From: Blastocatellia bacterium
GTDB lineage: Bacteria; Acidobacteriota; Blastocatellia; Chloracidobacteriales; Chloracidobacteriaceae
Length of the DNA: 64,000 nt
Direction: 5' to 3'
Assembly (NCBI GenBank): GCA_019695185.1
Contig: JAIBAN010000011.1
Span: 1 to 64,000 of the forward strand
Shown: piece by piece, positions 1 to 64,000 of the stretch
Numbering within the stretch: position 1 is the first letter of the stretch
Layout of the letters: every line of letters begins with the position of its first letter
Made by a program: the position numbers and the translations under genes
The notes under the pieces: model-generated
Seen by the model: the letters and a program-made list of their open reading frames with translations, nothing else
Databases searched by the model: none
What the model was told of the DNA's origin: nothing

Positions 1-7262: not shown

Positions 7263-8207
7263 GTGACAACTGATTCAAGTCAAGAAGAAAATAAGGTGAC
7301 GCCTTCTTTTTTGGCTGAGGTTGAGGCTGAAGTCGAAGAGAAAGAAGACTTTTCCGGAATAGACAGTTCTTTCCTGAATAGAGTGATTGAAGCTTTTGGG
7401 GCAAAGAACGGGGCGCAAGTAGCTCGTTTTGTGGGTTTAACGCCGCAATCAGTCGGGGCGTGGGCTAAAGGGTCTATGCCTAAAAGGCAAGTCCTTCTTG
7501 ATATAACCAAACAGACAGGTGTGTCCTTACATTGGTTGATTACAGGAGAAGGAACAAAATTTGTTGTTTCTGAAGATCAAAAAAACTTTGTATTACCATC
7601 ACAAGAAAAAGGTGACCGTCTTTCAGTTTTACTCGAATACAACATGGGGAAGGTAGCCAGGGAAATGGCAGCCAAGGCGGGGATTGACCCCGGCGACCAG
7701 GTAGCGCTTATGGTTTGGGAGTACATGGCCGACAAAGGGTTGATTCGGAAAAAGCTCTCCCAGGAAGAAATACTAATTGCCCTCGAAACAGAGGAAAGAA
7801 CTATCGGTTGGAAGAAAATCCGGCTGATGGGGAGCATCGCGGCTGGGAAGCCGATTCAGCTTTATCATAATGATGAGGTGCATTGGATTGATGCACCTGA
7901 CATCATGGTCCCGAATGACGACACTTATGCTCTGATTGCAAAGGGTGACTCAATGATTGGCGAAGGGGTTTTCCATAATGACGTGGTGGTCATCAACCCC
8001 TATGGGACAGTCACCCAGGGCACCACGATTGTGGCAGTGATTGGTGGGGAAGAAGCGACGCTTAAAAAATTTTACCGGAACGGGACGTTTGCTTCCCTCG
8101 AATCGGCCAACCCGAATTATGCGCCGATTCCGGTACCGCTTTCGAAGCTCGACATCAAAGGGGTTTTGGTGGGAGTCCTGCGAGGCCGGGGGAAATCTTA
8201 TTTCTGA
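7263..8207 (+). CDS. cI/LexA-like repressor with S24 peptidase domain
   Basis: The 314-residue protein starts at a GTG. After an acidic N-terminus, residues ~37-95 form a helix-turn-helix (NGAQVARFVGLTPQSVGAWAKG). The C-terminal half is the S24 autoprotease: scissile Ala194-Gly195 in GSIAAGKP, catalytic Ser230 in KGDSMIGEG and Lys268 in EEATLKKFY. Such proteins repress the lytic or excision genes of a mobile element and self-cleave with RecA after DNA damage. The domain layout is that of a temperate-phage repressor rather than host LexA, whose N-terminal winged helix differs. It is probably the master repressor of this element. Confidence 0.92.
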   Translation: MTTDSSQEENKVTPSFLAEVEAEVEEKEDFSGIDSSFLNRVIEAFGAKNGAQVARFVGLTPQSVGAWAKGSMPKRQVLLDITKQTGVSLHWLITGEGTKFVVSEDQKNFVLPSQEKGDRLSVLLEYNMGKVAREMAAKAGIDPGDQVALMVWEYMADKGLIRKKLSQEEILIALETEERTIGWKKIRLMGSIAAGKPIQLYHNDEVHWIDAPDIMVPNDDTYALIAKGDSMIGEGVFHNDVVVINPYGTVTQGTTIVAVIGGEEATLKKFYRNGTFASLESANPNYAPIPVPLSKLDIKGVLVGVLRGRGKSYF

Positions 8208-8239
8208 TTTTTTTTGAATCGGACCGCAACTTTTTGGGG
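8207..8239 (+). promoter_or_regulatory. Duplicated upstream element, copy 1
   Basis: A run of eight T followed by GAATCGGACCGCAAC and TTTTTGGGG lies just before the 94-residue gene. An almost identical sequence occurs at 8752-8783. It may be a shared promoter or operator. Confidence 0.45.
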
Positions 8240-8247
8240 AGGATGGA

Positions 8248-8532
8248 ATGGTTGATCCAAATATACAGGCCGTCGATGAAATCGAGCAGGTTCTCAAGGA
8301 ATTCCCGGTTGGCGAAATCAACCGGGAGGCAACAAAGCGGATTGAGCAGGCTCTATTCAAAATTCGTTCGGCTGATGGATACACCTTAACAAAATGTGGC
8401 GAGGTTCGAGTTTGGGCAGAAATATTCTATAGCCGGTCCAAACACAAAAAGCATGGAGGGCCGGAGAGGGCGCTGCACTTCCTTCGTTGTTCCCTGTTAA
8501 GCCTTCGACAGGCCCTTGTCCATTCGGCATGA
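8248..8532 (+). CDS. Hypothetical protein
   Basis: This 94-residue protein begins with an ATG preceded by GGGGAGGA. It is helical and charged (VDEIEQVLKEFPVGEINREATKRIEQALFKIRS, split here only for description) and ends with a basic segment. It overlaps the 3' end of the opposite-strand zinc-ribbon gene by 36 bases. It follows the S24 repressor by 40 bases and may be co-transcribed with it. Family not recognised. Confidence 0.55.
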   Translation: MVDPNIQAVDEIEQVLKEFPVGEINREATKRIEQALFKIRSADGYTLTKCGEVRVWAEIFYSRSKHKKHGGPERALHFLRCSLLSLRQALVHSA

Positions 8533-8739
8533 AATACCGTTTCGCCTGTTGATTTTTCTGGTTTGGACAGCGCACCCCTTGCAAACCGGAGCTTCCACAA
8601 TATCCACCCCCGGTTGCTTCACTTTGAGGACTTCGGGGGGGAGCACTTGCACGCCATACCAAACCACGACACCGAGGCCTGGTTTGAGGTTTTGGGTATT
8701 CAGTTTTTGGCCACACAAAAAGCATTTTTTGGATTTCAT
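8497..8739 (-). CDS. Small zinc-ribbon-like protein
   Basis: The start chosen is the ATG at 8739 (MKSKKCFLCGQK) with GGGG close upstream; the open frame extends to 8862 but the extra sequence overlaps the duplicated upstream element. The 80-residue product has two CxxC pairs, CFLC near residues 6-9 and CKGC near 54-57, which would bind one zinc ion. HNH-like or ribbon proteins of this size are common in phages, but no His-Asn-His catalytic set is seen. Confidence 0.55.
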   Translation of the reverse strand: MKSKKCFLCGQKLNTQNLKPGLGVVVWYGVQVLPPEVLKVKQPGVDIVEAPVCKGCAVQTRKINRRNGISCRMDKGLSKA

Positions 8740-8751
8740 TCCCCAATTGTA

Positions 8752-8783
8752 ATTTTTTTTGAACCGAGCGCAACTTTTTGGGG
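8752..8783 (+). promoter_or_regulatory. Duplicated upstream element, copy 2
   Basis: This matches copy 1 at 8207-8239 in 28 or more of 32 positions (T-run, GAACCGAGCGCAAC, TTTTTGGGG). It lies about 55 bases upstream of the 167-residue gene. Confidence 0.45.
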
Positions 8784-8836
8784 TGCTGCGGGAAATAAGT
8801 TCATAGAGGTCATACTTTTTTGACTGAGGTGAATTT

Positions 8837-9340
8837 ATGGGAGAGGAATGGAAAGTTGACATTGATGGAAAGATTTTTGATGTAGACCTTGAAACCCTGA
8901 AGCAATGGGTTGCTGATTATCAGGTTTTAAGCCATCACAAGGTAAAGAAAGGGAATTTGAATTGGTTGAAGGCCAGTGCGGTTCCGGCATTGGAGACCAT
9001 TTTCAAGGCGATTCCCCCGCCTCCGCAAATGGTGGCAGAAGTGATGGAAGTCAAACGGAACGTCACCGAGCACTTGGTTGTCCCGTTTGCCAGTATCCAG
9101 CCGACAAATGCCAGCGCCGTGGTTACAGCCGCCAAACAGCTACAGGATTTGATTAACCATCACTCGTTACAAGGGTGGGAGTTTTACCGGATGGACAGTG
9201 TCTCACTGTATGAGAATCCGGGGTGTCTGGCTGGGCTACTTGGAGCCAAGACAACTGAAACCCGCTTGGACATGGTGATTTTCCGCCGAGTTTCGGTTTT
9301 AACTGAAACAGTCCCCACCGGGCGATTGATTCCGGGCTAA
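8837..9340 (+). CDS. GYF_2-like / DUF4177-like protein
   Basis: The 167-residue protein opens with WKVDIDGKIFDVDLETLKQW, matching the GYF_2 (DUF4339) pattern of a W-x-V beta hairpin followed by a short helix and a KKGNLNW end. The C-terminal half (AAKQLQDLINHHSLQGWEFY, then TTETRLDMVIFRR) has the helix followed by a GWEFY strand seen in DUF4177-type small proteins. Both assignments rest on pattern memory. It starts 18 bases after a TGAGGTG sequence and is followed by a separate secreted protein gene. Confidence 0.6.
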   Translation: MGEEWKVDIDGKIFDVDLETLKQWVADYQVLSHHKVKKGNLNWLKASAVPALETIFKAIPPPPQMVAEVMEVKRNVTEHLVVPFASIQPTNASAVVTAAKQLQDLINHHSLQGWEFYRMDSVSLYENPGCLAGLLGAKTTETRLDMVIFRRVSVLTETVPTGRLIPG

Positions 9341-9383
9341 AAGGGACTGTTCGAAAATACCAAAAATGATTCAAGGAGGAAGC

Positions 9384-9737
9384 ATGAAAAAAGTTCTTTT
9401 TGCATTATGTCTGTTTTCGGTGCTGGTAGTGGGTGCCAATGCCCGCCCGGTGCAGGATGAATCGGAATGCCGCCGGGTGTCGGATGATTATTTTTCCCGG
9501 CAGGAGAGCGGGCAGGATGTGGAATCCCTTTTCTGCTATTCACGGGATGCGGTCAAAAATTTCAATGTGAAGTCCCACAACATCACCTCGGTCACCTGCA
9601 ATGATTTCGGATGTACCGCACGGGTCTACGTACAGCAGACGAATGCGGGCGGGAGGGAAATCGGGGTGACCTGGCTGGTCGAGGTGCGGACCAGGCCGGA
9701 GGGCAGTTGCATCCACAAAATCACCAAAACGGATTAG
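9384..9737 (+). CDS. Secreted small cysteine-containing protein
   Basis: The ATG at 9384 has a strong AAGGAGGAAG ribosome site and begins a signal peptide (MKKVLFALCLFSVLVVGANA). The mature part of about 97 residues contains five cysteines, which probably form disulphides in the periplasm. The C-terminal region is beta-rich (TARVYVQQTNAGG, GVTWLVEVRT). A rho-independent terminator follows. The gene looks like a lysogenic-conversion type cargo gene because it stands alone near the attachment site, but this is inference. Confidence 0.7.
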   Translation: MKKVLFALCLFSVLVVGANARPVQDESECRRVSDDYFSRQESGQDVESLFCYSRDAVKNFNVKSHNITSVTCNDFGCTARVYVQQTNAGGREIGVTWLVEVRTRPEGSCIHKITKTD

Positions 9738-9757
9738 AACCTGACCCGGAATGGTTT

Positions 9758-9788
9758 AAGGGGTTGGCCAACTGGCCAGCCCCTTTTT
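9758..9788 (+). terminator. Rho-independent terminator
   Basis: AAGGGGTTGGCC and GGCCAGCCCCTT form a 12-bp stem (one G-T pair) with a four-base loop followed by TTT. It lies 20 bases after the stop of the secreted protein. Confidence 0.85.
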
Positions 9789-9802
9789 ACTTCCGGTTGA
9801 AC

Positions 9803-10195
9803 TTAAGGTGTTGATTTCTTCAACCATCGTTTCGAATTCTTTAGTTTCTCCAATGCCTGCACATAAGCGGAGAGTAATGCTGGAAGTTTGGTAGGGGCAT
9901 AATCAACATACCATTCATCATCCTGACCATTTATAAAAATACGAACCCGCCAATCCCCTGGCCCATCTCCTGTTTCTTGCGGGGATTCACTAATAAACCA
10001 CCAACCTTCCCGCTCAACAATCGCCGCCTCAATCATTCCACAAAGTAGCCACTCGCCATCCTGCGTAACTCTTCCATTCCCAGGGAACCGTTTCCCGCAA
10101 ACGCTAAAATAGCTCAACCCGTTTTGCGTGGTATCTCCTCCAATTCGGCACCGTTCCGGCTCCAACTCGGCCCATTTTTGTAAAAGTTCAATCAT
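9803..10195 (-). CDS. Hypothetical protein
   Basis: The 130-residue protein has several Trp residues (GWWFISES, GDWRVRIF, DEWYVDY) and a helical C-terminus ending in a basic tail. The gene starts 7 codons after the... stop-proximal region of no recognisable domain and lies 17 bases downstream of the integrase gene on the same strand, so the two are probably co-transcribed. I do not recognise the family. Confidence 0.55.
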   Translation of the reverse strand: MIELLQKWAELEPERCRIGGDTTQNGLSYFSVCGKRFPGNGRVTQDGEWLLCGMIEAAIVEREGWWFISESPQETGDGPGDWRVRIFINGQDDEWYVDYAPTKLPALLSAYVQALEKLKNSKRWLKKSTP

Positions 10196-10212
10196 TTGTC
10201 ATCTCCAAAGTT

Positions 10213-11322
10213 TTACTTCCGGTTAAACTTTTCGAGGGCCTCGGCGGCCCGGCTGGCGGAGTGCTGGTCCGGGTTGACGTAGCGCATAAAGGTGGTCCAC
10301 TGGTGGTGGCCGCTGATTTTCATCACCTCGGCAGGGGGCAAACCGGCAGCCACCATGCGGGTGATGGCGGTATGGCGGAGGTCATGGAAGCGCATACCTG
10401 TGATCCCGGCCATTCGGCATGCTGTGGTGAAGCTATGTTTGCAGTCATCCAGGTCGAAGACTCGTCCCGGCTGACGGCCAGCGGCAATCCAGAGTTCCCG
10501 CAAGGAAGTCCGGACCCGGCTGGTGAGCCCGACGGTGCGGGATTCCTCGGTTTTGGTGTTGGTGGCCCGGATATGAATCAGCCCGGCTGAGAAATCCACG
10601 TCGGCCCATTCGAGGGAGAGGATTTCGCCCCGGCGCATACCGGTATCGAGCGCCAGACAGACAATCGGCCCCAGGTGAGCCCTCCGCCCGGTACAGACGG
10701 CCAGGAGCCGGGTTTCCTCGTCGGGGGAAAGGATGCGCTCCCTTTTTTTCTCCCCGGCCCGCTCGACGAGTTTCGCGCCGTCGGTGGGGCTTTTCTGGAG
10801 CCAGCCTTCCCCGACGGCAAACCGGAACAAGGTGCGGACAATGCCGAGTTCGCGGTTGACGGTGGCGGGGGTGCGGTCGTTGCCCCGGCGGGTGGGGACT
10901 TTGAAGCGTTTGGCCCGGTAGCGTTCGAGGTCGGCCCGGGTGATTGTTTTAATGGGCCGGTGGCCGAAGGCGTCGGCAAAAAGCTGCAGGTTATGGGCCG
11001 GGGAAACGGGGTCTTTGAGCCCGGCGACTTTGCGCCCGTCCACAAACTGGGCCGGTTGGAGCTTGTGCTCGGTGTAATAGGTGACGAGTTGCGCCACGGT
11101 CATTTTGGCCGGGTCAAACGCCTGGTTGGCATTCAGGCTTTGTTCGAGTTCGTTGAGGAGTTTCCAGCGCAGGTCCTGGGCGTCGGACTTCGAGGTGGCC
11201 CGGCGCTTGCGGTCGTGCCGCTTGCCGTCGGCGTCGGTCCAGGTAACGCGGGCAGTCCATCTGCCCTTGCTGTCGCGGAAAACGGAACCGGTGGTTGGGG
11301 GGCCTGCCTTGGTTTTGGGCAT
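10213..11322 (-). CDS. Tyrosine site-specific integrase
   Basis: The 369-residue protein has the three domains of phage integrases: an arm-binding N-terminus (GSVFRDSKGRWTARVTW), a core-binding SAM-like domain (about 70-175) and a catalytic domain. The catalytic set is visible: Arg in DTGMRRGE, HDLRHTA, GHHQWTTF and nucleophile Tyr348 in FMRYVNP. It catalyses integration and excision at the tRNA site 190 bases upstream of its start. Direct repeats between its start and the tRNA fragment are probably its arm-type binding sites, so it may also regulate its own promoter. Confidence 0.95.
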   Translation of the reverse strand: MPKTKAGPPTTGSVFRDSKGRWTARVTWTDADGKRHDRKRRATSKSDAQDLRWKLLNELEQSLNANQAFDPAKMTVAQLVTYYTEHKLQPAQFVDGRKVAGLKDPVSPAHNLQLFADAFGHRPIKTITRADLERYRAKRFKVPTRRGNDRTPATVNRELGIVRTLFRFAVGEGWLQKSPTDGAKLVERAGEKKRERILSPDEETRLLAVCTGRRAHLGPIVCLALDTGMRRGEILSLEWADVDFSAGLIHIRATNTKTEESRTVGLTSRVRTSLRELWIAAGRQPGRVFDLDDCKHSFTTACRMAGITGMRFHDLRHTAITRMVAAGLPPAEVMKISGHHQWTTFMRYVNPDQHSASRAAEALEKFNRK

Positions 11323-11328
11323 AAAAAC

Positions 11329-11383
11329 TTTCCACAGTTGTTTCCACAGTTAGGGGACTGTTTCCACAATTGTTTCCACAGTT
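11329..11383. repeat. Four direct repeats TTTCCACARTT (probable integrase arm sites)
   Basis: Copies start at 11329, 11341, 11361 and 11373, two pairs with 12-bp spacing set 32 bp apart. A second class, GTTGCAA, occurs near 11397, 11459 and 11469, the last two beside the tRNA fragment. Location between integrase and attachment core supports arm-type sites. The first class also resembles a DnaA box. Confidence 0.65.
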
Positions 11384-11508
11384 TGGCTTGCAATGGGTTG
11401 CAACCATAGCCAGGATTGTCGAATGGAGAGTGGCTAACCCTAGCAGAATCACCGGTTAGTTGCAAATAGTTGCAAGCGGTTCCATGCTTCAAAAATGCCG
11501 GAAGGGGA

Positions 11509-11553
11509 TTCATAACCCGTAGGTCACTGGTTCGATCCCAGTCGCCGCTACCA
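11509..11553 (+). other. Attachment site: 3' part of a CAT-anticodon tRNA
   Basis: The sequence contains an anticodon loop with CAT, the 3' anticodon strand ACCCGT, variable loop, a perfect T arm (ACTGG-TTCGATC-CCAGT), the 3' acceptor strand CGCCGCT, discriminator A and CCA. The 5' half is absent: the upstream bases do not give a D arm and the 5' anticodon strand mismatches. This is what remains when an element integrates into a tRNA 3' end; the restored tRNA (Met or Ile2) should lie at the other end of the element. Confidence 0.8.
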
Positions 11554-11562
11554 GCACAAATC

Positions 11563-11602
11563 AAAACCGCCGGTTGGAATCAGACTTCCAACCGGCGGTT
11601 TT
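11563..11602 (+). terminator. Terminator of the original tRNA gene
   Basis: AAAACCGCCGGTTGGAA and TTCCAACCGGCGGTTTT form a perfect 17-bp stem with a six-base loop (TCAGAC). It begins nine bases after the tRNA CCA end and marks return to chromosomal sequence. Confidence 0.9.
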
Positions 11603-12262
11603 GTGTTTGGCGATTGGGGGATTTTCCAATCGGTCCATCAGTTCCTCAAGTCTGCCCAGACGCTGGCCCGTTCCAACCTAAACGTTCGAAAGAAGGACGA
11701 TATTTTGTTGCAGCACTTCGGAAATGATAAGCATGGCATTCACCCCTTCATGCATTTCAGGGATGGTTGCCTTCAAAATTTGCCAGTCATTTCTTGCTTC
11801 GAATTGCATTTCTTCAATTTTGATTGTGAGAGATACCTATAGGTGAATTACACCAAGATATAGATTCGGGTTCCGGGTTCCGACTTGATTTCGTTTGAAA
11901 ATTGCTTTGGAAAGATTGGAATCTCAATCCGGAAAAAGGAGGTTCAAACCCGAAACCCGAAACCCTGAACCCGAAAAATGGAACTCCATATCTTGGTGTG
12001 AGCTAGCTATAGTTCTCTGCCAATGCATGAACTTTGGCATCCAGGTCAGCTTAAAGTCCAACCAGAACGTGAATCCGGTTTTCGGTTTTCAGTTGCCATT
12101 CTTCGAACTGGAGTTTTACTTCGGGGCGTCATGTAAGTTCCTTAGATTGCGCTTTTAAGTGGTTAAATCAAGATTGTGACACGCTCAACCGTCATGAGTG
12201 CAGTCCAAAGCTTGTGGGGAATGCAGAATTTAATCTCATGCCATCAGATAGTGAAAACTGGT
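11603..12262. other. Long intergenic region, chromosome side of the attachment site
   Basis: Apart from the inverted element at 11850-11999 I see no supported gene here. Short open frames at 11603-11842 and 11895-12158 lack ribosome sites and recognisable domains, and the second is read through repeat sequence. The next gene (12263-12928) is on the minus strand. Confidence 0.6.
11850..11999. repeat. Inverted heptad element with perfect 12-bp outer arms
   Basis: The outer arms ACACCAAGATAT (11850-11861) and ATATCTTGGTGT (11988-11999) are perfect inverted repeats. Just inside are heptad arms of the GGGTTCC/AACCCGA kind (11864-11881; 11946-11976). The remaining centre of about 65 bases has no coding signal. 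The layout resembles a miniature inverted-repeat element. Confidence 0.75.
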
Positions 12263-12928
12263 CTATGAGCTTTCTCCAAGCCATTCCAACCAAGTTTTTG
12301 CGTTAGGCGAGGAAAGATCCAGGCACATGTTGGAGCTGTTCATGAACTGCTCGTTTTCCCAATATTCAGGTCCTGGAAAACCTAACTTTCCCCAAATCTC
12401 AAGAAAGCTAACCAAATCTGTTCCCATCATCCAACCATTACGGTAACTGTCGTCATGGCTGAGATACAGAATGGAACCAAAATCAGTCTCATTCAACTCT
12501 AGGGCAATCAGGTCGCCATTTCCTACTTCCTGGATGGGGAATTTGTTTTGCCAAACCAAGTCATACTCGTTGTCTAAATCGTTAAAACAAGTGGCTAGCC
12601 AATTTTGGTAAACACCATATAAATAGAGGGTCTGAGATAATCCAAGCTGGCAATAACCCCAATTCGGAAAAGAAACTGGAGACTCACTGGGAAATTGCCA
12701 TGAGATGTCAATTTCCTGAGAATATTCCAAAAAGAACTCCCGTAAAGGTGCAGGTATGGAAAATCCCAGGTTCCTTTCCACAGTGTTAAGTTCTTCAAAG
12801 CAAAGGACCGGACCTTCAATAAAAAAAGTGGGTCGTTGTCGATAGCGGTAAAAAGGCCCAACCGCACCCCGCCGAACCAACTGAAACCACACTTTTTCCC
12901 AATCGTCAAAGATTTGATGATGTTTCAT
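12263..12928 (-). CDS. SMI1/KNR4 (SUKH) family protein
   Basis: The 221-residue protein shows the SUKH pattern: a helix and hydrophobic strand near the start (FEELNTVERNLGFSIPAPLREFFLEYS), then a C-terminal strand series with NGDLIALELN and GSILYLSHDD. In many bacteria such proteins are immunity proteins for contact-dependent or polymorphic toxins. No toxin gene is adjacent; the neighbour 30 bases downstream is the CHAT-TPR gene on the same strand. It may be an orphan immunity gene left after toxin loss, or have a housekeeping role. Confidence 0.8.
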   Translation of the reverse strand: MKHHQIFDDWEKVWFQLVRRGAVGPFYRYRQRPTFFIEGPVLCFEELNTVERNLGFSIPAPLREFFLEYSQEIDISWQFPSESPVSFPNWGYCQLGLSQTLYLYGVYQNWLATCFNDLDNEYDLVWQNKFPIQEVGNGDLIALELNETDFGSILYLSHDDSYRNGWMMGTDLVSFLEIWGKLGFPGPEYWENEQFMNSSNMCLDLSSPNAKTWLEWLGESS

Positions 12929-12957
12929 AATACCGAAAAGCCGACGTCCAGGCCGAA

Positions 12958-15900
12958 TTACCGAAATTCACCTTGCAACACAAAGGGAGCCCAGTAGTAG
13001 GGCGATTTCCACTTCGTGTCGCGGACCATTTCCAGTTGGGCAGCCCGCAAGGCAGCAGCGGGACGCTCTTTTCCAGTCAGGAGTTTTCGGTAAAAGCGTT
13101 TCATCAGTTCCGCCGTGGCCGCGTCGTTGACCGCCCAGAGGCTGACAATGATGCGTTTGGTCCCGGCATACATGAACCCTCTGGTCAATCCAACGAGTCC
13201 TTCGCCCTTGATGGATTTCCCAAGGCCGGTTTCACAAGCGCTGAGGGTGACCAGTTCAGCCGGAAGCTGAAGGTTATAGACTTCCAGGCTCCGGAAAAAA
13301 CCATCCTGTGGTTTACCTTTCTGGTCCATCATCGAAAGCAGCAGGGCCGAGAGTTCCGGTCGCTCGGTATCCAGGTACCCGTGGGTGGCAAAATGGAGAT
13401 AGCGGTACTGGCTTAATGCAGGGCTGGAAATCAACGACCGGTTGACCTCAAATCCCAGTGCTTTGAGGGTTTGTTTGGGCGGTGCCAGTTGCGCAATGGA
13501 GTTGGCTTCAAGTCTGGTTCCGGGCAGGCGCGGAATCCGCAGGGTAGTGACGGTTGCACCTGGAGCAACGGCAGGGTTTTGTTCCTCCTCGCGTTCGAAC
13601 ATCCGGTTCAAAACCCGGTTGGTGGTGCGGTCCCCTGCCGCTGGCGCGCTGTGAGCGGCCAGTTGTGCCACTCGTTCATCATCGGTGCCGCCAAACACCG
13701 GGTCGGCCAGGATGGCCAGCATTTTGGCTGCCGGTTTCCGCCCGGCGGTTTCTTTTCGCAAAACAGCCAAAGCCGAAGCTGAAGGAAGCGTGACCAATTC
13801 GTGATTGAACAAAAGCGGGGGCTGTGTTTTTGACCTGGAACCCTCAACTCTCAACCCTGAACCCTGAATGGCGGGTTCAGTCAAGGCGCTGAACGGAATG
13901 TAATGGAGGGCTCCGTCCGGGACGATGAGCAGCCGTTTCCGCCCCAGTTCAGTTGCCACCGGTCCTAAAATCATAGCGCTGAGCTGGTCAATTTCACTTT
14001 GCCTGGATTGTTTGGACTTGCCGCTTGGTCCTTCAACCATACCCGTGGATTCATTTGCCTCAGTCCGTTTCAAGGACTGGTACAGGGTTTCAGCCAGGGT
14101 TTCGATGTCTTTGCGTTTGGGCAACTCATGGACTTTGAGGGATTGACTGCTGAGAACAAAGAGAAAACTGCGCTCTTCGCCCAGCGCATATTCAAGCAGG
14201 AGGGTGTCAGGGTCGAGCACCTGCTTTTGAATTTCGTCAGTTGAAAGTGGTTGAGGTTGGGTCAGGGCTGCATACCGGGGGCTTTTTTGCTGAATTTCAG
14301 CCTGAATCTGCTGGTATTCCTGATTCAAGGTGTCAATTTCGGTTTTGGCCGCAGCCTCCTGTTCGGCGGTATGCCTGCCGGCCAGAAGTTTGGCCAGTAA
14401 TTCCAGTTTAGCGCTCAAGCGGCCTTGCAGCTCCCGCTCCTGTTCAAGCAGTTGGGGGGCCACGCCTTGCCGAAGGTCGGTTTTGTTTTGCGCCAGCATT
14501 TCAAGCAGGCTTCGGGCACGGGCGCGCTCGCTGACCTGCAATGCCTGGCGGTCAAATCCGGCGGTTGGCTGCTGGCGGTGCAGTTCCAACAGCAGGTCCA
14601 GGTAGAATTCATAATATCCCTGAATAGTGGCTACATACGAGGCCCGGAATTCCTGGTTGGCAACCCTGGAACGCAGTTCCTCCACCAGCCGGATGGCTTC
14701 CTGTATTGTTTCTTTCGCTTCGTTCAGGTGACCCATTTTGCGCTGGGTCTTGGCTATCGATAACAGGGTTTGAGCTTGTCCCACCGGGTTTTTCCCGCTC
14801 CGCCGCAGTGCCAGGGATTTCTCCATTAAAGCCAGGGCTTGGGTGTCGTCTCCCAGGTCCGACGTGGCAAGTCCCAGACCGAGTTGGATTTCAGCCTCAA
14901 TCAATGGGACTCCCAGGGTTTGGGAGAGCGGCAGTGCCTGTTTGAAAAATTCCAGGGCCTGGCGTGGCTGTTTAAGGAGAATCTGCATTTTCCCCAGATT
15001 GGTGAGGGTGTTGGTTTCGGCATGGCGGTCTCCGACTTCCTGAAAGATCGGCAGTGCCTGCTGAAAATATTCCAAAGCCCTGGGGAGTTCATCCCGGCTG
15101 CGATAGACGGAGCCAAAATTGGAAATGGTCAGTCCTTCCGAGCGCCGGTCACCTGTCTCGCGTTCCATTTTCAAAGCCTGTTCCAGTTGACCAAACGCCA
15201 GCCGGAAATCACCCAAATCCCGATATAAAATCCCCAGATTGTTGCGAGCCACTGCTTCGAGTGTCCGGTTTTTGGTTTCCTGAAACAACCGAATGGCCTG
15301 ATGATAGGCTTCCAGGGTTTTTTGCAGTTCGCCCATTGACCAATAGGCATAACCCATGTTGAGGGTCAGGTAGCCTTCGGTTTCTTTATCTTTCTCCTGA
15401 TGAAGGAGGGACTTGGCCCGGCCAAAATATTCCAGTGCCCTGAGCGGCTCACCCAATTCAATTGAAACGGTTGCCAGGTTGTTGGTGACCACCAGTTCCT
15501 GGTCCCTGATGCCGGAACTTTGAATCAGGCGCAAGGCGCTTTCGGCGTGTTCATAGGACTTTCGCTTGTCTCCCAGGCCGTAAGAGAGCAGCCCCGTCAT
15601 GGCCAGAGCCTGAATGACACCCCCCGTGTCACCGGCTTTTTCCCAGGCGGTTTTGCTTTTTTGGTAAAAGGCAATGGCCTTGAGGTAGTTTTCTTTCGAG
15701 GGTTTGGATTGCAACCGCAATCCCTCGTCAAACCACATCTGGGCCGGAAGGCGGGTGGTTTCATCCGCTAGGGCGGCTCGCCATTCCAACACCCGGAGCA
15801 GGAAGCTTCCCGGCGGAGCTTTGTCGTTGCGGGAAGTGATTTCGAGTGAAAAATCGCCACTTTGGTCCGCGACTAACAAAAAATAGATACCCGGTTCAAT

Positions 15901-16206
15901 CTCTTTGCGGGTGGGTGTCGTGTTTTCACTCAAGGTGGTGCCATCCGGAGCCAGAATCCGAACCGTCAAATCCAAGGTGTTATGTTCCACCACACCATTC
16001 AGATATTCGTTGGTTTTCAAAGGGATTAAGAAGCGCTGGGTTTCTCCGCCCTTGATTTCCCGTTCTAGCGGGGCTTCACGGCTCAGGTGTTGCACCGCTG
16101 GCCCGGCAGGGGGCGGCGAGGCGGATGTTTGCGCATGAACGTTTAAGGGGAGGCACGGCACCCAGACACACAACGCAGCGAAGAAAAGCCGGAAGAATGA
16201 ACTCAT
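12958..16206 (-). CDS. Secreted TPR protein with C-terminal CHAT protease domain
   Basis: This 1082-residue protein has a signal peptide (about 1-25, ending VHAQ), a PPC-like beta domain (about 50-135), an array of TPR helices (about 150-520), a coiled-coil segment (about 560-650) and a CHAT domain (about 680-1082). The caspase-like pair is present: His942 in LHFATHG and Cys991 in SACETG. CHAT domains are cysteine peptidases; bacterial TPR-CHAT proteins act in protein processing and defence signalling, for example with CRISPR type III-E. Here it is exported, so the target would be periplasmic or surface-bound. Residues about 779-790 (QGSGLRVEGS) are translated from a heptad array inserted between VPDGALHYIPFSAL and NHELVTLPSASAL. 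Confidence 0.9.
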   Translation of the reverse strand: MSSFFRLFFAALCVWVPCLPLNVHAQTSASPPPAGPAVQHLSREAPLEREIKGGETQRFLIPLKTNEYLNGVVEHNTLDLTVRILAPDGTTLSENTTPTRKEIEPGIYFLLVADQSGDFSLEITSRNDKAPPGSFLLRVLEWRAALADETTRLPAQMWFDEGLRLQSKPSKENYLKAIAFYQKSKTAWEKAGDTGGVIQALAMTGLLSYGLGDKRKSYEHAESALRLIQSSGIRDQELVVTNNLATVSIELGEPLRALEYFGRAKSLLHQEKDKETEGYLTLNMGYAYWSMGELQKTLEAYHQAIRLFQETKNRTLEAVARNNLGILYRDLGDFRLAFGQLEQALKMERETGDRRSEGLTISNFGSVYRSRDELPRALEYFQQALPIFQEVGDRHAETNTLTNLGKMQILLKQPRQALEFFKQALPLSQTLGVPLIEAEIQLGLGLATSDLGDDTQALALMEKSLALRRSGKNPVGQAQTLLSIAKTQRKMGHLNEAKETIQEAIRLVEELRSRVANQEFRASYVATIQGYYEFYLDLLLELHRQQPTAGFDRQALQVSERARARSLLEMLAQNKTDLRQGVAPQLLEQERELQGRLSAKLELLAKLLAGRHTAEQEAAAKTEIDTLNQEYQQIQAEIQQKSPRYAALTQPQPLSTDEIQKQVLDPDTLLLEYALGEERSFLFVLSSQSLKVHELPKRKDIETLAETLYQSLKRTEANESTGMVEGPSGKSKQSRQSEIDQLSAMILGPVATELGRKRLLIVPDGALHYIPFSALTEPAIQGSGLRVEGSRSKTQPPLLFNHELVTLPSASALAVLRKETAGRKPAAKMLAILADPVFGGTDDERVAQLAAHSAPAAGDRTTNRVLNRMFEREEEQNPAVAPGATVTTLRIPRLPGTRLEANSIAQLAPPKQTLKALGFEVNRSLISSPALSQYRYLHFATHGYLDTERPELSALLLSMMDQKGKPQDGFFRSLEVYNLQLPAELVTLSACETGLGKSIKGEGLVGLTRGFMYAGTKRIIVSLWAVNDAATAELMKRFYRKLLTGKERPAAALRAAQLEMVRDTKWKSPYYWAPFVLQGEFR
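13837..13868. repeat. Heptad array inside the CHAT gene (GAACCCT family)
   Basis: Units GAACCCT, CAACTCT, CAACCCT, GAACCCT lie in frame in the minus-strand coding sequence and are read in the stop-free orientation (AGGGTTC). A single inverted unit GGGTTCAG follows at 13873-13880. Confidence 0.75.
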
Positions 16207-16489
16207 GGCAGGCTTCCTTCCGAAGAAAAGTCAGTCACCGTCAGCGTCTCGCCGCAAGCGTGATAATTTTGAAAGCGAGCGTGTTTTTTGTTTCACGGCG
16301 GAAACAGGCTGTTGGCTTTATGAAGGGCAGGGTCTTTTGCCATTATGCCCTGAAGCCGGCAATCTGACATGTCTTTTGTAACCGCCTGACAAAATTTTTT
16401 ATTTTCTTTTCAACGTTTGTGCATCAAGCGCGGTATACCATCGTGAAAGCACAAAAATCCTGAATGTATTTGCAACCGGAACCTTCGAC

Positions 16490-17113
16490 ATGTTTGGTGA
16501 ATTTTCATTTTCGGCAATGATGGCCCTCCTGGAAGCACCGGAATCAGCTCCGGCACAACCGCTCACCGCGACGGTCATTGCCCGTGCCAAAGCTGGTGAC
16601 CGGGACGCCTTTGAACAGCTTTTTATCCGTTACCAGCGGCAGGTGCTGCGGACTGCGGCCCGAATGCTCGGCAATTTCGCCGATGCCCAGGATGCTGCGC
16701 AGGAAGTCTTCCTGCGGCTGCACAAATACCTGCACCGGTTTCAGGAGGAGCGGGAATTTTCACCCTGGCTCTATCAGGTGACCGCCAACGTCTGCCACGA
16801 AATCGCGGCCAAACGGAAAACCGCTCAGACGGTTTCCTTTGAACAGGAACGGGAAACCGGACGGCTGGAAAACCTGCCCGGTGGTCATGATGTGGAAGCC
16901 AGTTATCACGCCGAACAGGAGCGGAAAATCATTGCCGAGGCCATTGCTTCGTTGCCCGAAAAAGAACGGATGGCGCTCATTCTGCGTGACCTCCAGGGAC
17001 TTGAAACCAGCGAAGTGGCTCGCATCCTGGGTTCCAGCGAAACCACGGTCCGCAGCCAAATCAGTATGGCACGGGTGAAAATCAAACGTTTCCGGGACCG
17101 TTTGAAGTTGTGA
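16490..17113 (+). CDS. ECF-type RNA polymerase sigma factor
   Basis: The 207-residue protein has region 2 (DAFEQLFIRYQRQVLRTAARMLGN, then DAQDAAQEVFLRL, and FSPWLYQVTANVC) and region 4 (LPEKERMALILRDLQGL, SEVARILGSSETTVRSQI). It directs RNA polymerase to a small regulon. The gene is followed by a zinc-binding anti-sigma gene and is divergent from the CHAT gene, with 283 bases between starts that should contain both promoters. The start is uncertain: no clear ribosome site precedes the ATG at 16490, and MM at 16517 is an alternative. Confidence 0.9.
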   Translation: MFGEFSFSAMMALLEAPESAPAQPLTATVIARAKAGDRDAFEQLFIRYQRQVLRTAARMLGNFADAQDAAQEVFLRLHKYLHRFQEEREFSPWLYQVTANVCHEIAAKRKTAQTVSFEQERETGRLENLPGGHDVEASYHAEQERKIIAEAIASLPEKERMALILRDLQGLETSEVARILGSSETTVRSQISMARVKIKRFRDRLKL

Positions 17114-17116
17114 GTT

Positions 17117-17189
17117 CCACCTGAAGGCGAAACTCAGAACAGCCGCCTGAAGGCGGAACTCAAAACAGCCGCCTGAAGGCGGAACTCCA
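17117..17189. repeat. Three tandem 26-bp palindromic units (CGCCTGAAGGCG)
   Basis: Three units of the form CGCCTGAAGGCGGAACTC plus about eight bases lie between sigma and anti-sigma genes. Each unit contains the palindrome CGCCTGAAGGCG or CGCCT/AGGCG. The same unit recurs at 23647-23797. Confidence 0.8.
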
Positions 17190-17198
17190 AACCAAGTT

Positions 17199-17897
17199 AT
17201 GAATTGCCCAAACTTCGAAAACCAAATCGCGCTCTATGTGGGAAACGACCTTCCGGCAGGTGAGATTCCGGCTCTGGAACGGCATCTTTCTGAATGTGAA
17301 GCCTGCCGTCAGTTTGCCGCCGAGATGGGCGAGTGCGGGCAGGAAGTCCGGATGCTGGCTGCTGAGGATTTCGATGACGCTGTGTATGCGTTGTTGCGGG
17401 CACAGGTGTTGCACCAGATTTCCCTTCAGGAACCCAAACGCAGTTTCTGGCAACGCTGGCTGGGATTTCCGGTTGTGAGACTGGCTTTTGCTTCGCTGCT
17501 TTTGGCTGTGCTAGTTTGGCCCGTGGCTTCATTATGGCGGTCCCAACCCCAACTCGGACCGGGTGCCCAAATGCTGTCTGGGCAGAAACTCAATCCGCCT
17601 GTTCCTCCGGACGTGAAAAAAAATGAGGCACAACCGTCAATTGAAAGTGCAATGTCCGCTCCAGTGACAAAAAAACAACCTTCTCATCTACGGCGGTCCG
17701 GAACGGCTATTTCCGCAAAGGTCAAGACCATAACCGAACCCGTTGAAACTGCCATGAATCCAGTCCCAGGTTCTGAGGCAATGAAAACAACTCCGGTTGG
17801 ACCGCCGATTCGCATGGAGATTCCCACGGCTGACCCGAATATCCGGATTATCTGGTTTGCCAACAATCCGACTGAATCCGGGAATCCGACAACCTAA
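17199..17897 (+). CDS. Anti-sigma factor with zinc-finger (ZAS) domain and one membrane span
   Basis: The 232-residue protein starts MNCPNFENQIALYVG and has the HxxxCxxC zinc anti-sigma motif (HLSECEAC, residues ~28-36), a single membrane helix (about 93-113, LAFASLLLAVLVWPVASLW) and a long polar periplasmic part. It should hold the upstream ECF sigma factor at the membrane until a signal arrives. It is 85 bases downstream of the sigma gene, separated by the CGCCTGAAGGCG repeats, and upstream of a secretin-like protein that may belong to the same operon. Confidence 0.88.
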   Translation: MNCPNFENQIALYVGNDLPAGEIPALERHLSECEACRQFAAEMGECGQEVRMLAAEDFDDAVYALLRAQVLHQISLQEPKRSFWQRWLGFPVVRLAFASLLLAVLVWPVASLWRSQPQLGPGAQMLSGQKLNPPVPPDVKKNEAQPSIESAMSAPVTKKQPSHLRRSGTAISAKVKTITEPVETAMNPVPGSEAMKTTPVGPPIRMEIPTADPNIRIIWFANNPTESGNPTT

Positions 17898-17932
17898 CCA
17901 ACCCAAATCAACAAGAAAAGGACGATGGACGT

Positions 17933-18739
17933 ATGAAAACGAACCTGACACGCTACGTGTGTCTTTTGGTGTCTCTCTTTGTTTTGAGTGCGCTTCCGGT
18001 GCTGGCCCAGGCCCCGCCCGCCACCACCACAACCTCTCCTGAACCAAGCCTTCCCAAAGGCATGAAAACGGTCCTGGTGGAAGTCAAACACCGTGACCCC
18101 CGGATGCTGGCCGAGGTTTTGAACGGCCTCCGCAGTGGTGACCGCTATTCGCAGGTGTCACCGAGCAGCGAATTCAAAACCATCACCATCCGGGATTTCC
18201 CCGAAAACATTGCCACCATGCAGGATGCCGTCAAGCGGCTGGATGTCCCGGAGGAACAGCCCGCCAACCTGGAGGTTCAGGTGCATATCATTGCCACTTC
18301 TCAAACCCCGGTTGAAACAGGCGGTTTTCCGACCTCCCTTGAACCGGTCATCAAACAGTTGCAGGGAACCTTGAAGTTTGCCGGGTACCGGTATGTGACC
18401 TCCATCACGAACCGGCTGCGGGAGGGCGGCACTTTGGAAACCAGTGGGTCTGCCAATTCAGCCAATATTCCGGGGACAAAAGCTTCGGAACCAACACTTT
18501 TCCAACTGCGAACAGGACGTGTCAGCCTGAGAGCGGATACAGATGGTAAAACCACGATTTATTTTCGGGAGGTGAAACTTGGAATTTCAGCCCCACTCAT
18601 CTTTGGTTCCGGTACCCAATATCGGGATTTCGGTTTTAACAGTGACCTGAGTTTGCGGGAAGGGGAAACCGTGGTTGTGGGAACCACCAATGTTGGTGAA
18701 ACAGCCATCATCGTGGTGGTTTCGGTGAAAAAACTGTAG
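17933..18739 (+). CDS. Exported protein with secretin-type N0/N1 domain
   Basis: The 268-residue protein has a signal peptide (MKTNLTRYVCLLVSLFVLSALPVLAQ shortened to its ends: MKTNL to LAQ). Residues ~45-105 (KTVLVEVKHRDPRMLAEVLNG, then SEFKTITIRDFPENIATMQDA, VKRLDVPE) match the repeated N-domain of GspD/PilQ secretins, a short alpha/beta ring-forming module. The C-terminal part (GFNSDLSLREGETVVVGTTN) resembles the start of a secretin barrel but is too short for a pore. It could be a periplasmic scaffold or a regulated product of the sigma/anti-sigma pair 35 bases upstream. Confidence 0.75.
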   Translation: MKTNLTRYVCLLVSLFVLSALPVLAQAPPATTTTSPEPSLPKGMKTVLVEVKHRDPRMLAEVLNGLRSGDRYSQVSPSSEFKTITIRDFPENIATMQDAVKRLDVPEEQPANLEVQVHIIATSQTPVETGGFPTSLEPVIKQLQGTLKFAGYRYVTSITNRLREGGTLETSGSANSANIPGTKASEPTLFQLRTGRVSLRADTDGKTTIYFREVKLGISAPLIFGSGTQYRDFGFNSDLSLREGETVVVGTTNVGETAIIVVVSVKKL

Positions 18740-18820
18740 GTCAACCTTACCAATTCCGTGAGGCGGGTGGTTCAACCCGTCTGTTTCACATCAGCAATTC
18801 CTGGTTGAGTGGGAGTCAGA

Positions 18821-18891
18821 GTTACGCCTTTCGGCGTGATGTTTTGTAAATTCCTGAAAATAAAGAAAAATATCATGCCTAAAGGCGTAAC
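18821..18891. repeat. 20-bp inverted repeat (GTTACGCC...)
   Basis: GTTACGCCTTTCGGCGTGAT (18821-18840) and the inverse complement of ATCATGCCTAAAGGCGTAAC (18872-18891) match at 18 of 20 positions around a 31-base AT-rich centre. It resembles the other intergenic inverted elements but with single long arms. Confidence 0.75.
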
Positions 18892-18997
18892 ACTGACTTT
18901 TTTCTGCTCATGTCACCAAACCGGGAAGTGCTCGTCTCACATCTGTTGTTTCGATAAAAACTCTGATGGTTAAAAGGTTTATTGAAAGGAATATTGT

Positions 18998-19885
18998 ATG
19001 AAGCACATCTTGAGGTTGGGAATTTTTATGGTGCTTGTGAGCGGAACCGCTTTCGCACAAGTAGCCGGAAACGCAACTTACGGACAGGGTGGAAATGCCA
19101 CGCAACCGGACCGGAATGTCGTCCGGGATGTACCGACCGGGATTCACGCCACGGATGGGGGAAATGCTTTTTTGATTGAGGCCAACGTGCTGATGAATGT
19201 CAAAGCCGATGAATATGTCGCACTTTTTTCCGTGGCTCAGGAAGGCGAATCAGCCGAAAGCTGTCTGGAAAAAATTGACCGGCGCATCAGCCAATTCACC
19301 ACTGCCCTCAAAACAATGGGGTTTCGTGACCAGGATATGTTTGTTGATTTTGTGACCCACAACAAAATTTACGATTTTGCCGTCAACAAAGGCACCGCCA
19401 AGGAAAAAGCCGTGGGGTTCGAAATCAAAAAGACGGTTTCGGTCCATTACATGCAGTCTGCCATGCTCGACATGATTATCGCCGCCGCCGCCAAGTCAGA
19501 CATTTACGATTTGGTCAAAGTGGATTACGCCCTCAAGGACAAAAGTGCCATCCAGAGCCGGTTGTTGCAGGAGGCTTCGCGCATTCTCAAGGAAAAACAG
19601 CGCAACTACAGCAATCTGTTTGACGTGCGGTTCCGTTCCTTCACCCAGATAGAAACGGAAAGTTATCGCATGTATTTCCCGACGCAGATGTATTCAAGTT
19701 ATACGGCCTATGAATCCGGCTCGGTGGATTACGGAGTCAAAGTGCAGGAAGCCCGCAAAAGCTCCACCCGCTTTTATAACCCGCTCAATTCCGATGGGTT
19801 TGACCTGGTGATTGAACCCGTGGTTTCCGAACCCCTGGTCCAATGCACCTTGTATCTGCGGGTGAAGTTTGGGATTGACCGGTAA
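18998..19885 (+). CDS. SIMPL-domain (DUF541) exported protein
   Basis: The 295-residue protein has a signal peptide (MKHILRLGIFMVLVSGTAFA) and a Gly/Asn-rich linker. It then shows the SIMPL pattern: an N-terminal strand with VKADEYVALFSVAQEGES, a helix, TTALKTMGFRDQDM, then a long helix-rich part and a C-terminal strand pair. SIMPL proteins are periplasmic or membrane-associated and poorly understood; the best studied interact with signalling partners. It starts with a GAAAGGA ribosome site. A large heptad element follows immediately. Confidence 0.78.
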   Translation: MKHILRLGIFMVLVSGTAFAQVAGNATYGQGGNATQPDRNVVRDVPTGIHATDGGNAFLIEANVLMNVKADEYVALFSVAQEGESAESCLEKIDRRISQFTTALKTMGFRDQDMFVDFVTHNKIYDFAVNKGTAKEKAVGFEIKKTVSVHYMQSAMLDMIIAAAAKSDIYDLVKVDYALKDKSAIQSRLLQEASRILKEKQRNYSNLFDVRFRSFTQIETESYRMYFPTQMYSSYTAYESGSVDYGVKVQEARKSSTRFYNPLNSDGFDLVIEPVVSEPLVQCTLYLRVKFGIDR

Positions 19886-19893
19886 ACAGCCAG

Positions 19894-20138
19894 GCCTGAG
19901 GACTGAGGACACAATCAGGACTGAGGACTGAGGACTGAGGACTGAGGACATAATCAGGACTGAGGACTGAGGACTGAGGACATAATCAGGACTGAGGACT
20001 GAGGACTGAGGACTGAGTGGTAAAATCCAGCTTTGCAGGCCGTCTTTTCTGAGAAGACTGGGAATCAAATCTACCATACTGGGTTTATTCCTCAGTCCTC
20101 AGTCCTCAGTCCTCAGTCCTGATAGCATCCTCAGTCCT
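19894..20138. repeat. Large inverted heptad element, GGACTGA family
   Basis: The left arm (19894-20017) holds about 14 GGACTGA units interrupted by three copies of an AATCAGGAC-type spacer, so it also has a higher-order repeat of about 30 bp. The right arm (20089-20138) holds TCAGTCC units. The centre of about 70 bases is unrelated. The last codon and stop of msrA (GAC TGA) are formed by the right arm. Confidence 0.92.
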
Positions 20139-20799
20139 TTTTCTTGAGCTTGTTTTTGAACTTCTCGCGGAATTTGAGCACTTTCGGGGCAATCACCACC
20201 TGACAGTAGGGTTGTTCGGTGTTATTGACGAAATACTCCTGATGGTAATCTTCGGCACGATAAAAGGCGGCAAACGGAGTTACCTCCGTGACGATTTTTC
20301 CGTTCCAGATGCCTTCTTTTTCGATTTCCCGGATGACTTCGCCGGCAATCCGTTTTTGGTCATCATTGTGATAGAAAATGGCGGAGCGGTATTGCGTCCC
20401 CCGGTCAGCACCCTGCCGGTTGAGCGTGGTGGGGTCGTGAACGGTGAAAAAAATCTCCAGAATTTCCTTATACGTCACGACCTTCGGGTCATAGACAATC
20501 TGCACTGCCTCAGCATGGCCGGTATCCCCGGCACTGACCTGATAATAGGTCGGCTTGCCGACAGTTCCGCCCGTGTAACCTGATTCGGCTGACTGAACCC
20601 CCTGCAACTGGTCAAAAACGGCCTCAATACACCAGAAACAGCCACCGCCCAGGGTGGCAACTTCCATGCCGGGCGGAATTTTGGCGGCTTCCGCCGGTTT
20701 GGCCGGAGCGGAAGGCGGGGTGTTTTTTTGCGCCTGACTGGTGCAGCACAAGGTCAGCAAGGTGCAAACCAAAAATGGAACAAGCAAAAGTTTCTTCAT
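20131..20799 (-). CDS. msrA: Peptide methionine-S-sulfoxide reductase MsrA, exported
   Basis: The 222-residue protein has the MsrA active site GGGCFWC near residues 52-58, preceded by VATL, then the conserved SGYTGG and PTYYQVSAGDTGHAEAV segments. It reduces methionine sulfoxide in proteins, using thioredoxin or a similar donor. A hydrophobic N-terminus (MKKLLLVPFLVCTLLTLCC) with a lipobox-like Cys indicates export or a lipoprotein. The gene overlaps the upstream dehydrogenase by four bases (ATGA), showing coupling. The final Asp codon and stop come from a heptad array, so the native C-terminus may have been altered. Confidence 0.96.
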   Translation of the reverse strand: MKKLLLVPFLVCTLLTLCCTSQAQKNTPPSAPAKPAEAAKIPPGMEVATLGGGCFWCIEAVFDQLQGVQSAESGYTGGTVGKPTYYQVSAGDTGHAEAVQIVYDPKVVTYKEILEIFFTVHDPTTLNRQGADRGTQYRSAIFYHNDDQKRIAGEVIREIEKEGIWNGKIVTEVTPFAAFYRAEDYHQEYFVNNTEQPYCQVVIAPKVLKFREKFKNKLKKKD

Positions 20800-21632
20800 A
20801 ATTTTTCCAAGGATTGATGATGTTCGGCGAGGGCCTGTCTTTTCTTACGGCCTTTGGCAAAGAGCAGGTTTTCCAGCAAACCCGAAATCTGCGGAAAACT
20901 TCCGGCCAGTTTGGCCAGCAGGCCCCGAGAGAAGGGAAGGGTGATTTCCAGCGGTTTGGTTCGGAGCGCCGCCTCCACCGCCTGCTCGACTTCATTCACG
21001 GTCAAAACCTTCCCTCCGGAAAACGTGAGCGAAGCGGCATCCGCGTGGAATTGTTTTTCCAACATTGGCGTCATAACTGCATCCGGGCAAATCACCGTCA
21101 GGAACACCCCATGTTTTTTGAGTTCGCTGGCCACTGCCAGGGAAAAACCGCGAACGGCAAATTTCGAGGCGCTGTAGAGACTGAGTCCTGGCACCGGAGC
21201 CAATCCCGCCAGCGAGGCGATGTTGAGAATATGGCCTGCTTTTTGTCTCACCATGACGTCGCCCACCAGTTTGGTTCCCAAAATAACGCCTTTCGCGTTG
21301 ATGTCGAGGTGCCGGTCAATATCGGCCACGTCCAGGTCGGTCAGGAATCCGGGACTGATAAATCCCGCCACATTCAGCAGCACATCAATCCGTCCCCAAC
21401 GGTCAAGGGTGGTTTGAATGACGGTTTGCCAGTCTGCGGCGCTCCGGACATCAAGTCCACACACCAGCAATTGTTCAGGGTCCCATTGGTTGGCGGCAAC
21501 CTGTTGGCGCAGTTCCTCAATTCGGAGGTCGGTTAAAATCACCTGATATCCGGCAGCGTAACAAAATCCGGCCAATCGTTGTCCTATTCCACTGGCACAA
21601 CCGGTCAGCAAAACCACAGTCTTGTCAGGCAT
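20796..21632 (-). CDS. Short-chain dehydrogenase/reductase
   Basis: Starting at the ATG at 21632 the product has 278 residues with the classic SDR signature: cofactor loop TGCASGIGQ (near residues 10-18), NVAG, catalytic Ser in NIASLAGL, and YSASK (Tyr and Lys). The NAD(P)-binding motif and D/E region (LTDLRIE) suggest NAD preference. Substrate is not predictable from sequence. The frame is open for 31 codons further upstream, but that part overlaps a long inverted repeat. It is translationally coupled to msrA. Confidence 0.9.
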   Translation of the reverse strand: MPDKTVVLLTGCASGIGQRLAGFCYAAGYQVILTDLRIEELRQQVAANQWDPEQLLVCGLDVRSAADWQTVIQTTLDRWGRIDVLLNVAGFISPGFLTDLDVADIDRHLDINAKGVILGTKLVGDVMVRQKAGHILNIASLAGLAPVPGLSLYSASKFAVRGFSLAVASELKKHGVFLTVICPDAVMTPMLEKQFHADAASLTFSGGKVLTVNEVEQAVEAALRTKPLEITLPFSRGLLAKLAGSFPQISGLLENLLFAKGRKKRQALAEHHQSLEKL

Positions 21633-21638
21633 AAAAAA

Positions 21639-21719
21639 ATCCGCGAAGAAAAGGAAGATTCCCGGAGTATACAAAGGTTTCTTTGTTTTTCCCGGTGAAA
21701 CTTCCTGTTCTTCGCGGAT
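21639..21719. repeat. Long inverted repeat with 12-bp perfect arms
   Basis: ATCCGCGAAGAA (21639-21650) and TTCTTCGCGGAT (21708-21719) are perfectly complementary, continued by the imperfect AAGGAAG/CTTCCTG. It lies between the start of the dehydrogenase and the end of the ExbD gene and could act as a terminator-like or mRNA-stabilising hairpin. Confidence 0.65.
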
Positions 21720-21745
21720 GAACAACAGGAGAAGGGGATTGGAGG

Positions 21746-22168
21746 CTATTCGAGCATGTCAATTTGGAGCCCAATTGGAACGGCACCTGCTGCTTTGGCA
21801 AGGTCTATGACCTCCGTCACGGCATTGTAGGGCAATGCTCGTGGTGCCTTGATAAAGAGCGTTCGCAAATTTGCCGGGCGTGCCGCCAGCGTTTCTTTGA
21901 GTTTGGTGGATAATTCTGCTGCCGTAAGGGGCTGGCTGTTGAGGGTCAGCTTCCGGTCAAAACCAAGCGTCACCACCAGTGAGAGGTCGGTTTTGTCTTC
22001 TGGAGTCGCAGTTGCTTCAGGTTTTTCAGGGATTTTGGTATCGAGTTTGTGTGGCTTAAAGGGCGAAATCACCATAAAGATGATGAGCAGGACCAATAGC
22101 ACATCAATCAGCGGGGTGATATTGACGGTTGGTTTAACGGACTTGAACAAATCATGTTTGGAGTTCAT
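21746..22168 (-). CDS. ExbD/TolR-family biopolymer transport protein
   Basis: The start chosen is the ATG at 22168 (MNSKHDLFKS), with AAAGGA upstream; an ATG at 22186 is possible. The 140-residue product has a short cytoplasmic N-terminus, one membrane helix carrying the conserved Asp (NITPLIDVLLVLLIIFMVI), and a periplasmic domain with the VTLGFDRKLTLN strand. ExbD couples the proton-motive force to outer-membrane transport or cell-envelope work. An ExbB/TolQ partner is not found beside it, so it must be encoded elsewhere. Confidence 0.92.
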   Translation of the reverse strand: MNSKHDLFKSVKPTVNITPLIDVLLVLLIIFMVISPFKPHKLDTKIPEKPEATATPEDKTDLSLVVTLGFDRKLTLNSQPLTAAELSTKLKETLAARPANLRTLFIKAPRALPYNAVTEVIDLAKAAGAVPIGLQIDMLE

Positions 22169-22282
22169 GAGGCAGTGTCCTTTCATTTGCCATTGGGGGA
22201 GAAGGCTCAGCAGTGAATCTGCAAATGGCTTTGTTGTGTAAATTGGACACCGGGATTTTGCTTTGGGTTCCCCAAAAAACTT

Positions 22283-22310
22283 ACAAATCGCAAATCGTAA
22301 ATCGCAAATG
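22283..22310. repeat. Heptad array, AAATCGC family
   Basis: Units AAATCGC, AAATCGT, AAATCGC run right up to the stop of the membrane/coiled-coil gene. Related words (CATTTGCCATT, AAATGGCAAATCGC) occur inverted near 22183, 23130-23197, 29154-29234 and 38774-38881. Confidence 0.6.
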
Positions 22311-22312
22311 AA

Positions 22313-23104
22313 CTATGCCTGTTTCACGAGGCGGGCAAAGGCACGCAACCCATTGACCAATTCCGCATGGTCCATGGCTTTGGTGAGGGAGCGTTCCACT
22401 TCGTCGGTCAAAATCCCCATCCGGTTGTTGAAGGACTGTTCCGCCCGTTGCATGGCGGCCCGCAAATCGTTCGTTTCCGATTCCAGCTTGCGGTCCACCC
22501 GCTCGTTGTCGAGAAAGCGGTTTTCGATATGTTCCAGTTGCTGTCGCATCTGTTTAATGTCATCCAGCGCGCTGGTCATTTCGTGGCGGAGTTTGATGAT
22601 GTCTTCGCGGGGATAATGGACTTCGCCCCGAATCTCACTGAGTTTGGCCAACAGAAACCGGTGGGCTTCGGCAGCCGGACGGAAAAAGGTGGAGAGTAAG
22701 TAAAAACCAGCAAAATAGTACCCAATATAGCCGTTTGAATAATAGGTGATGCCTGCAATCAGGGCGGATGAAACGATGTGCGCCCCAATTGCCAGCAACA
22801 GGGTCAGGTTTTTCATCACGCTGACATATTTTTTGCGTTCGGGCCGGACCGGAATACCGGCTTCCTCCGAACGTTTCATTTCAAACAGGATTGATTTGGT
22901 TTCGAAAAACAAATCCCAGGGTACTTTCAAGATAAACAGCAGGCCCGTCAGGCACAGAAACCCGGCTCCGATGGTGAGCATGGAGCCGGGCGGAAGCTGG
23001 GGCAGGTTCCAGTGAAAAAGCCAGGACATCAGCGACACCAGTGCAATCACAACCAGGGCCAGGAAGGCCAAACCGAGCGTGGCTTCGATAATTTTTTTGA
23101 ACAT
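22313..23104 (-). CDS. Membrane protein with C-terminal coiled coil
   Basis: The ATG at 23104 (MFKKIIEATLG) follows an AATGGAGGGG ribosome site; the open frame extends to 23152. The 263-residue product has four probable membrane helices in its first ~150 residues, then a helical, coiled-coil cytoplasmic region (KLRHEMTSALDDIKQMRQQLEHIENRF) ending with a long heptad-like tail. It may pair with the small YiaA-like gene 94 bases upstream on the same strand. No family recognised; a scaffold role is a guess. Confidence 0.7.
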   Translation of the reverse strand: MFKKIIEATLGLAFLALVVIALVSLMSWLFHWNLPQLPPGSMLTIGAGFLCLTGLLFILKVPWDLFFETKSILFEMKRSEEAGIPVRPERKKYVSVMKNLTLLLAIGAHIVSSALIAGITYYSNGYIGYYFAGFYLLSTFFRPAAEAHRFLLAKLSEIRGEVHYPREDIIKLRHEMTSALDDIKQMRQQLEHIENRFLDNERVDRKLESETNDLRAAMQRAEQSFNNRMGILTDEVERSLTKAMDHAELVNGLRAFARLVKQA

Positions 23105-23197
23105 AACCCCTCCATTTGTTGGGTGCGATGTACGATGTGCCATTTTTCTCAATGCGGTGGAAAAACCTTACGCTCACAATGGCAAATCGCAAATGCT

Positions 23198-23497
23198 TTA
23201 GCGAAAGTTGGCTACGTTCTTTTCCCGCATTTCAAATTCCGACAGAATCTTTTCGGTTTTGGCGTCACTGATGCGGTTAATTATTTTTCCGGCTTCATGG
23301 TTGTCGCGCAGCGTCTTGGCCAAGGTAAAAGCCGAACCCAACGAGAAGAAAAAACCCATGGCCAGATAGCCGCGCATCCATTGGTCAATCGGCAGATGAT
23401 AAATTCCCCAGCAGGTAAATCCGGCGGCTAAAATAAAGGAAATCCAGACTTGGGCAATCCAGGCTCCGGTGTCTTTTTGAATATTCGGGTTGTTCAT
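23198..23497 (-). CDS. YiaA/YiaB-family small membrane protein
   Basis: The 99-residue protein has two membrane helices in the YiaAB arrangement: WIAQVWISFILAAGFTCWGIYHLP and GYLAMGFFFSLGSAFTLAKTLRD. The C-terminal third is charged and cytoplasmic. Its ATG at 23497 starts MNNPNIQ. Function of the family is unknown; it usually lies near other small inner-membrane proteins, as here. Confidence 0.8.
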   Translation of the reverse strand: MNNPNIQKDTGAWIAQVWISFILAAGFTCWGIYHLPIDQWMRGYLAMGFFFSLGSAFTLAKTLRDNHEAGKIINRISDAKTEKILSEFEMREKNVANFR

Positions 23498-23646
23498 ATG
23501 CTGTGCCTCCCTTGGGGTAGTTGTACGTTGTTCGGTCTGAGTTCTGAATCTGAGTTCAATTTCGTGCTGGGTAATTGATAACGCGGAATTTGAAATTGAA
23601 TGTTCTCAAATGTGACGGTTTGTGGATTGTCACAGTGACATGTTCT

Positions 23647-23797
23647 GAGTTCCGCCTTCAGGCGGCGGTTTGGAGTTCCGCCTTCAGGCGGCTGTTCTTG
23701 TATTTGGAAAAATCATCCGCCAAAAAAATGAGCAGCCTCTCAAGGCTGTACTCCAAACCGCCGCTTGAAGGCGGAACTCCAAACAGGCGGAACTCAA
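23647..23797. repeat. Inverted GCCTGAAGGC element
   Basis: Two copies of GTTCCGCCTTCAGGCGGC (23647-23690) are followed by about 60 bases and two inverted copies GCTTGAAGGCGGAACTCC and AGGCGGAACTC (23763-23797). The same 26-bp unit occurs in tandem at 17117-17189. Confidence 0.8.
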
Positions 23798-23801
23798 AAC
23801 T

Positions 23802-24710
23802 TCAGGAGAGGAAGCGTTCGACAAACTGGTTCAGTTCGTCGAGGGAGGAATCAGCCAGCAGGTGGTAAACCCAGACTTGACAGGCTTTGGGGAGCAGTTT
23901 CGCCGTCAAGGACTCGGTGATGATGAGGCCCACCCGTTCCAGGCCCAATTGCCAGTTGTCTTCGCGGGTGTCACGGAAATTCAAGGCAAGTTCATCAATT
24001 CCGGCAGCCACCAGCGTGGTGCGGGCCCATTTGAGAAAATCCGGCCAGTGGGAAACAACGGTGACCAGTGCGTCGGGTTGGGAAAGTTCCTTGATAGGCA
24101 GGGTTTTGTGAATGGAACGGGCATTCAAAAACAGGCAGGCAGTATCGGGGGCCATCCGGGTCCGGATTTTCTCAGCCATTCCGTACAGGGCCACCGGAGC
24201 CGCATCGGTCAGCATTTTGTGGTCAGTGCAGGCTTCAACCCCGGCCCCAACGGTGGGGAATTGGGTGGCTTCCATGATTTCAGCCACCAGCAAGGCGCGG
24301 AGTTCGGGGTCTTCCTCAATCACCAGAAACCGGTCCGGTGCCTGCAACTCCAGCCATTGCCTGACTGAGGAGCGGATTTCATTGACCGAAAAGCCTGCCT
24401 GCCGGGCCACGCCTAAAAACGTCGAGATAATATGGTCAAGCTGGAATTTTTTATCCACTGTGGGCATGGCGTGCAGTTCACGGACGTACACCCCGCTCCC
24501 TTTGCGGAATTCAACCCAACGCCGGGCGGCCATGTCCTGATAGGCGGCGCTGACCGTGTTCGGATGGATGGAAAACCGCCGGGCCAGTTCCCGCGTGCTG
24601 GGAAGTTTATGGCCGGGCTTGAGGTCGCCGCTGACAATCGCCAGCATAATCTGGGTGGTGATTTGCTCGCGGAGCGGAACGTCACTGGTTTTGGAAAGCC
24701 ACAAGTGCAT
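23802..24710 (-). CDS. GntR-family transcriptional regulator
   Basis: The 302-residue protein begins with a GntR winged helix: LREQITTQIMLAIVSGDLKPGHKLPSTRELARRF shortened to its core GDLKPGHKLPSTRELA, then SIHPNTVSAAYQDMAARRWV. The C-terminal ~220 residues lack the PLP aminotransferase domain of MocR proteins and the UTRA signature is not evident; the region has a helix-strand layout of unknown ligand specificity. It is divergent from recD2 across a heptad element. Confidence 0.85.
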   Translation of the reverse strand: MHLWLSKTSDVPLREQITTQIMLAIVSGDLKPGHKLPSTRELARRFSIHPNTVSAAYQDMAARRWVEFRKGSGVYVRELHAMPTVDKKFQLDHIISTFLGVARQAGFSVNEIRSSVRQWLELQAPDRFLVIEEDPELRALLVAEIMEATQFPTVGAGVEACTDHKMLTDAAPVALYGMAEKIRTRMAPDTACLFLNARSIHKTLPIKELSQPDALVTVVSHWPDFLKWARTTLVAAGIDELALNFRDTREDNWQLGLERVGLIITESLTAKLLPKACQVWVYHLLADSSLDELNQFVERFLS

Positions 24711-24717
24711 ACAAACA

Positions 24718-24847
24718 GAGTTCAGGGTTCAGGGTTCAGAGTTTGAAAGAGTTTTCATAAAAATCGAAAACAATCAACCTTTGCTTTTCTGTTCAAATAT
24801 GGAGTATTTAGAACCCTGAATCCTGGACCCTGAACCCTGAGCCCTGA
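24718..24847. repeat. Inverted heptad element, AGGGTTC family
   Basis: The left arm AGTTCAGGGTTCAGGGTTCAG region (24718-24742) and the right arm GAACCCTGAA...CCCTGA (24811-24847) are inverted copies of the same heptad around a 68-base AT-rich centre. The right arm ends six bases before the recD2 start, so it replaces a normal leader. Confidence 0.85.
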
Positions 24848-24852
24848 AGTGA

Positions 24853-27129
24853 ATGAGCACCCCCAATTCATACAACCCGGAACAGGCCAAGACACTTGTC
24901 GGCACGGTCGAACGGGTAACCTACAACAACAGTGAAACAGGCTATACGATTGCCCGCCTGAAGGTCAGCGGCGAACCTGACCCGGTGACGATTGTCGGGC
25001 ATTTTTCTGCGATTACGCCGGGGGAAACGCTCCGGATGGCCGGGTTTTGGGTGACGCATCGGACCTACGGGCCACAATTCAAGGTTGCCAATTACGAAGT
25101 CTGCAAACCTGCGACGATTGCCGGGATTGAAAAATACCTTGGTTCAGGGCTTATCAAAGGCATTGGGCCGGTCACTGCCAAGCGGATTGTCGAGAAATTC
25201 AAGGAAAAAACCCTGGATGTCATTGAGCAGGAAATTGAACGACTCAACGAAGTTCCCGGCATTGCCAAAAAACGTGTTTCGATGATTGCCCGCGCCTGGG
25301 CCGAGCAACAGGCCATCAAGGAAGTCATGCTGTTTTTGCAGTCGCACGGTGTGACCACCCATTTTGCGGTGAAAATTTTCAAGGAATACGGGCCGCTTTC
25401 AATTCAAACCGTTTCGGAAAACCCCTACCGGCTGGCCCAGGACATTTATGGCATCGGTTTCAAAACCGCTGACCAGATTGCCCAAAACCTGGGCATTCGG
25501 GCTGATTCCGAGGAACGTATCCGGGCTGGGTTCAAACACGTTTTACATGAAGCCACCGAAAGCGGACATTGTTACCTGCCTGCCGACGCCCTGGTCACTG
25601 AAGGCGAGAAGGTTCTCAGTATCACCAATCACGACCTGCTGCATTCAGTAGCCGAAAAAATGGCGCGGGAGGATGAAATCAAAGCCGAAAGAGGGTTCAG
25701 GGTTCAGGGTTCAGGGTGCAGGGAAGAAACTCAGTCCTCAGTCCTCAGTCCTCAGTCCTTGGAAGAGTCCTCAGTCCTTTATTATCTGCCCGGTATCTGG
25801 CAGGCCGAGCAAAACGTCGCCCGCTGGTTGCGCGGACTCTTGGCACGTCCGGTTGAGTTTGATGAAAAGAAAGTTGCCGCCTGGCTGGAGCAGTTCACCA
25901 AAAAGGAAAAGCTGGAGCTGAGTGCGGAACAGAAGGAAGCCATCCTGACTGCCAGTCGGCACCGGGTGATGGTGCTGACCGGGGGACCGGGTTGTGGCAA
26001 GACGACGACGCTTCGGGCAATGGTCAAAATGTTCCGTCATTTCAACCGGCGGGTGGAGCTGGCCAGTCCGACCGGACGTGCCGCCCAACGGCTTTCGGAA
26101 GTGGCCGGAGTCGAGGCCCGGACGATTCACCGGTTGCTGGCCTATGACCCGGCTCAACATGGTTTTACCCGCAACGCCGACAACCCGTTGGAAACCGATG
26201 TGGTGATTGTGGACGAAGCCTCGATGCTGGATGTGCTGCTGGCTTCAAACCTGCTCAAGGCCATTCCAACCATAGCCCAACTGGTCTTGGTCGGAGATGT
26301 GGACCAGCTTCCTTCGGTGGGGCCAGGCCGGGTCCTTTCCGACATCATCAATTCCGATGTGATTCCGGTGATACGGCTGACCCAGGTTTTCCGCCAGGCC
26401 CAGGGCAGCGTCATCATCACCAACGCTCATCGCATCCGTGAAGGGCATTATCCGAAACTGATTGAACCCGGTTCGGTGGAGAACACCGATTGTTATTACA
26501 TTCCCGCCGAAGAGCCCGAAGACATCCACCGGTTGCTCATCAATGCCGTCACCCGGAGTTTGCCGAAACGGTTCGGCTACGACCCCTTGACGGACATCCA
26601 GGTCCTGACCCCGATGAACCGCAGCAGCGTTGGGGCGGCTGAACTCAACCTTCGCCTGCAACAGCATCTCAATCCGCCGGCCCCGGACAAGGAACAGATA
26701 GAGCGCATGGGGCGCATTTTCCGTGAAGGCGACAAGGTGATTCAAAAGGTGAATAACTATAACCTGGAGGTTTTCAACGGCGATGTGGGATTGATTCGCC
26801 AGATTGACACCGAGGACCACACTTGCCTGATAGAGTTTGGGGACCGGGATGTGACGTATGATTGGGCTGATTTGAATGAACTGGGGCACGGGTTTGCCAT
26901 GTCCGTCCACAAAAGCCAGGGGTCGGAATATCCGGCCGTTGTGATTATTTTGCACACCCAGGCCTGGATGGTTCTGAGCCGGAATTTGATTTACACCGCC
27001 CTGACCCGTGCCAAGAAAACCGCTGTCCTGTTAGGCACAAAAAAAGCCCTGGGGGCAGCCATGCGCAAAATCGAAGCAGGCACCCGCAATACCCGGCTGG
27101 CAGAAATTTTACCTTTGCCGATTGAATGA
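24853..27129 (+). CDS. recD2: RecD2 ATP-dependent DNA helicase
   Basis: The 758-residue protein has the RecD2 layout: an OB-like N-terminus (VGTVERVTYNNSETGYTIARL), helix-hairpin-helix segments (SGLIKGIGPVTAKRI), then the SF1B helicase core with Walker A GGPGCGKTTT (Lys383), Walker B VVIVDEASMLD, LVGDVDQLPSVGPG, and C-terminal SVHKSQGSEYPAVV and YTALTRAKK. It unwinds 5' to 3' and acts in recombination or mismatch repair outside the RecBCD complex. Residues about 280-309 (FRVQGSG, then QSSVLSPQS) are translated from two heptad arrays between the hairpin region and the helicase core. The gene immediately follows a heptad array and lacks a usual ribosome site. Confidence 0.95.
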   Translation: MSTPNSYNPEQAKTLVGTVERVTYNNSETGYTIARLKVSGEPDPVTIVGHFSAITPGETLRMAGFWVTHRTYGPQFKVANYEVCKPATIAGIEKYLGSGLIKGIGPVTAKRIVEKFKEKTLDVIEQEIERLNEVPGIAKKRVSMIARAWAEQQAIKEVMLFLQSHGVTTHFAVKIFKEYGPLSIQTVSENPYRLAQDIYGIGFKTADQIAQNLGIRADSEERIRAGFKHVLHEATESGHCYLPADALVTEGEKVLSITNHDLLHSVAEKMAREDEIKAERGFRVQGSGCREETQSSVLSPQSLEESSVLYYLPGIWQAEQNVARWLRGLLARPVEFDEKKVAAWLEQFTKKEKLELSAEQKEAILTASRHRVMVLTGGPGCGKTTTLRAMVKMFRHFNRRVELASPTGRAAQRLSEVAGVEARTIHRLLAYDPAQHGFTRNADNPLETDVVIVDEASMLDVLLASNLLKAIPTIAQLVLVGDVDQLPSVGPGRVLSDIINSDVIPVIRLTQVFRQAQGSVIITNAHRIREGHYPKLIEPGSVENTDCYYIPAEEPEDIHRLLINAVTRSLPKRFGYDPLTDIQVLTPMNRSSVGAAELNLRLQQHLNPPAPDKEQIERMGRIFREGDKVIQKVNNYNLEVFNGDVGLIRQIDTEDHTCLIEFGDRDVTYDWADLNELGHGFAMSVHKSQGSEYPAVVIILHTQAWMVLSRNLIYTALTRAKKTAVLLGTKKALGAAMRKIEAGTRNTRLAEILPLPIE
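25692..25778. repeat. Two heptad arrays inside recD2 (AGGGTTC and TCAGTCC)
   Basis: Four AGGGTTC units (25692-25723) are followed by a six-base gap and by TCAGTCC units (25730-25778). Both are read in stop-free orientation, giving the peptides FRVQGSG and QSSVLSP. The insert lies between conserved RecD2 domains, so it is probably tolerated as a loop. Confidence 0.85.
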
Positions 27130-27346
27130 AGGCAGGAAACAGCCAGACTTCATTTCTGATGTGCCATTTGTGAATTGAACGAGGAATCCGTGGGTGAAAA
27201 CCAAACCCGGTTCTTTGCCGAAGATTATCAATGGCCTATCGGAAATCGAAAATGAGAAATGGCAAATACCTGGTTCTTCTGGTATAAACCTCTGCACAGC
27301 CCTCAGCTTTTCACTCACACCCACAAATCATTTAGAGGAAATTCCC

Positions 27347-27742
27347 ATGACCAGATTATTGAGCCAACGCACCATGGCTGTGTGCGCCTTTGTGGTGCTT
27401 GCCCTGAGCCTTTCCACCATTCTGACCTTTGGTCAGACCCGCCAGCGAATCAAATTTCAACGAGGCCGGACTTCGGCGGTGGTTAAAAATGCTGTCGCTC
27501 GCGGGGAAAGCATTGATTACCTGCTGGGCGCTTCAGCCGGTCAGTCAATGTACGTCCATATTTCTTCGGAGGCGGAAAATGCAGTGTTCTCGATTTATGC
27601 GCCGGGGAGGGACAATCCCATGCGGGGAGCTTCAGAGGTTAGGGACTGGGAAGGAAACCTGCCGAGCAGTGGCGACTACGTGATTAACGTCGGCACTGAC
27701 CGGGGCGGGGCTGAGTTCACGCTGGAAGTGACGATTCGATAA
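27347..27742 (+). CDS. Small secreted protein with PPC-like beta domain
   Basis: The ATG at 27347 has AGAGGAAATTCC upstream and begins a signal peptide (MTRLLSQRTMAVCAFVVLALS then LTFGQ). The mature ~105 residues show the pre-peptidase C-terminal pattern: GQSMYVHISS, AVFSIYAPGRDNP, then GDYVINVGTDRGGAEFTLEV. This is close to domains often found with lysozyme-inhibitor-like or adhesin proteins. A longer frame starting at 27194 is not used because its upstream part has no ribosome site and contains repeat words. Confidence 0.72.
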   Translation: MTRLLSQRTMAVCAFVVLALSLSTILTFGQTRQRIKFQRGRTSAVVKNAVARGESIDYLLGASAGQSMYVHISSEAENAVFSIYAPGRDNPMRGASEVRDWEGNLPSSGDYVINVGTDRGGAEFTLEVTIR

Positions 27743-27751
27743 TAACCAAAG

Positions 27752-27916
27752 TCTAGGGAGTCTGGGGAGTCCGGGGAGTCTGGGGTGTCACTTGGCATTT
27801 TTGTCATCTTGTCACGCTGTCACCCTGTCAGGGTTTGGATTCCCAAGACTTCCAAGACTCCCAAGACTCCCAAGACTCTCAAGACTCCCAGGACTCTCCA
27901 GACTCCCAAGACTCTC
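27752..27916. repeat. Inverted 9-mer element (AGTCTGGGG / ACTCCCAAG)
   Basis: The left arm (27752-27783) has three to four AGTCTGGGG-type 9-mers; the right arm (27839-27916) has about eight ACTCCCAAG-type 9-mers, roughly inverse. The centre also repeats TGTCACCC-type words. The unit is 9 bp, not 7, so it is a variant of the same architecture. Its right arm runs to the stop of the next gene. Confidence 0.75.
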
Positions 27917-28199
27917 AAACCTCTTCGTCTTTTTTCCCCTGGGCGACATCCAGATAGCTTTCTTTGGCACGGATTTTATGCGCCATGTCGCTCATGGTTC
28001 CTTCAAGCCCGCCTAAATCACTCATAAAATTGACCAGCGGCTGGGGCATGGAACCCAAAGCTGCCGAAGACTGGTCAATTCGACTGCGCTGGTCGGTTAA
28101 ATCCGCAAAAATCAAGGCTTCATCTTCCGTAAGCGTGCCTTTGTATTTTTTGAGGGCAAGTTGACGGTACAGGGCTTCCAAATCTTCGGATAATTCCAT
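27915..28199 (-). CDS. Small helical hypothetical protein
   Basis: The ATG at 28199 (MELSEDLEALYRQLA) has an AAGGAG ribosome site, so this 94-residue start is preferred over the longer frame to 28538. The product is helical and acidic, with a GTLTEDEALIFADLTDQRSRI region and a Gly-rich turn (LGGLEGTMSD). It is divergent from the lipoprotein gene at 28309. No family recognised. Confidence 0.65.
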   Translation of the reverse strand: MELSEDLEALYRQLALKKYKGTLTEDEALIFADLTDQRSRIDQSSAALGSMPQPLVNFMSDLGGLEGTMSDMAHKIRAKESYLDVAQGKKDEEV

Positions 28200-28308
28200 G
28201 ACTTCTGCTCCTTGGGCGTGGTTTTTCGGGAAAGGCTTGTGAATAATAGTCCCACATTTTTTGTCCAGGCAAGTGACTGGACCCAACCCACATGAGGAGC
28301 CTTCAGTT

Positions 28309-29139
28309 ATGAAGCACCAAAAATCATTTATGCGAGTTGCCCTGATAATCCTGGTCAGCAGTTTGTTGACTGCCTGTAGTTTTGAATTTTCAACTGCCCG
28401 CATTACCGATGCAACCCTCTGCAAAAAAGTCAGTGACAAAAACGAACCCATTGACAAAACCCGGCTGTTTGACCCGTCTGATAAGGAATTGCATTGTGTG
28501 GTTAAATTGGGCAATGCACCTGAAGGTACCAAACTCAAGGCGAAATGGCTGGCTGTTCAGGTTGAAGGTGAGAAAGCCAACTCAGTGGTGGCCGACACTG
28601 ACATCACGGCTGGAGGTTCGACCAATGTGGTGGACTTCTCGTTGACGACCGCCAGTGGGTTGAAACCCGGCGACTACAAACTGGAAATTTATATGAATCC
28701 GAAAACTGAAGGAGCGAAATCCCAGCCTGAACGGACTGTTTCCTTTTCGGTTCAGGGTTCCAAAAAGACTGCTTCAGACAGCGGCTCCGTTTCCGGTAAT
28801 GCCACTAACGCCCAGTTTTCCAAAACCTGGTTTTCCACTGATGAAGCAGGGGAAAATACAGTTTCGGTTTTTGAAGCCACCACCAAAGTGTTCTGGTGCC
28901 ACGCAGAGTTGAAGGGAGTTGCACCTGGTACCAAAGTTGAATCTGTGTGGTTGACTCAGGGTGGCGAGGAAATTTCCCGTGCCCATTGGGTATTGGGTGA
29001 AAAGGAAAATGTGGTCAGATTCAGTCTGACTTTGCAAAAACCATTGCCGGCGGGTGATTACAAAGTTGAATTATTTGTGGGTGATGCCACCAAACCGGCC
29101 CGTAGTTTGCCGTTCAGCATCTATGTGGATGGGGATTAA
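28309..29139 (+). CDS. Lipoprotein with two similar beta domains
   Basis: Starting at the ATG at 28309 (AGGAG upstream) the 276-residue protein has a lipoprotein signal ending LTAC. Two repeated beta domains follow (about 30-130 and 155-276), each with a KTR or KVF strand, a KAKWLAVQVEGEK or KVESVWLTQGGEE strand, and a VVDFSLTT or VVRFSLTL strand followed by GDYK-LE. They look like internal duplicates of an immunoglobulin-like fold. Function unknown; likely outer-membrane associated. Confidence 0.7.
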   Translation: MKHQKSFMRVALIILVSSLLTACSFEFSTARITDATLCKKVSDKNEPIDKTRLFDPSDKELHCVVKLGNAPEGTKLKAKWLAVQVEGEKANSVVADTDITAGGSTNVVDFSLTTASGLKPGDYKLEIYMNPKTEGAKSQPERTVSFSVQGSKKTASDSGSVSGNATNAQFSKTWFSTDEAGENTVSVFEATTKVFWCHAELKGVAPGTKVESVWLTQGGEEISRAHWVLGEKENVVRFSLTLQKPLPAGDYKVELFVGDATKPARSLPFSIYVDGD

Positions 29140-29237
29140 TTCATTAGCTACGAGCGATTTGCCATTCCTTACTTTGTCTTTTCTTGAAAAAACTAACGCT
29201 TGCTATGACAAACTGAGGAATGACAAATCGCAGGTCA

Positions 29238-29861
29238 TTATTTTTTTTCCCGCTTGGAAAGAAAAGCCACAGCTCCGTCGTGGGCATTGGTGGTCAGGTC
29301 AACCGCCCGCTCAAAAATCCGCTTTTCATCCAAGGGTTTGTTTTCAAATGAGGGTTGGAGCTTTTTCAGGCGAGTGAGATTGGCTTCCGTTCCCGTTTTG
29401 AGGTTTTCGCAGGCCTTGAGCAGTCGCGGTTCAGCCGGATTGCGTTCAAACACGTCGTCCAATTTGTCTTCCAGTTCATCCAAAACCCGAACGTACTGAA
29501 TGAGCAGTTGCAGCCGGGTTCCCGTGGGAGGGGGCCCCCATTGCTCCTCTTCTTTTGACTTCTTTTTGCGTTCCTTTTCGGCTTCTTTGGCGGAAACGGG
29601 TGGGGTGGTGGGCTCCGTTTGGGGTTGGCCAACTTGTTCGATGGCAGTCAAGCGCCGGTCGGCAATTTTGAGAAAAACCTGGGTTCGCAGATCAATCTCC
29701 TGAGCCTCACGGACCCGTTCGACTTCCTGTTCGTTAAGCGCATCCTGTCGTTGCCCGGCGGCTGTGCCTGTTCCCAGCCAACCGACAAGCAAAAGCACAG
29801 CCCAGACCAACAACCCCGAACCCTGAACCCTGAACTCTGAACCCTGAACCCTGTTTTTCAT
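29238..29861 (-). CDS. Exported helical protein with heptad-derived signal-peptide region
   Basis: The 207-residue product starts MKNR, then VQGSEFRVQGSG (heptad translation), then a hydrophobic signal helix LLVWAVLLLVGWLGTGTAAG. The ATG overlaps the stop of the upstream gene by four bases (ATGA), which supports this start despite the odd N-terminus. The mature part is charged and helical, with an acidic/basic KEAEKERKKKSKEEEQ stretch and a C-terminal helical domain. It pairs with the upstream exported gene. Function unknown. Confidence 0.7.
   Translation of the reverse strand: MKNRVQGSEFRVQGSGLLVWAVLLLVGWLGTGTAAGQRQDALNEQEVERVREAQEIDLRTQVFLKIADRRLTAIEQVGQPQTEPTTPPVSAKEAEKERKKKSKEEEQWGPPPTGTRLQLLIQYVRVLDELEDKLDDVFERNPAEPRLLKACENLKTGTEANLTRLKKLQPSFENKPLDEKRIFERAVDLTTNAHDGAVAFLSKREKK
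29811..29853. repeat. Heptad array in the signal-peptide region (GAACCCT family)
   Basis: Six units GAACCCT/GAACTCT lie in the coding sequence of the 207-residue exported protein, read on the minus strand as AGGGTTC, the stop-free orientation. No second arm is present. Confidence 0.8.
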
Positions 29862-30418
29862 CGGTTATCCGAAGGATTGGTGTTCACGGCTTCGGCACGA
29901 ATGAAATCAGCACCAAACACGTAGTTCAGCAGTTGGGTTCGGACACCCTTGACCTGCGACAGAGTGGTTTGCGAATAGCGGCTGGCACCGTCGGGGCAAT
30001 CCCGTGAAATACATTCCAGCAAGGGAAGCTGCCGCCGGAGCGTGGTCTCCATGGTGCGGTAGATGCCGTCTTTCTTTTTGTCTTTAAGATTGAGGGACCG
30101 GGTGTAGCCGTACGCGTACTGAATCAGTTTGTTATAGGTTTCAAGCGAGACATCCGCCTCGCTGTAGTCTCCATTTTGAATGGCTTCCTTGGCTTGGGCC
30201 AACCGGAGCAGGCCGATTTTGAGGCACTTTTCCACCCGGTCTTTGGGGTCGTCTTCAGTTTGAATGGAATTCCGTTCCGAATCGGTCAGGTGCAGCGGAA
30301 GGCATTCCGTGCCGGTTGGAGTTTCACCTGCCAACGCGGGGCTGGAACCCGTCCACCACAGACACAAGGCAAGCATCGTCAGGAATCCATATCGGAGAAT
30401 GTGAACTCGAATACCCAT
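29858..30418 (-). CDS. Exported hypothetical protein
   Basis: The ATG at 30418 (MGIRVHILRYG) is preferred, with AAGGGGTGG upstream; the frame upstream of it reads through a heptad array. The 186-residue product has a signal peptide ending ALAGE and a helical mature part with four cysteines (TECLP, EKCLKIG, LLECISRDC). The Cys spacing suggests disulphides in the periplasm. It is translationally coupled to the next gene. No family recognised. Confidence 0.68.
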   Translation of the reverse strand: MGIRVHILRYGFLTMLALCLWWTGSSPALAGETPTGTECLPLHLTDSERNSIQTEDDPKDRVEKCLKIGLLRLAQAKEAIQNGDYSEADVSLETYNKLIQYAYGYTRSLNLKDKKKDGIYRTMETTLRRQLPLLECISRDCPDGASRYSQTTLSQVKGVRTQLLNYVFGADFIRAEAVNTNPSDNR

Positions 30419-30436
30419 ACGCCACCCCTTTTTTCC

Positions 30437-30538
30437 AGGACTGAGGACTGAGGACTGAGGACTGAGAAAATCAATCTCAAGAAAGCGTAAAAGCTGCAAG
30501 GGTTGTTTCTCAGTCCTCAGTCCTCAGTCCTCAGTCCT
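30437..30538. repeat. Inverted heptad element, GGACTGA family
   Basis: The left arm GGACTGA x4 (30437-30466) and right arm TCAGTCC x4 (30509-30538) enclose 42 unrelated bases. The right arm abuts the stop of the TPR gene at 30541. Confidence 0.92.
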
Positions 30539-30540
30539 TT

Positions 30541-32001
30541 CTATTTCTTCTTCTCGATTTGTCGCTTCAGGCTGGGAAGCCGGAGGTTGACTTTGTCGAT
30601 TTCAAGCTGATTTTGCTTGGCATCGGCACGCTGCACGAACATTTCGTAGGCTTTGAGGGCCTGCGGAAAATCTCCCATTTTGTCAAAACACACACCCAGA
30701 AAAAAATACGTCACCGGAACATTTGGTTTTCGTTCAAGCATCCAAATGAATTCTTTGGCTGCCGGTTGAAACCGGTCCAGTTTGAACAACGCCGTCGCCA
30801 GCCCGGCGCGGGCTGCGTAATTATTGGCGTCGCTGGTGAGAATGTCCTGAAACCTGGTGGCCGCTTCCTCAAATTTTTGCGACCGGAGCAGTCCGGCGGC
30901 AACTCCAGCCTGAGCATCCGCCAACCGGGGATTGAGCGCCAGGGCTTTTTCATAAGCCGCTGTGGCCCGTTCCGGGTCGGAGGTCTGCAAAGCGTCTCCC
31001 AAACGAATCCACCAATTGGCCTGCCTCGGTTCGAGCTTGGTCAGTTCCGTGTAGACCTGCGCGGCTTCGGCGGTTTTACCGGTTTCGGAGAGCAAAGCTC
31101 CGTATCCGGCCTGCAAGCGGATGGAGGTGGGTGTTTGGCGGGCGGCTTCGGCGGCGAATTCAAGCGTCTCCGCACTTTTCCCGGCTGCCAGGGAAGCATA
31201 AACAATGTCGGCGGCGGTTTCCGGGTCAGGGGCGAACCGGTAAGCCGTCAGGAAATCATTCATTCCCTGGGCTGGATTTTTCAGAGCCAGATAGGTATAA
31301 GCCCGGCCCCGTAGCAGCAGCGGATTGCGTGGCTCGCGGAGCAGTCCGTCGGTGTAAGCCTGCAAGGCACCGGGGAGGTTACCGGTTTCCCGCAGAACGT
31401 CACCGTACACCACATAAAATGCGGCGTCGCGTTCTCCGTTTGGTTGTTTGGCAAGTGGTTCCAGGAGCGGGAGCGCCTCTTTGGCGGCTTTGCGGGCTGC
31501 CATCAGTTGCGCTGCTCCCAAGCGTGCGTGCATGAGCGTGCCGTCCAGTTCAACAGCACGCAGAAAAGCCTTTTCGGCTTCAATGGTGTGATTGCGTCGT
31601 GCTTCAGCTTCGCCCAGCAAGGCATACCCGCGTGCAAAATCAGATTGAAGGGTGACGGCGCGGGTCAGGGCGGAAACGGCATCGTCCAGCCGGTTGAGAC
31701 CGACCAGCGCACTGCCGCGTTGGTAATGAATGACCGATTGGGAATCGTCAAGCTGGAGCGCTTCATCGTAGAGTTTGAGGGCTTCGGCCAGTTTCCCGGC
31801 GGCGTGGAGTTCCTGCGCCGTTTCGAATTTCTGGACCAGTTGCGCCTGCTTGTCTTCAGCGGTTTCCGTTGCGGCAGCTGTCGCAGCCTTGGTTCGTTTG
31901 GACGCAGACCGTTGTTGAGCCACGACCGGAAGGGAACAAAGCCCCAATCCAAGCGCGACAGACAACGTCACCCAAACTCGGAAAAACTGCTTCTGATTCA
32001 T
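30541..32001 (-). CDS. Exported TPR-repeat protein
   Basis: The ATG at 32001 (MNQKQFFRVW) begins a signal peptide ending VVAQ; the open frame extends to 32148 without further support. The 486-residue product is a chain of TPR units (for example AAGKLAEALKLYDEALQLDD, DDAVSALTRAVTLQSDFARG, and several more to the C-terminus KAYEMFVQRAD). Such exported TPR proteins act as scaffolds in envelope assembly or secretion. It stands between an exported-protein pair and a dehydrogenase gene. Confidence 0.88.
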   Translation of the reverse strand: MNQKQFFRVWVTLSVALGLGLCSLPVVAQQRSASKRTKAATAAATETAEDKQAQLVQKFETAQELHAAGKLAEALKLYDEALQLDDSQSVIHYQRGSALVGLNRLDDAVSALTRAVTLQSDFARGYALLGEAEARRNHTIEAEKAFLRAVELDGTLMHARLGAAQLMAARKAAKEALPLLEPLAKQPNGERDAAFYVVYGDVLRETGNLPGALQAYTDGLLREPRNPLLLRGRAYTYLALKNPAQGMNDFLTAYRFAPDPETAADIVYASLAAGKSAETLEFAAEAARQTPTSIRLQAGYGALLSETGKTAEAAQVYTELTKLEPRQANWWIRLGDALQTSDPERATAAYEKALALNPRLADAQAGVAAGLLRSQKFEEAATRFQDILTSDANNYAARAGLATALFKLDRFQPAAKEFIWMLERKPNVPVTYFFLGVCFDKMGDFPQALKAYEMFVQRADAKQNQLEIDKVNLRLPSLKRQIEKKK

Positions 32002-32260
32002 TGGAATGCTTATTATTTTCCACGATGAGATGAATACCCGAAATGTAGCCCAGAAAGAGCGAAAAGGGAAACCAAAGGGGGTGGAATTTTCGTGATTTTT
32101 ACAAGCATTTTCAGGCAACCAGAAAAACAAAAAGGGAGCCATCCGCAACCTGGTGCGAACTGCCCAAACGATTGCTCAAACGGGTGGATTGCCAAAGCCC
32201 AGAGCAGCAAAAAAACGGCACAATCCCCACGATTTTGTCAGCTAGGTCGTTCATGCAAGC

Positions 32261-33223
32261 TTAAAGCACTTCAGGGTTGATGACATTGACCGGGTTTCCG
32301 GCCATAAATGCCAAAAGCTGGTCAAAAGCCTGTCCAAAATAGAGCTCGTAGCTGTCTTGTTCCACATAGCCAAGATGGGGAGTGCAGACCGTGTTTTCCA
32401 GTTTGAGCAACGGGTGGTTGGCCCCCAGAACGGGTTCTTCCTCATAAACATCAACCGCCGCCATGCCCGGACGCCCCGCCCTGAGCGCTGTTTCCAGCGC
32501 CCCCGGTACAATCAATTCGGCCCGGCTGGTATTGACCAGGATGGAATCCGGCTTCATGTGGGCCAGGTCAACCTCAGTGACCATGCCACGGGTTTCTTTG
32601 GTCAGGCGGACGTGGAGCGACAGCACATCGGACTGTTCCAGGAATTGTTCCTGGTTGTCAGCCAGGGAAAAACCGTCGGCCTGGGCCCGTTCCAATGACC
32701 CTTCACGGCCCCAAATCAGGACATTCATGCCAAAAGCCCGTCCGTAACCGGCCACCAGGCTGCCGATTTTTCCATAACCCCAAATGCCGAGGGTTTTTCC
32801 TCGCAGGAGGGTGCCAACCGTGCTTTGCCATTGGCCGGCCCGCAGGTTCGCTGTTTCCTGGGGAAGCCGACGGGCCGCCGCCAGCACGAGCGCCCAGGTC
32901 AGTTCCGCCGGTCCGTAAGGCGAGCCGGTTCCCACCGCCACTGCCACGCCGTGGGTGGTACAGGCCGCCACATCAATGTGATTGATGCCTTTGCCGGTCT
33001 GACTGATGAGTTTGAGATTGGGGAGCCGGTCCAGCAAGGCAGCCGTAATGGCGGTTCGTTCCCGAATCAGCACCAGGGCTTCGGCCAGATGCAGCCGTTC
33101 AGCCAAAGCGTCCACATCCTTGATGGTGTCGGTGAAAATGGTCACTTCGTGACCGGCCAGTTTGGTAAAACACAAAAGCCGGTGAACTGCGTTTTGGTAA
33201 TCGTCCGGGATGATGATTCGCAT
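32261..33223 (-). CDS. D-2-hydroxyacid dehydrogenase (phosphoglycerate dehydrogenase family)
   Basis: The 320-residue protein has the D-isomer 2-hydroxyacid dehydrogenase layout: catalytic Arg in NTSRAELI, Glu in DVYEEEPVLG, His in CTPHLGYVEQ, and the NAD-binding loop GYGKIGSLVAGYGRAFG. It reduces or oxidises a 2-keto/hydroxy acid; the exact substrate is not visible. The N-terminal substrate domain contains GKGINHIDVAAC. The gene is single, divergent from the MFS transporter upstream. Confidence 0.93.
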   Translation of the reverse strand: MRIIIPDDYQNAVHRLLCFTKLAGHEVTIFTDTIKDVDALAERLHLAEALVLIRERTAITAALLDRLPNLKLISQTGKGINHIDVAACTTHGVAVAVGTGSPYGPAELTWALVLAAARRLPQETANLRAGQWQSTVGTLLRGKTLGIWGYGKIGSLVAGYGRAFGMNVLIWGREGSLERAQADGFSLADNQEQFLEQSDVLSLHVRLTKETRGMVTEVDLAHMKPDSILVNTSRAELIVPGALETALRAGRPGMAAVDVYEEEPVLGANHPLLKLENTVCTPHLGYVEQDSYELYFGQAFDQLLAFMAGNPVNVINPEVL

Positions 33224-33430
33224 GATTTTCAGCCGGAAGGAAGATTCAGCAGATTGTTTCGTTGGAGCTTAGGGAAGAATATACCAGTTTCGCTGTGAAA
33301 GTGAGCCAGCAAAATCCGAGCGAAGGCGAGGAAAGACCGGTTGAAGTCTGCAATAAAACCCGGTCGCCTCGGTCGAAATGGGAAAACCTCATTTCATCTC
33401 ACCCCAAAAACAGGTAAAACGCAAACCGAA

Positions 33431-33471
33431 CAACTCAGAGCTCAAAACTCAAAACCCAAAACTCAAAACTC
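33431..33471. repeat. Heptad array, AAAACTC family
   Basis: Five AAAACTC/AAAACCC units directly precede the MFS transporter start. A shorter piece of the same family (AAAACTCAAAACTC) occurs at about 41311-41325. No inverted arm is seen here. Confidence 0.65.
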
Positions 33472-33475
33472 CCCC

Positions 33476-34774
33476 ATGACCCACATCGGCTATCTGACGC
33501 TCCTCAAACAAAACAAAAATTACCGTCGGCTGTGGCTGGGCCAGGTGGTCAGCGCGATTGGCGACTGGTTGAACGCTGCCGCCATGTATTCGCTGGTCGA
33601 AAAACTGACCGGTTCGGGAAGAGCCGTGGCCTGGGTGCTCATCCTGCAATTTCTACCGTTTTTCATCCTCAGCCCAATTTCCGGTGTGGTGGCGGACCGC
33701 ATTTCCCGCCGCAAAATCATGATCTGTGCCGACCTGGTGCGGGCGGTGGTGGTTCTGGGATTGCTGTTTGTGCGCCAGCCACAGGATGTCTGGCTGGTTT
33801 ATGGAATTGTGGCGGTGATGGATTCAATGACCGCCTTTTTCGAGCCGGCCCGGCAGGCCATGATGCCTTCCCTTTGTCGCAAGGAGGAACTGTTTACCGC
33901 CAATGCGTTGGCGTCGCTGACCTGGTCGCTGACTTTGGCCGTAGGGGCCGGACTGGGCGGGTTGGTCACTTTGCTGGTGGGGCGTGAAGCCACGTTTGTC
34001 ATTGATTCGCTTTCGTTTGTGCTGTCAGCCTGGGTTATTCGGAAAATTCAGATTCCGGCCCCGACTGTGGATGGGGTGGATGTGCGCGACACAACCAGGC
34101 TCGGCCAGGGATTGCCCAAACCGCCGGCCCCGTCGGGTTGGGGGGATTTGGTGGAGGGGATTCGATATGTGGTCCAGCGTCCGGCAGTGCTGGCGCTTTT
34201 GCTGGTGAAAACCGCCGCTAGTCTGGGAGGCGGGTTTTTGGTTCTGCTCACTCTGTTTGGCCAACGGTTGTTTCCGATTGGCAAAACCGGTACGGCGGTG
34301 GCGCTGTTGTATGCGGCGCGGGGGTGCGGGACCGCTTTGGGGCCGATTGTGGCGCGGCGGGTGGCCGGAACCGGATACGGCGCGCTCCGAATGGGTATCG
34401 GTTGGGCATTTTTGATTTATGGCGTGTTTTACATGGCGTTTGGGTATGCGCCAAATCTGTGGTGGGCCATGACGGCCCTGGTGCTGGCTCACATTGGCGG
34501 AAGTATCCAATGGGTCAATTCCACCATTCTGTTGCAAATCAGTGTCCCGGACCAATATCGGGGCCGGGTTTTCGCCTGGGAATGGGGATTGCTGACGCTG
34601 GCGGCAGCCATTTCAAATTATGTGGTGGGGTGGGCTGTTGATGTCGCCCGGATTCCACCCCGCCAGGCTGCCACCGGGGTGGGCATATATTTAATGCTTC
34701 CAGGTTTGGCCTGGGCCATTTTGCAGGTTCTTTTGCGGGAGGATTTCCGCCGGACTTTACAGCCCAAGGACTGA
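33476..34774 (+). CDS. MFS transporter (12 spans)
   Basis: The ATG at 33476 (MTHIGYLTLLKQN) is preferred; the upstream frame reads heptad repeats. The 432-residue protein has about 12 membrane helices, an ADRISRRKIM motif A between helices 2 and 3, and the N-terminal pattern FRNYRRLWLGQVVS-like (NYRRLWLGQVVSAIGDWL) typical of the EntS/macrolide-efflux subgroup. It probably exports a small molecule by proton exchange. A cytoplasmic linker in the middle (PAPTVDGVDVRDTTRLGQG) is longer than usual. Confidence 0.85.
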   Translation: MTHIGYLTLLKQNKNYRRLWLGQVVSAIGDWLNAAAMYSLVEKLTGSGRAVAWVLILQFLPFFILSPISGVVADRISRRKIMICADLVRAVVVLGLLFVRQPQDVWLVYGIVAVMDSMTAFFEPARQAMMPSLCRKEELFTANALASLTWSLTLAVGAGLGGLVTLLVGREATFVIDSLSFVLSAWVIRKIQIPAPTVDGVDVRDTTRLGQGLPKPPAPSGWGDLVEGIRYVVQRPAVLALLLVKTAASLGGGFLVLLTLFGQRLFPIGKTGTAVALLYAARGCGTALGPIVARRVAGTGYGALRMGIGWAFLIYGVFYMAFGYAPNLWWAMTALVLAHIGGSIQWVNSTILLQISVPDQYRGRVFAWEWGLLTLAAAISNYVVGWAVDVARIPPRQAATGVGIYLMLPGLAWAILQVLLREDFRRTLQPKD

Positions 34775-35024
34775 TGACCCAGGGCAAATGAGGGAATTTG
34801 CCACGGAAAAATCGCAAAGTGGATACGCTTCTGGTAGGATGCCTTCTCCGAAGTTCATTTTTTTGCCCCACCAAGATCAATAAAGAATAACACCTCGGCT
34901 CGTAGGATTGCAGGTTGCAGTGTGAATCGGCGCGTCCTGTGTGGCAGGTTGAGGGATCCGCCCGGCAGATTCGCCAGGGGGAAATTAGAGGTATTGCCAT
35001 TTTTTATTTTCCAGGGAACCGTTC

Positions 35025-37799
35025 ATGAACACTTCGCTGCCACTTGACCAGATTGCCCGAAGGCACCACCTGATTGCCCGGTTGGCATTGGATGCCTTGA
35101 ATGAAAGCACGCCTTCCACTCAGATTCACCGTGCTTTGACGGCATTGGCCGAGGAACTGAACCTGGAACTGATTTCGATGGTGGAACTGCTGCCTGATTG
35201 CACCACCAGGATCCAACGGGTGGGAACGGGTTGGCATTGTTCCCAGGTGAACCAGATTTTACACCAGGAGTATCCCGGACCATTGCTGGATTTGGTGGCT
35301 CCGCTGGAGGAGGCGATTACGATTGAAAACCTGGCCGCGGACCACCGGTTCGAGGCTCCCGGCAGTTTGTTGGCAAATCAGGCAGTGAGCGGCATTTGTT
35401 CCCGAATGTACCTGAAAGAACAGGTGTTTGGTGCGGTGCTTGGGTTTTGTACCTATGCCCGGACGTTTACCGAGGTGGAAAAAGAATGTTTCAGTCAGAT
35501 TGCCACCATTTTGGCTTCAATTATCGAGCGCACCCGGATGGAGCATTTTCAGCGTGACCGGGAACGAAAACTGCTCCTTTTTAACGAAGTGCTGCTCCAT
35601 GTTTCAAAACTGACCGTGCGGCGGTTGGATGAAGTAACCCGCATTCTGCAAACCATCACCGAAGCAGCCTCGCATTCGCTGGAAATCGAGCGGGTCAGTA
35701 TTTGGGTTTATTCCGACGACCATTCCCGGATTGAATGCCTGGATTTGTATGAATCCTCCCTGGCGCGGCACAGCCAAGCCCCGATGCTGCTGGCCAAAGA
35801 GTTTCCCCGCTATTTTCGGGCGCTGGAAGAGGAACGGATTATTGCGGCACATGATGCCCGGCAGGCTTCGCCCATCCAGGAATTCACCGAAGTGTATTTG
35901 GCCCAGCATGGAATCGGGGCCTTGCTGGATGCGCCGATACGCTTGAGCGGGGAAATGGTCGGTGTCGTGTGCCATGAACATGTGGGCGGCGCGCGGCAGT
36001 GGACGTTTGAAGAACAGAATTTTGCCGCTTCCATTGCCGATGCAGTTTCGCTGGTGCTCGAAGCCGCCGCCGCCAAACGGGCCGAGGCTGCTTTGCAGGA
36101 AAGCGAGACCCGGTACCGCGAACTGTTTGAGAATGCTCATGACTTGGTTTACATCCATGACTTGGAAGGAAACTTCATCGATATCAACCGCACCATGGAG
36201 CGCCTGACCGGGTATCGCCGCGAGGACATCCGCCAGATGAACGTGGATGACCTGCTGGTTGAGCCTGAAGAAGACCTGACCCAGCCTTCGCGGGCACCGA
36301 TGAATTCGGCTGACTGGCTCAACTATGAAATTGAGATGATGACCAAGCACGGGCAGCGGATTCCCCTGGAAATCAATACCCGGCTCATCGTGAAAAACGG
36401 AGTGCCCTGCGCCGTTCAAGGGATTGCCCGTAATATTTCCGAACGCAAGCGGGCCGAACGCAAACGCGTTGAATCCTTGCAACGATTGTTGGAAAGCATT
36501 CGGGTCATCAATTCAAATCTGGCCCTCAACACGGTCCTTCAATCCATTGCCGAGGAAGGCGCGCGGCTGGTCAAAGGCGACCCCGGAGCCATTTCGTTGG
36601 TGGAAGGGGAGGTCATTAAGCATAAATGGGTGTGGCATCAGGGCCATTGGGAGGACGGCATGCTCAGTTTCCGGTTCGGAGAAGGCGTAATTGGCCAAGT
36701 AGCCCAGACCGGTTTGACGGAAGTGGTCAACGACCCACGCTATCATCATCGGACGACAGTCAAGGAACTGGCTGAGAAACAATATGTGCATGGCTGGATG
36801 GACGTGCCCATCATTGCCCGGAGCGGGGAAGTCGTCGGAGTCCTCGATGTGCGCCGCCGACCGGGCCGCCGGCCTTTCCATGACGTGGACCGGAAATTGA
36901 TTGAATCGCTGGCCGACCAGGCTGCCGTGGCGATTGAAAAGGCGGCACTCTATTCAAGCCTGGAGCAGAAAACCGCCGTCATCACGGCTTCCATGCAGGA
37001 GTTGGAACGGCTCTATGAAAATGCCCAGGAAGTCACCCGACGGCTCAATGAGCTGGACCAGATGAAGACCAACTTTATCGTGGTTATGTCGCATGAATTG
37101 CGAACACCGCTGACCATTCTGAAAGGGTATACGGACACGTTGGTGGATGGGTATTTCGGAGAACTCCAACCCGACCAGCAAAACTGTCTGGTTGCCATGC
37201 AGCGGATGGTCGAACGGCTGGAAACCAACATGAGCGACATCATCGAAATGCTGCGAATCAACGAAAAACAAATCGTGTTGAACCCGGTTCACTTTGACTT
37301 GGCCGCGGTCATCCGGCAGGCGGTGGACCTGCTCAAAGTTTTTTCCGAACAACGCCACTTGTATTACCAGATTGAATTGCCGCACCGCTGTATGGTCGTT
37401 GGAGACCTCGACAAAATCGAACTGGTCCTGACCAATATCTTACAAAATGCCATCAAGTTTACCCCGGATGGAGGAACCATCCAGGTCTGTCTGCTGTCAA
37501 GTGAAGCATTCGTTCAGGTGACAGTGAGCGACACCGGCATTGGCATTGCACCCTCGGAAATCGAACGGATTTTCGAAAAGTTTTATACCAGTCCGGATTC
37601 CTACCATCACTCCTCCGGAAAATTTCAGTTTGCCACCAGGGGAACCGGGCTGGGACTGGCCATTGCCCGAAATTACGTCGAAGCCCATCACGGGCGTATC
37701 TGGGCCGAATCCGAAGGGGAGGGCCGGGGCAGCCGCTTTTTTGTGGAATTGCCCTTGCCGGGAAACAATAACCTCAGGCCAGCGGTTGGCACCTGGTAA
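35025..37799 (+). CDS. Multi-sensor histidine kinase (GAF-GAF-PAS-GAF-HisKA-HATPase)
   Basis: The 924-residue protein is cytoplasmic: no membrane span is seen. Domains run GAF (about 20-170), GAF (about 190-340), PAS (about 365-470, RYRELFENAHDLVYIHDLEG), GAF (about 490-640), then HisKA with phospho-acceptor His690 in MSHELRTPLTIL, and HATPase with N box LQNAIKFTPDGG, DTGIGIAP and GTGLGLAIAR. It phosphorylates a response regulator that is not encoded next to it, and lacks a receiver domain of its own. The many GAF domains suggest cytoplasmic signal sensing. Confidence 0.93.
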   Translation: MNTSLPLDQIARRHHLIARLALDALNESTPSTQIHRALTALAEELNLELISMVELLPDCTTRIQRVGTGWHCSQVNQILHQEYPGPLLDLVAPLEEAITIENLAADHRFEAPGSLLANQAVSGICSRMYLKEQVFGAVLGFCTYARTFTEVEKECFSQIATILASIIERTRMEHFQRDRERKLLLFNEVLLHVSKLTVRRLDEVTRILQTITEAASHSLEIERVSIWVYSDDHSRIECLDLYESSLARHSQAPMLLAKEFPRYFRALEEERIIAAHDARQASPIQEFTEVYLAQHGIGALLDAPIRLSGEMVGVVCHEHVGGARQWTFEEQNFAASIADAVSLVLEAAAAKRAEAALQESETRYRELFENAHDLVYIHDLEGNFIDINRTMERLTGYRREDIRQMNVDDLLVEPEEDLTQPSRAPMNSADWLNYEIEMMTKHGQRIPLEINTRLIVKNGVPCAVQGIARNISERKRAERKRVESLQRLLESIRVINSNLALNTVLQSIAEEGARLVKGDPGAISLVEGEVIKHKWVWHQGHWEDGMLSFRFGEGVIGQVAQTGLTEVVNDPRYHHRTTVKELAEKQYVHGWMDVPIIARSGEVVGVLDVRRRPGRRPFHDVDRKLIESLADQAAVAIEKAALYSSLEQKTAVITASMQELERLYENAQEVTRRLNELDQMKTNFIVVMSHELRTPLTILKGYTDTLVDGYFGELQPDQQNCLVAMQRMVERLETNMSDIIEMLRINEKQIVLNPVHFDLAAVIRQAVDLLKVFSEQRHLYYQIELPHRCMVVGDLDKIELVLTNILQNAIKFTPDGGTIQVCLLSSEAFVQVTVSDTGIGIAPSEIERIFEKFYTSPDSYHHSSGKFQFATRGTGLGLAIARNYVEAHHGRIWAESEGEGRGSRFFVELPLPGNNNLRPAVGTW

Positions 37800-37877
37800 A
37801 AGGGCACTGGGCAAAAGCACACCTGCTCCGGGTACATGTGGCGCGAAACAAATCGCGCCACAATTCCCAAGCATGCG

Positions 37878-37893
37878 CTCAGTCCTCAGTCCT
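37878..37893. repeat. Short heptad array supplying the C-terminus of the CPBP gene
   Basis: Two TCAGTCC units on the plus strand are read on the minus strand as GGACTGA and give the last residues and stop codon of the CPBP gene. Confidence 0.7.
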
Positions 37894-38772
37894 TTTTTCA
37901 GGTCGGCTCCATCTGAACATGACAAAAATGAACCCGGTCAAAGCCATGCTGCAAAACAGGCCGCCTTCAGGGCCATACCCGCCACCGGTCAGCCAGACAG
38001 GTTCACCGGGCTGAAACTGCACCACCGTGGCCGACAGCAGGTTGCCCAGACCACTCACGGGCACCCCCCACAGCCACACCGTGGCAAAGTTCCAGCCCGT
38101 ATGCAGGCCCCAGGCTCCCCACAGGTTTTTTCTGGTGAGCACCGGCAGGCCCAGCCAGATACCGGCCAGAAAAGTATTTACCAGAGCCAGTTTGGAAACA
38201 TTGGGGTTTCCTCCGTGAGCCAGGGCAAACAATCCTGACGTAACCACCAGGGCAGGGCCCGCCCCAATGCCCTGGCGCAACGCCAGTAACAGAAATCCTC
38301 GACAAAACAGTTCCTCGAAAATGGCTCCAAACCCGAACAGGAGGAGTGCCAGCAGGCCGGTTTTTCCCAGTTCGAGTGGGTTTGCCACTGCACAGGACGC
38401 GCTACTTGACGTGCTCAACCACGCCCCGCCAACGGTCAGGGTCAGCAGCAGCACTCCCAACCCAAAGCCGCCTGTCAGGTCAACCCACCATTTCCCCTGG
38501 CAGCCCAGTCCACAGGCTGGAAAATCAGCTATGGGAAAGAGGCGGAAGCAGAGCAGGGAGGTGACCCCCACGGCCAGGGTACTGCCGGTTACTTCCAGAA
38601 AGAGCCTGCCCAGCCTGCCTTCCTCAAGCGAAAAAGGAAGGTGCAGAACCTGAGCGCCTAATGTTAGGATGGAGGTTGTCACTGTGACTGCCACCACCGC
38701 CAGCAAAAAGAAAATCAGGCACTGCCAGCCGCTCCGCAGTTGTTCGGTGTCGGGATTGCGAAAAAAGTTCAT
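37879..38772 (-). CDS. CPBP-family intramembrane metalloprotease
   Basis: The ATG at 38772 (MNFFRNPDTEQLR) is preferred because the upstream frame is read through an AAATCGC-type array. The ~297-residue protein has about eight membrane spans and the three CPBP motifs: EELFCRGF (Glu-Glu...Arg), HGGNPNVS (His) and HTGWNFA (His/Asn). The family includes CAAX prenyl proteases and bacteriocin-immunity proteins. The C-terminal residues RTED and the stop come from a heptad array (ACT GAG GAC TGA). Confidence 0.88.
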   Translation of the reverse strand: MNFFRNPDTEQLRSGWQCLIFFLLAVVAVTVTTSILTLGAQVLHLPFSLEEGRLGRLFLEVTGSTLAVGVTSLLCFRLFPIADFPACGLGCQGKWWVDLTGGFGLGVLLLTLTVGGAWLSTSSSASCAVANPLELGKTGLLALLLFGFGAIFEELFCRGFLLLALRQGIGAGPALVVTSGLFALAHGGNPNVSKLALVNTFLAGIWLGLPVLTRKNLWGAWGLHTGWNFATVWLWGVPVSGLGNLLSATVVQFQPGEPVWLTGGGYGPEGGLFCSMALTGFIFVMFRWSRPEKRTED

Positions 38773-38773
38773 A

Positions 38774-38881
38774 CATTTGCCATGTGCGATTTGCCATGTG
38801 CGATTTGCCAATCAGGGAAATACCTGCGAGGCGGTCAAACGGAATTCCTGGCTGACAATCCTAAATGGCAAATCGCAAATG
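38774..38881. repeat. Inverted AAATCGC-type element
   Basis: The left arm CATTTGCCATGTGCGATTTGCC (described in two parts: CATTTGCCATGT and GCGATTTGCC, repeated) occupies 38774-38810; the right arm AAATGGCAAATCGCAAATG is at 38863-38881. It separates the CPBP start from the NtrY-like kinase gene. Confidence 0.7.
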
Positions 38882-38899
38882 AATCCCCTGTAAGGTTGT

Positions 38900-41266
38900 A
38901 TGTCCTACCGGCTGAAAAAAATTGACCTCCAGGCCGAGGCGGAGGCCCCCTCCTGGGAAGCCGCCGCCCGCCGTCGCAAAAAGCGCATTTTGGTGCTGAC
39001 GGTGGTAACGTTGGTTTCGCTCGGAATCGTGGTGGCGTTTGGCTCGTTGGACGTCAAATCCATTATTGACCCACCCAGTTCCCCAGCCGCCACCTTTATT
39101 TTGTATGGCTTGTCCATGCTTAATTTTCTGGCCAGCATGCTGCTCCTGTTTTTGTTGGCCCGAAACCTCTTCAAATTAAGTCAGGAGCGACGGGAGCAAA
39201 AACTTGGGTCCAAGTTCAAGACCAAAATGGTGGTGGGGGCGCTGGCGATTTCAATTGTTCCAGTCTGTATGCTGTTTTTTTTCGCCTACAGTTTGATTAA
39301 CCGGAGTCTGGACAAATGGTTTGACCAGCCGGCAGTTCGGTTTCAAGGCGATGTGGAGGCCATCCGCGACCAGGTGCTGGAACTGGAAAAAGAGGAACTG
39401 GCTGATACGGGCCGGTCACTGGTGCGGGCCCTCCGGTTTCAGAATGAAGATGAGTTTGATTCATCGGGCAATTTTCTGGTGGTCAATGAAACGACCCAGA
39501 AAATGGTCCGGGCGGAATACAAGATTCACGATTTGGCCCGCCTGTTTATCATTGGAGCTGAGGGCCAGACTCTGTTTTCCTACGGAAACGAGGTTTTTGA
39601 CACGACTGAACCCCTCCGCCATACCCGTTCCGAGGTGGTGCGGGGTGAGGAAGTCAAAGAGATTTTGAACCAAACTGACGGTGCCATGTTTGTGGTGGTC
39701 GGGTTGCCGATCAAACCCGTCAGTTTGGGAACGCCCAAACCGGTTGCCTCCAGTGGGAAAAAACCGATTTTGGCAAATCCGGCACATCCGGTCGGCGGGA
39801 TTTTCCTGGTCCGGGAACTGCCACCAAGTCTGTGGAAAAAATTTGCCACCCTGTCGGATGAGGCACAATATCGCAAAGACCTGGGAATCCAAAACAAACG
39901 GTTGAAATTTACCTATCTGTACATTTTAGGTTTTGTAACCTTGCTGCTCGTGTTTGGAGCGACCTGGATTGGGCTGTATGTCGCCCGTGGGGTGACAGTT
40001 CCCATTCAGGCGCTGGCCGAAGGGACCCAAAAGGTGGCTGAAGGTGATTTTGACATCCAGGTTTCCGTGCTGGCAGAGGATGAACTGGCGGTTTTGGTCA
40101 AATCCTTTAATGAAATGGCAGCCCAACTGCGTCACAATCGCACCCAGTTGGAGGCCACGGCGGTGCGTTTGCGCGAAATGAACCAGGCTTTGGAAGAACG
40201 CCACCGCTACATTGAAACCGTATTGCAGAGTCTCTTCACCGGAGTGGTTTCCCTCGATGCAGAACATCGGTTGACGACCATCAACCAGGCCGGAATCGAG
40301 TTGCTGGGACTTGAAAATGCTTCGTTGGGAGCTCCTTTTGACATTGTGGTTCCATCTTCAAACCGGACCGATTTTCAACGCCTGCTGCGTCGAACCAGAC
40401 GGTTGGGGCAGGCCACTCTGCAAATGGAATTGTGGCAGGCCGGACGCAAACCGTTGCACGTGGCGGTTTCAGGTACAGCCCTGCGGGATTTGGAAAGCCA
40501 TTACGGCGGAGCGGTGCTGATGATTGAAGACCTGTCACCCCTCATCCAGGCCCAACAGAGCGCAGTCTGGAGCGAAGTCGCCCGCCGGATGGCGCACGAA
40601 ATTAAAAACCCCCTGACCCCGATTCAGCTTTCGGCGGAACGTATCAGCCGCAACGTTGAACGGCATGGGGTGGATTCGGACCGGGCCCGGAAGGCCATTG
40701 CTGAAAGTACGGCTTTGATTCGGCGGGAGGTGGCCACTCTGCAACGGATGGTGGACGAATTTTCCCGCTTTGCCAAATTGCCCGACCCACGTCCTGAACC
40801 CTCCTCGCTCAATAATGTGGTGCAGGATACAGTGCGCCTGTACGAGGACCGGCTGGACGGGATTCAGCTTGAAACCCGGCTTGACCAGACTGTGCCGCCG
40901 TTGAATTTGGACCGCGAGCAGTTCAAACGCACGCTGGTCAATTTGATTGACAACGCCATGCAGGCCATTGAGGAGACGATGGAAACCGGTCATCCGGCAG
41001 ACTCCCAATCGGGCAAAATTACGCTCTCGACCGAGTACCGGCCAGAACAGGATTTAGTCCGGTTGGCGGTGGCCGATACCGGTCGCGGGGTTGCCCCGGA
41101 AGACCGGGAGCGGCTCTTCCAACCCTATTTTTCCACCCGCAAGCGCGGAACCGGACTTGGACTGGCAATTGTCAGCCATATTGTGACCGATCATAATGGC
41201 AGGATTCTCGTTGAAGACAACCAGCCGCAGGGGGCTCGTTTTGTGATTGAACTGCCTGCTGCCTGA
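38900..41266 (+). CDS. NtrY-like sensor histidine kinase
   Basis: The 788-residue protein has two N-terminal membrane helices with a short periplasmic loop, a linker, a third span near 335-355, HAMP (about 358-412), PAS (about 430-520, AEHRLTTINQAGIELLG), HisKA with His566 in RRMAHEIKNPLTPIQL, and HATPase (LVNLIDNAMQAIEE, DTGRGVAPEDRERLF, GTGLGLAIVSHIV). The HEIKNPLTP H-box and FQPYFSTRKRGTG end are characteristic of NtrY-type kinases. No NtrX regulator is next to it, so its partner must lie elsewhere. No receiver domain is fused. Confidence 0.93.
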   Translation: MSYRLKKIDLQAEAEAPSWEAAARRRKKRILVLTVVTLVSLGIVVAFGSLDVKSIIDPPSSPAATFILYGLSMLNFLASMLLLFLLARNLFKLSQERREQKLGSKFKTKMVVGALAISIVPVCMLFFFAYSLINRSLDKWFDQPAVRFQGDVEAIRDQVLELEKEELADTGRSLVRALRFQNEDEFDSSGNFLVVNETTQKMVRAEYKIHDLARLFIIGAEGQTLFSYGNEVFDTTEPLRHTRSEVVRGEEVKEILNQTDGAMFVVVGLPIKPVSLGTPKPVASSGKKPILANPAHPVGGIFLVRELPPSLWKKFATLSDEAQYRKDLGIQNKRLKFTYLYILGFVTLLLVFGATWIGLYVARGVTVPIQALAEGTQKVAEGDFDIQVSVLAEDELAVLVKSFNEMAAQLRHNRTQLEATAVRLREMNQALEERHRYIETVLQSLFTGVVSLDAEHRLTTINQAGIELLGLENASLGAPFDIVVPSSNRTDFQRLLRRTRRLGQATLQMELWQAGRKPLHVAVSGTALRDLESHYGGAVLMIEDLSPLIQAQQSAVWSEVARRMAHEIKNPLTPIQLSAERISRNVERHGVDSDRARKAIAESTALIRREVATLQRMVDEFSRFAKLPDPRPEPSSLNNVVQDTVRLYEDRLDGIQLETRLDQTVPPLNLDREQFKRTLVNLIDNAMQAIEETMETGHPADSQSGKITLSTEYRPEQDLVRLAVADTGRGVAPEDRERLFQPYFSTRKRGTGLGLAIVSHIVTDHNGRILVEDNQPQGARFVIELPAA

Positions 41267-41385
41267 TGCGACTGCGGGGAAGTTTGAGGTGTTCTGTGTT
41301 TTTTGAGTTCCACCGAAAACTCAAAACTCCAAGACACTCTGCCGCAGTTTTTACCTTCTGACTTTGAACAAGGAGAACCGTAAAC

Positions 41386-41808
41386 ATGAAACAGGTTTTT
41401 TTAGGTTTTGGAGCAGTCATTGTGTTGGCAGGGGTAACCGCCTGTGGTGGACCCAGCAGTCCGGAGGTCGTGGTTCCGGCTGCCAACAATACGGCCCGTG
41501 ATGGTGCCGCGAGGCAACAAATGAGGATTATTTACCGGGCTGAGGAAGGCTATAAAAGTAAAAACGACCGCTACGGAACGATTGACGAACTGGTTGACAG
41601 TGGTGATTTGAATGTCAACCCCAAAAACGACCGGTTATTCAAATACACCTTGAGTGCCACCAAGGATACCTTCCAGTGTGTGGGCATGCCGGTGATTTAC
41701 AACACCAATGGAAAAACCTCGCTTTATATTGACCAGACCGGCCAGTTGCGCGGGGCCGATCACCAGGGCGGACCGGCTTTGGCCAGTGATCCGGTGATTA
41801 CTGAATAG
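41386..41808 (+). CDS. Lipoprotein with a pilin-like/DUF C-terminal domain
   Basis: The 140-residue protein has a lipobox (GVTACGG, residues ~15-21). The rest (RIIYRAEEGYKSKNDRYGTIDELVDSGDL, shortened to its start RIIYRAEEGY) resembles the globular part of type II/IV minor pilins: the AE-x-x-Y ... Y-x-T-x-x-E-L pattern seen in many Acidobacteriota pilin-like proteins, but with a lipid anchor instead of a pilin leader. It lies downstream of the NtrY-like kinase on the same strand. Confidence 0.65.
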   Translation: MKQVFLGFGAVIVLAGVTACGGPSSPEVVVPAANNTARDGAARQQMRIIYRAEEGYKSKNDRYGTIDELVDSGDLNVNPKNDRLFKYTLSATKDTFQCVGMPVIYNTNGKTSLYIDQTGQLRGADHQGGPALASDPVITE

Positions 41809-42180
41809 GGTATTTGGTGAGCCGGCGGCCAAGGGCGGGGCTGAAGGGGGCAGTTTTCCGGAAGGTTTCGGAACACCCGGCAAAAACCCTGATGATTCCC
41901 TCAAAATTACATTGTCGGTCGAAAAACCGCTGTGTATGATTCGATCTAAACATTTCAGAAGTTGTTTTTCCCGTGGTTTATCATTCCGACTCTTTTCTGT
42001 ATTTGATTCAACCAAATTCAAAGCCTGGGGATGACACTGCTGGTGTTTGCGTGAGTCCGCACCCTCACGTCCCGTCTGGTTTTGCATCCAGGCGGAATTC
42101 CCCCCGCCTCTTGCCGGGAAACCCAATCCGTTGTTGCCCAGGCATGAGGAAACAGGGACTGTTGTCACACAGAGGAGTTT
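41809..42180. other. Intergenic region with no gene
   Basis: I see no open frame with a ribosome site and no clear repeat in these 372 bases. The last ~20 bases carry AGAGGAG, the ribosome site for the FecR gene. A promoter for that gene is likely here but cannot be pinned down. Confidence 0.5.
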
Positions 42181-43395
42181 GTGCCAGAAGCCAAAATCAA
42201 ACGAGAATTCATTGACTGGTATTATATTTCCAAAGCCACTGTGTACCGGTTTGTCGGGACGGTGCTTTCCGTCGTTGTGTTGGTTGGAGGGGGGTGGTGG
42301 TTTTACAAATATCGTGAAAGCATTCAACCTGCCATCATCAAGATTGGAACCCGGCTGGTTCAGATTTCGGGCAATGTGTCCATCCGCCGGGGGGCAGAAA
42401 TTATCAAAGCCGAGTCGGGCATGGAGTTACAGGAAGGTGACACCATTCAGACCGGGCCGGATTCGACTGCCTCATTGCAATATGTTGACGGTTCGACTTT
42501 GCGGGTCAAATCTGATTCGACCGTGATTGTCAAGGAAAACGCCCAAAACCGCAAAGACGAATCAACCACGGTGCAAAACCAGATTGTCTACGGCACGGTC
42601 AACGTGTCGGCCATGACACCGGTTCCTGGCAGTAAAAATACCTTGATTGCACCGGATGTGCAGATTGACTTTACCGAAAAAGCTTCGGTGGGGATCAATG
42701 TTGACAAGGATAAAAAGAACACCGGGGTGTTGGTGGCCGAAGGGTCAGCCTTTGTCACGCCCAACAATGGCAAGCCACAGTCGGTGCGGGAAAATGTCTA
42801 TGTTGAGTTTGCTGCCGGCACCAAGGCGCTGGAAGTGGCGGTGCTGCCCAGCCCGAAGCTGAAATCTCCGGATAATTCGGCCATGCTCGTGTTTGAATCC
42901 GGCCAAAGTCCGGAAGTCACGTTCTCGTGGCTGCCACTGAATGAAGCCAAAAATTATAAACTCCAGATTGCCTCCACTCCTTCGTTTCTGGCGAAATCCA
43001 TGCTGGTGGATCAGGCGTTGACCTCACCGGTGTTTAACTGGCCGCTGAAATCCGTGGATGCCAATTATTATTGGCGCGTCGTGGGAGTTGCCAAGGATGG
43101 AAAAGAAGGTGTTTGGAGCCCGGAATACCGGCTGCAGGTCATTGTCAAGGATGTTAAAACCGGCCAGATTCGGATTGACCGTCCGCAAATCACCGCAATT
43201 GGCGGTGGTTTGGTGGAAGTTGCCGGATCGACCGAGCCGGGAGTTCAATTAACGATTAACGGAAAACTGGCGACTGTCTTCAATGATGGAAAATACAATA
43301 AATCGGTTGACTTGCCGGGAGGCCGGGGCCGCATTGTGATTGAGGCCAGGGATAATTCAGGTCGCACGAGCAAACGGGTTGAATCCTATCCGTAA
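42181..43395 (+). CDS. FecR-domain membrane protein
   Basis: The 404-residue protein starts at a GTG with AGAGGAG upstream. It has one N-terminal membrane helix (about 21-43, VYRFVGTVLSVVVLVGGGWWF), a FecR domain (about 60-190: SGNVSIRRGAEIIKAESGM, LQEGDTIQTGPDSTASLQ, SQYVDGSTL pattern) and two C-terminal beta domains (about 235-330 Fn3-like; 335-404 Ig-like, ending ESYP). FecR-like periplasmic domains respond to envelope or surface signals, classically with an ECF sigma; no sigma gene is adjacent here. Confidence 0.85.
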   Translation: MPEAKIKREFIDWYYISKATVYRFVGTVLSVVVLVGGGWWFYKYRESIQPAIIKIGTRLVQISGNVSIRRGAEIIKAESGMELQEGDTIQTGPDSTASLQYVDGSTLRVKSDSTVIVKENAQNRKDESTTVQNQIVYGTVNVSAMTPVPGSKNTLIAPDVQIDFTEKASVGINVDKDKKNTGVLVAEGSAFVTPNNGKPQSVRENVYVEFAAGTKALEVAVLPSPKLKSPDNSAMLVFESGQSPEVTFSWLPLNEAKNYKLQIASTPSFLAKSMLVDQALTSPVFNWPLKSVDANYYWRVVGVAKDGKEGVWSPEYRLQVIVKDVKTGQIRIDRPQITAIGGGLVEVAGSTEPGVQLTINGKLATVFNDGKYNKSVDLPGGRGRIVIEARDNSGRTSKRVESYP

Positions 43396-43417
43396 AATTT
43401 GAAACATTGCACTTGTC

Positions 43418-43458
43418 GGAGGAAAGCGATATGCGTTATTAGTCGCCTTCCTCCTTTT
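43418..43458 (+). terminator. Rho-independent terminator after the FecR gene
   Basis: GGAGGAAAGCGA and TCGCCTTCCTCC form a 12-bp stem (one mismatch) with a 13-base loop, followed by TTTT. It lies about 20 bases after the FecR stop. Confidence 0.8.
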
Positions 43459-43495
43459 GCATTTTTCCATCCCTAACCTGAAGTGATTAAAAAGA

Positions 43496-44875
43496 ATGCG
43501 TGTCGCTGTTGTGTATTTGGACAAAATTCCGGAAGCCTTGTTACGGGTTCTGGGGAATTGTACGGCCACCGAAATCGCACTTTTTAATCTGCGGAAAACG
43601 GATGATGATTTTTTGAGCCGATGGAAACCGGACGTGGTCATCTATCAATTTGAGGATCCAAGTGAGGAGCACCAATCCCGGTTTCTGCTCAGTCATCCCC
43701 GCCATACGTTGGCCCGGATTCCGGCTTTTTCATTCTCAAATGACATCAAACCTGACCTGCATGCCCTGGCTGAACAAATTGGGTTCATTATTCACCTGGA
43801 ACCTCTAAGCTTGACGGCGCGGGAGTTGGAATTGCATTTGGTGTACGGATTGAAACTGGCCAAGGCCACCGGACGCAAGCTGCAACCCGCCAAAACCAGC
43901 CTGGATAAGGCTTTTGAGGCGGTGACCTCTTTTCACTCAACGCTGGATACGGCCAAAGTGCTTGAATCGGCCATGTTTCATCTGCCGCGTTTGGTTCCGG
44001 CTGAAAGCTGGGCGCTTTATTTGAGTAATGAACCAGGCAAACCCCTCCGGTTGATGGCCGCTGTCAACGCTTTGTCAGCCGGGATGCCTCCGTGGGTGGA
44101 TGTCCAGAACGAAGAACACCCGCTGGTTCGGGCTGTGCAGGATGGACGCACCCATTTCATCAACGATTCGGACGACCCCACTGAGGTCAAGCTGTATCTG
44201 CCGCTGTTGACTCAGGGCAGTCTGTTTGGCGGAATTGTGGCAGTGCTCAACCGAGAACACCATACGTTTTCCGAAGAGGACACGGAAATTGCGGAGCGGG
44301 TTTCGGCTTCATTGGCTCTTGCATTGGGAAATGCCACCAGTTTTACCAGGGCCGAAAATTTAAGCCAGTTGGACGACCTGACCCATCTTTTCAACGCCCG
44401 GTACTTCTATCAGGCGTTGGAAAATGAATTAAAGCGGGCCCGCCGACACCAGTTGCCCTTGGCGGTGGTCTTTATTGATTTGGATGGATTCAAAGAGGTC
44501 AATGACATCCATGGGCATTTGGTGGGAAGCGGGACACTGGTTGAAATATCGCAACAATTGCAAAGCTGTGTCCGGGAAACCGACATCCTGTGCCGATATG
44601 GCGGAGATGAATTCATTCTGGCTTTGCCGGAAGCAAATTTACAGCAGGCCCACGACATCGCCGAACGGATCCGCTCCCGGATTGAAGTGACTTATTTTCA
44701 ACAGCACCGGGCCGACAATGTCCGCCTGACGTGTTCCATTGGAATTTCCGTGTATCCGGAACATGGAAAAACAGCAGAGTTGTTGGTCAAACAGGCTGAT
44801 GAGGCCATGTATGCAGCCAAACAGGCGCAAAAGAACCAAGTGGTGGTGGCCAAGGTCGGAACAATGGCACCCTGA
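43496..44875 (+). CDS. GAF-GGDEF diguanylate cyclase
   Basis: The 459-residue protein has an N-terminal receiver-like or unknown domain (about 1-110), a GAF domain (about 150-280) and a C-terminal GGDEF domain (about 285-450) with GGDEF at residues 369-373 (CRYGGDEFIL). An inhibitory-site motif RxxD (RETD) precedes it by five residues, so product feedback is likely. It makes cyclic di-GMP from GTP. No membrane span is present. It ends about 345 bases before mreB, with repeat words between. Confidence 0.9.
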   Translation: MRVAVVYLDKIPEALLRVLGNCTATEIALFNLRKTDDDFLSRWKPDVVIYQFEDPSEEHQSRFLLSHPRHTLARIPAFSFSNDIKPDLHALAEQIGFIIHLEPLSLTARELELHLVYGLKLAKATGRKLQPAKTSLDKAFEAVTSFHSTLDTAKVLESAMFHLPRLVPAESWALYLSNEPGKPLRLMAAVNALSAGMPPWVDVQNEEHPLVRAVQDGRTHFINDSDDPTEVKLYLPLLTQGSLFGGIVAVLNREHHTFSEEDTEIAERVSASLALALGNATSFTRAENLSQLDDLTHLFNARYFYQALENELKRARRHQLPLAVVFIDLDGFKEVNDIHGHLVGSGTLVEISQQLQSCVRETDILCRYGGDEFILALPEANLQQAHDIAERIRSRIEVTYFQQHRADNVRLTCSIGISVYPEHGKTAELLVKQADEAMYAAKQAQKNQVVVAKVGTMAP

Positions 44876-44883
44876 AAAAAGAG

Positions 44884-44997
44884 GCGAGGACTGAGAGCTG
44901 AGTTGCGGACCTGACTTCCGAAATTGTGTTTTTTCAAAGAAGGTGGACGAGCTTCATGTCCGGGGTCTGGTCCTCCGCCCTCAATCTTCAGTCCTGG
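44884..44997. repeat. Degenerate inverted heptad pair before mreB
   Basis: GAGGCGAGGACTGAGAGCTGAG (the array start shown in part: AGGACTGAGAGCTGAG) at about 44884-44903 and an inverted CTTCAGTCCTGG at about 44987-44998 flank 85 bases. It is a decayed copy of the GGACTGA family. Confidence 0.45.
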
Positions 44998-45060
44998 TAA
45001 AGCAGACTGTGGAAAACCTCACTCCCCGCTTTGGGTTTGGCAGATTTTCCTATGAAGTGC

Positions 45061-46270
<1,210 letters not shown>

Positions 46271-46272
<2 letters not shown>

Positions 46273-46396
46273 GGTTCAGGGTTCAGGAGGTTCAATTTCT
46301 GGATTTTGGAAGCTTGAGTCAAGAAAACCTTCTGTTTCAGGAATTTTCTTCCCAAACCCTGAACCCTGAACCCTGAACCCTGAACCCTGAACCCTC
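46271..46396. repeat. Inverted heptad element in the mreB-mreC gap (GAACCCT family)
   Basis: The left arm AGGGTTCAGGGTTCAGG (46271-46288) and the right arm GAACCCT x6 (46354-46396) flank 65 unrelated bases. The right arm ends three bases before the mreC start codon. Confidence 0.9.
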
Positions 46397-46399
46397 AAG

Positions 46400-47254
46400 A
46401 TGAAACCTACCGAATCACAAAACCGCGCTCCAATTGTTTTTATTGCTTTACTGGTGGCGCAGTTGTTAACGATGTCGTTGCACGCGCGGGCACAGGCGCA
46501 ACAACAATCGCTTTCCCGGACGGCCCTGCTGGCTGTTTTATATCCACTTCAAAAAGGAACGGCTTGGGTCACATCCGGTATTGGCGGGGTCTGGTATGGG
46601 TATCTCAACCTGCGTGGAGTGCGGGGCGAAAATCAGCGGTTGCAAGCCGAAATCAATCGGTTGCAGCAGGAACGGATGCTGGTGCAGGAAGAGGTTGCCG
46701 CTGCTCGCCGATACCGGGAATTGTTGAAGCTCAAGGAAAGCGTGGGGGTTCCATCTGTCGCCGCCACTGTTATCGGCAGGGATGGGAATCCCTGGTATCA
46801 GCAGATTGTGATTGACCAGGGCCTGATTGCCGGGGTCCGTTTATATCAGATTGTTATTACACCCCAGGGAGTGGTGGGCCGGGTGGTTGGCGTGGGGCCG
46901 ACCTGTGCCATCGTGCAGTTGATTACGGACGGCACCTCGGGGGTCGGTGCCATGTTGAGTGATTCACGGGTCAACGGTGAGCTCAAAGGGCGCAATGGGC
47001 CACAGTGCCAATTGGCCAGCATTACCGGGCTGGTCAATGTCCGGGAAGGGGAGGCAATACTCACTTCCGGGTTGGAAGGTTGGTACCCCAAGGGAATGTT
47101 GCTGGGCTATGTTTCCCAGGTCCAATTGGGGTCGGGGGCTGCTTTACATCAAATCACAGTCCAGCCTGCCGCCCAATTGGACCGACTTGAAGAAGTTCTA
47201 GTGTTGTTGGCCAAGCCGCCAGACATTCAAATAACCGAAAGTGTGAAAAAATAA
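46400..47254 (+). CDS. mreC: Rod shape-determining protein MreC
   Basis: The 284-residue protein has an N-terminal membrane span (about 11-32), a coiled-coil segment with regular Leu/Gln (RGENQRLQAEINRLQQERMLVQEEV, shown in part), and the double beta-barrel domain containing VIGRDGNPWYQQIVIDQG, TPQGVVGRVVGVGP and SVNGELKGRNGPQC-like strands. MreC anchors the elongation complex in the periplasm. The gene starts three bases after a heptad array with no normal ribosome site, suggesting coupling to or regulation by the array. Confidence 0.95.
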   Translation: MKPTESQNRAPIVFIALLVAQLLTMSLHARAQAQQQSLSRTALLAVLYPLQKGTAWVTSGIGGVWYGYLNLRGVRGENQRLQAEINRLQQERMLVQEEVAAARRYRELLKLKESVGVPSVAATVIGRDGNPWYQQIVIDQGLIAGVRLYQIVITPQGVVGRVVGVGPTCAIVQLITDGTSGVGAMLSDSRVNGELKGRNGPQCQLASITGLVNVREGEAILTSGLEGWYPKGMLLGYVSQVQLGSGAALHQITVQPAAQLDRLEEVLVLLAKPPDIQITESVKK

Positions 47255-47402
47255 TTGAGAATTGAGCCGGTGATGCCTGCGGAATGGTGACCTAACTGCA
47301 AATTTGGTGAAAAAAACACCAAAGGACACATTCTCCGGTTTTCAAAGGTAACCGGAAACCGATTTCCAGATTTCTCAATTCTCAATTCTCAGTTCTCAAT
47401 TC
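47252..47402. repeat. Inverted heptad element in the mreC-mreD gap (AGAATTG family)
   Basis: The left arm AATTGAGAATTGAG (47252-47267) and the right arm TCTCAATTCTCAATTCTCAG... (47372-47402) flank about 100 bases that include a short TTTGGTG/CACCAAA hairpin. The heptad differs from the neighbouring gaps. Confidence 0.85.
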
Positions 47403-47418
47403 GAAGAGTGGGGTTGTT

Positions 47419-47958
47419 GTGCTGGCGTTACGAATTTTCCTGGCAATTTTGATTTTTACCGGCTTGAAGTCAATTTTGCTCAAATACCGGGTTTTGGCCG
47501 GATTCAATTATTTTGATTTCGCCCTGATTCTGACAGTGCATCAAAGTCTGCATCCGAACTTGTATCGGGCCATGTTCACGGGAGCTGCCTCCGGTCTGGC
47601 TCAGGATTTAATCCAGGGCGTTTCAAAATTGATGGGTGCCGAAAGTTTTACCAAAACTTTTATCGGTTATGTGCTTTCGGTTATCAGTGGCCGCTTTCGG
47701 TTGGAAAATCCTCTGGTACGAATGTTTGTGTTGGTGGTCTGTTCAGCGGTAAACTCATGGACCTATGCGTTTTTGCATCTTTACTTTTCGGTTGTTCCTC
47801 AAGGAATGTCGGTCAAACAGGTTGGTATCACCTGTGGTTGGGAAGCATTGGCGAACTTTTTAGGGGCAATTGTGTTGTTTCCCATTTTTGACCGGATTTT
47901 TAAGGAAGCTCCCTACGACCCAACCCGTGGCGGAGACCTTCCGCGCCGGAAATTTTAA
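47419..47958 (+). CDS. mreD: Rod shape-determining membrane protein MreD
   Basis: The 179-residue protein starts at a GTG and has the MreD layout of five membrane helices with short loops (LRIFLAILIFTGLKSI, NYFDFALILTV, and others). MreD is part of the elongasome membrane core. The gap upstream is filled with a heptad array of a third family; the gap downstream of it with the GGACTGA family, so its ribosome site is unusual. No stop is missing and length is normal. Confidence 0.9.
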   Translation: MLALRIFLAILIFTGLKSILLKYRVLAGFNYFDFALILTVHQSLHPNLYRAMFTGAASGLAQDLIQGVSKLMGAESFTKTFIGYVLSVISGRFRLENPLVRMFVLVVCSAVNSWTYAFLHLYFSVVPQGMSVKQVGITCGWEALANFLGAIVLFPIFDRIFKEAPYDPTRGGDLPRRKF

Positions 47959-48051
47959 ACTGGACCATGATTTGGCTGAGTGTTGGCAGGTAATTCCCGG
48001 AAAATTCCAGTCAATGATTCTCAATAATTGGTGCGAATCGGAGGATAATCT

Positions 48052-48083
48052 CCTCAGTCCTCAGTCCTCAGTCCTCAGTCCTG
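48052..48083. repeat. Heptad array in the mreD-mrdA gap (TCAGTCC family)
   Basis: Five TCAGTCC/CTCAGTCC units run from 48052 to 48083, ending 17 bases before the mrdA start. No second arm is present, unlike the other two gaps. Confidence 0.85.
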
Positions 48084-48099
48084 ACTTTTGTATTGTGTT

Positions 48100-50127
48100 A
48101 TGGCACTGAAACCTCCCTTGGTTGATACACCAAAACCCTTTAATCTCCATGCCCGGTTGATGGTGTTGCAGTATACAATTGTGGTCGCTTTTCTGGCCCT
48201 GGGGTTGAGATTTTGGAATATGCAGATCGTGCAACGCGATTTGTATACCAAGCAGGCGGAAAACAACCGGATTCGGGAACTTCCGATTCCGGCCCCACGC
48301 GGCAATATTCTGGACCGTAACGGCAAAATTCTGGTTGACAGCCGACCCACCTTTAATATTTTGGTCAACCGGGAGGATATTGAAAACGAAAAGGAAACCG
48401 CCCGGCTGTTGGTGGAGGAGTTTGCCGTAGACCCGGAGTTTTTACATCGGCAGTTGACCTCACAGGCGGCCAAATCCCGCCCGGTTGAGGTCAAAGTAGG
48501 GGCAACCGATACCGACCGTGCAAAGGTGGCTGCCTATGCCTATGAGCATCCTGAACTGACGGTCGAGTTGCAGCCGCAGCGAAAATATCCATTGGGAAAA
48601 ATTGGGTCGCACATTTTGGGTTATGTCCACGAAATCAGCCCTGCCCAATTGAACAAGCCGGAATATGCCGATTGTAAACCGGGTGATAAGGTGGGGCAGG
48701 CCGGGCTTGAGAAAAGCTACAACAAAATCCTGATGGGACGGGAAGGGAAACGCCGGATTATTGTGGACAGCCGGGGTCGTTTCGTCCAGGAACTGGAACA
48801 GGTTCCGCCCATTCCGGGCCAGGATGTGGTGACCACCATTGATCTTGATTTACAGGAAGTGGCCGAAAAACAGTTGGAGGACCGGGGATTGGATGGCGTC
48901 ATTGTCGCCATGGACCCTCGCAACGGGGAAATTCTGGCGATGGCTTCCAAACCCGGCTATGACCCGAACCTTTTTTCAGAGGGCATCAGCCGTGCCGATT
49001 ATGCCCAGCTTGCCCAGGATAAACACAAGCCACTGCGGAACCGTGCCATTCAGGACATTTACCCTCCCGGCTCCACCTGGAAACTGGTGATGTCGGTCGC
49101 TGGCATCAAAGCCGGGGTCATGACTCCCGACATGCCGATTGTCTGCGGGGGGGGAATTACGATTGGCAACAAATTCACCCGCTGCATGGGCGGGCATGGG
49201 GCTCCCAAACTGCCGTTGGCCATTACCAAATCATGTGACGGATATTACTATCGCCTGGGCATCAAGCTGGGGCTGGATAATTTGCGCAAATGGGCCAGTG
49301 AAATGGGATGCGGGGAATATACCGGAATTGACCTGCCGAATGAGTTCAAAGGGTATATTCCCAGCCTGGAACTCAAAGCAGCCACGGTGCGCCGAACTTT
49401 GCCAAACGCCACACCCAGGGATTATGAGTGGCATGAGATTGATTCCGTCTATGCCTCCATCGGTCAGGCCATGGTTCGTCCGACCCCGCTCCAGATGTTG
49501 CGGGTGGCAGCCGGAATCTCCCAGCGGGGCACCTTCCACACCCCGCATCTGCTGTTGGAAGCCCGTGCCACCAAAGACCTGCCGGCAGTTCATTTCCAGG
49601 ATAAAACCAACACCATTGAAATGGGCGAAAAAGATTGGGATGCCATCATCGAGGGGATGTGGGGAGCCGTGAATGGTGGCGGAACGGCTGCCAGCTCCGC
49701 CATTCGGGATGTTCCAGGTTGGGAAATGTGCGGAAAAACCGGGACGGCCCAGGTTGTCAGCAAACTCAAAGCCTCCAAGCTGGAAGAGCAGGACCATTCC
49801 TGGTTTGTCGGGTTTGGCCCGCGCACCAGTCCTGAAATTGCCGGGATTTCCCTGGTTGAGCACGGTGGTTTTGGAGCCAAGGCCTCGGCCCCCAACATCA
49901 AGGCGGTGTTTGAAGCCTACTTGAAAAAGAAACGTGGGTTGCCCCTTGACCTGGATGCACCGGCGGCAGGGGTTGCTGAAAAGCCGGCCAAGGCAAAGCA
50001 ACCGACAGGTACGGGAAAACCGACTGCCAGCCCGACCACAACCAAACCGGCTCCAGCCAAGGCTCCCACCCCGGCTCCGGAAAAAGCCCTCACCCAGCGG
50101 CCTCTGCCGCCCAAACCCAAACGGTAA
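48100..50127 (+). CDS. mrdA: Penicillin-binding protein 2 (elongation-specific transpeptidase)
   Basis: The ATG at 48100 (MALKPPLVDT) is preferred over a TTG at 48088. The 675-residue class B PBP has an N-terminal anchor (about 23-45), a pedestal domain, and a transpeptidase domain with Ser325 in PPGSTWKL, the SxN-equivalent SCDG in TKSCDGYYY, and KTG in CGKTGTAQV. It cross-links peptidoglycan during elongation and is the partner of RodA. The last ~55 residues are a Pro/Lys/Ala-rich tail (KPAKAKQPTGTGKPTA, TTTKPAPAKAPT) not present in typical PBP2 and probably disordered, possibly a docking region. Confidence 0.97.
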   Translation: MALKPPLVDTPKPFNLHARLMVLQYTIVVAFLALGLRFWNMQIVQRDLYTKQAENNRIRELPIPAPRGNILDRNGKILVDSRPTFNILVNREDIENEKETARLLVEEFAVDPEFLHRQLTSQAAKSRPVEVKVGATDTDRAKVAAYAYEHPELTVELQPQRKYPLGKIGSHILGYVHEISPAQLNKPEYADCKPGDKVGQAGLEKSYNKILMGREGKRRIIVDSRGRFVQELEQVPPIPGQDVVTTIDLDLQEVAEKQLEDRGLDGVIVAMDPRNGEILAMASKPGYDPNLFSEGISRADYAQLAQDKHKPLRNRAIQDIYPPGSTWKLVMSVAGIKAGVMTPDMPIVCGGGITIGNKFTRCMGGHGAPKLPLAITKSCDGYYYRLGIKLGLDNLRKWASEMGCGEYTGIDLPNEFKGYIPSLELKAATVRRTLPNATPRDYEWHEIDSVYASIGQAMVRPTPLQMLRVAAGISQRGTFHTPHLLLEARATKDLPAVHFQDKTNTIEMGEKDWDAIIEGMWGAVNGGGTAASSAIRDVPGWEMCGKTGTAQVVSKLKASKLEEQDHSWFVGFGPRTSPEIAGISLVEHGGFGAKASAPNIKAVFEAYLKKKRGLPLDLDAPAAGVAEKPAKAKQPTGTGKPTASPTTTKPAPAKAPTPAPEKALTQRPLPPKPKR

Positions 50128-50133
50128 AGAAAT

Positions 50134-51255
50134 ATGTCAGGACGTCCCGCCCGCGATTTTGATTGGCCCTTGCTGGTTGCTGCTCTGGTTATTTGTGGTA
50201 TGGGGGTGACTGAAATCTACAGTGCGCAGCCCACCCAGAATTTTTGGATCAAGCAACTGATTACGATTGGCATCGGCTTGGCTTTGATGGTGTTTTTGGC
50301 GCGGGTGAATTTTCAGCGGTTGTTCGATGTGGTGCCCTATTTTTATGGTGCCACCATGGTTTTGCTGGTGCTGGTGCTGATTGTCGGGGTGCGCATCAAC
50401 GGCCAGCGGTGCTGGATTAGCATGGGGCCGTTGGGAACGTTGCAGCCGTCCGAATTTGCCAAGCTGGGGACTATTCTCATGCTCGCGCGGGTGCTGCACC
50501 CGATTCAACGGGGGATTCTGACCTTGGAAAAAACGCTGGTGGCCTGTGGCGTCACGGCGTTACCGGTGGCCCTGATTATGTTGGAACCGGATACGGGAAC
50601 CGCTTTGACTTTTTTCCCCGTGCTGGGCGTGCTGCTGTTTCTGAGTGGCCTCAACACCCGGTTGGTGGCGGCTGCCATTATTGGAGGGATTGTATTGGGC
50701 CCGCTCGGTTTTCAGTATGTGGTCAAACCACGGCTGAAGCAGTATCAGATTGACCGGATAAACGTCACGGTGAACGCCATTTTTGCGCCTGAAAAACTGA
50801 CTTCGCGGGAAATCCGCGAAGGTTACGGCTATCAAACCCTCCAATCGATGATTGCAGTTGGTTCGGGCGGCGTGACTGGCAAGGGCATCACGAAAGGAAC
50901 CCAAAGCCAGGGTGGTTTTGTGCCTGAACGGCACACAGACTTCATTGCATCGGTCCTGGCCGAAGAGATGGGCTTTGTCGGCTGTATCTTCATGCTTGCG
51001 CTCTACCTCTTCATCATAATACACTCGGCCCACACTGCTGAACGAGCGCGAGATCGTTTCGGGATGCTCATCCTCGCAGGGTTCGTCACGTTGCTTGCAT
51101 TCCACACAATTATCAATGTCGGAATGGTGGTGGGACTGGTTCCCATTATGGGAATTCCTCTTCCGCTGCTCAGTTCCGGCGGTACCTCCGTGTTGATGAC
51201 GTTTATGTGCCTGGGTTTGGTGGCCAACGTCTATCAGCAGCGGTTTGTGAATTAG
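50134..51255 (+). CDS. rodA: RodA glycosyltransferase (SEDS family)
   Basis: The 373-residue protein has about ten membrane helices and the SEDS signature regions: WISMGPLGTLQPSEFAKLGTI, MLEPDTGTALTFFPVLG, YGYQTLQSMIAVGSGG, FVPERHTDFIASVLAEEMGF and PLLSSGGTSVL (each shown in part). RodA polymerises lipid II with PBP2. It follows mrdA by six bases, the only gap in the block without a heptad array. Confidence 0.97.
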   Translation: MSGRPARDFDWPLLVAALVICGMGVTEIYSAQPTQNFWIKQLITIGIGLALMVFLARVNFQRLFDVVPYFYGATMVLLVLVLIVGVRINGQRCWISMGPLGTLQPSEFAKLGTILMLARVLHPIQRGILTLEKTLVACGVTALPVALIMLEPDTGTALTFFPVLGVLLFLSGLNTRLVAAAIIGGIVLGPLGFQYVVKPRLKQYQIDRINVTVNAIFAPEKLTSREIREGYGYQTLQSMIAVGSGGVTGKGITKGTQSQGGFVPERHTDFIASVLAEEMGFVGCIFMLALYLFIIIHSAHTAERARDRFGMLILAGFVTLLAFHTIINVGMVVGLVPIMGIPLPLLSSGGTSVLMTFMCLGLVANVYQQRFVN

Positions 51256-51738
51256 GCAACGAACCGAAACTGATTTTGACCCTCTGGCGTATCGGCAATT
51301 CCTGAAGAGAAACCGCAAAAGCACTCTGTTCCGAGTCAAATTTTACGGTTTTTAGTTCCAGGCGGGCTGAGGCACAAATCAGGGGCGCGGCAGGCACAAC
51401 AGGGTGGGAATCCTTACCCTGAAGTGATATCCAAAGCTTTGTTTCGCGCAGCCGGACGGCTGCTCCATACAAATTTTTCCAGTGGGCCTGATTGCGGATG
51501 TTGCTGGTGACGCGCACCTTGTGTTGCTTGCTTCCAGAGGACCAAAGGGCCACCTGGTGTAATGCGGATGAGACCTGAAAGCGTAAGCGGGTGATGACCG
51601 CCCGCCCAGGAAGGAGTTCGGATCCTTCATCCACGCTTGCAGGGCCACGATTTTGAGTTGAAGCGGTTTTCTACAAATGAACTGGTTGGCCTTGAGGATC
51701 CGGCTGAACAAGCCGGTAATTGCGCCAGTGTACGTCAT
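51203..51738 (-). pseudogene. Candidate degenerate PilZ-domain gene
   Basis: Two overlapping minus-strand frames each carry part of a PilZ-like pattern. One (about 51600-51700) reads ICRKPLQLKIVALQAW, like a PilZ N-terminal strand. The other reads SVDEGSELLPGRAVITRLRF, then VALWSSGSKQHKVRV, like the PilZ C-terminal strands. The Arg-rich and NxSxxG motifs that bind c-di-GMP are broken or missing. This suggests a frameshifted remnant, overlapping the 3' end of rodA. The match is from pattern only. Confidence 0.35.
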
Positions 51739-52039
51739 CAGTGCGTCCTGGGCATGGCCGGGCCGGGGTTCATCTCACCTCAACATCCCTCCCCATCTGC
51801 ACTTTTTCACACTGAGAGAGATTGTGTTGCTTCCGGTTGTTTCAGCCTTTTTCTTTGCCTGTCCGGTACTGACCGCAGACAGTGCCGGATTCGGGAAAAG
51901 CCTGTCCAAAGGAAGTGTCCACCCACAGTTGGTGCTATGTAGGGATTGTTTTTTTCCATTCCCGGTTTTTCCCGGCTTGACAGATAAAAAGAGGCCGGTA
52001 AGCCGTCACTTGATGTGAGCAGTCCCTTTTGAGGAAATT
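51256..52039. other. Long gap between rodA and the RNase E/G gene
   Basis: Besides the candidate PilZ remnant on the minus strand, this 784-base stretch has no plus-strand gene with a ribosome site. It may hold a promoter and a long 5' leader for the RNase gene; RNase E-type mRNAs are often autoregulated through their leader. GGAAATT before the ATG at 52040 is the ribosome site. Confidence 0.5.
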
Positions 52040-54901
52040 ATGTCAAATCAAACCAAGGAAATGATCATCAGTGCCAGCGCGCACGAAAAAAAGGTCGCCA
52101 TTTTGGAGAATGGCGTCCTGACTGAATTTTATGTTGAACGAACGGATGACACGCGGGCAGTCGTGGGGAATGTTTATAAAGGGCGGGTGATGAAAGTGCT
52201 GCCCGGTATGCAATCGGCCTTTGTGGATATTGGCCTGGAACGGGATGCCTTTCTGTATGTGTCGGACTTTTTTGACGAAGAGGACAACGAGGAGTTTGAA
52301 ACCACCACAGTTCCGGTGGTTGACCCGGCAGCCCGCAAAAGCCAGCCGGCAGAATCCCGTGCCGAACCGCGTGACCAGCGACGAGGCCGTGATGGGCGGG
52401 ACAGTGGCCGTGACCGGGGCCGTGACCGGGGCCGTGACCGTGACCGCCGTCCGGTTGTGACCGAAGCCGGAAAAGCCGCTCCGGTGCCAGCCGGGGAAAG
52501 CGCCGAACCTGTCGAAACCTCAATCGAAGTCACGGCTGAATTTGTTTCGGAGGTCCCGGTGGCTTTCGAGGGGCCAGCCGTGGAATCGGTGATGGAGCTT
52601 GATGGGGATGAATTGAACGCGGTGTTGGAAGCTGAAGAGGAAGCCCATCTGGAACGAATTGAACCGGTGACAATAGAAGCAGAACCCGCAGAACCCGCAG
52701 TGGTCAGTGGTTCACCGGATATGGCGGCTCTCCTCAGAATGGCAGCCGATTCTTCCTTCGAACGGGTAACGGATCATGACCTGCCCAGCAATGAGCCAAA
52801 AATGCTGGAAACTGTGGCTGAAGTCATGGAATTCAAGATTCCGGACCCGGCCCCGCTCGAGGAAGCCGTCTCCGACGGGCAACTTCCGGCAGTGGCGGAT
52901 GGGGCGGAGCCGGAGGTAAAGCCAGCCCGCAAACGGAGCCGTAAAAAAGCCGAACCGGTGATTGAAAAAGTCGAAGAACCAGTGAAGAAGAAGAGTACTC
53001 GCAGCCGGAAGAAAGTTGCCGAGCCCGAACCATTAGCGGAACCAGCTTCATTTGAACGGGTCATGGATGATGACGCAATGTCGGAGGCCGGGGACTTGCT
53101 CAAGGAGGCCATTGTGCAGCGGAAAATCATCGAACAAACCCGTGCCGACGAATACCAAACCCAACCTGACCTGGAATCTGTCAAGTCGGTTGAGCCTGAA
53201 CCAGAGGTGCGGGTGGGCTCGTTGCGCGAACAGCTTTCGTCTTTGTCCGCTTTTGAACGGGTGGAAGACCACGTGGAGGCTGTGACCGAGGAGGAGGCGG
53301 TTGAAACAGCAGGAACTGAACCCGCTGAGGACGCTGAAGCTGGGTTGCAGGTGCGCCCGCAGAACCCTGAATTTGCTTCGCGCCGGGGTCGGCGGGGCCG
53401 GGGTCGGCGGGGCCGGACAACCAATGCCTCAGCCAATGCTCCGGCTGAAGAGGAAGAAGCCGAGCCAGCCATTTCTGATGAAGAGGCAGCCGCCATGTTT
53501 GCCGTGGAGCCCGATGGGGCCGCAGAAGAAGTAGCTGAGGATGATGAGTCCGGGGAGCTTCCTTTGGCGGAGGTTCCCGCTCCGGTTGCGGCACCGCCCC
53601 CTCCGCCGGTTTCCCGTCCTCCAGCGCAACGGGACCGGGACCCGCGTCCGGTTCGTGACCAGCGGCCCAGCGGTCGCCCGCCGGGCATTACCGACCTCTT
53701 GCGGGAAGGTCAGGAAATCCTGGTTCAGATTGCAAAGGAACCGATTGGTTTGAAAGGAGCCCGGATTACCTCGTATGTGGCCTTGCCGGGGCGGTATCTG
53801 GTTTATATGCCGACCGTCAATCATGTGGGGGTTTCACGAAAAATCCCGTCAGAACAGGAACGGACCCGCCTGAAACGGACCATGCACACACTCTGCGAAC
53901 GGGAGCAGATTCCAGGCGGTTTCATAGTCCGGACCGCCTGCGAAGGGCATACGGATGAGGAACTGCTGGAAGATATGCTGTACCTCTATCGGACGTGGCA
54001 GGACATGCGCCGCCGCACCGAACATGCCAAACCAGGAAGTGTGATTTACCGGGAGTTGGACCTCGTCCAACGGCAATTGCGAGACCACATGTCGAGCGAT
54101 TTTTCCGTGATTCGGGTGGACAACGAGGAAGAATATGCCCGAGTCGTGGATTTCATCAGCCGGTTTCAACCGAAACTGGTCAACCGGGTCAAACTCTATA
54201 CGCGCAAACGCCCGATTTTTGAGGAGTTCGGGGTCCAACCGGAAATTGATGCAGCCATTCGTCCACGTGTCTGGTTGAAATCCGGTGGCTTTATTGTCAT
54301 CAATCAAACCGAGGCATTGGTGGCGATTGACGTGAATACCGGCCGGTTTGTCGGAAAATCCAATCGGCTTGAAGACACGATAGTCCGCACCAATCTGGAG
54401 GCGGCAGTGGAAATTGTCCGCCAGATTCGGTTGCGTGATTTGGGTGGCATCATTGTGCTGGACTTCATTGATATGGAAGAACGGCGCAACCGGCAAAAAG
54501 TCATGCAGGTGCTGGAACAGGAGTTGAAATCGGACCGCTCACCTTCCAAAATTTTGCAGTTCAACGATTTTGGACTGGTGGCCATTACCCGCAAACGGGT
54601 GCGGCAAAGTCTGGAAAAGACACTCTGTGAGCCCTGCTCCTATTGCTCCGGTTCCGGATTGGTCAAATCAACCCAAACCATGTGCTATGAAATTTTGGCT
54701 GAAGCGAAAAAGATGGCCATTGACTGGGAGTTGAAACGGGTGGCGGAAGTCACTTTGCGGGTCAACCCCGAAGTGGCCAAAGCGCTACGTGGGGACGAAC
54801 GTCAGGTATTTCTGGAAATCGAAGCTCTGGTGGGGTGTGCTGTGACGGTCAAAGCCGACCCGGCTGCCCATCAGGAACAGTTTGATTTTGCGGTCGTGTA
54901 G
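52040..54901 (+). CDS. rng: RNase E/G family endoribonuclease with a very large S1 insert
   Basis: The 953-residue protein starts with the RNase G/E N-terminus (MSNQTKEMIISASAHEKKVAIL, shown in part) and the first S1 strands (NVYKGRVMKVLPGMQSAFVDIG, in part). At about residue 80 the S1 domain is interrupted by ~468 residues of low-complexity, acidic and Lys/Arg-rich sequence; it resumes at ITDLLREGQEILVQIAKEP near 550. The catalytic core follows: Asp764 in AIDVNTGR, Asp808 in LDFIDM and a CxxCxxC-type zinc motif CEPCSYCSG. It degrades and processes RNA. The insert holds three spaced SFERV/AFERV motifs (residues 239-243, 337-341, 404-408) with conserved D[HD] after them. Confidence 0.93.
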   Translation: MSNQTKEMIISASAHEKKVAILENGVLTEFYVERTDDTRAVVGNVYKGRVMKVLPGMQSAFVDIGLERDAFLYVSDFFDEEDNEEFETTTVPVVDPAARKSQPAESRAEPRDQRRGRDGRDSGRDRGRDRGRDRDRRPVVTEAGKAAPVPAGESAEPVETSIEVTAEFVSEVPVAFEGPAVESVMELDGDELNAVLEAEEEAHLERIEPVTIEAEPAEPAVVSGSPDMAALLRMAADSSFERVTDHDLPSNEPKMLETVAEVMEFKIPDPAPLEEAVSDGQLPAVADGAEPEVKPARKRSRKKAEPVIEKVEEPVKKKSTRSRKKVAEPEPLAEPASFERVMDDDAMSEAGDLLKEAIVQRKIIEQTRADEYQTQPDLESVKSVEPEPEVRVGSLREQLSSLSAFERVEDHVEAVTEEEAVETAGTEPAEDAEAGLQVRPQNPEFASRRGRRGRGRRGRTTNASANAPAEEEEAEPAISDEEAAAMFAVEPDGAAEEVAEDDESGELPLAEVPAPVAAPPPPPVSRPPAQRDRDPRPVRDQRPSGRPPGITDLLREGQEILVQIAKEPIGLKGARITSYVALPGRYLVYMPTVNHVGVSRKIPSEQERTRLKRTMHTLCEREQIPGGFIVRTACEGHTDEELLEDMLYLYRTWQDMRRRTEHAKPGSVIYRELDLVQRQLRDHMSSDFSVIRVDNEEEYARVVDFISRFQPKLVNRVKLYTRKRPIFEEFGVQPEIDAAIRPRVWLKSGGFIVINQTEALVAIDVNTGRFVGKSNRLEDTIVRTNLEAAVEIVRQIRLRDLGGIIVLDFIDMEERRNRQKVMQVLEQELKSDRSPSKILQFNDFGLVAITRKRVRQSLEKTLCEPCSYCSGSGLVKSTQTMCYEILAEAKKMAIDWELKRVAEVTLRVNPEVAKALRGDERQVFLEIEALVGCAVTVKADPAAHQEQFDFAVV

Positions 54902-54913
54902 GTGCTGGAAAAC

Positions 54914-54948
54914 AACCGGCCAGAAACTGACAGGTTGCCTGGCCGGTT
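54914..54948 (+). terminator. Hairpin after the RNase E/G gene
   Basis: AACCGGCCAG and CTGGCCGGTT form a perfect 10-bp stem with a 15-base loop, 13 bases after the stop. It has no T tract, so it may be a transcription attenuator or an mRNA-stabilising structure. Confidence 0.5.
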
Positions 54949-55191
54949 GCCATCAGTTGGATCCCCAGCCCGACACACCTCCAGGTGAAACCACGGGAGT
55001 TTGGCAAATTTTTTGCTGCACTGTTGGTGGCAGAGACGCGACACCATCTGCGGGGAAGCTGGTTTAAGCAAAAGTTTCCGGCTGGGTTGCTGCCCGCGCT
55101 GTCTTTGGTGACGAAAGGTTTTAAGGTTTTCAATCCTGGGTGTGGTTTGCTTCAGCGTCAGGTGCCGGTTGACTGACTATTGCTTTCATTT

Positions 55192-57015
55192 ATGTTGACT
55201 TGTCCGGAATGTGGGTTCCTCGAAAACAGTGAACAGGAAACACAGTGCCAGCAATGTGGTGCATACCTTCTGCCGGCTACGCTGGAAGTGTCCACCACGA
55301 GGGATGCACACCTCGCGGAGTTCAAGCCCAGGTTTGCCATGGGCGATATCATCTTTGGCAAATATTCGGTAACCGAGGTGCATGCAGGGGGACCACCTCC
55401 GGCCTATTACATGGGCCGAGCGGCAGAACCAAGGTCGGAGCGGGGAAAAAGCGATCTGGTCTGGATTGGGGAAGCCCCCTTGTCTGAAAGACATCCGCTG
55501 GCTTCCTTTCAATTTGAAAATCCAGCCCGGCGGACAATCCGGCAGGACAACCCCTTTGGCCCGATTTCGCATTTTCTCGGCATCAATAAAACGGTTGGGT
55601 TGCCACGCGTACTGGAATGTTGCGAAGTGGAGAACTCGGCCTTTCTGGTGCTGGAAAAAAACGGCCATACTCCATTACGCGAACTGGGACGCCTGACCGA
55701 ATCCGAGGTCTGTAAAATCGGGGCCCAGATTTGTCGAATCCTGGCTGTTGTGCACCAAGCTGGTTGGGTGCATAACGGGGTGGACGCAGATTCATTCTGG
55801 ATTGATTCCCAAGGGCAGGTATGGCTCATGCGGTTTGACCGGGTGCGTCCGGCAGGGTTGTACAACCCGGAATACATGTTGCCAGTGATTGAGGGGTTTT
55901 CTGCACCTGAAATGTACTGGCTCAATCCAAATCTGCATTTGGATGGTCGGATTGACGTCTACAGTGTGGGATGTGTGCTGTTTTTTCTGCTGACCGGGCG
56001 TCCCTTAAGCTCGATGCCTCTCAGCATGCGGTATGGCGGACTATTGGGGAACTATCCGGACATGCTGGTTTCACCGGCGTTGGAACGGATTCTCCTGCGT
56101 TCGCTGTCAATCAATCCACGTGACCGGTATGGGTCAATGATAGAACTGGCCGGGGCTCTGATTGGTCTCAGTCTGACAGTCCATCCCCAGGTCGGTTCCT
56201 ATACGGATGTAGGCCGATGCCGGGAGTTGAACGAAGACAGTCTGTTGGTGATGAACCTTCAGCAATGTTACGAGTCAAACCCCACCAACATTGGTCTGTA
56301 TGCCGTTTCGGATGGCATGGGCGGAGAGGCTGCCGGGGAAGTGGCGAGCCGGTTGACCGTGCGGGCGGTTGCCGAGTGGGTAACCGAACGGCTGATGTCT
56401 CCGGCCCTGCAATCCCTGCATGGCGGGCGCATGCTGGAATCAACCGAAAGTTGTGATGTCCTCCTGGCCAGTGAATCAGGGACCAACACGAGGGCGACCC
56501 AATTGTTGACCAGCGCCATTTTACACGCCAACAGCACGGTACTGGATTATGCAGCGATGAATCCCTATTCCCAGGGATTGGGGTCAACCATCACCGTCGC
56601 CCTCATCATGGGCCATATTCTGACTGTCGGACAGGTTGGTGACAGCCGTTGTTATGTTTTGAGCCAAGGGCGCTTTGAACGGATTACGGAAGACCATTCA
56701 CTGGTGGAGCGGATGGTCCGGCGCGGAGAATTGACCGCTGACGAAGCCCGCTTGCATCCACATAAAAACATTATTTATCGTTCGATTGGAAGCCGTGAGG
56801 AAATCGAGATTGACATTGTGACCCGCCGGCTCAAAGCCCAGGATGTTGTTTTGTTGTGCAGTGACGGCCTGACCGGTATGCTGGAGGACGATGAAATTCA
56901 AACCATCCTGGAGCGGAATCCGGACCCGTGGATGGCGGCCCGCGAACTGGTGATTGCCGCCAACGCTGTGGGCGGGGAAGACAATATCACGGCCATTGTG
57001 ATCCGGTTTCAGTAA
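55192..57015 (+). CDS. Zinc-ribbon pseudokinase fused to a PP2C phosphatase
   Basis: The ATG at 55192 (MLTCPECGF) is preferred over a TTG 12 bases earlier. The 607-residue protein begins with a zinc ribbon (CPEC and CQQC, residues 4-26), then a protein-kinase fold (about 40-320) that lacks the HRD and DFG catalytic motifs (VHNGVDADSFWI and LMRFDRVRP stand where they should be) and the Gly-rich loop. From about 335 it is a PP2C phosphatase with RELNEDSL, DGMGGEAAGEVAS, VGDSRCY, CSDGLTGML and GGEDNITAIV. It probably dephosphorylates targets of the kinase encoded downstream, using its pseudokinase as a docking domain. Confidence 0.92.
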   Translation: MLTCPECGFLENSEQETQCQQCGAYLLPATLEVSTTRDAHLAEFKPRFAMGDIIFGKYSVTEVHAGGPPPAYYMGRAAEPRSERGKSDLVWIGEAPLSERHPLASFQFENPARRTIRQDNPFGPISHFLGINKTVGLPRVLECCEVENSAFLVLEKNGHTPLRELGRLTESEVCKIGAQICRILAVVHQAGWVHNGVDADSFWIDSQGQVWLMRFDRVRPAGLYNPEYMLPVIEGFSAPEMYWLNPNLHLDGRIDVYSVGCVLFFLLTGRPLSSMPLSMRYGGLLGNYPDMLVSPALERILLRSLSINPRDRYGSMIELAGALIGLSLTVHPQVGSYTDVGRCRELNEDSLLVMNLQQCYESNPTNIGLYAVSDGMGGEAAGEVASRLTVRAVAEWVTERLMSPALQSLHGGRMLESTESCDVLLASESGTNTRATQLLTSAILHANSTVLDYAAMNPYSQGLGSTITVALIMGHILTVGQVGDSRCYVLSQGRFERITEDHSLVERMVRRGELTADEARLHPHKNIIYRSIGSREEIEIDIVTRRLKAQDVVLLCSDGLTGMLEDDEIQTILERNPDPWMAARELVIAANAVGGEDNITAIVIRFQ

Positions 57016-57019
57016 CTGG

Positions 57020-57156
57020 GAATTGAGAATTGAGAATTGAGAATTGAACTGAATGGTTCCCCGGCAGTTTGGCAATCGAATGTTCAACTTGTTGTGTGCA
57101 GACAATCGAATTCTCAATTCTCAATTCTCAATTCTCAATTCTCAATTCTCAATTCT
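57020..57156. repeat. Inverted heptad element, AGAATTG family
   Basis: The left arm AGAATTG x4 (57020-57047) and right arm TCAATTC x7 (57106-57156) flank 58 unrelated bases. Both arms, read inward from either side, contain TGA in every frame. Confidence 0.92.
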
Positions 57157-57429
57157 TTGCAGAGGGATGACTTGCCGCACGTCGTTTTTAGAATATAATC
57201 AATTGCACGAGACCGGAGGAGATCGGCCTTTCAGGGAAGATTTCAAACCCGGCCCGCTTCTGGTACGGTAGCAATACACAACAGGGAAACAGCCGGATTC
57301 CCAACCAAACATTCAATCTCACGCTCGCGTGTTTCCGAACTACAGATTTAACACTTGTAAGAAATTTTTCCTTAATCTTCGTGTCAGCTTGGCACTTTTG
57401 ATAAAACCTCGAAAGGCAGGTACGAACCG
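57157..57429. other. Leader region of the FHA gene
   Basis: Bases 57157-57429 carry no gene. An AAAGGCAGG ribosome site precedes the ATG at 57430. With the heptad element before it, the gap totals 414 bases and probably contains the promoter of the downstream FHA/kinase genes. Confidence 0.45.
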
Positions 57430-58317
57430 ATGATTCGATGCAGTAATTGTGGCACCGATAACCTGGATGGGTCCGAATATTGTGATGAATGTGGGATGAG
57501 GCTGAATACACAGGCCGTGGCGCAAACAATGCACATCGAGCCGGGGTCACCTGCTGCCGTTCCGGGAATGCAACTGCCTGCGGCTCCACCTTTGCCGGTG
57601 GCGGCCCCTCCCATGCCGGCACTGGCTCCACCCATGCCGCCGCCCATGCCCGTGAACCCTTACAATCCACCTCCGGTCGTACCACCGTCCCCGGTGGCGG
57701 CACCTCCCCCCCCGCCTCCGCCAACGCCGCCCATGCCGCCGTTGGTGCAAAATATTCCACCGCCCATGCCGCCACCCTTGCAGTTTCAGCCAGAGCCAGC
57801 CGGGCAACCCATGTTTTCCGCTCCACCACAGGCTCCCAAACCAATTGCTCCGATGTCGCCGCCTGTGGCAGCCCAGCCAGGGGTTGTGTCGCATGCTGTC
57901 ACAGATTCGGTCCATGCTGCCCCTCAGACCTATATGATTGGCGGCAATCCTCCGGAAAAAGGGGCCAACGCCGGGAAATCACTTTCACGTGCCAAGCTGA
58001 TCATTCAACGGGGCGGTACCATTGGAAAGGAATTTCCTTTGACGGATACGGAATCAAACATTGGCCGCTGGGATGCCGATGGTGGCATCTTTCCGGATGT
58101 GGACCTGGATCAGGATGACCCGGAAGCCAAGGTCTCGCGGCGGCATGCCCGAATTTTGCACCAAAGCGGTCAATATCTGCTGGAGGATTTGGGGAGCACG
58201 AATGGCACCTTCATCAATCGAGGGCGGAGGTTGTTGCCGGGCAGTCGTCATGCCCTCAGTAACGGCGATGAGATTATCGTCGGGAAAACCTTTCTCAAGT
58301 TTGTCATTGATCAGTAA
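57430..58317 (+). CDS. Zinc-ribbon, proline-rich FHA-domain protein
   Basis: The 295-residue protein has a CxxC zinc ribbon (CSNCGTD, CDECGMRL, residues ~4-24), a long Pro/Ala/Met-rich linker (about 40-150, with PPMP repeats) and a C-terminal FHA domain (about 190-295) with the phosphothreonine-binding pattern SNIGRWD, SRRHARIL and DLGSTNGTFINR. FHA domains bind phosphothreonine, so it probably reads the product of the kinase encoded next to it. The Pro-rich linker could bind SH3-like or EVH1-like partners or simply space the domains. Confidence 0.9.
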   Translation: MIRCSNCGTDNLDGSEYCDECGMRLNTQAVAQTMHIEPGSPAAVPGMQLPAAPPLPVAAPPMPALAPPMPPPMPVNPYNPPPVVPPSPVAAPPPPPPPTPPMPPLVQNIPPPMPPPLQFQPEPAGQPMFSAPPQAPKPIAPMSPPVAAQPGVVSHAVTDSVHAAPQTYMIGGNPPEKGANAGKSLSRAKLIIQRGGTIGKEFPLTDTESNIGRWDADGGIFPDVDLDQDDPEAKVSRRHARILHQSGQYLLEDLGSTNGTFINRGRRLLPGSRHALSNGDEIIVGKTFLKFVIDQ

Positions 58318-58445
58318 CGGGTCTGAAGGTGCATTTACGCACCTGCCGGAGCGTCTTCAATGGAGTAACCCAGTATACCTTGGCTTTGGGCTGGTAGGGT
58401 TTCAGCTCAGGGGCTTATCGCGTTAGGTTTTGCCTGGATTGAGAC

Positions 58446-59834
58446 ATGTCAAATCGTAGACCTCCCAATTCACAACTTGAAGCCGGTGTCTTGCTTTCGG
58501 ACCGGTATCAAATCGTGAAGCGTGTCGGCGGCGGCGGAATGGGAAGCGTGTATTTGGCTTATGACACGCGCCTCAATAATAAACAGCGCGCAGTCAAGGA
58601 AATGATCGAACTCTTTTCCGACGAAGGACAGCGCAAAAAAGCGGTCGAGGATTTCAAACGCGAGGCCCAGTTACTGGCCAGCCTCGAACATGTCTCGATT
58701 CCCACCATTTTTGATTATTTCATTTCGTCCGATGGCCGTTATTACTTGGTCATGAAATATATTGGCGGGGGGGATTTGGCTGGTCGCCTGAAAAAAAACG
58801 GCGGGGCAATTGAGGAGCGACTGGTCACGGAATGGGGGATTCAGGTTTGTGATGTGCTGTATTACATTCACAGTCAGAATCCGCCCATCATCTACCGCGA
58901 TTTGAAGCCAGCCAACCTGATGGTGGACGATTCAACCAATCCGCCTCGGATTATGCTGGTTGATTTCGGAATTGCCCGGTTTGTGTCACCCACTCAAAAA
59001 GGTGTCACGGCCATCGGAACGATGGGCTATGCCCCGCCGGAACTGTTTTCCGGCAAAGTCGAACCCCGGTCGGATATTTACTCGTTGGGTGCGACCATGT
59101 TTCACCTGATGACCGGGGTTGACCCGCAGGATAATCCGCTGCTGATTTTTGATTTCACCAAAAACCCCCGCCCCCGCCAGATCAAGCCCACGCTGACGTT
59201 GGAAATGGACAATATCCTGGCCCGTTCGGTCGAGCATAAGCCGGAACGGCGGTTTGCTTCAGCTTTGGAAATGAAACAGGTGCTGGAAGAGCACCTGCGC
59301 CGCTTGGACCAAATGCCGGCCCCGCCACCGGTCCCGGTTTCCAACTATGGGCGGGAAATGTCCTATCAGCTTCCCTCCGACCAGGTTTTTTGCGGAAACT
59401 GCGGCCAGCGGATTGCACGGGATGATTTTTATTGTCCCCATTGCGGGGCCAAGCAGCCGATTGCCATGTCCTCTCAACCAAAGGAGGCTCCATCGGCATC
59501 GCGGGCCATTGCCAAACTGGTCATTTTGGAACCATCTGACCACCCGATTTCTTTTTTGCTGGACAAGGACACCAATTTGATTGGCCGGAACGACCCCCAC
59601 ACCGGTGTTTTCCCCGAAGTGGATTTAACTTCGTTTGACCCGGAAACAAAGGTTTCCCGCCGCCATGCCCGCGTGTTTCGTGAGGGAGGGATTTTTCTGG
59701 TGGAGGACCTGTCCAGTGTCAACGGCACCTGGATTAACGAGGATGTCAAACTCTACCCTAAACAACCGCGTGCCTTGCAGGAAGGGGACAAACTGCGGTT
59801 GGGCGAAACCACGCTGAAATTTGTCTTGGGATGA
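58446..59834 (+). CDS. Serine/threonine protein kinase with zinc ribbon and FHA domain
   Basis: The 462-residue protein is a Hanks-type kinase (about 20-290) with Gly-rich loop GGGGMGSVY, Lys49 in RAVKEM, YRDLKPAN (Tyr instead of His in HRD, catalytic Asp kept) and LVDFGIAR with DFG. A second zinc ribbon (CGNCGQRI, CPHCGAK, about 318-339) links to a C-terminal FHA domain (SRRHARVF, DLSSVNGTWINE). It phosphorylates proteins on Ser/Thr and can read phosphothreonine. It starts 129 bases after the FHA gene in the same direction. Confidence 0.94.
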   Translation: MSNRRPPNSQLEAGVLLSDRYQIVKRVGGGGMGSVYLAYDTRLNNKQRAVKEMIELFSDEGQRKKAVEDFKREAQLLASLEHVSIPTIFDYFISSDGRYYLVMKYIGGGDLAGRLKKNGGAIEERLVTEWGIQVCDVLYYIHSQNPPIIYRDLKPANLMVDDSTNPPRIMLVDFGIARFVSPTQKGVTAIGTMGYAPPELFSGKVEPRSDIYSLGATMFHLMTGVDPQDNPLLIFDFTKNPRPRQIKPTLTLEMDNILARSVEHKPERRFASALEMKQVLEEHLRRLDQMPAPPPVPVSNYGREMSYQLPSDQVFCGNCGQRIARDDFYCPHCGAKQPIAMSSQPKEAPSASRAIAKLVILEPSDHPISFLLDKDTNLIGRNDPHTGVFPEVDLTSFDPETKVSRRHARVFREGGIFLVEDLSSVNGTWINEDVKLYPKQPRALQEGDKLRLGETTLKFVLG

Positions 59835-59842
59835 ATTTTTTA

Positions 59843-59986
59843 AGGACTGAGGACTGAGGACTGAGACAGACCAACGGGTTCGCTGCCTCTCACCGGAAAG
59901 ACCAAAAATTTCAACTCCTGAATTCCTCGCTTGACCGTTGGTAGATTACCGGAAAACTGATGAAAAACTCAGTCCTCAGTCTTCAG
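59843..59986. repeat. Inverted heptad element, GGACTGA family
   Basis: GGACTGA x3 (59843-59865) and TCAGTCC/TTCAG units (59968-59986) flank 102 bases containing their own ACCAACGG/CCGTTGGT inverted pair. The right arm ends 18 bases before the RDD gene start. Confidence 0.88.
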
Positions 59987-60003
59987 CCCGCATTACTTGC
60001 CTT

Positions 60004-60924
60004 ATGAACTGCCCACGTTGCCAACAGGAAGTCTCGCCCAAATCGAAGTTTTGCCGGCGGTGTGGTGCGACGCTTTCAGCCGCACCGTCGGCAACCGGTG
60101 AAACAGGGGACTCTCCACATCAATCCACGCGGATTTTGGGTTCGCCACCTTCACCTGCCGTCTCGCCACCGGGTGGGGTGCGGCCTTTGGGAAATCCTCC
60201 GCCTGCACCCGCCAGACCTGATGGAGGGCTCAGTGGGCCTGCTGTCCCGGCAACCATCCCTCCAGCGGTTGCTCCGACCGCTGACCGACCGCCACCGCCA
60301 CCGCCACCGATCCCGAATCTTTCCACTGACAAGCCATCCGGCGAGTGGAAGCGAACCAGCGATGTTTCTTTGGTCCCGCCTCCGGCACTGGCACCCCGGT
60401 CCCGCCGGAGTACAGGTAATCTGCAGTTGGTTGAAGAACCGGAAATGCTCAGTGTGCGCCCAGAGGACTTTTCCCTGGCTCCACCCACCAATGTTTTGAT
60501 TGGACCCTATCAGCAAGCCGGATTTGGGTTGCGTTTTGGAGCTGCACTCTTTGATTTTTCCCTCTATCTGTTGTGGTTTTTGGTATGGCTGCCGATTGCT
60601 GCTTTTGCGGCGAATAGAGTTCCGGTTCTGGCGGATGTTTGCCGGTTGCTGGGGACTTACGGATTGGGATTGGTGTTTGCCCTGAACTGGCTGGTATTGC
60701 CGGCCCGGAGTGGCCAAACGATTGGCAAATGGTTGGTTGGAATCCGCATTGTGCAAACCAACTTCGGAAAAGTGAACTGGCCCACGATTTTGAAACGGCA
60801 TCTGCTGGGGTATCCGCTTTCCACTCTGTTCTTATTTGGTTTTGTCTGGGTTTTGTGGGACCGTCGGCAGCAAAGCTGGCATGATAAACTGGCTCGCACG
60901 CTGGTGGTGCGGGTGGACCTTTGA
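60004..60924 (+). CDS. Zinc-ribbon, proline-rich RDD-family membrane protein
   Basis: The ATG at 60004 (MNCPRCQQEV) is preferred; the earlier open frame is read through the heptad array. The 306-residue protein has a zinc ribbon (CPRC, CRRCG, residues 3-22), a long Pro-rich linker (about 40-120) and a C-terminal RDD membrane domain (about 180-300) with three spans and the pattern QAGFGLRFGAALFDFSLYLL, WLPIAAFAANRVPV (in part). RDD proteins are small transport- or signalling-related membrane proteins. Its zinc ribbon/Pro-linker resembles the neighbouring FHA protein, suggesting a shared assembly role. Confidence 0.85.
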   Translation: MNCPRCQQEVSPKSKFCRRCGATLSAAPSATGETGDSPHQSTRILGSPPSPAVSPPGGVRPLGNPPPAPARPDGGLSGPAVPATIPPAVAPTADRPPPPPPPIPNLSTDKPSGEWKRTSDVSLVPPPALAPRSRRSTGNLQLVEEPEMLSVRPEDFSLAPPTNVLIGPYQQAGFGLRFGAALFDFSLYLLWFLVWLPIAAFAANRVPVLADVCRLLGTYGLGLVFALNWLVLPARSGQTIGKWLVGIRIVQTNFGKVNWPTILKRHLLGYPLSTLFLFGFVWVLWDRRQQSWHDKLARTLVVRVDL

Positions 60925-60925
60925 A

Positions 60926-61100
60926 GAGTTGAGAATTGAGAATTGAGAATTGAGAGAATTGAGAATTGAGAATTGAGAATTGAGCAAACCTGCTCCCGCA
61001 GAGGCCATTCGTCTCAAAGGCCACATCAGGGTTTTGAAACCCCAAACCAAACAGTTGCCTCGTTCTCAATTCTCAATTCTCAATTCTCAATTCTCAATTC
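60926..61100. repeat. Inverted heptad element, AGAATTG family
   Basis: The left arm AGAATTG-type units (60926-60984, seven or more, with one AGAGAATTG jog) and right arm TCAATTC units (61063-61100) flank about 78 bases. It separates the RDD gene from the SpoIIE-type gene. Confidence 0.92.
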
Positions 61101-61288
61101 CCGACGTGGCTTGTCACTTTGCGAGCAGGTCGCGTATTCTTGGAGTGCAGTCCGTTTCTTCCCATCACTGATTCACCGAATCCAATCAAATTGACAGATT
61201 GCAGCTACCATCGTTTCCCGTTTTCCTGACCGGAAGTTTGGAACCGGGGTCAGGGCAAACCGGAGACGATCTATCAGACTTGGTTTTT

Positions 61289-63019
61289 ATGGCCATTTTG
61301 TACGTCCAACAGTCCAATGGATCGAATTATGAGATGTCATTGGCGAAAGTTCGGACCACGATTGGGCGTTCCTCGCGCAATGACGTGTGTCTCAGTGATC
61401 CCTTTGCCTCGCGGTTGCACGCCGAAATTCGGCGGGAGGATGAGTTTTACTTTATTACCGATATGGGAAGCGCCAACGGAACGTACCATAACGGGGTGCG
61501 GCTGAACGGGACGCTTCCCCTGAATTTTGGGGATGTGGTTCGCATTGGTGAGACCAAAATGCATTTTCGGGAATCCTCACCGGCCACGGCCAGTGCCAAT
61601 ATCCTTCTGGAAGACGCTGATTGGGCTTCCTCCGCCGAAGCCACCATCATGGGGCGCAGCAGTGGAGCCAGAGAAAAGGAAAACCTGTTTTCCTCGGTCA
61701 TCAATGAGGTGGCAGGCAATCGTTCCGGGGAACGCACTGGTTTTCTGGTGCCGGTCCCCACCACTGACAAACCCCGCGATTTGCTGTCCATCGTCAGCAA
61801 AGTCGTGGAAACCCTGCTTTCGGAAAAAAATCTGGATGAAACGCTCAAACTGATTCTGGATTTGGTCTTTGAAGCTGTGGCGGCGGAACGCGGGTACATC
61901 CTGTTATTGGAAACCGGTGGGGAACTGGTCCTCAAAGCCTCGCACCTGCCTCCCACCGAACAGGGGCACACCGTAGAGGAAATTAAACTGAGTCGGGCAA
62001 TTTGTGACAAAGTGATTGGCGACTGCACCTCAGTGCTGACCTCGGATGCCCAGCATGATCCGCGTTTTTCCCTGAGCCATTCGATTGTTCTGAGCAATGT
62101 CCGTTCGATTATGGCGGTCCCTTTGGCGCTCAATGACGAAGTGCTCGGCATGATTTACGTTGACAACCCGTATGCCACCAACCGGTTCAGCCAGGAAGAC
62201 CTGGGGGTCATGACGACCATTGCACGGGTGGCGGCCATCAAGATTGAAAACGCCCGCCTCATCGAAGACCAGATGGAAAAGCGGCGGATTGACGAGGAAC
62301 TGAAAGTCGCCAGCGAAATCCAGTTGAGCCTGCATCCCGCCCGCCCGCCGCGCATTGATGGTTATGATGTGTTGGGTATCAGTTTTCCCTGCCGTGAAAT
62401 CGGAGGGGATTACTATGATTTTATCCGCCGGAAAAATGGAAACTGGATGTTGGCCCTGGGGGACGTGTCGGGTAAAGGGGTGGGTGCCGCACTGCTGATG
62501 TCAAGCCTCCACGCTGCTTTGCGGGCCCAGGCCAAAACCGACTGTACCGTGGAAACCGTGGTTTCGGAGGTCAACGCCTACATCACGGAAAATTCACCGG
62601 AGAACAAATTCCTGACCCTCTTTTGTTGTGAGTTGGACCCGCTGACCGGCCACCTGATTTATGCCAACGCCGGACACAATGCCGCTTTACTGGTCAGGGA
62701 TAACCAGGTGGTTGAGGAATTACCTGCCGGAGGTCTGCCGATTGGCATCACGGTCGAATTCCCTTACACCATTAGGGAAAACCAGTTGCAACCGGGCGAT
62801 GTGCTGGTGATTTTCAGTGACGGCATCACGGAAAGCGTCAACGAAGAGGATGACCTGTTTGGTGAAGACCGCCTGATTGAAGTCATTCGCCGCAACCGGG
62901 CCAACACAGCTTCCCAATTGCGTGACCGGATTGATGAGGCCATCAGCCAGTTTGTCGGCAAAGCGGCTCCGGTGGACGATATGACCATGGTTATTATCAA
63001 GCGGGCGGGAGCTGGATAG
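61289..63019 (+). CDS. FHA-GAF-SpoIIE-type PP2C phosphatase
   Basis: The ATG at 61289 (MAILYVQQSNGSNYEM) is preferred over a TTG at 61199. The 576-residue protein has an N-terminal FHA domain (about 5-95: TTIGRSSRND, SRLHAEIR, DMGSANGTYHNG), a GAF domain (about 175-325) and a C-terminal PP2C/SpoIIE phosphatase (about 345-570: GGDYYDFIRR, LALGDVSGKGVGAALLM, LIYANAGHNAALLV, IFSDGITESVNEE). It probably removes phosphate from an anti-sigma antagonist or similar switch protein in response to a small ligand. Confidence 0.93.
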   Translation: MAILYVQQSNGSNYEMSLAKVRTTIGRSSRNDVCLSDPFASRLHAEIRREDEFYFITDMGSANGTYHNGVRLNGTLPLNFGDVVRIGETKMHFRESSPATASANILLEDADWASSAEATIMGRSSGAREKENLFSSVINEVAGNRSGERTGFLVPVPTTDKPRDLLSIVSKVVETLLSEKNLDETLKLILDLVFEAVAAERGYILLLETGGELVLKASHLPPTEQGHTVEEIKLSRAICDKVIGDCTSVLTSDAQHDPRFSLSHSIVLSNVRSIMAVPLALNDEVLGMIYVDNPYATNRFSQEDLGVMTTIARVAAIKIENARLIEDQMEKRRIDEELKVASEIQLSLHPARPPRIDGYDVLGISFPCREIGGDYYDFIRRKNGNWMLALGDVSGKGVGAALLMSSLHAALRAQAKTDCTVETVVSEVNAYITENSPENKFLTLFCCELDPLTGHLIYANAGHNAALLVRDNQVVEELPAGGLPIGITVEFPYTIRENQLQPGDVLVIFSDGITESVNEEDDLFGEDRLIEVIRRNRANTASQLRDRIDEAISQFVGKAAPVDDMTMVIIKRAGAG

Positions 63020-63251
63020 CCCAGGGACTGGCGACCTGGTTGCCACCAGTCAAACCAAGGCTGGGGACCAACCAGCAACTGCTTCCCCGGTTAAAATCCA
63101 ACGAAAAAAAGAAAATTCAGACCTTACGGCTGTACGCACAACAAGTTCGACTGGTAAAGTAGGCACGCACGCCACACTTGATCACGAATCCCAAGGTTTC
63201 ACGCTCAAATATCTCGTTCTAAATACTTAACTTAGAAGGGTTTTTTGTCCT

Positions 63252-64000
63252 ATGGAGAAGAAGGTGCTGGACCGCATTCTCACCATGGCCGTCAAAAGCG
63301 GCGTTTCCGACATTCACTTTCAGGCTGGGAGCGTGCCGTTGTTTCGCTACAACGGTGCTTTGATGGATGTCAAATACGATATTCTGACTCCGCGCGACAC
63401 CGAAGCCATTGCCCGGATTATTCTCAAAATGGAACGACTCCATGATTATGATGATTTTATTGAGCGGGATGTGTCGTATGGGGTTGAGGGAGCCGGACGG
63501 TTCCGGGCGAATGTTTTCAAGCAACGGGGAAGTTTCGGCGTGGTCATGCGGGCGATTCCGATTGAGCCGCGCACGCTTGACCAGTTGAATCTGCCACCGG
63601 TGCTTACTCAGATTGCCGACCTGGCACGCGGACTGATTTTGGTGACAGGAGCGACCGGCAACGGCAAATCCACCACCATGTCGGCTTTTATCGAACATAT
63701 CAACCGGAGCCGGAAGCTGCATATCATAACCATTGAAGACCCGATTGAGATGCTCTATCAGAACAATAAGAGCGTGATTACCCAGCGGGAAATCGGGCAG
63801 GATACCAAGTCCTTCAATACCGCCCTCCATGCTGCCTTACGACAGGACCCGGATGTGGTGCTGATTGGGGAAATCCGGGATGCCGAAACCTTCGACACCG
63901 CGTTGCGGGCGGCGGAGACGGGCCATTTGGTGCTGAGTGCGATTCATACCACGGATGCCGCCAAAACCATTGGACGGGTCATTGGGTTTTATAATCCGGA
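63252..64000 (+). CDS. pilT: PilT-family retraction ATPase (partial, runs off right edge)
   Basis: Starting at the ATG at 63252 (MEKKVLDRILTMAVK) the available 249 residues have the PilT layout: N-terminal domain (SDIHFQAGSVPLFRYNGAL), then the ATPase with Walker A GATGNGKSTT, the Asp box DPIEML, Walker B VVLIGEIRD and the catalytic HTTDAAKTIGR. It drives pilus retraction and twitching. AGAAGGG precedes the ATG. The C-terminus lies outside the window. Confidence 0.93.
   Translation, partial: MEKKVLDRILTMAVKSGVSDIHFQAGSVPLFRYNGALMDVKYDILTPRDTEAIARIILKMERLHDYDDFIERDVSYGVEGAGRFRANVFKQRGSFGVVMRAIPIEPRTLDQLNLPPVLTQIADLARGLILVTGATGNGKSTTMSAFIEHINRSRKLHIITIEDPIEMLYQNNKSVITQREIGQDTKSFNTALHAALRQDPDVVLIGEIRDAETFDTALRAAETGHLVLSAIHTTDAAKTIGRVIGFYNP

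What the first reader, a model, noticed from the sequence alone, without database searches (positions are those of the whole stretch)
19894..20138. Recurrent inverted heptad-repeat elements between genes, several sequence families
At least nine gaps contain two arrays of a 7-bp unit in inverted orientation around 40-110 bases of unrelated sequence (11850, 19894, 24718, 30437, 46271, 47252, 57020, 59843, 60926). Families are GGACTGA, AGGGTTC/GAACCCT, AGAATTG, with looser AAATCGC and AAAACTC arrays. The arms are conserved within a family but the centres are not, and different families share the same architecture. This differs from REP/ERIC elements, whose sequence is conserved, and is closest to the heptameric STRR repeats known from cyanobacteria. 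It may be an undescribed kind of miniature element or intercistronic structure.
Basis: partly seen in the sequence, partly recalled or inferred. Interest (0 to 1): 0.85.

Follow-up and report, generated by a model that had tools for sequence, protein, structure and literature searches.

The report
Hairpin elements with tandem-heptad arms
Between hundreds of genes this acidobacterium carries a small hairpin-forming piece of DNA whose two arms are built from the same 7-letter word repeated several times; the same arrangement was seen before in Xanthomonas, but here it comes in many different words, even a 9-letter one, and some copies have clearly been copied to new places.

Summary
In 1.62 Mb of this 8.33-Mb acidobacterial genome, 124 of 178 neighbouring period-7 arrays form inverted same-unit pairs and 1 a same-strand pair (shuffles: mean 17, maximum 30). 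The inward strand never varies within a unit family (GAGGACT, GAGAATT, CAGGGTT, others). Elements start within a few bases of stop codons, favour convergent gaps (25%) and avoid divergent ones (4%). A 9-bp family has the same design (12 inverted, 0 same).

'Centres not conserved' is only mostly right: the nine listed centres are unique in the genome, but about a fifth of sampled centres have a match elsewhere, and one pair on different contigs is 97.6% identical with homology ending at the arms. So some elements were copied as units. No target-site duplication or RAYT link was found.

The kind is not undescribed: Rehm et al. 2015 (PMC4692102) reported inverted heptad pairs with the same polarity and stop-codon preference in Xanthomonas and proposed G-quadruplexes. 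Here GAGAATT arms cannot form quadruplexes, so those cannot be the common basis. I class it as a new multi-family variant of a known kind: REPIN-like or foldback-like mini-elements. The mobilising enzyme is unknown.

The parts
11865..11976 (.). Element, CCGGGTT family; arms 11865-11882 and 11946-11976, centre 63 bp; an outer imperfect inverted repeat 11831-11864 / 11985-12018
19892..20138 (.). Index element, GAGGACT family, between convergent genes (SIMPL-family gene ending 19885, MsrA gene ending 20131). Left arm is four array blocks (19892-20017) split by ACAATC/ATAATC, right arm 20089-20138, centre 71 bp
   Evidence: flanking genes by Pfam
24716..24848 (.). Element, CAGGGTT family, in a divergent gap; the orthologous gap in relative G003 also holds a CAGGGTT pair
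25692..25759 (.). Mixed-family pair (CAGGGTT arm then CTCAGTC arm) in frame inside a helicase-like gene; encodes about 20 extra residues (..GFRVQGSGCREETQSSVLSPQSLEES..) absent from the G003 orthologue
27750..27918 (.). 9-bp-unit element, inward unit AGTCTKGGG, same inverted design, between convergent genes
30437..30538 (.). Element, GAGGACT family, perfect 33-bp arms, 36 bp between the arms
46271..46395 (.). Element, CAGGGTT family; its first two bases complete the TAG stop of the upstream gene, its end lies 4 bp before the next ATG; absent from the orthologous gap in G003
47253..47402 (.). Element, GAGAATT family, weak two-unit left arm (47253-47266), right arm 47372-47402
57020..57156 (.). 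Element, GAGAATT family, 4 bp after a stop codon, arms 28 and 48 bp
59843..59986 (.). Element, GAGGACT family, arms 23 and 19 bp, centre 102 bp
60925..61100 (.). Element, GAGAATT family, directly after a stop codon; the orthologous gap in G003 has inverted arrays of a different unit (AATTATG)

Best explanation
These are dispersed, non-coding, hairpin-forming mini-elements of about 100-200 bp: two arms of 2-6 tandem short units (7 bp, or 9 bp) in inverted orientation around a 40-110 bp centre. They work like REPINs or foldback elements. The two-armed unit is occasionally copied to a new site, is kept mostly where a transcript ends just behind a stop codon, and is then transcribed as a long 3'-untranslated stem-loop. 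Shown: inverted pairing, fixed polarity, stop-codon positioning, fixed outer end of the GAGGACT arms, copying of arms plus centre for some elements, no target-site duplication. Inferred: that most elements arose by the same copying and their centres then drifted; that arms stay alike because tandem slippage and arm-to-arm templating keep repairing them; that the element is transcribed, and that its stem-loop is tolerated, or used to end or protect transcripts, rather than encoding anything. The enzyme that copies them is not identified.
For: Pairing and polarity: 124 inverted, 1 same-strand, every family with one polarity, far above shuffles; 13 inverted and 0 same in further genomes sampled: G021, G014, G037 and two single loci, one of them a Bacteroidetes contig. 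Same design with 9-bp units: 12 to 0. Unpaired arrays: 54 of 161 have a sub-threshold partner on the inward side, 5 on the outward side. Placement: occupancy 24.6% convergent, 14% codirectional, 4.1% divergent; in codirectional gaps closer to the stop in 65 and to the start in 8, also when the gap is wide. Defined end: outermost phase AGGACTG in 59 of 84 paired and 38 of 51 single arms, 1 in 7 expected; 61 of 131 exact runs are (AGGACTG)nAG. Unit copying: elements at C69:68213 and C4:51121 have 97.6% identical centres, homology ending at the arms; a CAGGGTT subfamily shares a core (..TTTTGAATGGACAATTGACAAT..AGAGCTTCAAATTTCCTGATATTYGAAA..); E014/E015, E053/E054, E061/E072, E050/E114 are further pairs. 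Gap gained or lost: C69:72577-72740 has a 147-bp element (gap 162), against 18 bp in G003, about 60 bp in G001 and about 50 bp in another relative.
Against: All nine listed window centres and about 80% of the sampled centres have no detectable relative, so unit copying is proved for a minority only. Shared centres could also arise by gene conversion between elements that already have matching arms. No transposase is linked, and no target-site duplication is seen. About a dozen gaps have arms of different families that cannot pair well yet keep the polarity, which a pure hairpin model does not explain. No transcript data are available here.
Confidence: 0.5

Rival explanations
1. Arms grow in place. 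A short tandem array arises next to a gene end by slippage; replication template switching at the resulting imperfect palindrome builds and corrects a matching inverted array about 60 bp away. The centre is simply the old intergenic spacer and nothing moves.
For: Most centres are unique. Residual gap (about 20 bp) plus centre (about 66 bp) is close to the median array-free codirectional gap (80 and 58 bp). The same orthologous gap can hold arrays of different units in two genera. The Nostoc P6b stem shows class replacement on both sides (PMC4476775).
Against: Full centres shared by elements at unrelated sites, with homology ending at the arms; fixed outer phase of GAGGACT arms at many sites; the same three units dominating all over the genome; one gap with a complete extra element; arm lengths uncorrelated (r = -0.02).
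Confidence: 0.27
2. Functional 3'-end structures selected gene by gene (termination, mRNA 3' protection, or insulation of convergent genes), whatever their origin.
For: Stop-codon hugging, convergent enrichment, divergent depletion; very stable predicted RNA stems (median -62 kcal/mol); in Xanthomonas most such repeats are transcribed (PMC4692102).
Against: No strong T-tract outside the arms (25 of 247 ends with at least 5 T in 8, against 4% in controls), so not ordinary intrinsic terminators; elements absent at many orthologous gaps and SAGRRYT arrays absent from the small-genome genus of the same family; some lie in operon-like tight gaps or inside genes.
Confidence: 0.15
3. G-quadruplex elements, as proposed for GGGNATC repeats in Xanthomonas and Nostoc.
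For: Same polarity and placement as the published repeats; 69 of 97 CAGGGTT arms have four G3 tracts.
Against: 0 of 98 GAGAATT arms can form even a two-quartet structure and 0 of 142 GAGGACT arms a three-quartet one, yet architecture and polarity are the same.
Confidence: 0.04
4. REPINs proper, mobilised by a RAYT (Y1) transposase.
For: Same two-arm, variable-centre design and size (PMC3116915); G000 has 11 Y1_Tnp matches.
Against: Sequences next to the Y1 genes carry other palindromes (e.g. GGGCTTGCGCCC, GCTGCTTCGCAGC), not heptad pairs; Y1 gene number does not track heptad number over 58 relatives; no single conserved arm sequence.
Confidence: 0.04

Closest known systems
GGGAATC / GGGGA(C/T)T heptad repeats of Xanthomonas and Nostoc (Rehm et al. 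2015, PMC4692102)
   Same: 7-bp units, 2-26 copies, dispersed, intergenic; inverted pairs (70 in Xcc, 75 in Xac); G-rich strand sense after the stop codon and antisense before the start codon; depleted between divergent genes; overlap with stop codons
   Different: Here many unit families in one genome, including units that cannot form quadruplexes and a 9-bp unit; about 76 strict pairs per Mb (roughly 640 extrapolated); fixed array ends and copied centres seen; different phylum
REPINs (REP doublets, PMC3116915)
   Same: Inverted arms conserved, spacer variable, hairpin forming, extragenic, singlets look like decayed doublets
   Different: Arms are tandem short-unit arrays of variable length, several unit families, no RAYT linkage found
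Foldback transposons of eukaryotes (from memory)
   Same: Terminal inverted repeats made of short tandem repeats, variable in length, around variable centres
   Different: Eukaryotic, far larger; no homology tested
STRR heptad repeats of cyanobacteria (Mazel 1990, cited in PMC4692102) and TAACTGA repeats of Beggiatoaceae (PMC4679880)
   Same: Intergenic 7-bp tandem arrays next to genes, similar units (TAACTGA = GATAACT resembles GAGGACT)
   Different: Mainly direct arrays; one inverted repeat among 170 sets in the Beggiatoaceae genome; only a few pairs in Nostoc 7120
P6b stem of the Nostoc tRNA-Leu group I intron (PMC4476775)
   Same: Stem built on heptad motifs, with class switching at constant architecture
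   Different: Inside an intron; a single locus
BrickBuilt MITE of Porphyromonas gingivalis (PMC4596501)
   Same: Intergenic miniature element containing a tandem repeat
   Different: 23-bp repeat inside the element, not forming the two inverted arms; 19 copies

Membership tests
Xanthomonas-type G-rich heptad repeats | 7-bp tandem units, intergenic, dispersed | tested here: met
   (450 of 502 arrays intergenic)
Xanthomonas-type G-rich heptad repeats | G-rich strand sense after stop / antisense before start; depleted in divergent gaps | tested here: met
   all pairs polar; 106 of 123 single arrays read away from the nearest gene; divergent 4.1%; inward strand 36% G, 10% C
Xanthomonas-type G-rich heptad repeats | Quadruplex-capable unit GGGNATC or similar | tested here: not met
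   only the CAGGGTT family is capable of three-quartet structures; GAGAATT not at all
REPIN | Two inverted arms, variable centre, hairpin | tested here: met
REPIN | Conserved REP arm linked to a RAYT gene | tested here: not met
MITE (DDE transposon derived) | Fixed terminal inverted repeats | tested here: inconclusive
   Fixed outer phase for GAGGACT, less so for the other families
MITE (DDE transposon derived) | Target-site duplication | tested here: not met
   direct flank matches at or below expectation
MITE (DDE transposon derived) | Related autonomous element in the genome | not tested
   Only Y1 transposases were searched
Intrinsic terminator | GC stem followed by a T tract | tested here: not met
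   weak T enrichment only; median loop 66 nt
Known structured RNA | Match to an Rfam family | tested here: not met
   no match in the window
STRR | 7-bp tandem arrays of cyanobacteria | tested here: inconclusive
   Unit length met, organism not a cyanobacterium; whether cyanobacterial STRR obey the inverted rule could not be tested (no records)

The most novel reading that the evidence does not exclude
A class of bacterial foldback mini-transposon whose recognised ends are short tandem repeats rather than a fixed sequence: an unknown enzyme recognises inward-facing G-rich arrays of short units (7 or 9 bp), so the unit sequence can drift into new families while the architecture keeps spreading, with insertion directed to the ends of genes.
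Probability: 0.2. Interest if true: 0.85.

Novelty: new variant of a known kind. Interest (0 to 1): 0.55.

Why it matters
It shows that the inverted-heptad architecture reported in Xanthomonas exists in another phylum at high density and in units that cannot form quadruplexes, so the published quadruplex reading cannot be the common explanation. Unit family, and even unit length, can change while arm polarity, spacing and placement stay. That makes the origin (mobile unit or in-place growth) directly testable by sequencing close strains, and offers a natural system for how inverted repeats arise and persist in bacterial genomes.

Tried and rejected
RAYT link: looked for heptad pairs beside Y1 genes and for co-variation over 58 genomes, found neither. 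Target-site duplications: none. Classical intrinsic terminators: no strong T tract. Rfam: no hit. Paralogous regions with and without an element: none found in the sample. Centre as old intergenic spacer: G003 gap lengths for the four paired-element gaps without arrays there (134, 18, 75, 81 bp) do not decide. Cyanobacterial plasmid records for an STRR comparison were not in the collections. Assembly artefact: judged unlikely, as arms differ in length, centres are mostly unique, and the pattern recurs in other genomes.

Full report
Setting. The window is contig C69:1-64000 of an 8.33-Mb, 222-contig genome. A protein beside the index element finds Acidobacteriota and Blastocatellia metagenome-assembled genomes best. 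The organism is therefore taken as an acidobacterium, not a cyanobacterium.

Observation. All nine listed gaps carry inverted arrays of a 7-bp unit. At 19892-20138 the left arm is four blocks of AGGACTG units and the right arm its reverse complement, filling the gap between two convergent genes, a SIMPL-family gene and a methionine sulfoxide reductase gene. Period 7 is by far the commonest tandem period in the genome sample.

Is it more than chance? In 1.62 Mb I found 502 merged arrays. Of 178 neighbouring arrays within 250 bp, 124 are inverted with the same unit and one is same-strand. Shuffling units and strands gives a mean of 17 for each and at most 30 inverted. Within each family the left arm always has the same strand: GAGGACT 45, GAGAATT 36, CAGGGTT 18, GCGATTT 5, GCCATTT 3, GAGTTTT 3 and rarer ones. 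Arms read inward are 36% G and 10% C. Unpaired arrays read away from the nearest gene in 106 of 123 cases, and a third have a degraded partner on the inward side (54 of 161, against 5 on the outward side). That is about 76 pairs per Mb, extrapolated to roughly 640 in the genome.

Not only heptads. A 9-bp family (AGTCTTGGG inward) forms nearly all of 12 inverted period-9 pairs, with no same-strand pair; spacers are 23-79 bp, and one lies in the window at 27750-27918. No other period from 4 to 21 forms pairs in this genome.

Placement. Arms begin mostly within about 10 bp of stop codons, or supply the stop codon themselves (TGA of the GAGGACT and GAGAATT arrays, T+AG, T+AA). Convergent gaps are occupied most (24.6%), divergent least (4.1%). 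In codirectional gaps the element is closer to the stop in 65 cases and to the start in 8, and this holds in wide gaps. Some arrays lie inside genes; at 25692-25759 a mixed pair adds about 20 residues to a helicase-like protein relative to the G003 orthologue.

Fixed ends. For GAGGACT arrays the outermost phase is AGGACTG in 59 of 84 paired and 38 of 51 single arms, usually preceded by C or A; the commonest exact run is (AGGACTG)nAG. That is not expected of arrays that arose independently by slippage at each site.

Are whole elements copied? For 23 of 124 sampled elements the centre matches another place in the 19% of the genome sampled; one of these (E028) is a separate dispersed repeat. The clearest copy pair is on different contigs, with 97.6% identical centres, arms of different length, and homology ending at the arms. 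A CAGGGTT subfamily shares a core of about 60 bp over many sites. Two pairs of copies flank a single gene each in inverted orientation. The nine listed window centres, in contrast, are unique in the whole genome. So copying is shown for a minority and inferred for the rest.

Relatives. G003, another genus of the same family, has 1339 matches to the SAGRRYT triple, mainly CAGGGTT among those listed; G001 has 99, mainly GAGAATT; the small-genome genus has none. In a phylum sample 53 of 297 genomes have matches, patchily. Samples of further genomes and loci show 13 inverted pairs and no same-strand pair. In 28 orthologous gaps compared, G000 alone has arrays in nine, both have them in four, G003 alone in three. 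In one shared gap the units differ (GGACTGA against AGTGGTT), and one gap of 162 bp with a 147-bp element is 18 bp in G003.

What moves them? No target-site duplication. Eleven Y1 transposase matches exist, but their flanks carry other palindromes, and their numbers do not follow heptad numbers. Other transposases were not searched. The mobiliser is unknown, and gene conversion or template switching may do part of the work.

Comparison. Rehm et al. (PMC4692102) described GGGAATC heptads in Xanthomonas with inverted pairs, the same polarity, the same stop-codon preference, transcription of most repeats, and conserved positions between two species, and proposed quadruplexes. In this genome 0 of 98 GAGAATT arms can form a quadruplex while obeying the same rules. 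The design also resembles REPINs (PMC3116915) but fails the RAYT criterion. TAACTGA repeats (PMC4679880) are mainly direct arrays. The Nostoc P6b stem (PMC4476775) shows that a two-sided heptad stem can switch unit class as a whole.

Limits. Gene calls come from a simple home-made predictor: stops are exact, starts approximate. Only 19% of the genome was read. The closest relative is another genus, so intergenic alignment is not possible. No expression data were available. Strict pairs are undercounted because degraded arms fall below the threshold.

Noticed in passing
window 17120-17192, 23647-23800: A separate dispersed, partly palindromic 26-bp repeat (GAGTTCCGCCTTCAGGCGGCGGTTTG / CCTGAAGGCGGAACTCAAAACAGCCG), recurring at many sites in the sampled genome.
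   Followed up: partly
L175, L176 (flanks of Y1 transposase genes): RAYT-type genes of this genome are flanked by their own tandemly repeated palindromes (GGGCTTGCGCCC.., GCTGCTTCGCAGC), apparently the true REP family here.
   Followed up: partly
L089:5635-6831 (minus strand): A protein with a caspase-like domain and a C-terminal Agenet/Tudor-knot domain, both usually thought of as eukaryotic, flanked by two inverted copies of one GAGGACT element.
   Followed up: no
window 25692-25759: Heptad arms of two different families inserted in frame in a helicase-like gene, adding a linker of about 20 residues.
   Followed up: partly
G003 contigs C3 and C70 (L061, L065): In G003 an 8/9-bp unit (GGAGACAA..) also forms inverted array pairs.
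   Followed up: partly
L023:1658-2548: Gene flanked by two inverted copies (81% identical centres) of a GAGGACT element; no Pfam match.
   Followed up: no
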